Under the pieces are notes generated by a model. That model worked only from the letters and a program-made list of their open reading frames with translations, was not told the origin of the DNA and ran no database searches. This document shows, in pieces, positions 1 to 34,239 of a stretch of DNA of 34,239 bases (the first letter of the stretch is position 1; the number at the start of each line of letters is the position of its first letter). Origin of the DNA: Candidatus Stahliibacteriota bacterium (GTDB lineage: Bacteria; Hydrothermota; Tepidihabitantia; SM23-42); the NCBI GenBank assembly GCA_030606265.1, contig JAUWGT010000005.1, positions 1-34,239 on the forward strand, given 5' to 3'. A program made the position numbers and the translations under genes.

Positions 1-251
1 AATAATAATATGGGCAATCAGATTTGATTGCCAACTTTTCGGGGCCTCTGCTTTATTTGATCTTCGCCCTCCGGTGGGGGCCCCCCAATTTCAAACTCTA
101 AATTCGAAGTACTAAATTCTAAACAAGTACAAATTACCAAAATTCAAAACAGGATAGTCTGGTTCTTGGATATTTGAATTTAGGATTTAGATTTTATTTA
201 GGGTTTCGAATTTCGACATTAGTATTTAACCGAGCGATAGCGAGGTCTGTG
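1..251. other. Intergenic region downstream of the PorX-like gene
   Basis: No gene is seen here. The stretch contains an 8 bp inverted repeat (13-32), a GC-rich palindrome GGGGGCCCCCC near 76-91, and then AT-rich decayed repeats made of variants of AAATTCTAAA, GGATTTAG and TTTCGAATTT. It is the 3' flank of the minus-strand operon ending at 252. No clear poly-T terminator follows a hairpin on the minus strand. Confidence 0.6.
13..32. repeat. 8 bp inverted repeat, possible terminator
   Basis: GGCAATCA and TGATTGCC are perfect complements around a GATT loop. It could form a terminator hairpin for the minus-strand operon ending at 252 or for a gene left of the window. It lacks a clean T-run, so the terminator role is only a possibility. 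Confidence 0.35.
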
Positions 252-1760
252 TCAACGTGGCTTCATGATTGTGAAGGGTAAGATCATTTCCTCCATCGAT
301 ATACCGCCATGTTGAAAAGTATACTTGAATTCTTTTTCATACTCGGTTGGTTTTGTCGGGTAGATGAAGTAGTAATCCTCCTTGGCAAGAGCAAATCTTA
401 CTGACGGATCAGCACTTGGCAGTGATATCTCGCCAGGATTGTTCAGTAGCCACGCAGTTTTCTTATCTATCCTAAGTGCTGGACCGTATTTATATCGGAG
501 ATTGGGTGATATCGACCGACCGCCATAGATAATGCTGGGACGGCGTACGCGGATGAAACCATGATCAGTAGTGAGGATGACGCGACAGTCCTTTTTTGAC
601 ACATTCTTGAGAAGCTCGAAGATTGGAGATATCGGGAACCAATAACTCAACAAATTAAGCAAAACTCGTTCGTCATCGAGCATCCCCTTCATGTCGCCGC
701 GTCCTGGTATTGAATGAAAGAGAAGATCAAAGAAATTGATCACGGTTATGCAGATATCTGCTTTGTCATTGGTGATTTGTTTAATGTTCCGCTCGATTTC
801 TTGGATGGAGGATAATTTGTAGAATGAGAATTTCAATCGGATATTATGTCTCTTCAGTTGTTCGCTAAATAGTTCTTTCTCGAATCGGTTCTGCCCTTTG
901 GATTCGAAAGACCAGTATTGTGGGAGTTTCTGCACGATCTCAAGAGGCAAGAGTCCAGCAAAAATGGCATTCCTTGAGTACGGTGTTGCGGTTGGCAGTA
1001 TCGAGTAGAAGAACTGTGTATCCATTTCAAAAAAGTCACGCAGATAGGGAGATATTTTGAAATACTGGTCAAGCCTCATTGAATCAAAAATGACAAGATG
1101 GACTGGTCCTTCTTTTAATATGGGCAAGACATAATTCGAAAAGAGGTCTTGAGATAATATCGGTCCTTTGCCCTTTATGAAATCTCGATATTCATGTTCG
1201 ATATATTTCACAAATCCCGCATTGGCTTCATGTTTTCGCTCATCCTGTATTTCTTTGAGGCTTCTGTCACCAAACTCGAGAAGGCGTAAATCCCATGATA
1301 CAAGTGTGCGGTAGTATTCTACCCATTCATTATGGTCAGTAGGTTCAGTATGAGTCCGGAACTGCGTGGCGTACTCTTCGTTCATTTTTTCAGCGATAAT
1401 CAATCTGCGTTTCAGTGTACGGTTCAAAACAGAAAGCAGTTGAGTGAAACTGAACGGTTTCGTGATATAGTCATCAACCCAGCCTCCATATGCTTTCTTC
1501 ATCATATCTTCTTCTTCACTCTTAGTGACCATTACTACTAACTGTTGCGAGTTCTCATTTTTTATTCTTCTTAGCACTTCTAGTCCATCAACACCAGGCA
1601 TAATTTCATCCAAGAAGATAAGGTCAAACAGTTCCTTGCTAGCAAGGGTTACACCATCTTCACCAGAAGTGGCCGTCTTTACTTCATAGCCTTCTTGCTG
1701 GAGAAGATATACAAATGGTTTCAACAGGTCTATTTCATCATCTATCCATAAAATTTTCAT
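252..1760 (-). CDS. PorX-like response regulator with PglZ (alkaline phosphatase superfamily) domain
   Basis: The N-terminal 120 residues are a CheY-type receiver: acidic pocket D7/D8, phospho-acceptor D51 in FLDEIMP, and K101 in ITKPF. After a helical linker, residues about 215-502 form a PglZ/alkaline-phosphatase-fold domain, with metal-site-like motifs VIFDSMRLDQY, PTATPYSRNAIFAG, LTTDHGF and QHGGIS. This architecture is that of PorX, the regulator of the type IX secretion system in Bacteroidetes, whose PglZ domain is reported to be a zinc phosphodiesterase acting on oligonucleotides. The start overlaps the stop of the upstream kinase gene by 4 bases (ATGA), so the pair is coupled. No type IX secretion gene is visible here, so the output is unknown. 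It is the last gene of the operon. Family assignment is strong; an identical role to PorX is inference. Confidence 0.88.
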   Translation of the reverse strand: MKILWIDDEIDLLKPFVYLLQQEGYEVKTATSGEDGVTLASKELFDLIFLDEIMPGVDGLEVLRRIKNENSQQLVVMVTKSEEEDMMKKAYGGWVDDYITKPFSFTQLLSVLNRTLKRRLIIAEKMNEEYATQFRTHTEPTDHNEWVEYYRTLVSWDLRLLEFGDRSLKEIQDERKHEANAGFVKYIEHEYRDFIKGKGPILSQDLFSNYVLPILKEGPVHLVIFDSMRLDQYFKISPYLRDFFEMDTQFFYSILPTATPYSRNAIFAGLLPLEIVQKLPQYWSFESKGQNRFEKELFSEQLKRHNIRLKFSFYKLSSIQEIERNIKQITNDKADICITVINFFDLLFHSIPGRGDMKGMLDDERVLLNLLSYWFPISPIFELLKNVSKKDCRVILTTDHGFIRVRRPSIIYGGRSISPNLRYKYGPALRIDKKTAWLLNNPGEISLPSADPSVRFALAKEDYYFIYPTKPTEYEKEFKYTFQHGGISMEEMILPFTIMKPR

Positions 1761-2893
1761 TGTTCCACCTTTGGAATTATTATTTGAAATGTGGTTCCTC
1801 GGGAACCAGTTTCTTTTAACACTAACTTACCGCCGTGGTATTCTTCGATGATCCGTTTCGTCAGCACAAGGCCCAAACCCCAACCATATTTTTTGGTTGT
1901 AAAACCCGGTTTGAAAATCTCTTTCCCTTTTTCTATACCTTTGCCGGTATCGCTTATTTCAATGATCGCACCGCCAGCTGCAACTGTTTTTACAGTGATC
2001 TTTCCTTTATTCGAACCGATGGCATCCAAACCGTTTTTCAGGAGATTCTCGACTGCCCAGGCGAGTAATATATCGTCGAATTTGACTGCTGGCAACGGTG
2101 AGTATTTCTCGTGAAATACAATGTTCTTGTGTGCACGCTTCCGGACATATTCTACTGATTCACGTATCGTATCCAATGGGTTTTTCTCCACCAATCTCGG
2201 TGGCAGACCGATTCTGGAGAACTTCTCGAGCACTTCTTTCATCCTTTGCGTATCTTCGTGTATACCGGTATAGATTTCCTGTGACATTTTTCCCTTGGCT
2301 GCCTCGAGCCAGCCGATAAGCGATGATAATGGTGTCGCGAGTTGATGGGCTGTCTCTCGAGCAAGAGAATTCCATATTTTCTCTTCTTCACCTTTTCGGT
2401 ATATAAGGTAACCCCAAAATCCCAGGAAAAGGAAGGCGATCAGAAATACTGTTTCAACGAAAGGTAAAATCTGCAGAGATGTGGTGAAGGGAGATAAACC
2501 GTAATGAACATAGCCAACAAGTGTTGAGTCGGAACCATGGTGTATGATGACCGGAATCGGTTTCTGGCGCCTGTCCATTTTTTCGAACGACTTTCTCAAA
2601 TCTTTTGCATCGACATTCTTTGATGATGTCGGGTTGCCTTCTGCGTCGGTCATTATTACCGGGAAATCGATCTTTTGGATGACCTCCTCGAAGATTAACT
2701 TGAGCAGAGCCTCTTCATCCATGCTTGGATCCAGTGCATACTTGGCGAAGATTCTTGAGGTCGTTTCTGTTTCTTTCTTAATCCGTTGGATCAGGTAATT
2801 GGAGTAAATAAACGTGATGATACCAATAATACCAATGCCGATCAGGAAGTATATCGCCAGTGCCCGGGAACTGAATTTGTCCCTAATGTTCAT
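1757..2893 (-). CDS. Membrane sensor histidine kinase, PorY-like partner
   Basis: The protein is 378 residues from the ATG at 2893 (MNIRDKFSS). The longer ORF start at 2935 would add 14 residues inside the upstream gene, and an AAGGA lies upstream of 2893. It has a TM helix at about 11-31, an extracytoplasmic region of about 115 residues, and a second TM at about 147-165. The H-box is ETAHQLATPLSSLIGW with H183, followed by N-box ENLLKNGLDAIG, G1 DTGKGIEKG and G2 GWGLGL. The H-box spelling resembles kinases paired with PorX-type regulators. It probably phosphorylates D51 of the adjacent PglZ response regulator; adjacency and the 4-base overlap support this. It overlaps the GGDEF gene upstream by 11 bases. 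The sensed signal is unknown. Confidence 0.87.
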   Translation of the reverse strand: MNIRDKFSSRALAIYFLIGIGIIGIITFIYSNYLIQRIKKETETTSRIFAKYALDPSMDEEALLKLIFEEVIQKIDFPVIMTDAEGNPTSSKNVDAKDLRKSFEKMDRRQKPIPVIIHHGSDSTLVGYVHYGLSPFTTSLQILPFVETVFLIAFLFLGFWGYLIYRKGEEEKIWNSLARETAHQLATPLSSLIGWLEAAKGKMSQEIYTGIHEDTQRMKEVLEKFSRIGLPPRLVEKNPLDTIRESVEYVRKRAHKNIVFHEKYSPLPAVKFDDILLAWAVENLLKNGLDAIGSNKGKITVKTVAAGGAIIEISDTGKGIEKGKEIFKPGFTTKKYGWGLGLVLTKRIIEEYHGGKLVLKETGSRGTTFQIIIPKVEQ

Positions 2894-4757
2894 TATATTT
2901 TTCGTCCTTCTGTTGATACAGAAGTCTATCAGCATAATCGATCAAGGAGCCAAGGTTAAGTCCATTTTTTGGATATACTGCGATACCGTACGAAAAGCCG
3001 CAGGGTTTATGCCCGCGACAAATCACCTTTTTTTCCGGATAGCTGCCAATTCTATCGATTAACATTTTGCCACTTCTTTTATGGGTTTTTGGTAAAAGAA
3101 TTATGAATTCATCACCACCGTACCGCACCACATATCCACGTTTGCCTATAGCATCAACAAGACATTTTGAAAACATCCTCAGTACTTCGTCACCATACAG
3201 GTGACCGAAATTATCATTGTACGCTTTGAAATTATCGAGATCGATCATGATCAGGGATATTGGCGAAACCTTACTCTGGATCAAGGATTTGAGTTTTTCC
3301 CTGAGAAATCGATAGTTATGCACACCGGTCATCTCATCAGTATTTGACAGCCTTTCGATTTTTTCAAACAGTTGAGAGTTTTCTATAGCCATGCCGAGAA
3401 AGTCCCCAAATGTTTCTAGCAGTTTTACCTTGCTCAATGTTGGCACAAGGTTGCTCATCGGCATATCCAGTGAAATCAGAGCTACTATTTCCCGATCCTT
3501 TGAATAGATCGGCGAGATAAAAATATCACCAGGGTCCCAGAGTTCACGTATGCGGTTTTTCAGAGGTGTTGATCTGTACAATTCATAACGCTGGATTTTC
3601 TTGCTTATTATTTTCGCGTCTTTTGCTGGTATATAATACGAGTTTGATATACGATAGTGATTATTGAATAGCTCCATGATTGCTTCGAGTGGCGGATGCA
3701 CTGCCTGTGCTGCTTTCAATCTCTTTGCTGAAATACCGACACCGCTTATGCGGCGGAAGCTTTGGAGTTCTTGGTCAAAAATCGAGAACAGGATGCGTTT
3801 GAAACCAAGAAACTTTTGTGCGCGTTGCAGAATTTCAGTGGATAGGGACAAAAGGTCGAGTGAAGATATCATGGTTTTTATGAGGTTTTGTAGGCCGTGG
3901 CTTTCTCGTAATGCACTATTCATTCTGCGAAAGAGATCAATCCTCTCCAGCGCAAGACCAGCTTGGTTCGCCAAGAATTTGATACGGGTTAAGACAAAAT
4001 TCCTACTTAGTATAGTTGTGTTACCTGGGACTACAAAGAAGCCCCTTAACTCATTTTTTATAGTTAGCGGTATGAAGGTAATATCACATGTAGTCATGAT
4101 CGGGATTATTCCCTTAAGTGAAGCGAATCGATTCTTCGGTACGGTGAATATCTGCTGAACTTTGAAAAGCTTATTGTATGTGGCTTTGGGCATGCTGGCA
4201 ATCTGGAATGAATTTTTGTTGCCGATAAAACAATCATCACGTCGATAGAATATATATATATCATCGATCAGGAGCATATGGCGTGCCGCTGATTCAAGAT
4301 TCTTAATGATTTTGTTTTCGTCGAGACTTGTGGTGATATTCAAATTGAGCTGATTTATGATTTGGGTTTCTGTAATTCTATCTTTGGATAGCTGCCTCAT
4401 TGTTAGAGCCATGGAAATTATCGAGAGCAGGGTATTGATATCATATTCTTGGGCTTTTGTAATAGGGATCTTCTTTCTCTGCAGGATTAAGAGTCGGTAT
4501 ATCTGATCACCGATGTTCAAAGCGAAACTCATGGACTCGTTTCCGGTTTTCATTATCCTAACGGATTCCTTTTTGGTGATACCTTCATAGTACTCAATGT
4601 TAGACTTGTCATTTTTCAAAGAAATAACCGCGCATCCGTAACCGCCCAGAGCAATGTTCAGGGCATGGGTAATTTTAGGTACACTGATCTCCCAGAGATC
4701 CATGCTGTTGATTTGACATAAGATGTCGCTAAGCGGTTCGGATATTTTCTTCGTCAC
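2883..4757 (-). CDS. Cytoplasmic GAF-domain diguanylate cyclase (GGDEF)
   Basis: This 624-residue soluble protein has no membrane segment. Residues about 455-624 are a GGDEF domain, with LIMIDLDNFKAYNDNFGH and an intact RYGGDEF signature near 546-550. The N-terminal 450 residues look like two or three GAF-type sensor modules, including repeats of the pattern LANQAGLALERIDLF and LGMAIENSQLFEKIERL that lead into signalling helices. It likely makes cyclic di-GMP. The canonical inhibitory RxxD site just upstream of GGDEF is absent (GKRG at that place), so product inhibition through that site is not expected. The start overlaps the upstream gene by 4 bases (ATGA). It sits between a GT9-like gene and the kinase/PorX-like pair, suggesting a shared regulatory transcript. 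Confidence 0.88.
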   Translation of the reverse strand: MTKKISEPLSDILCQINSMDLWEISVPKITHALNIALGGYGCAVISLKNDKSNIEYYEGITKKESVRIMKTGNESMSFALNIGDQIYRLLILQRKKIPITKAQEYDINTLLSIISMALTMRQLSKDRITETQIINQLNLNITTSLDENKIIKNLESAARHMLLIDDIYIFYRRDDCFIGNKNSFQIASMPKATYNKLFKVQQIFTVPKNRFASLKGIIPIMTTCDITFIPLTIKNELRGFFVVPGNTTILSRNFVLTRIKFLANQAGLALERIDLFRRMNSALRESHGLQNLIKTMISSLDLLSLSTEILQRAQKFLGFKRILFSIFDQELQSFRRISGVGISAKRLKAAQAVHPPLEAIMELFNNHYRISNSYYIPAKDAKIISKKIQRYELYRSTPLKNRIRELWDPGDIFISPIYSKDREIVALISLDMPMSNLVPTLSKVKLLETFGDFLGMAIENSQLFEKIERLSNTDEMTGVHNYRFLREKLKSLIQSKVSPISLIMIDLDNFKAYNDNFGHLYGDEVLRMFSKCLVDAIGKRGYVVRYGGDEFIILLPKTHKRSGKMLIDRIGSYPEKKVICRGHKPCGFSYGIAVYPKNGLNLGSLIDYADRLLYQQKDEKYNEH

Positions 4758-5494
4758 GCTATTATTTCTTTAGAAAACATTTTGGCAAGCTCATAAAACA
4801 TATCATTCTTACCACAGTATGCATCAGCGGCGACAAGGAGTCTATAGGCTTCAGGTGAGTCGGCAGATATGTCTTTGCCAATGGTGATTGTATCACCTTG
4901 CCAATCAATCTTGTCAGTACCGTTGACAAATAATAAGGGTCGTCTTTTTTTATGTTTCTTCATGGTACTTTTTATCTCCCGGAGACAAAAAGTAAAGATT
5001 CTTCTGGGGGTATATTTCTTGATTGCAAAAAGATCGCACAGAGATTCTACATTATCTCGGAGCATAATATTATAGTAAGGGAATTTGGTTCGGTCATACA
5101 AGCATATCCTTTTCTCTGCGGTGGTCAAATAGGGTAGTGAGATATTCGCTGGTTTGTTCAACTCGATAATATGTTGAAAGCTCTTTTTGCCCAGATGTTT
5201 TTTTAATCCATCATGCTCTTTTGATAAAACCCGCGGCGGGATGACATAGAAGATTATCTCGAATTTATTGGGTTTGATGAAACTGCATATCGTTTCATGA
5301 TGCTGGGGTACGATCATCACTATATCTCCGATTTTCTTCAACGCCGCAATATAAGGTATAACTTTCAGGAATTCAGTTGCCTGACTGGGGACAGATACGA
5401 GAAAATTCCCTCGTGCTTTTTTAGATAAAGGATTGAATGGTTTAAGAAATCTTCTTTTGCTGAAACCCAAATATATGTTTGTGAAAAGACTCAT
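4754..5494 (-). CDS. Degenerate GT9-like (heptosyltransferase-fold) protein
   Basis: This 246-residue protein has no membrane segments. It shows a faint resemblance to the GT-B heptosyltransferase family (GT9): a first strand and loop FLVSVPSQATEFLKVIPYIAAL, then VMIVPQHHETICSF, then IIELNKPANISLPYLTTAEKRICL, matching the family's ILxxxxxGDxxxxxP and SxxxLAxxxxxRI patterns. The second half is shortened; LLVAADAYCGKNDMFYELAKMF would correspond to the AADLxIGNDSGxxHLA segment but lacks the usual catalytic spelling. The protein is about 100 residues shorter than active members, so it may be inactive or have a non-glycosyl role. It follows clpP by 51 bases and overlaps the GGDEF gene by 4 bases. 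Family call is tentative. Confidence 0.45.
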   Translation of the reverse strand: MSLFTNIYLGFSKRRFLKPFNPLSKKARGNFLVSVPSQATEFLKVIPYIAALKKIGDIVMIVPQHHETICSFIKPNKFEIIFYVIPPRVLSKEHDGLKKHLGKKSFQHIIELNKPANISLPYLTTAEKRICLYDRTKFPYYNIMLRDNVESLCDLFAIKKYTPRRIFTFCLREIKSTMKKHKKRRPLLFVNGTDKIDWQGDTITIGKDISADSPEAYRLLVAADAYCGKNDMFYELAKMFSKEIIA

Positions 5495-5544
5495 TGTGCC
5501 TGCTGTTTTTTATGCTTCCTGATTTTGTTCACGCAATTTGCCAT
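5491..5544 (-). other. Possible 17-codon bridging ORF between clpP and the GT9-like gene
   Basis: An ATG at 5544, just after the clpP stop, opens a 17-codon lysine-rich ORF (begins MANCVNKIRKHKK). Its TGA overlaps the ATG of the next gene as ATGA. Overlaps of this type are common in the window, so it may couple translation across the gap. It is very short and could be chance. Confidence 0.15.
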
Positions 5545-5545
5545 A

Positions 5546-6133
5546 TTATTTTCGCCTTTTTTCCATGATGTCGTCGATTAGCCTGTACTCTTTTGCTTCT
5601 TGAGCCGACATAAAGTAATTGCGGTCAGTGTCGGCAGCTATCTTTTCTTTTGTCTGACCCGTGTGTTTAGCGAATATTTCGTTAAGAACATCTCTTATGG
5701 TTAGTACTTCTTTTGCGTGAATGGCAATATCCGATGCTTGTCCTGAGAAGGCTCCTTCTGGTTGATGGATCATTACTCGTGAATGGGGCAGGGTAAATCT
5801 TTTACCTTTTTCACCGGCGGCTAACAAGAGAGCTGCCATGGACGCCGCCATACCTATGCATATTGTCGAAACCGGAGGTTTAACAAACTGCATTGTGTCG
5901 TATATGGCAAGGCCTGACGAGACTACACCACCCGGTGAATTGATGTAAAGTGAGATGTCTTTGGATGGATCGTCAGCTTCCAAGAATAGTAATTGCGCAA
6001 TGATCAAATTTGCCACAGTATCATCGATTGGAGTGCCAACAAATATTATTCGTTCTTTGAGGAGACGCGAGTAAATGTCATAAGCGCGTTCACCTCGTCC
6101 TGTTTGCTCTATTACGTACGGAACGGGTATCAT
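5546..6133 (-). CDS. clpP: ATP-dependent Clp protease proteolytic subunit ClpP
   Basis: At 195 residues it has the normal family length. The N-terminus [20 protein letters not shown] is typical of ClpP and includes the axial loop region. The Ser-His-Asp triad is visible: S98 in GMAASMA, H123 in MIHQPEG, and the Asp in the DTDRNYFMS segment near 170. SPGGVVSSG forms the oxyanion strand. It forms the barrel protease that works with ClpX/ClpA ATPases; clpX is not in the window. The start at 6133 has a good AGGAGG seven bases upstream and lies inside the 3' end of the trigger factor gene (44-base overlap). The tig-clpP order is the common bacterial arrangement, coupling folding of nascent chains to proteolysis. 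Confidence 0.97.
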
Positions 6134-7322
6134 TGATGTCCTCCTTTGCCGATATTATCCGACTTTTTTTTGTAATTTTTGCCTTTTTATAAAGAAAATC
6201 AATAGTTTTTTCTTTGATCAGGACATTGCCTAGATAATTGACGATGTTTTCTCGATTTTCGTCATTGAGCGTAATGCCCATGGCCGTAACGACTTTCATT
6301 ATTTCTTCCTCATCAATTTTTATACTTTCTTTCTCGGCAATTTTATTTATTATTAAATCCAATCGAGCGCGTTTTTCGGCTGATCCCCAGAATCTCTCCT
6401 TGTTGGATTCTGAATCAGGCAGTTTGGACTTTTGTAATATGGTCTGGTATTCGCTTTCAATTAGTGCGTTGGGTACTTCAAACTTATTCTTTTCCAAAAG
6501 AACATTAGATAGCGATTCTTTGGCAGTATCTTCAAGTCTCTTTTCGTCGATTTGCTTGGCATGTTCCAGTAATTTCTTGCGGAGCTGCTCGATACCTTCA
6601 AATTTCAGTGTTTTTGCAAAACCATCATCAAAATCAGGCAGGATCTTTTCTTCAACTTTTTTTATGTGTATTTTATGATTTTTTTTATCAACATTCACCT
6701 GCCTTTTTTCTGTTTTCTTTACACCGACTAATATCCTATTTATCTCATCAGGCAAATTCCGATCGCCTATGCGAACCGTGATATCGTGTTGATTATCTAT
6801 TATCTTATCATTCTCGGATATTTCAATATCCATGGTGACGAGATCATCCACTGCAGCCGGGTGTGTAGTTTCTCTGATATTCGCATGTTGCCCACGGAGA
6901 TCCTTTGTTGATTGTTCGAGCAAAAAATCTTCAGGCAGTTGTTCTTCTTGGAAAACCTCGATGCCAAGATACTCACCAAGTTCAAAATCTGGGATGGTTT
7001 CAAAACGCAGACGGAATTTGATCTCATCGTTTTCAACAAGGTTCTTCATTTCGGCCTGGGATGCTGGACGCCACTTGTTTTCGCTGACGATTTTGAGAAA
7101 AGATTGAGTAACCAGGTCATTCATTGCCTGGGCTCTAAGACTATCTTGATATTTTATTTTTATCAAGCTTTCTGGTACTTTACCTTTGCGAAAGCCATTG
7201 AATGAGAGGTTCTTCTTTATTTTATTGATTTCGATTTTAATGAAGCGGTCTAATTCAGTGACTGGTACGGTTATGTCGATCTCTTTTTCAGTTGCTTTAT
7301 CTAGAGCGATATCATAGTGCAA
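6090..7322 (-). CDS. tig: Trigger factor, ribosome-associated chaperone, reduced FKBP domain
   Basis: This 410-residue protein is slightly shorter than usual. The ribosome-binding N-domain carries the signature GFRKGKVP at 43-50. The middle FKBP-like domain (about 150-235) is shortened: the stretch after [21 protein letters not shown] goes directly to the [12 protein letters not shown] that starts the C-domain, omitting much of the loop and strand normally found there. The helical C-terminal chaperone domain follows to about 390. It binds the ribosome exit tunnel and holds nascent chains; prolyl isomerase activity is doubtful. The start at 7322 is supported by GGAGGTGG upstream, which lies only 17 bases after the end of tRNA-Leu, so the two are probably co-transcribed. 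The last 14 codons overlap clpP. Confidence 0.93.
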
Positions 7323-7339
7323 AGACCACCTCCAAAATA

Positions 7340-7422
<83 letters not shown>

Positions 7423-7456
7423 AAAAAACCATCAATATTCCATGATTTCATCACTG

Positions 7457-7484
7457 ATTATATGCTAAAAATCGCAGTTGTCAA
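7457..7484 (-). promoter_or_regulatory. Promoter of tRNA-Leu (and probably tig-clpP)
   Basis: TTGACA (7484-7479), a 16-base spacer and TATAAT (7462-7457), both perfect consensus. The -35 box contains the stop codon of the upstream GT-C gene. Transcription should start near 7450, about 28 bases before the tRNA. Confidence 0.85.
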
Positions 7485-8932
7485 GTTCGCTTGGTTTTAT
7501 TGAACAAGTACTTGAGTAGAAGTCCTAAGAATATGTAGAGAAATGGTAGGATCAGGAAGCGAAATCGCATGTTTTCACTGACCTCAAGAAGATTCCCAAT
7601 AATCGTAATGTATATGATATTGAAGATGGCATAGGTGATGGTTATCAATTCAGCTCTGCCGTAATTGAACAGGGTCGTACCTTTGGCAATCGTGATTAAC
7701 CCCCAGATAAAAAGTGCAGGCAGGAGAAAATACAGGAAGTTGAGGTGGATTTTGCGTTCTTGGCCATAACGGTTCGTATAATGCGTATTCCAAATCCGAC
7801 TTAGAATATCGCCAACCAGGTAATTTTCGTAGATGTTTACCCATGGTCCTATGACTCGGCGGTTGTTATTTCGGATGATCATCGAATCAGAGCAAGGTCT
7901 CAAAAAGGCGTAGAAAGCTTTACATACTGATAGTCCGTAATAGTGGGGATATTTCCGTATCAAGTACTTGGTTGCGACCAGGTACTGCTGCGACACGTGC
8001 TTATAGCCGATGTGATTCAGATTAGGGAACCCCGTTGACTTGTATTTCTGATCGAGTACTCTCTTGCAGGTTAGGGTGTCGAAGTTGGCATACTCATGGT
8101 ATGTTTCGGGTGTTTGAAAGGGCATAATTGTTGCAATACTGGATAGCTCTCCTTTTTCCACTAGCGGTTCTATTTTTTCCAAAGGCACAGTCAGGGTCAT
8201 CTTTGCTAGGTTCATACCGAACCAGGATGAGAGACCAACCTGTTTGAAAAATACATAGTTCTTGACATGGACAGCCCCTATGATAAGCAAAGGGAAAAGG
8301 GCGCATAGTATTATTCGTTTAGCATTGTGACGGTCGTATGTGACTATCCCGACCAGAGTGATGATGAACCAGATGGGATGGAAAAGCGATCTTGTTAATA
8401 CGATCAACGCAAGAGTTGAGAAGAAAAAGAATAAGTGAGGGTAGGTGCGCTTATCAAAATAATTATTGAGGAATACTAGTGAAAGTGCGAGCAGGCAGGT
8501 CGTTGGATAGGTATAAAACAACCAGTTCTCGAGAAATATTACTGGAGGACTTATTGCGAAAAACATAGTAAGGGGTAAGGTAATGCGCAATGGTACAGCT
8601 AATTTTCTGAGTATTGTATACAGGCTTAATACCATGATCAAACCGATCATTTGGTATGCAAGGGTAAAAATAAGTACCTCACTATTGTTGGCGAGTTTGA
8701 TGATCAACCCAAGAAATAGATTGAAACCAGGGGGTTGTGTGTGGAGGTATAAGATACTCTTGAGTAGCTCAGTCTTCAGTAAGTGCGGGTCAATGAATTG
8801 AAAAAACCAGTAAAGCGGGGTGATATCAAAGCGTATACCTATAAAGTAATAGAATATTCGTGTGATAATGAAGAAAAAGATCAGAATACGAAAGCCCTGT
8901 AGTGTACTATGTATTCTGGGTATTTTCACCAT
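7481..8932 (-). CDS. GT-C type multi-pass membrane glycosyltransferase-like protein (GT39/ArnT-like)
   Basis: This 483-residue integral membrane protein has about ten or more hydrophobic helices. After the first TM, an extracytoplasmic loop carries LYLHTQPPGFNLFLG, resembling the HxxxxPPG-type motif of dolichyl-phosphate-mannose/ArnT-like (GT39, GT-C) enzymes. Later SPPVIFLENWLFYTYPTTCLLAL matches the family's conserved FxENxxFYTYP-like segment. Such proteins move sugars from lipid carriers to acceptors on the outer face of the inner membrane; the sugar and acceptor here are unknown. No aspartate at the classical catalytic place can be confirmed by eye. It lies 28 bases after the YbbR gene at the end of the argF-led gene string. 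Membrane nature is certain; GT-C membership is likely. Confidence 0.75.
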   Translation of the reverse strand: MVKIPRIHSTLQGFRILIFFFIITRIFYYFIGIRFDITPLYWFFQFIDPHLLKTELLKSILYLHTQPPGFNLFLGLIIKLANNSEVLIFTLAYQMIGLIMVLSLYTILRKLAVPLRITLPLTMFFAISPPVIFLENWLFYTYPTTCLLALSLVFLNNYFDKRTYPHLFFFFSTLALIVLTRSLFHPIWFIITLVGIVTYDRHNAKRIILCALFPLLIIGAVHVKNYVFFKQVGLSSWFGMNLAKMTLTVPLEKIEPLVEKGELSSIATIMPFQTPETYHEYANFDTLTCKRVLDQKYKSTGFPNLNHIGYKHVSQQYLVATKYLIRKYPHYYGLSVCKAFYAFLRPCSDSMIIRNNNRRVIGPWVNIYENYLVGDILSRIWNTHYTNRYGQERKIHLNFLYFLLPALFIWGLITIAKGTTLFNYGRAELITITYAIFNIIYITIIGNLLEVSENMRFRFLILPFLYIFLGLLLKYLFNKTKRT

Positions 8933-8960
8933 GGTCTCTAATGACGAAAGTATCTGCCCT

Positions 8961-9875
8961 CTAATGAATTTTGATTTCGAATTTTTTCGGTACAGAGTTT
9001 ACTGGTTTGATATATTGTGGTAATATTATCGTGGCTGGTAGATGATGTTCTCCTACCGGTAGTTTTGTCAGCCTTATTTTTACAGTGATATCCTTTTTCT
9101 TGAGACTGCTCATTTTCTTGCTCGGTCCCTGGACAATAAGTGTATCAAGGCCTATTTTCTCAGATGATACGCGTTGTTCAGGTGTGAAAAGCAGGGTTAG
9201 GGGTATGTTCGTGAATAATCGCTCAACAGTTGTGTCTATTTTGACCTCAACGCGTATGTTTTCTGTGGAGAATTCGAACAGCTCTGAGTTTTCCGCGATT
9301 CTTACTTTTGTCAAGAATGATGACCGTTTGTTCTTAACGTCGAGTGTTTCAGTTAATACTTCTTTCTGGTCAAGTAAGGAATTGCGTGGTCCAGTAACGC
9401 TTACTGTATCCAATACAACTATGTCGTTTATTGAGTAACCTTGTTTGAGATCACCCTTGAAGGGTACAGATACCTTGATTATTCTCGTAATCCTTTTGTC
9501 TATTGTTACGGTTATTGACGGATTAATGAAACTCAGTCTTAAATCAGGGAAACCTATTGGTATCAAGAATTCCTTTGCGGGGATTGTATTAGTCCCAGAT
9601 TTTTTGTTTTTAAGGTCACAGTGTGCCTTTGGTGGTGCTGCCCAGGTACTCAGAAGCGATCCACCGCGACCAATGAATGAGACATTGATCGTTGGAGCTG
9701 CATCGACGATCATCAGAGAGTCTGCGAGGTTTGTGTAGATAACCTCTATATACTTTTCGTATATGTAGTTTTTATCCAGGGCAACAAAAAACCAAAGACC
9801 AAATGCGAAGATTATGGCGAATATTTTCCTGATAGGGTTACTGATTAAAGAACGAGTAATGCTTTTCAGGTTCAT
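8961..9875 (-). CDS. YbbR (CdaR)-domain protein, membrane anchored
   Basis: This 304-residue protein has one N-terminal TM helix (about 15-33, IRKIFAIIFAFGLWFFVAL) followed by extracytoplasmic beta-rich YbbR repeats. Features include the LIVDAAPTINVSFIGRGGSLL opening, VSVPFKGDLKQGYSINDIVV and VSVTGPRNSLL, the last being a typical YbbR GP motif, and a second set ending LIVQGPSKKM. YbbR/CdaR proteins usually regulate the diadenylate cyclase CdaA, whose gene normally lies directly upstream. Here the upstream gene is instead a P-type ATPase and no cdaA is in the window. It starts 30 bases after the ATPase stop. Function in c-di-AMP control is therefore family knowledge, not shown by context. Confidence 0.85.
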   Translation of the reverse strand: MNLKSITRSLISNPIRKIFAIIFAFGLWFFVALDKNYIYEKYIEVIYTNLADSLMIVDAAPTINVSFIGRGGSLLSTWAAPPKAHCDLKNKKSGTNTIPAKEFLIPIGFPDLRLSFINPSITVTIDKRITRIIKVSVPFKGDLKQGYSINDIVVLDTVSVTGPRNSLLDQKEVLTETLDVKNKRSSFLTKVRIAENSELFEFSTENIRVEVKIDTTVERLFTNIPLTLLFTPEQRVSSEKIGLDTLIVQGPSKKMSSLKKKDITVKIRLTKLPVGEHHLPATIILPQYIKPVNSVPKKFEIKIH

Positions 9876-9905
9876 CAGTTTATTATACTTATTAATCAGT
9901 GAGAA

Positions 9906-12515
9906 TCAAGCTCGATTTCTTCTTCTTAGCCACTTTGCGGTTTCAACTCCCCAGAACACTATCGTTGATAAAATTAAACATAGGAAAAGTTCATTCAGGG
10001 TTAATGGCTGGGTTTTAAATATAGAATTTAGAAAGGGTACATAGATGATCGCCATCTGGAGCACAAATGTCAAAAAGATAGCACCAAGTAATGGTATGTT
10101 GGAAAATAGCCCTAAAGAAAAGAGCGATTCTTTTTCAGAACGAAGCGCAAGTACATTACCCATTTGGCTCAAACACAGGACGGTAAATACCATGGTCTGC
10201 CACGAACCATGGCCAGTCTTTATTGCCCATGCCTGAGAAAATATTGAGACACCGCCCATTAGAAGGCCTACCCAGATAATATCGAGACCGAGACTATGAG
10301 CGAATATACTTTCCTTAGGGTGTCTTGGCGGTCTTTTCATTATCCTTTTTTCTTCTGGTTCGGCAGTCAGAGCAAGTCCTGGTAATCCATCTGTGACAAG
10401 GTTAATCCATAATATATGAATCGGTAACAGAGGGATTGGCAACCCGAGAAAAGGCGCGAGAAATATCGTCCATATCTCACCGGCATTGCTGGTCATTGTA
10501 TATTTTATAAACTTGCGGATATTGTCGAATATGCGTCGCCCTCGTCTTATCGCCTTGATGATTGTAGCAAAGTTATCATCGAGCAGTATCATATCAGACG
10601 ATTCTCTTGAAACATCGGTACCGGTTATACCCATTGCAATACCGATATCGGCGCATTTCAAAGCTGGAGCATCATTAACGCCATCTCCGGTCATTGCTAC
10701 AAACTCCCCCTGATTTTGCAATGCCTTTACAATCCTTAATTTTTGCTCGGGCGCAACCCTGGCATATATCCGTATATCTGCGACCTTCTTTTCGAATGCA
10801 TTGATCGATAGTTTTTCAAGATCTCCACCGGTAACGATTTCTTCCTCATTATCTATTATATTGAGTTCTTTGGCGATCGCTTTTGCAGTTACTGGATGGT
10901 CGCCAGTTATCATCACCGGGTTAATGCCCGCGGATTTACACAATGCTACTGCTTCTGCTACCTCTTTTCTTGGTGGGTCTATCATCCCTACAAAACCCAG
11001 AAAGCTCAGTCCTGTTTCAATCTTCTTTGGAGTCAGATCTTCAGGGAGCCTGGTCCATTCCTTCATCGCGAAGGCCAGTACTCTCAAACCCCTTTGAGCC
11101 ATTGCTTCGCTCATGCGGTGGATATTTTCTTTATCTATTGCTGATTTTTCCTCACAATTCAGCTCATCTATGGATTTCTCGAGTAATGTTTCAATTGCAC
11201 CTTTAGTGAATGAGATATAGCCGTTTTCAGGTGTCCTGTGGAAAGTAGTCATGCACTTTCTTTCTGAATCAAAAGGGATTTCAGTAACCCGTGGATAATC
11301 TTTGAGCAAGTTCTCTTTCTTATATTCGTTCTCTTCGGAAATTCTATAGAGGGCGATTTCTGTAGGATCGCCAAGGCACCTACCGTTTTTTTGTCTGGTT
11401 GCATCATTATTAAGCGCCATTGCCAGGAACAGCTTGTCTATTGCAGGTCGTTGAGTGGAGATGCTCTGGAGTTTGATTGTCTTACCACTAATAGATATCT
11501 CCTGAACCTCCATCTTATTCTGAGTCAAAGTCCCGGTCTTGTCTGAGCAGATATAAGTAACTGAACCCAAGGTTTCTACAGCCGGCAGTTTCCTTATAAG
11601 AGCATTCTGTTTGACCATTTTTTTCGCGCCGATAGCGAGGGAAATGGTTACGACAGCCGGGAGAGCCTCGGGGATAGCCGCGACTGCAAGGCTAATAGCA
11701 GTCAGGAACATCAATAACGGTGGTTCTCCTCTGAGCAGACCAACACCAAAGACCAGGGCGCATATCGCAAGTACTGCAATAGCCAGTTTCTTCCCAAACT
11801 TTGCAAGCCTCTTTTGAAGGGGTGTTCTTACTTCTATTTGTTCTTGAAGCATCGTGGCGATCTTTCCAAATTCCGTATTCATTCCAGTTGAGACGACGAT
11901 CCCATTTGCCCTACCATAAGAGACTACGGTTCCTTTATACGCCATGTTTTTCCTGTCACCCAGGGGCATCATATTGTCTGTGAGGCGATTTATATGTTTT
12001 TCTACAGGCACAGACTCTCCAGTAAGTGACGATTCATCGATCTTGCAATGTGCGACTTTAATAAGTCTTATGTCTGCTGGTGTTATGTTTCCAGCACCAA
12101 GTAATACCAAGTCACCGGGTACAATATCAGAAGCAGGTATACTCGCTGCTTCTCCATCTCTGATTACTGTTGCGACTTGTGCTGCCATCATTCTCAATGC
12201 TTCTATTGCTTTCTCAGCTCTATATTCCTGGACAAACCCGATTACCGCATTTAGTATTACAATCACCAAGATGGCTATGGTGTCTTTAGGTTCACCAATG
12301 ATACCTGAAACGATCGCTGCCGCAATCAGAACCATGATCATGAAATCCTTGAATTGATCAAGAACCATGTGCAAGACGGTTCTTGACTTGATTTGTTTTA
12401 TTGTATTATCGCCACAACTGATAAGGCGTTTTCCAGCCTCGTCAGTAGTCAGTCCCTGTTCAGATGATTTCAGGGAGTGCAGGATTTCATCAACCTCTTT
12501 ACAGTGCCAGTTCAT
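9906..12515 (-). CDS. P2A-type cation-transporting ATPase, probably Ca2+ pump
   Basis: This 869-residue protein has the full P-type layout: N-terminal cation ATPase domain, actuator with DESSLTGES, phosphorylation site SDKTGTLTQNKM near residue 325, nucleotide-binding domain, hinge TGDGVNDAPALK, and about ten TM helices. Ca2+-site residues of SERCA-type pumps are matched: PEALP in TM4, TSNAGEIW in TM5, and INLVTDGLP in TM6. These favour calcium export over Na+/K+ or heavy metals, although Mn2+ transport cannot be excluded. The gene starts 9 bases after the argF stop and is likely in its transcript. Full length with no visible defects. Confidence 0.93.
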   Translation of the reverse strand: MNWHCKEVDEILHSLKSSEQGLTTDEAGKRLISCGDNTIKQIKSRTVLHMVLDQFKDFMIMVLIAAAIVSGIIGEPKDTIAILVIVILNAVIGFVQEYRAEKAIEALRMMAAQVATVIRDGEAASIPASDIVPGDLVLLGAGNITPADIRLIKVAHCKIDESSLTGESVPVEKHINRLTDNMMPLGDRKNMAYKGTVVSYGRANGIVVSTGMNTEFGKIATMLQEQIEVRTPLQKRLAKFGKKLAIAVLAICALVFGVGLLRGEPPLLMFLTAISLAVAAIPEALPAVVTISLAIGAKKMVKQNALIRKLPAVETLGSVTYICSDKTGTLTQNKMEVQEISISGKTIKLQSISTQRPAIDKLFLAMALNNDATRQKNGRCLGDPTEIALYRISEENEYKKENLLKDYPRVTEIPFDSERKCMTTFHRTPENGYISFTKGAIETLLEKSIDELNCEEKSAIDKENIHRMSEAMAQRGLRVLAFAMKEWTRLPEDLTPKKIETGLSFLGFVGMIDPPRKEVAEAVALCKSAGINPVMITGDHPVTAKAIAKELNIIDNEEEIVTGGDLEKLSINAFEKKVADIRIYARVAPEQKLRIVKALQNQGEFVAMTGDGVNDAPALKCADIGIAMGITGTDVSRESSDMILLDDNFATIIKAIRRGRRIFDNIRKFIKYTMTSNAGEIWTIFLAPFLGLPIPLLPIHILWINLVTDGLPGLALTAEPEEKRIMKRPPRHPKESIFAHSLGLDIIWVGLLMGGVSIFSQAWAIKTGHGSWQTMVFTVLCLSQMGNVLALRSEKESLFSLGLFSNIPLLGAIFLTFVLQMAIIYVPFLNSIFKTQPLTLNELFLCLILSTIVFWGVETAKWLRRRNRA

Positions 12516-12524
12516 GAGTGGGAT

Positions 12525-13424
12525 CTATTTTTTTGAGAGCCAAACCATGATCGCTTTTTGGATATGGAGACGATTTTCAGCCTGGTCAAAGACAATCGAA
12601 TGCTTGTCTTTGATAACCTCATCCGTGATTTCTTCACCGCGATGTGCTGGCAGGCAATGCATTACCAGGTAGTCCTTGTTTGCTGATGTGAGGAGTTCGC
12701 GGTTTACCTGAAATGGTTTGAAGACCTGTTTACGCGCCTTTGCTTCTGTTTCCTGGCCCATAGATGCCCATACATCAGTATAGACTATATCAGCATGAGT
12801 GACAGCCTTGTTTGGATCATCCCCAAGGACTGCTGCTCTTGCCTTGGTAAGGTATTGCTGATTAGGTTCATAGCCCTTTGGCGTTGCAATATTGAGTTTG
12901 AAACCAAGTAGGGTAGAGGCAGCAATAAAGGAATTGCAGACATTATTGCCGTCGCCTATATAGGCAATAATTGCTGAATCCAACGTACCTTTTTTTTCGA
13001 TAATCGTGAACAGATCGCACATTATCTGGCAAGGGTGTTCCAGGTCACTCAAGCCATTAATAACTGGTATTGTGGCACTTGCCGCCAAATCCTCAACCGT
13101 TTTATGAACAAAGACTCGAGCCATTATCAAATCTACCCAACGGCTGAGATTCTGTCCTGCATCAGCTACGGTTTCCCGGGCCCCGATTTTCGCGTCATTT
13201 GGTCCTAAGTTAATGGCATGGCCACCGAGTTGGGTCATTCCAGTCTCAAACGTCACGCGCGTACGTAAGGACGGTTTTTCAAAGATCATGGCCAGGGTTT
13301 TATCCTTGAGCATCTTGTGGACAATACCTTTTTTCTGTGCTTGTTTTAATTCTTTTGCCAATGTAAATATTTCATAAATTTCTTTTTTAGTAAGGTCAAA
13401 GATTGATACAAAATCCCTTTTCAT
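12525..13424 (-). CDS. argF: Ornithine carbamoyltransferase
   Basis: At 299 residues it has normal family length. It condenses carbamoyl phosphate with ornithine to citrulline in arginine synthesis. The carbamoyl-phosphate motif is SLRTR (52-56), a common variant of STRTR. HPCQ appears in LEHPCQIMCDLF, the ornithine loop region is DVWASMGQE, and the C-terminal active-site motif is HCLPAHRGEE. The start at 13424 is supported by GGAGG at 13433-13429. A consensus promoter lies directly upstream. The substrate-making enzyme carAB is encoded about 14 kb away in the same window. It is the first gene of the string continuing into the cation ATPase. Confidence 0.97.
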   Translation of the reverse strand: MKRDFVSIFDLTKKEIYEIFTLAKELKQAQKKGIVHKMLKDKTLAMIFEKPSLRTRVTFETGMTQLGGHAINLGPNDAKIGARETVADAGQNLSRWVDLIMARVFVHKTVEDLAASATIPVINGLSDLEHPCQIMCDLFTIIEKKGTLDSAIIAYIGDGNNVCNSFIAASTLLGFKLNIATPKGYEPNQQYLTKARAAVLGDDPNKAVTHADIVYTDVWASMGQETEAKARKQVFKPFQVNRELLTSANKDYLVMHCLPAHRGEEITDEVIKDKHSIVFDQAENRLHIQKAIMVWLSKK

Positions 13425-13441
13425 AAAACCTCCATTTTAAT

Positions 13442-13469
13442 ATCATATCTGATTTTGTCGGTATGTCAA
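13442..13469 (-). promoter_or_regulatory. argF promoter
   Basis: TTGACA (13469-13464), 16-base spacer, TATGAT (13447-13442). The predicted start near 13435 gives a leader of about 11 bases containing the GGAGG site. No arginine-repressor palindrome was recognised. Confidence 0.75.
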
Positions 13470-13642
13470 TTAGGAATTGGAAAGAAATGGTATGGGAGTA
13501 TTGGAGAAGCTACAAACACTAAAATCCAAAATACCTAAACCCCGTTAGATGTGTACTATCTAAACGTGGTAAACGCCTAAAGGTAAGTAAATGCCTAGAT
13601 AAACTAAAGAAACTAACGCTATTAACGATTTAAGTTCCATCC

Positions 13643-13723
13643 CGCACTTTATCAAAAGTGCGTGGATCCCTTCCAGTGTGAAACACTCATTTCCATACGA
13701 AGTATCTCTTCTATGCGTAGCAT
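13643..13723. repeat. Array of four mini-hairpins, two with GAA loops
   Basis: Consecutive perfect palindromes: CGCACTTT-ATCA-AAAGTGCG (13643-13662), AGTGT-GAA-ACACT (13675-13687), ATAC-GAA-GTAT (13695-13705) and ATGC-GTA-GCAT (13713-13723). The 7-12 base linkers are mostly pyrimidine-rich on the plus strand, such as CATTTCC and CTCTTCT. Stem sequences differ completely from hairpin to hairpin. Confidence 0.7.
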
Positions 13724-13763
13724 CATTTATTAGGTAACTAAGTTATTAGTAATTGAGAAAATC

Positions 13764-13832
13764 GTAGTCGCCCGATTCATCGGGCAATGTCTGATAAATC
13801 TCCGAGAGTCTCGTGAGCGGACAGACAACTAC
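13764..13832. repeat. Three-way-junction palindrome with an inserted hairpin
   Basis: The outer stem GTAGT/ACTAC encloses hairpin GCCCGAT-TC-ATCGGGC (13770-13785) and a second arm starting GTCTGATAAATC. The same element in simple form occurs reverse-complemented at 31970-32016. Relative to that copy, 13801-13822 is an extra 22-base palindromic segment containing CGAGA-G-TCTCG and TCCG/CGGA. Confidence 0.7.
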
Positions 13833-14049
13833 AGGACCATAGTCTCTACGCCTTACGCCCTTGGAACTTGTCCCGATTTATCCCGCTTCGCATTATAATT
13901 CTACAAATAGGATTGCGGGATTTGTCATTTTGGATTGTAATATGTAGGAAAATCGTGGATCCCGCAAAGCGGGAGAGCTTGGGATTTGGTACTTGCTTCC
14001 TGGTAGTCGCCTTACGCCATACTCTCTACGCATTACGCTCTTTTCTGTC

Positions 14050-14077
14050 TTGACATCACTGAAAATCTGTATAGAAT
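14050..14077 (+). promoter_or_regulatory. tRNA-Phe promoter
   Basis: TTGACA (14050-14055), 16-base spacer, TAGAAT (14072-14077); the tRNA begins 11 bases downstream. The -35 lies in GTCTTGACAT, an extended sequence also found in the 14474 promoter, with TCTTGACAT shared by the 16797 promoter. Confidence 0.8.
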
Positions 14078-14088
14078 AATCTCACCAA

Positions 14089-14161
14089 GCCAGGATAGCT
14101 CAGTTGGTAGAGCACCGGACTGAAAATCCGGGTGTCCGCAGTTCGATTCTGCGTCCTGGCA
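14089..14161 (+). tRNA. tRNA-Phe (GAA)
   Basis: Acceptor GCCAGGA/TCCTGGC with discriminator A, D-arm GCTCAGTTGGTAGAGC, anticodon arm CCGGA-CTGAAAA-TCCGG with anticodon GAA, variable loop GTGTC, and T-arm CGCAG-TTCGATT-CTGCG. It is 73 bases and CCA is not encoded. It is a monocistronic gene between repeat-rich spacers. Confidence 0.97.
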
Positions 14162-14170
14162 TTTTTTTTT
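14162..14170 (+). terminator. T-run directly after tRNA-Phe
   Basis: Nine consecutive Ts follow the tRNA's last base. They may end transcription, with the tRNA's own 3' hairpin standing in for a terminator stem. No separate hairpin is present. Confidence 0.45.
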
Positions 14171-14473
14171 ATCTTATTCGAAACTTGGTTCTTGGGTCTT
14201 GGAGCTTGGTTCTTGGAGCTTGGTTCCTGGTAGTCGCTCTACGCTTTACTCCTTACTCTCTACGTTTTTTTGAATCCTAACGGATTGGAAGTGACCCCTC
14301 GACTTGCTCGGGATGGAATTTAAATCGTTAATATCGTTCTTTTCCCGCTCGCAAGAGCCATAACCGTTCACGCCAGTGAACCATAACCGTTGCGAAGCAA
14401 CCAGTCCCGCACGCAGTGCCATTTCCCTCTACTCCCTACTCCTTACGCCCTACGCTCTTGGCTCTGTTAAGTC
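14171..14473. other. Repeat-filled intergenic region before the small membrane protein gene
   Basis: No gene is seen. In order: tandem CTTGGTTCTTGGAG units (14185-14229), TACGC/ACTCCTTACTCTCTACG units, a short ATCCTAACGGAT palindrome, the four-hairpin cassette (14347-14426), and CTACTCCCTACTCCTTACGCCCTACG units running into the promoter. The same module types, in the same orientation relative to the downstream gene, occur upstream of carA. Confidence 0.7.
14347..14426 (+). repeat. Four-hairpin cassette, copy 1
   Basis: Four hairpins with 7-base linkers: GCTC-GCAA-GAGC, GTTCAC-GCCA-GTGAAC, GTTGC-GAA-GCAAC and GCAC-GCA-GTGC. Linkers are CATAACC, CATAACC and CAGTCCC, and the cassette ends with CATTTCC. 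Reverse-complement copies lie at 27404-27476 and 32071-32145. All three copies point the same way relative to the next promoter. Confidence 0.85.
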
Positions 14474-14501
14474 TTGACATCTACGAATATCCAAATACAA
14501 T
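14474..14501 (+). promoter_or_regulatory. Promoter of the 65-residue membrane protein gene
   Basis: TTGACA (14474-14479), 16-base spacer, TACAAT (14496-14501), then AAGGAGG and the ATG at 14519. The ORF track's start codon (TTG at 14474) is actually the -35 box. Confidence 0.85.
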
Positions 14502-14518
14502 TTGATAAGGAGGTTACG

Positions 14519-14716
14519 ATGAAGACCATCTATTATATATCAGGTATTGTTGCAGTCGTCAGCTTCATCATAGCTGTTGTGACACGGCTTTTCTTGTTTA
14601 ATAAGTGTTTTTTGGGGGTGAGCGCATTGGCATACCTGCGAGTCACTAATACGATGTTGCTTTTTACGATTGCATTTATAGTGTTTGAATATGTGAAGAG
14701 CAAGAAAAGAGAATAA
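14519..14716 (+). CDS. Small two-helix membrane protein of unknown function
   Basis: The protein is 65 residues from the ATG at 14519, placed 5 bases after AGGAGG, which is preferred over the TTG start in the ORF track because that TTG is the promoter -35. Two hydrophobic helices are visible, about 3-27 (IYYISGIVAVVSFIIAVVTRLFLF) and 40-57 (MLLFTIAFIVFEYV), joined by a short loop. A basic, charged tail KSKKRE follows, putting both ends probably in the cytoplasm. It has its own promoter and is monocistronic, ending 5 bases from the convergent receiver-domain gene. No family is recognised. The strong promoter and ribosome site argue that it is a real expressed gene. Confidence 0.72.
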   Translation: MKTIYYISGIVAVVSFIIAVVTRLFLFNKCFLGVSALAYLRVTNTMLLFTIAFIVFEYVKSKKRE

Positions 14717-14721
14717 CTGGT

Positions 14722-15363
14722 TTAGACAGAATCCGTTAATTCCTTCACGTATTTCAAGAGCTCATCGTACTTTTGTTTGAGTTCAAAATATAATTTTTTA
14801 TAGTCTTTTGTTGACTTCTTGATATTTGATTTACCTGTATTATCTTTTTTATCTGATTCCCCGATTTTCATTTTGTCTACTATTTCTGAAAATCCTTCTT
14901 CTTCAATCCATTTGCGTATATCAACGAAGTCCTCAGTTTCTTTTTCTTCTAACCAAATCTCTCTCGCCTTTTCAATATCGGCATGCACTTGCGGATATAC
15001 TTTCTTTATTGTTTCAATATATAGCTCTGGGAAATCGCAATCTTTGTCATTATATTTAAGAAGCTTATACCCGATATTATCCCTTTCGAATTCTTTCTTG
15101 ATATTTTCATCACCATCTGTATAGATTCCTACAATAGGTGGTGCGTCAATGTGGAATCTATCACACAATCTGAAAACCACTTTTTTCGATATAATTTCAT
15201 GGAGCTGATGGATATCTGCTACCATAACATTGACGTTGTTTTTGAATTTACATATCATTTCAAGCATTTGCTGCACAGAATCAATACCAATAATCCTTTC
15301 TTTGCTGAGCAAATCGCTGAGTTTCTTGCGTATGATTATATCCGATTCGATTATAAGAATCAT
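14722..15363 (-). CDS. Receiver-like domain with C-terminal coiled coil
   Basis: Of 213 residues, about 1-125 match a CheY-like receiver: MILIIESDIIIRKKLSDLL with E6/D8 as acidic pair, D50 in VMVADIHQL at the phospho-acceptor position, and K103 in KLLKYND near the conserved lysine. The fit is weak after strand 3, so it may be an atypical receiver. Residues about 130-160 are charged helices, followed by a lysine/serine-rich linker and a terminal coiled coil (DYKKLYFELKQKYDELLKYVKEL). There is no DNA-binding or enzymatic output domain. It has its own consensus promoter. It lies near the HD-GYP gene in the same direction, so it could belong to cyclic di-GMP signalling; partner unknown. Confidence 0.7.
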   Translation of the reverse strand: MILIIESDIIIRKKLSDLLSKERIIGIDSVQQMLEMICKFKNNVNVMVADIHQLHEIISKKVVFRLCDRFHIDAPPIVGIYTDGDENIKKEFERDNIGYKLLKYNDKDCDFPELYIETIKKVYPQVHADIEKAREIWLEEKETEDFVDIRKWIEEEGFSEIVDKMKIGESDKKDNTGKSNIKKSTKDYKKLYFELKQKYDELLKYVKELTDSV

Positions 15364-15385
15364 TTTTTCACACTTTCTTTAATTA

Positions 15386-15414
15386 ATTATACGAAATATG
15401 TGATGATTTGTCAA
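15386..15414 (-). promoter_or_regulatory. Promoter of the receiver/coiled-coil gene
   Basis: TTGACA (15414-15409), 17-base spacer, TATAAT (15391-15386). It gives a leader of about 16 bases before the ATG at 15363. It lies in the 64-base gap after the HD-GYP stop. Confidence 0.82.
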
Positions 15415-15427
15415 GACTTAAGTATCA

Positions 15428-16075
15428 CTATATATTTTTTCGCCAAGCGCCGATATTTAGGGCATTAATAAACGCATCTACCATGATTGGATCGAACTGC
15501 GAGCCTGAACACGTCTTGAGTTCTTCTGCGGCTTGCTCTTTTGTTTTTGCTCCTCTATAAGGTCTTTTTGAAGTCATCGCATCATAGGCGTCTGCAACGG
15601 CAATGATCCTGCCGATAAAAGGGATATTCTCTTCACAGAGTCCTTCTGGATAGCCTAAGCCGTCATAACGCTCATGATGAGTTCTCACACCATCTAAAGC
15701 TTGTTCGAATTCAGCGAAGCCGGCAAGTATATAGTATCCCTTTATAGCATGCTGCTGTATTTCAGCCTTTTCTCGTTCGGTCAATGATGTAGGCTTTATG
15801 AGAATTTTTTCATCGATACATATTTTACCGAAGTCATGAAGCAAAGCTGCGGTTTCAAGGATAACCATCTCTTTCTCATTTAACTCGAGTTGCTTCCCGA
15901 TCTGCAATGAGTATCTGCTTACCCTCTGGTTGTGACCATCACGATACGGGACCTGACTATCGACTCTTGCGCTGATTTCTCTCAGCTCTCTTAATGCGTC
16001 TTTTGGTTTATCATGCAGTATTTTAGTTATCTTGCGCAGACAGCTAATGATCTCATCAAGATCAATGTTTTCCAT
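15428..16075 (-). CDS. HD-GYP domain protein, probable cyclic di-GMP phosphodiesterase
   Basis: This 215-residue soluble protein is mostly a single HD-GYP domain with about 45 preceding helical residues. Metal ligands and signature are intact: H48 in GHNQRVSRYS, H80-D81 in LLHDFGK, and HHERYDGLGYP at 133-143, with IIAVADAYDAMTSKRPYR after it. It should hydrolyse cyclic di-GMP, opposing the GGDEF protein encoded at 2883-4757. It has no receiver domain of its own; the neighbouring receiver/coiled-coil protein might supply one. The start at 16075 has GAGGGGAG upstream. Its promoter lies about 135 bases upstream, giving a long leader. Confidence 0.92.
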   Translation of the reverse strand: MENIDLDEIISCLRKITKILHDKPKDALRELREISARVDSQVPYRDGHNQRVSRYSLQIGKQLELNEKEMVILETAALLHDFGKICIDEKILIKPTSLTEREKAEIQQHAIKGYYILAGFAEFEQALDGVRTHHERYDGLGYPEGLCEENIPFIGRIIAVADAYDAMTSKRPYRGAKTKEQAAEELKTCSGSQFDPIMVDAFINALNIGAWRKNI

Positions 16076-16203
16076 AAAGCACTCCCCTCATTATGGAGTC
16101 TTCGGTTTTTAGTACTTCCGCCCTTATGCAGAAATAATCCTCAGATCTAATATTGCAAAGATGAACTTAAAAGTTAGATTTTATTGCTTTAATGTATAGC
16201 TTC
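16076..16203 (-). other. Long leader of the HD-GYP mRNA
   Basis: About 128 bases lie between the predicted transcription start and the ATG. I looked for a GEMM-type cyclic di-GMP riboswitch and saw none of its conserved core. Inverted pieces such as ATCTAACTTTTAAGTT are present but no convincing aptamer. It may simply be a leader or hold an unrecognised structure. Confidence 0.4.
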
Positions 16204-16209
16204 TAATTT

Positions 16210-16237
16210 ATTATATACCGAAAGAAGTTGATGTCAA
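16210..16237 (-). promoter_or_regulatory. Promoter of the HD-GYP gene
   Basis: TTGACA (16237-16232), 16-base spacer, TATAAT (16215-16210), both perfect. It faces away from the che operon promoter, so the region between them is divergent. Confidence 0.8.
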
Positions 16238-16600
16238 GTAAGTATGTTTGAATCCCAAGGGGATTGGAAGATACAAACACCTAAAATCCAAAATACCTAA
16301 ACGCCTAAATAAACCAGAGAAACGAATGAAAGGAATAAATAGGAGTAGGGCGTTTACGCCCGTCCAATACGAGCCTGAAGGCTCTACTCCAAAGATACGA
16401 CGTTAGATTTTATATGAAGAACATCATGGATGAAACGTCTTTTAGTTATTGGTAAAGCAGTTATTGGGCAAAACAGTAATTAAGTAATTAAGTTATTAAG
16501 TAATTGAACAAAACAGTTATTAAGTTATTAAATAATTAGGTAATTGAGGGAATTGTAGTTGCCTGATCCTTCAATTACATTCAGGACATGTTTATCAGGC
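16238..16600. other. Repeat-filled divergent intergenic region
   Basis: No gene. From the left: hairpin AATCCC-AAG-GGGATT (16251-16265); the segment CTAAAATCCAAAATACCTAAACGCC shared with the argF upstream region; a three-way-junction palindrome (16342-16390); and AT-rich tandem variants of AAGTTATT/AAGTAATT (about 16471-16550). Last is GTAGTT followed by arm GCCTGAT (16561-16567), which pairs with ATCAGGC (16594-16600). The last unit resembles the junction elements at 13764 and 31970 with a different insert. Confidence 0.65.
16342..16390. repeat. Three-way-junction palindrome
   Basis: Outer stem GGAGTA/TACTCC encloses two perfect hairpins, GGGCG-TTTA-CGCCC and GAGCC-TGAA-GGCTC, joined by GTCCAATAC. 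It has the same design as the 13764 and 31970 elements but different sequence. Confidence 0.7.
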
Positions 16601-16790
16601 TGATTCAGGAGCAAAGCGACATGTCTACAATGAAATGTGTCTTCAATCCGCGGTTGGCGGATGTGTCTCCAGAGAATCGTGTCTACAGCCGAAGGTGCAT
16701 CTTCAGGAGCGAAGCGACATGTCCTCAGGCAAAGCTATATTGCCGTGACTTCATCCACCAGAGGTGGAATATCTTCAGCGCAGCGTGTTT
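16601..16790 (+). repeat. Array of unlike mini-hairpins with 9-base RTGTCTWCA linkers
   Basis: Eight linkers of consensus RTGTCTWCA (16621-29, 16637-45, 16663-71, 16679-87, 16697-705, 16719-27, 16745-53, 16769-77) separate inserts of 7-17 bases. The inserts are mostly self-complementary: AT-GAA-AT, ATCCGC-GGTTG-GCGGAT, GA-GAA-TC, GCC-GAA-GGT, GC-GAA-GC within GGAGCGAAGCGAC, GGCAA-AGCTATA-TTGCC, TCCACC-AGA-GGTGGA, and GC-GCA-GC. The array ends about 10 bases before the -35 of the che operon. Confidence 0.8.
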
Positions 16791-16796
16791 CTTGTC

Positions 16797-16824
16797 TTGA
16801 CATTTAAGTATAATTTTATACAAT
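16797..16824 (+). promoter_or_regulatory. Promoter of the chemosensory operon
   Basis: TTGACA (16797-16802), 16-base spacer, TACAAT (16819-16824). Transcription should start at about 16831, within a base or two of the ATG at 16833, so the first gene is probably read from a leaderless message. Confidence 0.85.
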
Positions 16825-16832
16825 ATTGTTGT

Positions 16833-19800
16833 ATGAATCGAAATCTAAAGGATATTGTAATTGACCGAGTTAAAGCGCCGTTGGAAGAATACTCTACTTC
16901 CTTCGGGGATCTTTTGGAAACCAGTCAGGAAATCGAAAACCGACTTGTCAAAGACACTGAGCTTCTTTCTGAGATAGGGAAGAAGTTCGACATTCTATCT
17001 GCGGCAGTTGAGCTCGAATTTGAAGGGATATCAGTTTTCGACCAGGAAATAAAGAAAACCAAGGAGATTCTTGAAAAGAGTGTTATTAAGGTCAATGAAT
17101 CTTTGACCGTATCAAATCGAATTTCAGAGGACTTGGATGTTATCTCAAAGTCCTTTAATAAAATCCAGGCCGATGCCTTACAGCTTGATGACATTGTGAA
17201 AAACATCGCTGTGGTGTCGGATTCCATAGAAGTAGCTTCGCGTAATGCGGGCATAACTGCTTTTCATGCTGGTGAACAGGGGAGAGGTTTCGAAGTGATC
17301 TCCCGGGAAATGACCTTACTGGTTAAAAGCGTGCAGGATCCAACAAAGCTTGTCCCCGATATTTCTGAAGAAGTAGTCAAAGGAACTGTAGATCTTGGTC
17401 ATGACTTACAGAGAATAGGGAGTATAATACATGATCTAAAAGAGATAAACGAACGGTTTTCCGATATCACTAATGAACTTCTTGGATTGATCCCGAATAT
17501 TGAAACCGGTATCAAGAGCCTTGGCGCGAGTGTTATTTCACAGAAGGAATTGCACCAGCTTTTGTTGACTGAGAATGAGCGTTCATCGCAATGGCTAAGT
17601 AACATTTATGATACAGCCCGTTCTTCAGCAATTCTGGAACAATATTTAGAAGCTATGTTTCGTAGGGTTAGTAATATTCGCGAAAGCCTTATGAGTGTCG
17701 AAGACGACACATCTTTTGCATGGATGTTCAATACCTTAAAGGTTGCCTTGACCGATGCTTCAAAGAGCTATGCCAAGGGTATGAATGAGCTGTCTATTAA
17801 AGAAATCGGTCGAGGAGGTGGTATACAGTCGTCAGAACGTTCGATCCTTCAACTCGTCAGTGAAGCCGGTCAACTCTCTGGAGTTATTAGCAAGATTGCT
17901 ATAGAGATCAAGAATTGGTTGAAGACAAATGGTGTAGCTTGTGAAGTTCTCACCAACGGGATTGCTTTTTATCAGGATATCCTAAACATCCTTTCGGTAT
18001 TGAATGAGAAACTCCACTCGATACGAATGAGAGCAGAGAAAATAGAAAACCCACTTTTTGATCTAAAGAAAATCACCGAGCGTTCACGGATACTTGGTCT
18101 GTACGCGAGCATTGAAAGTGCAAGGGGCGGTCAGTATGCGCAGTCACTTGGCGTGGTGACCAAGGAGATAAAAGATCTATCAGACAAGACAACTTCATTT
18201 GTTACTGATATTGGTGAAGTCGCTTTTGGTATGACTGAGAGTTTTGACGAACTGTCAACATTCCTGATCAGGAGTATGAGTGATGTTGAACAGGGCGTTG
18301 GATCATTGAAAGCTGCGGTAGATATCCTTGAAGAGAACAGAGGATTGTTGCAGAGCCTTGATAATCTCGGACAGGAAATGATTGGTTCAACCGATAAGAT
18401 AAAAACACAATGTAATGATCTGAGTATTAACATAAGAGAACTCAATCTTGACTATGAAAATATAGAGAATGCTTTTGAAGAGTATTCAAAGACAATCAAT
18501 GCCTGCGGTAAGACAGCTGAACACTTGTTGAAAAGTGTTAGTTCCTATGACAAAGAATTTGCGGTCTTAACCCGTAAACACAAGACTATTGTTTATCAGC
18601 AGTCAGTGGAACCGATACTACTTGATCCAGCCAATAAAACTGATGCCCGTAGTCATGAAGTGCTTCAACAGATTTTCATTGGTCTATTGACTTTTGATTC
18701 AGGTAATCACATGGTTCCGGGTATGGTTGACAGATTTTCAGTATCTAAGGATGGGTTGATCTGGGACTTCAAGATAAAACGTGGTATTAGATTTCATAAT
18801 GGTGATATGATCACTGCACAAGATATCGCCAATTCTATATCACGAGTGAAAGCCGGTCCAAATCTTAGCTTCATAGATTATGTCGATGATGTGGCGATTT
18901 TAGATGATTTTGATATTAGATTCAGTCTTAAGTTTCCTTATCTTCCTTTTCTAGCCAATCTTGCTTGTGGTACGTGTGATATTACGCACCGGGATCATTC
19001 TGTAGAACACCCGATTGGTGCTGGTCCCTATAAGTTTGTACATTGGGAAAAGGAAAAAGAGATCATCCTTGATGTCTTTAAGGATTTTTTTGACGGTCGA
19101 CCACCCATTGATAGAGTTATCATTAAGTTCATGCAGGATAGCGAAGAAGCGGTACAGCGTTTCAGAAAAGGTGAAATATCAATAATGGCGGTAACCCCAG
19201 AGATAGCTAAGCGATTTTCACCCGATGAGCTCATTTCCGGACCAGGTTTGTCTACTCAATATGTTGGTATTAATGTTTCACTCGATACTCCCTTCAAAAA
19301 CAGAAAGGTCCGTCAGGCGATGAACTACGCCATTGATAATGAGCATTTCAGTAATGTCGCAATGGAGGGGCAAGCCGTACCAGCTCGCGGTGTTTTTCCA
19401 CCCGGTATGTATGTTTATAATAATGACTTGTTGGGTTACGGATGTGATTTGGATAAGGCGAAACAACTTATGCGTGATGCAGGGTATGGCAGTGGTTTTG
19501 ATAGTGTGTATCCTTTTGATATCAGGGAGAGCGAAGCCGCCATTAAAAGAGCTGAGTATGTGATAAAAAGTCTTGAAAAAATCGGTGTAAAGCTTATACT
19601 TAATCCACTATCATGGAATGATTTCTTAGAACGGGGTTATCGTGGTGATAGTATTTTGTGTATGAAGAGCTGGGTTTCGGATAATGGTGACCCGGATAAT
19701 TTCCTTTATCCGTTGTTCCACTCCAAGAGTTTTGGACGTGCTGGTAATACTTCGTTCTACAGTAATCATGAGGTGGATACGATGATTGAACATGCAAGAT

Positions 19801-19982
19801 CTGAACGGAGCAGCAATAAGCGTCAACAGGTATACCGTGATATCGAGAATATGATAGTGAATGATGCGCCGTGGATATTTCTTTCTCATTCGGTTGATTC
19901 CTACGCGGTCAGTACGGATATCGGTGGTTTCAAAGTAGACCCATTTGGAATTATTAGGTTCCGCTATTTATGGACTAGATGA
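16833..19982 (+). CDS. Soluble chemoreceptor with two MCP-like signalling hairpins fused to an SBP_bac_5 peptide-binding domain
   Basis: The protein is 1049 residues from the ATG at 16833; the ORF-track start at 16764 lies upstream of the promoter. There is no signal peptide or TM helix. Residues 1-580 are long coiled-coil helices with two regions like the MCP hairpin tip. The first, about 136-167, contains ASRNAGITAFHAGEQGRGFE. The second, about 410-455, contains ILGLYASIESARGGQYAQSL. Residues about 585-1049 are a family 5 extracellular solute-binding domain (SEPILLDPAN-like opening, GLIWDFKIKRGIRFHNGD, GAGPYKFVHWE, NRKVRQAMNYAID), normally a secreted part of peptide/nickel ABC transporters. 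Here it is cytosolic and probably acts as ligand sensor feeding the adjacent CheW-CheA. No SD precedes the start. The stop overlaps cheW by 4 bases. Domain calls are strong; the sensing role is inference. Confidence 0.88.
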   Translation: MNRNLKDIVIDRVKAPLEEYSTSFGDLLETSQEIENRLVKDTELLSEIGKKFDILSAAVELEFEGISVFDQEIKKTKEILEKSVIKVNESLTVSNRISEDLDVISKSFNKIQADALQLDDIVKNIAVVSDSIEVASRNAGITAFHAGEQGRGFEVISREMTLLVKSVQDPTKLVPDISEEVVKGTVDLGHDLQRIGSIIHDLKEINERFSDITNELLGLIPNIETGIKSLGASVISQKELHQLLLTENERSSQWLSNIYDTARSSAILEQYLEAMFRRVSNIRESLMSVEDDTSFAWMFNTLKVALTDASKSYAKGMNELSIKEIGRGGGIQSSERSILQLVSEAGQLSGVISKIAIEIKNWLKTNGVACEVLTNGIAFYQDILNILSVLNEKLHSIRMRAEKIENPLFDLKKITERSRILGLYASIESARGGQYAQSLGVVTKEIKDLSDKTTSFVTDIGEVAFGMTESFDELSTFLIRSMSDVEQGVGSLKAAVDILEENRGLLQSLDNLGQEMIGSTDKIKTQCNDLSINIRELNLDYENIENAFEEYSKTINACGKTAEHLLKSVSSYDKEFAVLTRKHKTIVYQQSVEPILLDPANKTDARSHEVLQQIFIGLLTFDSGNHMVPGMVDRFSVSKDGLIWDFKIKRGIRFHNGDMITAQDIANSISRVKAGPNLSFIDYVDDVAILDDFDIRFSLKFPYLPFLANLACGTCDITHRDHSVEHPIGAGPYKFVHWEKEKEIILDVFKDFFDGRPPIDRVIIKFMQDSEEAVQRFRKGEISIMAVTPEIAKRFSPDELISGPGLSTQYVGINVSLDTPFKNRKVRQAMNYAIDNEHFSNVAMEGQAVPARGVFPPGMYVYNNDLLGYGCDLDKAKQLMRDAGYGSGFDSVYPFDIRESEAAIKRAEYVIKSLEKIGVKLILNPLSWNDFLERGYRGDSILCMKSWVSDNGDPDNFLYPLFHSKSFGRAGNTSFYSNHEVDTMIEHARSERSSNKRQQVYRDIENMIVNDAPWIFLSHSVDSYAVSTDIGGFKVDPFGIIRFRYLWTR

Positions 19983-20404
19983 TGGAGGCGATGATCGTTT
20001 TTCGAATTGGTGACGAACACATTGGCGTCGATATAAGTCAGGTTCGGGAAGTCACCGAAGCACAAACTCCAGTACCTGTGCCGCGGTCTCCTGCATTCGT
20101 GATCGGTTTGGTGAACATAAAGGGAGAGGTGATACCCGTTGTCTCTTTGAGAAAGCGTTTAGGGGTTGGTGGTGAGGAATCTGGTGACTGCCTGCTTATT
20201 GTAGAAGATAAAGGAAGGCTTGCAGGTATTGAGGTGGATGAGTTATTTGGTACGGAAAAAGTTATTGATGCGCGTATTAACCGGCGTGCAGAGCTTCTTT
20301 CAACAAGAAAAGAAAAGGATTTTTTTCACGGTGTTTACGAAACAGAAGGTAAGCCTATACTCATTTTGAACTTGGGAAAGATATTATCAAAGGAGGATAA
20401 ATGA
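19979..20404 (+). CDS. cheW: Chemotaxis coupling protein CheW
   Basis: At 141 residues it is a single CheW domain of normal size. MIVFRIGDEHIGVDISQVREV opens the first SH3-like lobe. VPRSPAFVIGLVNIKGEVIPVVSLRKRLG is the diagnostic CheW motif, and LLIVEDKGRLAGIEVDELFGTEKV follows. It links receptor hairpins to CheA. Two adjacent ATGs (19979, 19982) and a third at 19991 are possible starts; the first overlaps the receptor stop as ATGA and is chosen for consistency with the rest of the operon. A strong AAAGGAGG inside its 3' end serves the following cheY. Confidence 0.95.
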   Translation: MMEAMIVFRIGDEHIGVDISQVREVTEAQTPVPVPRSPAFVIGLVNIKGEVIPVVSLRKRLGVGGEESGDCLLIVEDKGRLAGIEVDELFGTEKVIDARINRRAELLSTRKEKDFFHGVYETEGKPILILNLGKILSKEDK

Positions 20405-20760
20405 GGGTTTTGGTCGTAGACGACGCAATGTTCATGCGTCGTATGCTCAGCGACATTTTAGAAAAAGGTGGGCATCTTGTTTGTGGTGAGGCAGCGACTG
20501 GCAAAGAGGCAGTAGAACGTTATAAGGAATTTAAACCTGACCTTGTCACAATGGATATTATAATGCCTGATATGAGTGGTATTGAGGCGGTTAAGGAAAT
20601 CAAGAAACTTGATAACGAAGCAAAGATTTTGATGGTTTCGGCCATGGGGCAGCAGGCACTCGTTCTTGAAGCAGTACAAGCTGGTGCGCTCGATTATGTT
20701 GTTAAGCCGTTTCAGCCATCAAGGGTTCTTGAGTCTATTGAGCGGATTATTGAAAAGTAA
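20401..20760 (+). CDS. cheY: Chemotaxis response regulator CheY
   Basis: This is a 119-residue stand-alone receiver. Acid pocket D7/D8, phospho-acceptor D52 in VTMDIIMPDMSG, Ser in MVSAMGQQ, and K102 in YVVKPFQ are all present. The spelling SAMGQQALVLEA is like CheY of the Thermotoga/Bacillus type rather than the enterobacterial type. It should be phosphorylated by the CheA encoded next and dephosphorylated by the CheC two genes on. ATGA overlap with cheW; AAAGGAGG ribosome site. The output (flagellar switch, pilus motor or other) is not shown by the window; no flagellar genes are present. Confidence 0.95.
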   Translation: MRVLVVDDAMFMRRMLSDILEKGGHLVCGEAATGKEAVERYKEFKPDLVTMDIIMPDMSGIEAVKEIKKLDNEAKILMVSAMGQQALVLEAVQAGALDYVVKPFQPSRVLESIERIIEK

Positions 20761-20761
20761 T

Positions 20762-22285
20762 ATGGAGAGCTATTTAGAACTGTTCATCAGCGAGTTGGAA
20801 GAGTACATCAAGCAATTGAACAAACAATTGCTGATTTTGGAATCGAATAACCGAAATAATCCATCAATAATCGAGGTTTTTCGTATTTTCCACACGATCA
20901 AAGGGATGGCACAGACCATGGGATTTGACGGGATATCTGAGGTTAGCCATTCAATTGAGGATCTGCTAGATGAGGCAAAAGAAAAGGGTGAAGTACGTCC
21001 AAACCTGGTTGATTTTCTTTTTGTCGCTGCTGATTTGCTTTCCAGGTCTGCCGTGGCTTTGAAAAATAAAGAAGAACTTCCTCCAGTTCGTGATATCCTT
21101 GACTTGAAAACGAAAATCAAGAAGGGCGAGACATTGGAATACTACAAGGAACAGGTAAGTACTAATGGTATTGGCGAGATACGCATCAAGATGGATAAAC
21201 TCGATACCCTATTCAATCTAGCAAATGAATTGACTATTACGCGATCTCGGTTGGTGAAAATAAGTCAAGATATCCGAAACACCGACTTACAGGTTATAGT
21301 TGATACTGCTTCAAGGCTCATCTCTTCGTTACAGGCTGATATTATGCGCCTGAGGATGTTGCCTCTGACAACAGTGTTTGAATTTTTCCCGAGGTGGTTT
21401 CGAGATGAGGCTAAACGACAGAGAAAAGATGTCATTCTTGAGATCGCTGGTGGCGAGATCGAAGTCGATCGTTCAATTATCGATATCCTCAAGGAACCGA
21501 TAATGCATTTGATACGCAATGCCCTTGACCACGGGATTGAAGTTTCTGCAAAGCAAGTTGGAATGGGCAAGGTTGTGCTCAAAGCGGTGCGCGAGAAAGA
21601 AAGAATAAGGATTTCGGTTATTGACAATGGTAAGGGCATTGATTTAGAGAAAATCCGATACAAAGCGGTGAAACATGGGTTGTTCAGTGATACTGAGGCT
21701 CAACACTTGAGCGAGGAAGAATTGTTTCGGCTTTTAACCCATCCTACTTTTACCACAAAAGATGATGTTACTACAATCTCTGGACGGGGTATTGGATTGG
21801 ATATCGTAAATTCCACGGCCATCAAACTTGGCGGTAGGCTTCTTATTTCTTCGCAGTCTGGACAGGGTACGTGTTTCACCCTTGAATTACCTTTGAATCT
21901 TGCTATTATTCGTGCGATGATCTTCAGACTTGACGGACAGCGGTTTGCATTACCTTTAAACTACATACAAGAAACCTTCTATGCACATGAAGATATGTTC
22001 CAGACTGTGTATCACCGTGAACTCTTTCCCCTACGTAATGGAATACTACCCTTGGTAAGATTAAGCGACAGATTGGGTTGTGTAGGAAAAAGAGGTAGAA
22101 AATCAGTGATTGTTGTTCAAACCCAGGCGAAACGGCGTGGGTTTGTGATTGATGAGATTGTTGATGAGGGGGAGATTGTTGTTAAGAAATTGGATCCTTT
22201 GTTTTCGGCTCCTTTCTACTCAGGTTGTTCAATTTATGCCGATGGTTCGCCAATTTTGATATTAGACCCAAGGGGGTTTGGATGA
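20762..22285 (+). CDS. cheA: Chemotaxis histidine kinase CheA, without an evident P2 domain
   Basis: The protein is 507 residues from the ATG at 20762, directly after the cheY stop; the longer ORF-track start lies inside cheY. The HPt domain is at 1-105 with phospho-accepting H44 in IFHTIKGMAQTMGF. A short linker of about 40 residues replaces P2. Dimerisation helices follow (FNLANELTITRSRLV), then the ATPase domain with N-box HLIRNALDHGIE, G1 VIDNGKGID and G2 GRGIGLDIV. The last domain is a C-terminal CheW-like P5 (about 375-507). It is shorter than E. coli CheA (654) mainly because no P2 is visible, so CheY must dock another way. It overlaps cheC by 4 bases. Confidence 0.95.
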   Translation: MESYLELFISELEEYIKQLNKQLLILESNNRNNPSIIEVFRIFHTIKGMAQTMGFDGISEVSHSIEDLLDEAKEKGEVRPNLVDFLFVAADLLSRSAVALKNKEELPPVRDILDLKTKIKKGETLEYYKEQVSTNGIGEIRIKMDKLDTLFNLANELTITRSRLVKISQDIRNTDLQVIVDTASRLISSLQADIMRLRMLPLTTVFEFFPRWFRDEAKRQRKDVILEIAGGEIEVDRSIIDILKEPIMHLIRNALDHGIEVSAKQVGMGKVVLKAVREKERIRISVIDNGKGIDLEKIRYKAVKHGLFSDTEAQHLSEEELFRLLTHPTFTTKDDVTTISGRGIGLDIVNSTAIKLGGRLLISSQSGQGTCFTLELPLNLAIIRAMIFRLDGQRFALPLNYIQETFYAHEDMFQTVYHRELFPLRNGILPLVRLSDRLGCVGKRGRKSVIVVQTQAKRRGFVIDEIVDEGEIVVKKLDPLFSAPFYSGCSIYADGSPILILDPRGFG

Positions 22286-22896
22286 TGGATGTAAAGCATT
22301 TGACGTTAGAACAGCTCGATGCCTTGAAAGAAGTAGCAAATATAGGGAGTGGTCACGCGGCAACTTCATTGTCCCAGTTAATGGGTAAGAAAGTAATGGT
22401 TCGTGTTCCCAAGATACTTACCGGACCGTTAGAAGATGTCATACTGAAGATTGCCGACCCCAATGATGTAGTGGTTTCTGTTTTACTATACTTTCTTGGT
22501 GATTTGACCGGACGGACCTTGCTGATTTATCCTTTTGAGGATGCTCAGGAGATAACATCTCTTTTGATGCCTACGGTGCAAGATAATTCAGCAGAGGTTC
22601 AGGAATCATTGCTAAAAGAGGTATCGAATATTCTTTCATGTTCCTACATGAACGCATTAGGAGAACTTCTGGGGCTTTTGATCCTGCCGTCAGTACCTGG
22701 TATGATTGTAGATATGGTTGGGGCCGTGCTTTCTAGTGTCGTAATTGAATTTGGATGCGAAAAGGACTATATTTTCTGTGTCGAAACAGAATTTGATTTT
22801 GGTGAGCTAGATAGACCACTCAGTACGTTTTTCCTTCTTTTGCCAGATACCGCCAGTTTGGAGTTGATATTGAAGAAACTGAACTTAGCAAAATGA
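22282..22896 (+). CDS. cheC: CheC-family CheY-P phosphatase
   Basis: The protein is 204 residues from the ATG at 22282, which overlaps the cheA stop (ATGA). Both CheC active-site motifs of pattern [DS]x3Ex2Nx22P are intact. Helix one is D13-E17-N20 in DALKEVANIGSGHAATSL with P43; helix two is S109-E113-N116 in SLLKEVSNILSCSYMNALG with P139. Family members remove phosphate from CheY and are often stimulated by CheD, which is absent here. This supplies signal termination in an operon that has no CheZ or CheX. Confidence 0.93.
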   Translation: MMDVKHLTLEQLDALKEVANIGSGHAATSLSQLMGKKVMVRVPKILTGPLEDVILKIADPNDVVVSVLLYFLGDLTGRTLLIYPFEDAQEITSLLMPTVQDNSAEVQESLLKEVSNILSCSYMNALGELLGLLILPSVPGMIVDMVGAVLSSVVIEFGCEKDYIFCVETEFDFGELDRPLSTFFLLLPDTASLELILKKLNLAK

Positions 22897-25277
22897 TATC
22901 ACAAGAAGAATTTAAGATACTGAAGAGCTTTGCCGAGCGAATACCCGATGATGATCCAGGTGCGCACAATAATCTGGCAATCGTTTATTATAATAAGGGT
23001 TTATATGATGAAGCGATACAAGAACTTGAGAGCGCTCTTAAGATAGACCCCCAATTTGTTCTTGCTCGCAACAACCTTGATATCATATTGAAAAAAGCCG
23101 GACGGTTGGAACAGAAGGTTGAAGAGCTTGTACGGATAATCGACCAGGAACCATACGACGAGAGAAAGACGTTGGAGCTTGCTGATACTTACAGGAAACT
23201 AAGTAGACATTCGCAGTCTATTATTTTCTATAGGAAGGTGCTTGATTTTAATCCTGGATCTTTTGAGGCACATTATGGTTTGGGTATCACGTTAAAGCTA
23301 TTGGGTAAATACGATGATGCTTTGGAGGAAATAAAGACGGCGCTCGAGATCAAGATCTCGCCGGATGTATACAGAACATTGGGTGAGATATATTTCAATA
23401 AGGGGGTAATTGATTTGGCGATCAGCAACTTCAATGAGTCGATTACGCTTGATCCTTCGTTCGCTGAAGGACATTTTCTGCTCGGTTTTGCCCTCGGCGA
23501 GAAAGGCAAAGTGGATGAGAGTCTTGAGCAAGTGAAAAAAGCGATTGTCTTAAACCCTGCGCTTGCCCAATTCGAACCCAACCTTCCAATTGATATCAAG
23601 GAACACAAAACGCATTGGGAATTTTTGAAAGAGCAACTCGGTACACCGAAGATATCTGAGAATGAATATCAAGTCCACTTCAGCCTTGGTATGACCTATC
23701 GTAACAAAGGGTTGTTCGACGAGGCAAAGCGGGAGTTTGAAGAGTGCTTGAAGTTACAATCAGACAATCCTGACCTTCAACTCGTCGTTGCTGAGGTAGA
23801 ACTGTTTCTCGGCAAATTCGACAGTGCCCTGGAATTTGTGCAGAAGGCTTATGAGTTTGATTTTGATTCGGCAAAATGTGTTAACATATGGGGTGTTATT
23901 TGTTGTTTGACTGGTGATCTTGTTGAAGCCGGCAAACTCTTTGAAAAGGCACTCGCACTTCAAAGTGACTATGCGGCTGCTTTGAACAATCTGGCCGTGG
24001 TTGAGAGCAATTCAAACAATGCACAAAAGGCTTTAGAGCACTACAAGAAGGCGATTGATGCTGGTTGTGTTGAGGCAAGATACAACTTAGGTATGCATTA
24101 TTTACGACTTGGTGAGCACGAAAATGCATCGAAGACGTTTTCTGGTAATTCAGCTGATGAGGAATTTGGCAAAGGGTTAGTCTATTATGAAGCAGGCCAG
24201 GATAAAGCCGCAATTGACGCGTTCAAGCGAGCTTTATCAGTAACCCCGAACCATGCGGGTGCATACTATAATTTAGGTTTTATCTTTACTAAACAGGGTG
24301 AGTTTAAGGAGGGACTTGATTACATAAGAAAAGGTATGAAAATTGAACCCAATTATGTAAAAGACAAATACCTTATAGGTTTAGAGTCTGATCTCTCTGG
24401 ATATGGGTTATACTACTCTCCCAGCGTCGGTCATGTGGAGAAAGCAAAACCAGCTGAAAAAGACCTCCCGGTTATTGAAATCCCGAGTGCTGAGAACTAC
24501 ATTACAAATGCTGAGGTTTATCTTGCGAACAATGAATTTGATAATGCCTTAAGTATGGTGGATCAAGCTTTAGGTCTTGAACCTGAGTGGAGTAAAGCTG
24601 TTATCCTCAAATCAAACATCTATTTAAAGATGGCACGAACGGATGATGCCCTCAATTTACTCAGGGATTATGCGAAAGATCACCCGCAAGCCGTCGAAGT
24701 ACAGGCAAACTTGGGTCATTTGATGCAGGAGCATGGACTTTTAGAGGAGGCTAGGCAGATATTCTTGGACCTGCTCGATACTGATAAAAGTAATGTGGAA
24801 TGGCTCACACGGGAAGCCGAGGTTTTATACGAGATGGGCGAATTGGATGATGCACTTTTATACTACGATCAAATATACGAAATAAACAGGGACGATATCG
24901 CGGCGAATTTGGGTTTTTTGAGGATTCACATAAGTAAGAAGAATTATGAAAAGGCAAAGCCATTTTTGGATTTTCTCAAAGAAGAACATTCAGATATTTA
25001 TGATCTTAACGTGCTTGCCGGTTCGTACTACCAGGAGAATAATGATCATGAGGAAGCACGGTATTACTTCGAAAAAGCCATAGAGATTGATTCTTCACGG
25101 GCATTTCCTTACTATCAACTCGGGCTTTTGCTGGTGCAAAAGGGAGATTTTGGAAAGGCGTGTGATAATTGGAAGAAAGCCTTACTTCTAAGTCCCGATG
25201 AAGAGTTGGCAAAAAAAACAAGACATTGTTTGAAAATTACAGTTGAATTGTGCGAATTAATAAAACAACAAGTATGA
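22893..25277 (+). CDS. Large tetratricopeptide-repeat protein
   Basis: The protein has 794 residues, no signal peptide and no membrane segment. It is nearly all TPR units, on the order of twenty helix pairs. Examples are NLAIVYYNKGLYDEAIQELESALKIDP, YNLGFIFTKQGEFKEGLDYIRKGM and YYQLGLLLVQKGDFGKACDNWKKALLLSP. A linker near residue 515-540 splits the repeats into two blocks. TPR proteins are scaffolds for protein-protein contacts, and position within the che operon suggests it binds signalling or roadblock components. It overlaps cheC by 4 bases and is followed by a second TPR gene after 15 bases. No catalytic domain is seen. Confidence 0.9.
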   Translation: MISQEEFKILKSFAERIPDDDPGAHNNLAIVYYNKGLYDEAIQELESALKIDPQFVLARNNLDIILKKAGRLEQKVEELVRIIDQEPYDERKTLELADTYRKLSRHSQSIIFYRKVLDFNPGSFEAHYGLGITLKLLGKYDDALEEIKTALEIKISPDVYRTLGEIYFNKGVIDLAISNFNESITLDPSFAEGHFLLGFALGEKGKVDESLEQVKKAIVLNPALAQFEPNLPIDIKEHKTHWEFLKEQLGTPKISENEYQVHFSLGMTYRNKGLFDEAKREFEECLKLQSDNPDLQLVVAEVELFLGKFDSALEFVQKAYEFDFDSAKCVNIWGVICCLTGDLVEAGKLFEKALALQSDYAAALNNLAVVESNSNNAQKALEHYKKAIDAGCVEARYNLGMHYLRLGEHENASKTFSGNSADEEFGKGLVYYEAGQDKAAIDAFKRALSVTPNHAGAYYNLGFIFTKQGEFKEGLDYIRKGMKIEPNYVKDKYLIGLESDLSGYGLYYSPSVGHVEKAKPAEKDLPVIEIPSAENYITNAEVYLANNEFDNALSMVDQALGLEPEWSKAVILKSNIYLKMARTDDALNLLRDYAKDHPQAVEVQANLGHLMQEHGLLEEARQIFLDLLDTDKSNVEWLTREAEVLYEMGELDDALLYYDQIYEINRDDIAANLGFLRIHISKKNYEKAKPFLDFLKEEHSDIYDLNVLAGSYYQENNDHEEARYYFEKAIEIDSSRAFPYYQLGLLLVQKGDFGKACDNWKKALLLSPDEELAKKTRHCLKITVELCELIKQQV

Positions 25278-25292
25278 AAAGGGGGTGGATGA

Positions 25293-26558
25293 ATGTCTGG
25301 TGATCTGACCATGGATTCTGGAGCGTTGATTTTCGCGACCTTAGCAGATGTTTATTTATCGTCAGGCATGACTGACGAGGCGATTTCAATATTGAAGGAC
25401 GGTCTGTCACGGAACCCGACATATAGTCTGGCAAAGGTAATACTTGGTCGGGCATACTACATCAAGGGTGATATCGAAGAATCATTGAAAACCCTCGAAG
25501 GTAATTATGAGGAGCTTAAAGATAGCGAAAACACGAATCTTTACATTGGACACTGTTATAAAAAGCTCGGTGAATTGGAAAAAGCGGCTGAATATTACAA
25601 TATTACGCTCGAGATAAATCCTGAGAACAAGAATGCCAAACAAGAACTTGAGGCTCTTGTACCTGAGTCAAAGCAGGTAGTCATTGATAAGGGCGAAGAG
25701 ATTGCAGCGTTTCCTGCAAAAGATGAGGAAGAGATCATTGAAGAAACAGCCGTGACATCCACTAAGGACGAATCTGTAATTGGAGTAGCACTGCCATTAG
25801 GAACTCAAGAAGTGATTGAGACCCAACCAGAACCCCTGGCTGAGGAGACTGAAAAGATAGAGGTGGAACCAAAACGAGCTGCTGAAGAGCCGGTTGAGAC
25901 AATACCAGAACCAACTATTGAGGAGCAACCAAAGATAAAGACACAACCAGTTATTGAGGAGCCTGAAAAGGTAGAGGTGGAACCAAAACGAGCTGCTGAA
26001 GAGCCGGTTGAGACAACACCAGAACCAACTATTGAGGAGCCTGAAAAGTTAGAGGTGGAACCAAAACGAGCTGCTGAAGAGGAAACTGAAAAAACTCCTG
26101 CTCTTGCTGAAGTTGAACAAGAAATAGAACAGCCCGGTGTCTTGGAAGAGAAGAAAGAAGAACAGAAAGCAGTGACAACCCCTGAACCAGAAAAGGCATT
26201 TCCTCTAGAAACCCTGGAAAAACCTATGAAAAGGCTTTTGAATATGAAGGCAGTAAAAGGAGCTTTCATATGTTCAAAAGATGGTCTCTTAATCCATAAT
26301 TACTATGAAGAATGCGGTGATATAGAATTGATCAGCGCCATGATTGCTGCAATTCACAATGAAGCTGAAGAGTCATTTAAGTTCTTGAAGGATGGGAGTG
26401 TCGATAAATTCATTATCGATAAAATAGAATACCCGATTTGTGTTATCGCCGCAGGTGAGTCACTTCTCGCGGTGGTAACACAACCTGAAGCAAAACCAGG
26501 TCTGGTGTTTGTTTACGCGAGAAAGATAATAGAAGAAATAAGCGAGATATTAGGATGA
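25293..26558 (+). CDS. TPR - proline/glutamate-rich linker - roadblock/LC7 protein
   Basis: This 421-residue protein has three parts. Residues 1-125 are TPR units (IFATLADVYLSSGMTDEAISIL, YIGHCYKKLGELEKAAEYYN). Residues about 130-305 are a Glu/Pro/Lys-rich low-complexity linker with three near-identical VEPKRAAEE repeats. Residues about 310-421 are a roadblock/LC7 domain (LLNMKAVKGAFICSKDGLLIHNYY, LLAVVTQPEAKPGLVFVYARKI). Roadblock proteins such as MglB act on Ras-like GTPases (MglA) in polarity and motility; no GTPase is in the window. It probably tethers a roadblock module to TPR partners. GGGGG lies upstream of the start. Its stop overlaps the next small ORF by 4 bases. Confidence 0.88.
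   Translation: MSGDLTMDSGALIFATLADVYLSSGMTDEAISILKDGLSRNPTYSLAKVILGRAYYIKGDIEESLKTLEGNYEELKDSENTNLYIGHCYKKLGELEKAAEYYNITLEINPENKNAKQELEALVPESKQVVIDKGEEIAAFPAKDEEEIIEETAVTSTKDESVIGVALPLGTQEVIETQPEPLAEETEKIEVEPKRAAEEPVETIPEPTIEEQPKIKTQPVIEEPEKVEVEPKRAAEEPVETTPEPTIEEPEKLEVEPKRAAEEETEKTPALAEVEQEIEQPGVLEEKKEEQKAVTTPEPEKAFPLETLEKPMKRLLNMKAVKGAFICSKDGLLIHNYYEECGDIELISAMIAAIHNEAEESFKFLKDGSVDKFIIDKIEYPICVIAAGESLLAVVTQPEAKPGLVFVYARKIIEEISEILG
25851..26087 (+). repeat. Tandem in-frame repeat coding VEPKRAAEEPVET units
   Basis: Three units begin GAAAAGNTAGAGGTGGAACC at 25851, 25965 and 26043. The first two share nearly identical runs through the ACTATTGAGGAG segment; the third diverges after GCTGAAGAG. 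High identity at DNA level indicates recent duplication, so length may vary between strains. Confidence 0.8.
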
Positions 26559-26668
26559 ATCCCGTTACTATACTACAGAAAATCAAGAGATGGAGGATGG
26601 TCTTTGTGAATTACAATTTCACCTTGGAGACCCGCTTCATGAAAGGAATAAAAGGAGAAACGGGATGA
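26555..26668 (+). CDS. Possible 37-residue basic peptide bridging two roadblock genes
   Basis: An ATG at 26555 overlaps the previous stop as ATGA, and the ORF's own TGA (26666-26668) overlaps the ATG of the next roadblock gene, again as ATGA. It reads MNPVTILQKIKRWRMVF and continues with further Lys/Arg. It was too short for the ORF track. Double overlap matches the coupling style of the rest of the operon, which argues for translation. No homologue is recognised, and it may serve only to carry ribosomes across the gap. The AAGGAG for the next gene lies inside it. Confidence 0.4.
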   Translation: MNPVTILQKIKRWRMVFVNYNFTLETRFMKGIKGETG

Positions 26669-26967
26669 AAGTAACAGAATTGACCAGAATGCCAAAGGTT
26701 TTAGGCGCTTGTCTTGGTACTGATGATGGGTTCATAGTTGATAGCCAGTTTACAGTTGGCTGCGATGCTGAAAAATCTGCAGCAATGGCGGCGCGGATAG
26801 TGAGTAGAATTAAAGCCAGCCTGGGCGTGGAAAAGGCTTCAGCTGTTCTTTACACGCAGAATAATGTCGTTTTCATAAGGGAAACTGATGCTGGTATCTA
26901 CTTTGTCATCTGTCAGAAAGATGCAAACCTTGGGCTTTTAAAAATAAAGATCGATAGACTCACTTGA
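26665..26967 (+). CDS. Stand-alone roadblock/LC7 domain protein
   Basis: The protein is 100 residues from the ATG at 26665, preceded by AAGGAG at seven bases; the ORF-track start at 26590 is less likely. It is a single roadblock fold: MKVTELTRMPKVLGACLGTDDGFIVDSQ, a helix SAAMAARIVSRIKASLG, strands ASAVLYTQNNVVFIRE and IYFVICQKDANLGLLKIKI. It may form a homodimer or pair with the roadblock domain of the preceding protein, possibly regulating an MglA-like GTPase encoded elsewhere. It is the last gene of the che operon and is convergent with the GIY-YIG-like gene. Confidence 0.85.
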   Translation: MKVTELTRMPKVLGACLGTDDGFIVDSQFTVGCDAEKSAAMAARIVSRIKASLGVEKASAVLYTQNNVVFIRETDAGIYFVICQKDANLGLLKIKIDRLT

Positions 26968-26971
26968 TCAA

Positions 26972-27011
26972 CACGCAGGATACGTGCATGTCACAGTGTC
27001 CCACTGACATG
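26972..27011. terminator. Hairpins after the chemosensory operon
   Basis: CACG-7 nt-CGTG (26972-26986) is followed by CATGT(CA)CAGTG-TCC-CACTGACATG (26987-27011), a 10 bp stem with a 2-base bulge. No T-run follows, so an intrinsic terminator is not certain. It sits in the 87-base gap between convergent genes. Confidence 0.4.
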
Positions 27012-27054
27012 TAGGTCAGATTTCAGACTGCACAGTTGAGTTGGTATTATTCCC

Positions 27055-27360
27055 TTACTGTTCGTCAGACAATTTCTGATTTATTGGCGGCAACTTGTCA
27101 AATAGTTGTTTGTATTCCTCTATGAGCTTTGTATACTCTTGCTCAAAATCCTGGGTTGCGTGGAATCGAAAAAAGGAAACAGGAGCAAATGCCAGTTCTC
27201 CTTTTTCGAATATCTCCTGGATGGTTTGGGCAAGGCTTTCGGTTTTGCCAATGAAAATATGCTCTTGAAGGATATCAGCAAATTCATAGACGCCGGAAAA
27301 ATCTGGGGCATTTTTTATCTGTTCAGGGATTAACTTACGCCAGTAATCATCAATAGGCAT
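27055..27360 (-). CDS. GIY-YIG-like small protein lacking the catalytic arginine
   Basis: This 101-residue protein resembles the GIY-YIG fold: SGVYEF for GIY, IFIGKTESL for YIG, and a late helix FEQEYTKLIEEYKQLFDKLPPIN like the family's Glu-helix and terminal Asn. The arginine normally found about ten residues after YIG is missing (SLAQTIQEIFEKG), so nuclease activity is unlikely. The middle FAPVSFFRFHATQDFEQE is compact compared with active enzymes. It may be one of the catalytically dead GIY-YIG relatives found as stand-alone proteins. The promoter -10 ends five bases before the ATG, so the message is probably leaderless. Gene is real with good confidence; fold call is moderate. Confidence 0.6.
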   Translation of the reverse strand: MPIDDYWRKLIPEQIKNAPDFSGVYEFADILQEHIFIGKTESLAQTIQEIFEKGELAFAPVSFFRFHATQDFEQEYTKLIEEYKQLFDKLPPINQKLSDEQ

Positions 27361-27365
27361 GGATA

Positions 27366-27393
27366 AATATATACCTAATATTGGTTAAGTCAA
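27366..27393 (-). promoter_or_regulatory. Promoter of the GIY-YIG-like gene
   Basis: TTGACT (27393-27388), 16-base spacer, TATATT (27371-27366). The predicted transcription start coincides with the ATG at 27360. The four-hairpin cassette copy 2 starts about 10 bases upstream. Confidence 0.7.
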
Positions 27394-27403
27394 GGGAAAG
27401 ATG

Positions 27404-27476
27404 GCACTGCGTGCGGGATTGGTCGCTTCGCAACGGTTATGGTTCACTATCGTGAACGGTTATGGCACTGCCGTGC
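27404..27476 (-). repeat. Four-hairpin cassette, copy 2
   Basis: Plus-strand order: GCAC-TGC-GTGC, linker GGGATTG, GTCGC-TTC-GCAAC (one mismatch), linker GGTTATG, GTTCAC-TATC-GTGAAC, linker GGTTATG, GCAC-TGCC-GTGC. The last hairpin replaces the GCTC/GAGC hairpin of the other two copies while the linkers are kept. The rest of this spacer to 27574 holds AT-rich GTTACTTAATTACT-type repeats and no gene. Confidence 0.85.
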
Positions 27477-27574
27477 GGTTCCTGAATTTCAAACGTTTTA
27501 GAGGCTATTAACGATCTAAACGTCTTTTAGTTACTGAATAACTTAGTTACTTAATTACTGCTTTACTCCGTGTC

Positions 27575-30500
27575 TTACCGGCGGTATTCATGGAGTGGTC
27601 TAGTTGTTAGTGAAGCACTTTTAGCAAATCGAATAGCCTCTATTTCTGCACGAGCTGAGCTCAAGGCAGTTATGAATGGGATATTAAGTTCTATTGCGAG
27701 ACGTCTCATAGCGTAACCGTCGCGCTTGGCGCGATACGTAAGAGTTGGTGTATTAATAATCAAATGGATTTTTTCCTGGCGCATTAGATCAAGGGCATTC
27801 GGCGATTTATGCTCGCTAATTCGATAGACTATTTTCAGCTGGATACCATGATTTCTCAAAAATTCTGCGGTTCCGCGTGTGGCAACAATACTGAATCCAA
27901 AACTGATAAAATCTTTTGCTAATTGTATAACTTTTGGTTTATCTCCATCCCTTACTGTCATATAGACTGTACCGCGCTTGCTGAATTTATTATCACTGAG
28001 GATAGCCTTATAATAGGCGGCTCCGAAACTTCGGTCAATAGCCATTATTTCACCGGTTGATTTCATTTCAGGTCCAAGTATCGGATCAACCCCAGGTAAT
28101 TTCAAAAAGGGAAAGGTCGGACCTTTGATTGAAACAAACCTGGTTTTGGGTAGTGCATGCTGTTTTTCTTTCAAAAGACTTTCCAGTTTTTTCCCGATGA
28201 TGATTTGCGTTGCCAATGTGGCAAGTGGTAAACCGATTGTCTTTGACACATAGGGGATGGTTCTTGAGGCTCGAGGGTTTGCTTCCAGCACAAATATCGA
28301 TCCATTTTTTATCGCAAATTGTATATTGATAAACCCTTTTGTATTCAGGGCAAACGCTAGTTTTCGAGTAATGGATTTTATTCTATTGATAGTACGCGGC
28401 GTAAGCGTATAGGGCGGCATTACACAGTATGAATCGCCCGAATGAACCCCTGCTTGCTCAATGTGTTCCATTACACCTGCAACATATACATCACGACCAT
28501 CGCAGAGTGCATCGACATCCACTTCAACTGCATCAGCTATGTATTTATCAACGAGTACTGGATGTTCTTTGGAGACTCGCGCAGCGCTTTCTATATATTG
28601 CTTAAGGCCTTCAGGTTCGTACACTATTTCCATCGCGCGACCACCGAGGACATAGCTCGGTCTCACGATTACTGGGTAGCCAACCTGTTCCGTCACAGTT
28701 TTAACATCTTCATAAGTATGCCCGGTACCAAATGCAGGATGCTTTATCCTTAGCGTTCTTAAGAGGTATGAGAACAGTTTACGGTCTTCGGCACGATGTA
28801 TATCGTCAGGTTGAGTTCCAAGGATTGATATTCTTTGCCTATCTGATTCGCCGAGCTTGGCAAGCGGCAGGGCAAGGTTTATTGAAGTCTGTCCGCCGAA
28901 CTGGAGGATTATTTTGTTGCAGTTTTCTGTCTCGAGAACATTCAGAACGTCCTCGAGAGTTAGCGGTTCGAAATAGAGTCGGGTTGAGACATCAAAATCT
29001 GTCGATACAGTTTCAGGGTTGCTATTAATCATAATAGCTTCAAAACCCGCCTCTTTCAAAGTTAAGGCGGCATGCACACAGCAGTAGTCAAATTCTATGC
29101 CTTGACCGATACGTATCGGCCCCGAGCCGACAATCAGAATCCGTTTTTCATTCTTCCGTTTAGGTCTCTTCCTGGGTGCAGTGTAGTAAGTAGAATAGAA
29201 ATAAGGGGTTATTGCCTCGAATTCACCAGCGCATGTATCGACCATGTTGAAACCCGGTCTTATGTGGTGGGATATTCTCATGCTCCGTATTTCATCAGCA
29301 GTTTGGTTAGTGAGTCCAGCAATTATCTGATCAGAATATCCAAGGCGTTTTGCCTGCATCAATAGCTGTTCATCCAGACATTCTTTCTTCAGTCTTTTCT
29401 CAAAGGCTACAATCCTCGCTATCTTTCGAATGAAGAACTTGTCAATTTTCGTTAGTTCTGAGACCTTGTTTATGGAGTAACCACGACGCAGTGCTTCAGC
29501 TATACAGAAGAGTAATCGGTCGGTTGGTTCCTGCAGCTCTCTTATCAATTTGTGTTCGATAATCGCTTCTTGCTCAAAACCATATTGGTCTATTTCTAAA
29601 GCACGCAGCGCTTTTTGAAGGGATTCTTCTATAGTGCTACCGATCGCCATAGCTTCACCGGTTGATTTCATCTGAGTTGTGATCCTGCGGTCAACTGTGG
29701 GGAATTTATCAAATGGCCAGCGCGGTATTTTAATAACAACATAGTCAAGCGTCGGCTCAAAAGCGGCGGAAGTTTTTTTGGTTACGGCATTGGGTATTTC
29801 ATCTAGGGTCATGCCCACCGCTATTTTCGCACTAACCCGTGCGATCGGGTATCCAGTAGCTTTTGATGCCAGGGCTGATGAGCGTGATACCCGTGGGTTC
29901 ACTTCGATTATTCTGTATTCCCATTTGGATCTGTTTACTGCGAACTGGATATTGCACCCACCGCATATTTTCAGAGCCCTTATGATCTTTAGACTGATAC
30001 TTCTTAATTTCTGGTTTTCTTGGTCAGTGAGCGTTTGGGCTGGAGCAACAACCGCGCTTTCACCCGTGTGCACACCCATTGGGTTGATGTTTTCCATACT
30101 GCATATCGTTATACAGTTATCGTCACCATCGCGCATTACCTCATATTCAAATTCTTTCCAACCCAATAGGTTTTCCTCAATCAGTATTTGTTTTATCGGT
30201 GATTGCCTCAGCCCTGCTGAGGCAATTTCCTGTAAATCCTGCCAGGATTTAGCTATACCGCTTCCTGTGCCACCGAGTGTATAAGCCGGTCTCACAAGTA
30301 CCGGGTAGGAAATTCGTTCAACTGCTTGAGATACCTCGTTGAGGTTCTGGCACACGAAACTCTTGGGGCTTGGTTCATGTACAGCTTCTATGAGGTGACT
30401 GAATGCCTGCCGGTTTTCTGCCATTTCAATTGTTTCGTAGGTTGAACCGAGTAGTTCGACCGAATATTTAGCGAGGATGCCTTGGTGTGCCAATTGGTAT

Positions 30501-30796
30501 GACAGATTGAGTGCAACCTGTCCACCAAAACCTGGTAATAATCCATCAGGACGTTCCTTTTTGATGATCTTGGTCAATGTATCGATGTTGAGAGGTTCGA
30601 TATAAACAATATCAGCGGTTCGTTCATCAGTCTGTATTGTCGCAGGATTTGAATTGACAATGATTGTTCGATATCCTTCTTCCCTGAGGGACCAGCTTGC
30701 TTGGGAGCCTGAAAAATCGAATTCAGCGGCTTGACCAATGATAATTGGTCCAGATCCAATGATGAGGATTTTCTTCAGATCTTTGCGCTTTGGCAT
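27575..30796 (-). CDS. carB: Carbamoyl-phosphate synthase large subunit
   Basis: At 1073 residues it is full length. The first half carries KILIIGSGPIIIGQAAEFDFSG and the ATP-grasp elements GGTGSGIAKS and EVNPRVSRSSALASKATGYP. The second half repeats the layout with RILIVGSGPIRIGQGIEFDYC, VRPSYVLGGRAMEIVY and EANPRASRTIPYVSK. The last 130 residues form the MGS-like allosteric domain. It makes carbamoyl phosphate from bicarbonate, ammonia and ATP for arginine (argF in this window) and pyrimidines. The start overlaps carA by 22 bases, so the subunits are translationally linked. Confidence 0.98.
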   Translation of the reverse strand: MPKRKDLKKILIIGSGPIIIGQAAEFDFSGSQASWSLREEGYRTIIVNSNPATIQTDERTADIVYIEPLNIDTLTKIIKKERPDGLLPGFGGQVALNLSYQLAHQGILAKYSVELLGSTYETIEMAENRQAFSHLIEAVHEPSPKSFVCQNLNEVSQAVERISYPVLVRPAYTLGGTGSGIAKSWQDLQEIASAGLRQSPIKQILIEENLLGWKEFEYEVMRDGDDNCITICSMENINPMGVHTGESAVVAPAQTLTDQENQKLRSISLKIIRALKICGGCNIQFAVNRSKWEYRIIEVNPRVSRSSALASKATGYPIARVSAKIAVGMTLDEIPNAVTKKTSAAFEPTLDYVVIKIPRWPFDKFPTVDRRITTQMKSTGEAMAIGSTIEESLQKALRALEIDQYGFEQEAIIEHKLIRELQEPTDRLLFCIAEALRRGYSINKVSELTKIDKFFIRKIARIVAFEKRLKKECLDEQLLMQAKRLGYSDQIIAGLTNQTADEIRSMRISHHIRPGFNMVDTCAGEFEAITPYFYSTYYTAPRKRPKRKNEKRILIVGSGPIRIGQGIEFDYCCVHAALTLKEAGFEAIMINSNPETVSTDFDVSTRLYFEPLTLEDVLNVLETENCNKIILQFGGQTSINLALPLAKLGESDRQRISILGTQPDDIHRAEDRKLFSYLLRTLRIKHPAFGTGHTYEDVKTVTEQVGYPVIVRPSYVLGGRAMEIVYEPEGLKQYIESAARVSKEHPVLVDKYIADAVEVDVDALCDGRDVYVAGVMEHIEQAGVHSGDSYCVMPPYTLTPRTINRIKSITRKLAFALNTKGFINIQFAIKNGSIFVLEANPRASRTIPYVSKTIGLPLATLATQIIIGKKLESLLKEKQHALPKTRFVSIKGPTFPFLKLPGVDPILGPEMKSTGEIMAIDRSFGAAYYKAILSDNKFSKRGTVYMTVRDGDKPKVIQLAKDFISFGFSIVATRGTAEFLRNHGIQLKIVYRISEHKSPNALDLMRQEKIHLIINTPTLTYRAKRDGYAMRRLAIELNIPFITALSSARAEIEAIRFAKSASLTTRPLHEYRR

Positions 30797-31860
30797 ATTG
30801 CTAGCTCTGAAAATTCTCTAAAAAGAAACTCGGTATCACGCGGACCAGGTGCGGCCTCGGGATGGAATTGCACGGAAAAGACAGGTCGGTTCAGGTGGCG
30901 TATACCTTCAATCGTGCCGTCATTTACATTCACCCAGGTGACTTCGGCATCGAGGTTCTTTTTGGCTCGAAGCGCATACCCGTGGTTCTGTGATGTGATG
31001 TGGATTTTCTGGCTGCGAAGATGTTTAACCGCATGGTTTGAACCGCGGTGACCAAACGTCAGTTTATAAGTCTTAAAACCAAGCACAAGGCCCAGTATCT
31101 GATGGCCAAGGCAGATACCGAATATCGGGTACTTATCAATCAATTTTTCAACTGTTTTGGCAGTCGTTGACATTATTGCCTCGTGTGCTGGGTTTCCTGG
31201 GCCATTTGAAACTACGATACCGTCAGGTTTTAATCTATCAATAGTCTTAATATCAGTATCAAACGGAAGTTGGATCACAGTTCCATATTTTATTAGCTGT
31301 TTTAAAATACTTCTTTTCACACCACAGTCTATCAATACAAAACGGCCTGGACCCCTACCATGGATGATTTTTCTAGTACAGGATACGTGACTGACCAAGT
31401 TCTCAGTATCTGGATGTGGCATCTGTTTGATTCTTTGAAGCAATGCTTTGTAATCTATTTTGGAAGGGCGAGCGACAATCATTGCCTTCATTGTCCCGTG
31501 TTTTCTTATTTTTAAGGTCAAGGTTCTGGTGTCGATATTGTAAAGGCAAGAGACTGCTGATAAATCAAGGAATTTATCGAGATGCATACCACGGTAAGCG
31601 GAAAAATCGGGTTCTTTCAAGATGAGCCCTCTTATTTGTACTTTGCTTGATTCGAAGTTCTTTTTCCGGATGCCGTAGTTGCCGATTAGAGGATAGGTCA
31701 TAAGAAGGATCTGTCCGGAATATGAAGGGTCAGTAAAGGCTTCTTCATAACCGCTCATTGATGTATTGAAGACTATTTCACCGAAAACATCTTTTTCCAC
31801 ACCAGCATGTTTGGCTTTGATGAGTGTTCCATCCTCGAGAATGAGGAAAGCAGTTGACAT
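30775..31860 (-). CDS. carA: Carbamoyl-phosphate synthase small (glutaminase) subunit
   Basis: This 361-residue protein has normal length. The N-terminal domain has the typical MSTAFLILEDGTLIKAKHAG and GEIVFNTSMSGYEEAFTDPSYSGQI. The class I glutaminase domain has VSNGPGNPAHEA, the nucleophile Cys in FGICLGHQILG, TFGHRGSNHAVK, SQNHGYAL, and the His-Glu pair in SVQFHPEAAPGP. It releases ammonia from glutamine for CarB. The promoter -10 lies 11 bases before the ATG, leaving a leader of only about five bases. No attenuator or arginine box is recognised. Confidence 0.97.
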   Translation of the reverse strand: MSTAFLILEDGTLIKAKHAGVEKDVFGEIVFNTSMSGYEEAFTDPSYSGQILLMTYPLIGNYGIRKKNFESSKVQIRGLILKEPDFSAYRGMHLDKFLDLSAVSCLYNIDTRTLTLKIRKHGTMKAMIVARPSKIDYKALLQRIKQMPHPDTENLVSHVSCTRKIIHGRGPGRFVLIDCGVKRSILKQLIKYGTVIQLPFDTDIKTIDRLKPDGIVVSNGPGNPAHEAIMSTTAKTVEKLIDKYPIFGICLGHQILGLVLGFKTYKLTFGHRGSNHAVKHLRSQKIHITSQNHGYALRAKKNLDAEVTWVNVNDGTIEGIRHLNRPVFSVQFHPEAAPGPRDTEFLFREFSELAICQSAKI

Positions 31861-31871
31861 CCTAAAAATAT

Positions 31872-31899
31872 AGTATACTTAAGAAGTGTTGTTTGTCAA
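31872..31899 (-). promoter_or_regulatory. carAB promoter
   Basis: TTGACA (31899-31894), 16-base spacer, TATACT (31877-31872). The predicted start near 31865 is only about five bases before the carA ATG, so translation is nearly leaderless. Confidence 0.82.
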
Positions 31900-31969
31900 T
31901 AAACAAATTCCAAGAACCAAGCTCCAAGAACCAAGAACCAAGCTCCAAGAGCCAAGAGCGTAGGGCGCT

Positions 31970-32016
31970 GTAGTTGTCTGATTTATCAGACAATGCCCGA
32001 TGAATCGGGCAACTAC
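31970..32016. repeat. Three-way-junction palindrome, simple form
   Basis: Outer stem GTAGTT/AACTAC encloses GTCTGAT-TT-ATCAGAC and GCCCGAT-GA-ATCGGGC separated by AAT. This is the uninterrupted form of the element at 13764-13832. Confidence 0.75.
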
Positions 32017-32070
32017 AATAGCGTAGAGAGCAAAGCCTAAGGCGTAAGGCGTAGAGAGTAGGGGGAAATG

Positions 32071-32145
32071 GCACTGCGCGTGCGGGATTGGTTGCTTCGC
32101 AACGGTTATGGTTCACTAGCGTGAACGGTTATGGCTCTTGCGAGC
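32071..32145 (-). repeat. Four-hairpin cassette, copy 3
   Basis: Plus-strand order: GCAC-TGCGC-GTGC, linker GGGATTG, GTTGC-TTC-GCAAC, linker GGTTATG, GTTCAC-TAGC-GTGAAC, linker GGTTATG, GCTC-TTGC-GAGC. Stems match copy 1 exactly while loops differ, as expected if the paired stems are conserved. Confidence 0.85.
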
Positions 32146-32256
32146 GGGAAAAGAGCGTAAGGCGTAGAGAGTAGGGGGAAATGGCAGTTATTAGGTAATT
32201 AAATTATTTTGGGATTTGGTTCTTGGAGTTTGGAGCTTGGTTACTCAATGAGGTTT

Positions 32257-33594
32257 TTACATTTCCTCGATGAAATGTGTTGAGATATCACCTTTGATAA
32301 ACTTTTTGTTTTCCATAATCTTCTGATGGAAAGGGATGGTTGTTGGAATTCCTTCAATAACGATTTCTTCAAGCGCATGTTTCATGCGTGCGATCGCCTC
32401 CTGGCGCGATGATCCGTGGCATATCAACTTGCCGATCAGTGAGTCATAGTGACTCGGAATATTGTAGCCGGCAAATATATGGGTGTCAAATCTAATGCCG
32501 AGGCCTTGTGGCATATGGAAGAAACTGATTCTGCCTGGCATTGGCACGAAGTTGCGCTCAGGGTCTTCTGCATTGATACGACATTCTATGGCATTACCTC
32601 TAAACTCAATGTCATTTTGCCTGATCGTTAGTTTCTCACCGAGTGCAATTTTTATTTGTTCTTTTAGTAAATCTATGCCAGTTACCATTTCAGTCACGGG
32701 ATGCTCAACCTGTATTCTTGTATTCATTTCCATAAAATAAAAATTCTTGTTTTCATCCAGGAGAAATTCAACGGTACCAGCGGATTGATACCCGATACCA
32801 TGTGCAGCTTTTACTGCATTTTTGAATAGTTTCTGCCGTAATCTACGGTCGATACACGGAGCAGGGGATTCTTCAAGTAACTTCTGGTGACGACGTTGGA
32901 TAGAACATTCCCTTTCGCCCAGCGCTATCACGTTACCAAAACTATCACCCAGGATCTGTACCTCAATATGCCTGGGCCGAGCAACATATTTCTCGATGTA
33001 TATTCTACCGTCGCCAAAGGCTGCCTTGGCTTCTGCCTGGGCGATACGGTAACCTGATTCCAGCTCTTCGTCATTACGGGCGATTCTCATGCCTTTACCG
33101 CCGCCGCCTGACGCTGCCTTCAGCATTACTGGATAGCCGATTTCTTCAGTTGTTTTTCTCACCGCGGCAAGCGATTCTATTGCGCTATCGCTGCCCGGGA
33201 TGCCAGGAACACCGGCTTGGTTCATGGTGTTCTTTGCTTTTATCTTGTCACCCATTGCTCTTATGTGTTTGGGATCAGGACCGATGAATGTAATACCGCA
33301 AGATTCGCAAATTTCGGCGAATTCCGGGTTTTCAGCGAGAAATCCATAGCCCGGATGAATTGCTTTAGCACCAGTTATTTCTGCAGCACTGATAATGCGT
33401 GTTATATTTAGGTAGGAATCTCTGCTCGGTGGTGGACCAATACATACAGCTTCGTCAGCGATCCTGGTGTGTAAGGCATCACTATCAACCTCTGAATACA
33501 CGGCAACTGTTTCAAGCTTGAGTTCTTTGGCAGCGCGGATAATGCGGATTGCAATTTCACCGCGGTTAGCAATTAGTATTTTTGTAAATTTCAT
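32257..33594 (-). CDS. accC: Biotin carboxylase subunit of acetyl-CoA carboxylase
   Basis: At 445 residues it has the normal length. The N-terminal biotin-carboxylase domain starts [25 protein letters not shown]. The ATP-grasp domain shows the glycine loop [30 protein letters not shown], and [21 protein letters not shown] with the catalytic Glu/Arg region. The C-terminal domain ([19 protein letters not shown]) follows. It carboxylates biotin on the carrier protein AccB with bicarbonate and ATP, for fatty-acid synthesis. accB, usually adjacent, is not seen; the upstream gene is pilT-like, 87 bases away. Pyruvate or propionyl-CoA carboxylase subunits share this sequence family, so the carboxylase complex is not fixed by sequence alone. 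Confidence 0.93.
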
Positions 33595-33681
33595 AATTTC
33601 ATAGAAATTTTGAATGTAAACGGATGGCTAGGATTCAAACGGATTCTATTTCTGTCTGTATTCGTCTAAACCCGTATGAAA

Positions 33682-34239
33682 CTACTTTTTATCGAACGCA
33701 CCCCATCCTCGTTCTGCAGTGGCTTCAATGCCTACGAGTCTAAGTTTGAACTCGTCAGGGTTAGTAACTGCTTGTATTGCGTCATCATATGCTATCATTC
33801 CGTCTTTATAAAGCTTGAAGATGGATTGATCAAAGGTCTGCATGCCATACTGGCCGTATCCTTCCTCAATCGCGGATTGTATCAGCAAAGTCTTAACTGG
33901 ATCCATGAGGTAATCTTTGATCGTTGGTGTTGTTAAAAGGACCTCGACTGCTGGTATCCTTCCTTTGCCGTCTGCACGAGGCAATAAGCGCAAAGAACAG
34001 ACACCGACCAGAGTCGTTGCGAGCAGCACTCGGATATGCTGATGTTGGTGAGGTGGGTAAAATGAAATAATTCGGTTAATTGTTTCAGTTGCGTTCAAGG
34101 TATGAAGGGTTGAAAGAACAAGGTGGCCTGTATCCGCAGCCTTGAGCGCAGTGTCCATGGTTTCCCGGTCTCTTATTTCACCAATCAGAATCACATCCGG
34201 GTCCTGACGCAGAATGTGTTTTAAGGCAATAGAAAAGGA
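33682..34239 (-). CDS. Type IV pilus retraction ATPase PilT/PilU family (5' part beyond window)
   Basis: Partial: 185 C-terminal residues, with the reading frame open to the window edge. The ORF-track ATG at 34194 is internal, because the frame continues upstream as [20 protein letters not shown], the Walker B region of Pil[26 protein letters not shown] is the His box and following helix. The tail [29 protein letters not shown] is typical of PilT/PilU C-termini. It powers pilus retraction (twitching motility). The Walker A part lies outside the window. It precedes accC by 87 bases. Confidence 0.93.

Follow-up and report, generated by a model that had tools for sequence, protein, structure and literature searches.

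Intergenic strings of unlike mini-hairpins joined by a constant nine-base linker in one family of uncultured bacteria

A 34,239-nucleotide stretch of DNA from a Candidatus Stahliibacteriota bacterium (contig JAUWGT010000005.1), called the window below, holds a string of small, mostly palindromic inserts of unlike sequence that are separated by near-identical nine-base linkers. The locus raises the question of what such a string is, whether it occurs elsewhere, and whether its hairpins matter as DNA or as RNA.

Layout and surroundings of the array

As read from the sequence, the array occupied positions 16621-16793 (+) and consisted of eight linkers and seven inserts, followed by one further hairpin/linker pair. 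The linker starts (16621, 16637, 16663, 16679, 16697, 16719, 16745 and 16769) and the insert sizes (7, 17, 7, 9, 13, 17 and 15 bases) given in the preliminary description were reproduced exactly. The linker had been written there as RTGTCTWCA; a constant 9-mer was indeed present, but its seventh base was not restricted to W, as any base occurs there, and the form RTGTCTNCA is therefore used here. It was matched exactly by four of the eight linkers, those departing from it being GCATCTTCA, ATGTCCTCA, GTGACTTCA and ATATCTTCA.

The array was preceded by a degenerate unit, GCTGATTCA plus GGAGCAAAGCGAC (16599-16620, +), with the core GC-AAA-GC, and the lead-in of this unit recurred at other array starts as TGATTCAGGAGC[GA]AAGCGACATGTC. 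A left flank, GCAGATTTCAGTGTATCGAACAAATGTGAGATGYCTYCAG, was common to array starts at different loci (L092, L121, L123, L200 and L210). All parts of the array were read on the forward strand. Linker 1, ATGTCTACA (16621-16629), fitted RTGTCTNCA and was followed by the recurrent hairpin module ATGAAAT (AT-GAA-AT, 16630-16636), linker 2, GTGTCTTCA (16637-16645), and a further recurrent module, ATCCGCGGTTGGCGGAT, with a 6 bp stem (16646-16662). Linker 3, GTGTCTCCA (16663-16671), preceded the module GAGAATC (GA-GAA-TC, 16672-16678), and linker 4, GTGTCTACA (16679-16687), the module GCCGAAGGT (16688-16696), whose counterpart in the orthologous array of the related genome G001 was GCCGAAGGC. The degenerate linker 5, GCATCTTCA (16697-16705), led to the 13-base module GGAGCGAAGCGAC (16706-16718), and linker 6, ATGTCCTCA (16719-16727), to the module GGCAAAGCTATATTGCC with a 5 bp stem (16728-16744), which was common to G001 and another contig (G000:C34). 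Linker 7, GTGACTTCA (16745-16753), the module TCCACCAGAGGTGGA with a 6 bp stem (16754-16768), linker 8, ATATCTTCA (16769-16777), and the last module, GCGCAGC (GC-GCA-GC, 16778-16784), completed the string, which ended in the degenerate linker GTGTTTCTT (16785-16793); similar ends elsewhere read GTGTTTCC or GTGTCTCC.

The inserts had been called mostly palindromic, which was true of six of the seven: perfect stems of 2, 6, 2, 5 and 6 bp were found, together with GCCGAAGGT, whose single G.T pair was G-C in the orthologous G001 array. In the 13-base insert the palindrome was confined to the core GC GAA GC.

The array was located between an HD-domain gene (15428-16075, -) and a gene for a protein with an MCP signalling domain and an SBP_bac_5 domain (from 16833, +). 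It immediately preceded the promoter belonging to the latter (TTGACA ... TACAAT, 16797-16824, +) and lay 545 bases upstream of the former. A kinship of the linker with the promoter sequence TGTCTTGACA had been suggested, yet relatives kept the promoter (CTTGACATTT...TACAAT) in front of this gene whether they had an array there or not. Hence, the promoter marks the limit against which the array lies and does not belong to it.

Two of the encoded proteins in the window were domain fusions. The MCP signalling domain was fused to the family 5 solute-binding domain (SBP_bac_5) in a protein of 1049 aa (16833-19982, +), relatives of which, at 45-95% identity, were present in much of the family. At 252-1760 (-) a response-regulator receiver domain was fused to a PglZ domain, a pair known from PorX-type regulators.

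Distribution, stems and loops

When the pattern RTGTCTNCA-NNGNANN-RTGTCTNCA was searched with shared ends and at most two mismatches, 59 matches were recorded in the genome of origin and none for the reversed pattern. With one mismatch allowed, 14 of the 23 genomes in one family had it, and none of the 124 others in the phylum did. Exact matches in 85,462 species genomes fell in 22 stretches, of which 21 belonged to Stahlbacteria/WOR-3, the group of the window itself, and a single match elsewhere (Phyllobacterium) is within what chance would be expected to give. Of the 119 inserts of the genome of origin, 79% had a perfect outer stem of 2 bp or more, compared with 7.5% after shuffling (17% in the highest of 500 shuffles). 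Chance origin was ruled out by the shuffles, the reversed pattern and the phylum survey; the linker-spaced palindromes, for which a search of this and related genomes had been proposed, neither resembled shuffled sequence nor were absent from relatives. No exact match was found in 2.9 million viral contigs, and a phage origin was rejected on this basis.

The array had also been said to fit no known repeat family, and this largely stood. Against Rfam 15 only two tRNAs exceeded the gathering threshold in the window, with nothing credible at 16000-17000, the REP/BIME and RAYT tests failed on the points tested (see below), and no description of such linker-hairpin repeats was found in open-licence papers. 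The array is one of dozens of intergenic strings of unlike tiny hairpins in one family of uncultured bacteria. The linker-hairpin system is real and restricted to this family, and it appears to be an undescribed type of small dispersed DNA repeat.

Multi-unit arrays were mostly intergenic, as judged by simple ORF calling, by which a few arrays landed in small spurious frames, and the linkers within one array were all on one strand. The arrays belong to a broader intergenic mosaic: in the window, 15-mers common to other contigs of the same genome covered 60-68% of its three long intergenic regions, compared with 2% of coding sequence.

The proposed check of stem covariation gave a strong result at both pairs of the seven-base inserts, in which the stem was kept while its sequence changed. 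Among 200 such inserts from 15 genomes, Watson-Crick pairing was recorded for 93% at positions 1-7 and 92% at positions 2-6, where independence would give 50% and 39%. The mutual information was 0.67 and 1.12 bits, respectively, and at most 0.15 bits for the other position pairs tested. Common two-base stems were GC-GC, AC-GT, AT-AT, GA-TC and GT-AC. Insert lengths ranged from 7 to 33, and 200 of the 408 inserts had seven bases, so that the 2-bp module was the commonest.

The GAA loops noticed earlier proved to belong to a wider rule of GNA and GNNA loops. Of the 173 paired 7-mers, 152 had a GNA loop, and each of the four bases was seen at N; many of these 7-mers were, however, retrieved with patterns fixing G.A, and related copies cannot count as independent. 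No such selection applied to the second linker family described below, to the 8- and 9-base modules or to the longer ones. The 8-base modules were mostly GC-GNNA-GC. Among longer inserts, 32 of the 63 loops of three bases and 25 of the 39 loops of four bases were G..A, compared with two and no cases of A..G. An excess of G..A over A..G was likewise seen in intergenic hairpins whose stems had 6 bp or more, for loops of three and four bases, but not of five. At least half of the GNNA loops in linker-A modules had a purine as their third base. Part of the prevalence of G..A loops is due to shared ancestry in a small number of founder modules. Mispairs in the stems were equally rare in both forms (six G-T and five A-C at pair 1), and linker bases 7 and 1 were weakly associated with the neighbouring inserts, somewhat more with the following one.

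A second linker family, CCATAACC-like, joined hairpins nearly all of which had G..A loops, and two copies were present in the window. In the string at 14348-14426 (+), the linkers CCATAACC, CATAACC, CAGTCCC and CATTTCC accompanied the hairpins CTC-GCAA-GAG, GTTCAC-GCCA-GTGAAC, GTTGC-GAA-GCAAC and GCAC-GCA-GTGC; that at 32064-32144 (-) carried the variant GTTCAC-GCTA-GTGAAC. Across strings, the linkers CCATAACC, CATAACC, CCATTACC, CTTTACC and CATTTCC were observed, with hairpins including GTTCAC-GNNA-GTGAAC, GTCC-GAA-GGAC, GTGCT-GAA-AGCAC and GCAC-GCA-GTGC. G..A loops were found in 13 of 13 hairpins by one regex scan and in 13 of 14 by a broader scan. The module order was more fixed than in the first family, and the presence or absence of modules varied too.

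Palindromes joined by GGAAG/CTTCC-like stretches (AATCC-TAAC-GGATT GGAAG ...) were also seen at 13640-13720 and 14275-14320 of the window and at the locus L169. Flank counts and visual inspection had suggested a third linker, of the CTTCC type, but a regular-expression scan did not confirm it.

Module turnover and the origin of the arrays

At orthologous sites in G001 (where the same gene was 95% identical), G002 and G003, either an array with other modules or no array was found. At site C186 the G001 array had one additional 16-base unit (ATGAAAT plus linker), and at site C55 both array borders were common to three species while the modules differed. Paired stem changes were seen at C55 (GTTCGTC..GACGAAC/GTTTGTC..GACAAAC and ACGAAGT/GCGAAGC) and at C153 (GTGAAAC/ATGAAAT), some of which may be module swaps instead of point changes; single-sided differences (GCGAAAC/GTGAAAC and GCCGAAGGT/GCCGAAGGC) were also observed. 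Inserts recurred, the arrays of the genome of origin comprising 63 modules, 38 of them distinct. Identical neighbours accounted for 1 of 131 adjacent pairs, compared with about five expected from shuffling modules within genomes, no single genome being significant. Since neighbouring modules were almost never identical, plain tandem duplication is unlikely, and tandem slippage was not supported for want of an excess of identical neighbours. For comparison with MITEs, which have terminal inverted repeats and a target duplication, no clean empty site was found at the compared loci, the flanking intergenic DNA being hypervariable.

At one locus (L202, about 1425-1485; G001:C165, compared with L109, G000:C186), a stretch of ~55 bases (CTTGTCGTAGATATC...GTTAAACGAAGTTGTACGGG) lay inside a hairpin module. 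The array was otherwise conserved. Parts of the stretch were seen again at further loci, which points to another small element.

The explanation that we favour, at roughly even odds of being correct, is a family-specific repeat whose hairpins would act as folded single-stranded DNA and which would be non-autonomous and selfish or near-neutral. Its unit is the nine-base linker RTGWCTNCA plus a small hairpin of free sequence with a kept stem and, in short modules, a G-N-A or G-N-N-A loop. Units and multi-unit cassettes would be copied into intergenic sites with the linker strand constant within an array, and are gained, lost or swapped singly while the array position stays. The hairpins most likely matter as single strands exposed during replication, repair or recombination, the constant linker would serve as a stretch for recognising or joining units, and a host function is probably absent, the arrays being filler bounded by genes and promoters. 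No copying enzyme for the arrays was found among the 20 Y1 genes examined in four genomes, and the mechanism is thus one that we infer. A bolder version, put forward tentatively and judged unlikely, is a new repeat class in which inheritance and copying act on a shape, namely a mini-hairpin of single-stranded DNA closed by a GNA or GNNA loop, and leave its sequence free; a putative enzyme would recognise the folded unit and join it via the linker, with at least two linker families existing in parallel.

DNA hairpins that combine a GNA or GNNA loop with two or more G-C pairs are extraordinarily stable, GCGAAGC having a Tm of 78 C (PMC4686876), and the G-N(N)-A loops of the arrays favour, without proving, folding as single-stranded DNA. 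The two G-C pairs were present in GC-GC stems (59 of 200) and in 9-base modules and lacking in AC-GT, AT-AT, GA-TC and GT-AC; many modules (ATGAAAT, GAGAATC) had stems with A-T pairs, beyond the published rule. Standard nearest-neighbour models, for DNA or RNA, predicted no stable fold for 2-bp modules with three-base loops, and the whole array folded no better than shuffles (z = 0.48 for the global RNA fold). Taken together, the loop type, the array position upstream of a promoter, the equally rare mispairs and the global folds weakly to moderately favour DNA over RNA.

The most serious rival, and a real possibility, is a neutral by-product: fold-back synthesis, template switching and microhomology-mediated recombination would make or correct small palindromes, and the linker would be mere microhomology, with neither an element nor a function involved. 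The intergenic regions, as hypervariable mosaics of dispersed words with the high 15-mer sharing given above, are consistent with it, as is the large replacement of intergenic content between species with flanking genes ~93% identical, and GNA loops would presumably be good self-priming turns in DNA. However, the two-bp stems covary despite being, to our knowledge, too short for known template-switch correction, and the linker is constant at nine bases and on one strand across genera while confined to one family. Double-stranded binding-site arrays for a nucleoid or regulatory host protein, with dyad half-sites between the linkers, would account for the constant linker, for the 16-base repeat produced by short modules and for the several arrays that adjoin -35 boxes. 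Such a protein is very hard to reconcile with at least five common unlike dyads, insert lengths of 7 to 33, G..A loops that are asymmetric, unlike a dyad centre, and the absence of arrays at the same promoter in relatives, and we consider it highly improbable.

It was also considered unlikely that the arrays are REP/BIME-like elements moved by a Y1 (HUH) transposase of the REP-associated or IS200/IS605 type that reads a hairpin plus a guide sequence. Intergenic location, a hairpin with a constant foot, one-strandedness, high copy number and 9-13 Y1_Tnp matches per genome in the genus agree with such movement, but RTGTCTNCA arrays flanked none of the 20 Y1 genes examined in the four genomes. 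Ends of the GGGGTCAAATCT type enclosed most of these genes, and repeats of another, true REP-like family enclosed two. Further, G012 had no Y1_Tnp match and 12 array matches, G008 one weak match and 13 array matches, and G005, G013 and G019 4-5 Y1_Tnp matches and no array match; the hairpin foot carries no GTAG/CGTC tag, and the stems are of 2 bp and unlike in sequence. As Y1 presence does not follow the arrays and none of the genes was flanked by them, RAYT-linked REP elements were not supported. Transcribed hairpin strings acting as leader, terminator or small RNA seem quite improbable: the loops are partly GNRA-compatible, in that RNA GNRA loops may fit the linker-A modules, and many arrays have a gene end or promoter no more than 100 bases away, but the array of the window is upstream of the promoter of one gene and far upstream of the other, the orientation of arrays to flanking genes was about balanced (16 ++, 18 --, 13 +- and 8 -+), and G-T mispairs did not exceed A-C. 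A structured RNA found no support in Rfam or in whole-array folding.

Genuine REP-like repeats (TGTGGGAGCGGGCTTCTGCCCGCGATAATT) flanked the Y1 genes at L180 (G000:C128) and L188 (G002:C74). At L183, L184, L187, L191 and L193-L199 the Y1 genes lay between inverted ends, GGGGTCAAATCT...AGATTTGACCCC, an arrangement like that of transposase genes with terminal inverted repeats.

Comparison with known systems

The arrays are similar in their ecology to REP/BIME elements and REPINs with RAYTs: they are small intergenic palindromes in many copies, with a constant foot beside the hairpins, clusters with short linking motifs and presumed recognition as single-stranded DNA. They differ in the constant nine-base linker, the unlike hairpins in direct orientation, the stems down to 2 bp and the GNA/GNNA loops (PMC2817692, PMC3733652, PMC6006769). 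The hairpin foot of REPs of the GTAG or CGTC class is tagged by these bases (PMC3733652), whereas the array feet read ...TCTNCA and RTGWCT...; REP stems have 5-13 bp and the commonest array module 2 bp. In BIMEs the palindromic units alternate in orientation (PMC2817692, PMC3733652, PMC6006769), whereas the linkers within an array keep one strand. A REPtron has a cognate tyrosine transposase gene flanked by its repeat, an arrangement seen at 0 of the 20 Y1_Tnp genes. On these tested points the arrays are not REP/BIME members.

In chemical terms, the modules GCGAAGC, GCGTAGC, GCGCAGC and GCGGAGC belong to the class of the stable DNA mini-hairpins d(GCGNAGC) and d(GCGNNAGC), as do the modules GCGTTAGC, GCGTAAGC, GCGCCAGC and GCGTCAGC (PMC4686876). 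The G-N-A or G-N-N-A loop of that class is the one found in the paired 7-mers and four-base loops counted above. However, the class is a chemical motif and not a repeat family, and many array modules have A-T pairs. The arrays may serve as a test bed for a genomic role of such mini-hairpins, known so far from chemistry.

The string had been described as the inverse of a CRISPR, with a constant linker and variable self-complementary inserts, and this picture held genome-wide and family-wide. Constant and variable parts alternate in both, and the array position stays while the content changes. A CRISPR has identical repeats of 20-50 bp and unlike, non-repeated spacers; in contrast, the constant part here spans nine bases, and the variable part is a palindrome taken from a set of recurring modules. 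Integron attC sites are likewise folded single strands recognised more by shape than by sequence, but the array modules are far shorter and no gene cassettes were noticed. The neisserial NIME/dRS3 and BOX elements are also modular intergenic mosaics; in these the constant dRS3 spacer is a palindrome, whereas here it is the variable part.

The arrays help to explain the changeable intergenic regions of these uncultured bacteria. Sequence is preserved in the small palindromic repeats known so far, whereas the stems of these arrays drift in sequence but retain their pairing and type of loop, even between orthologous arrays. The arrays can be regarded as a natural record of DNA secondary structure being under selection or serving in copying.
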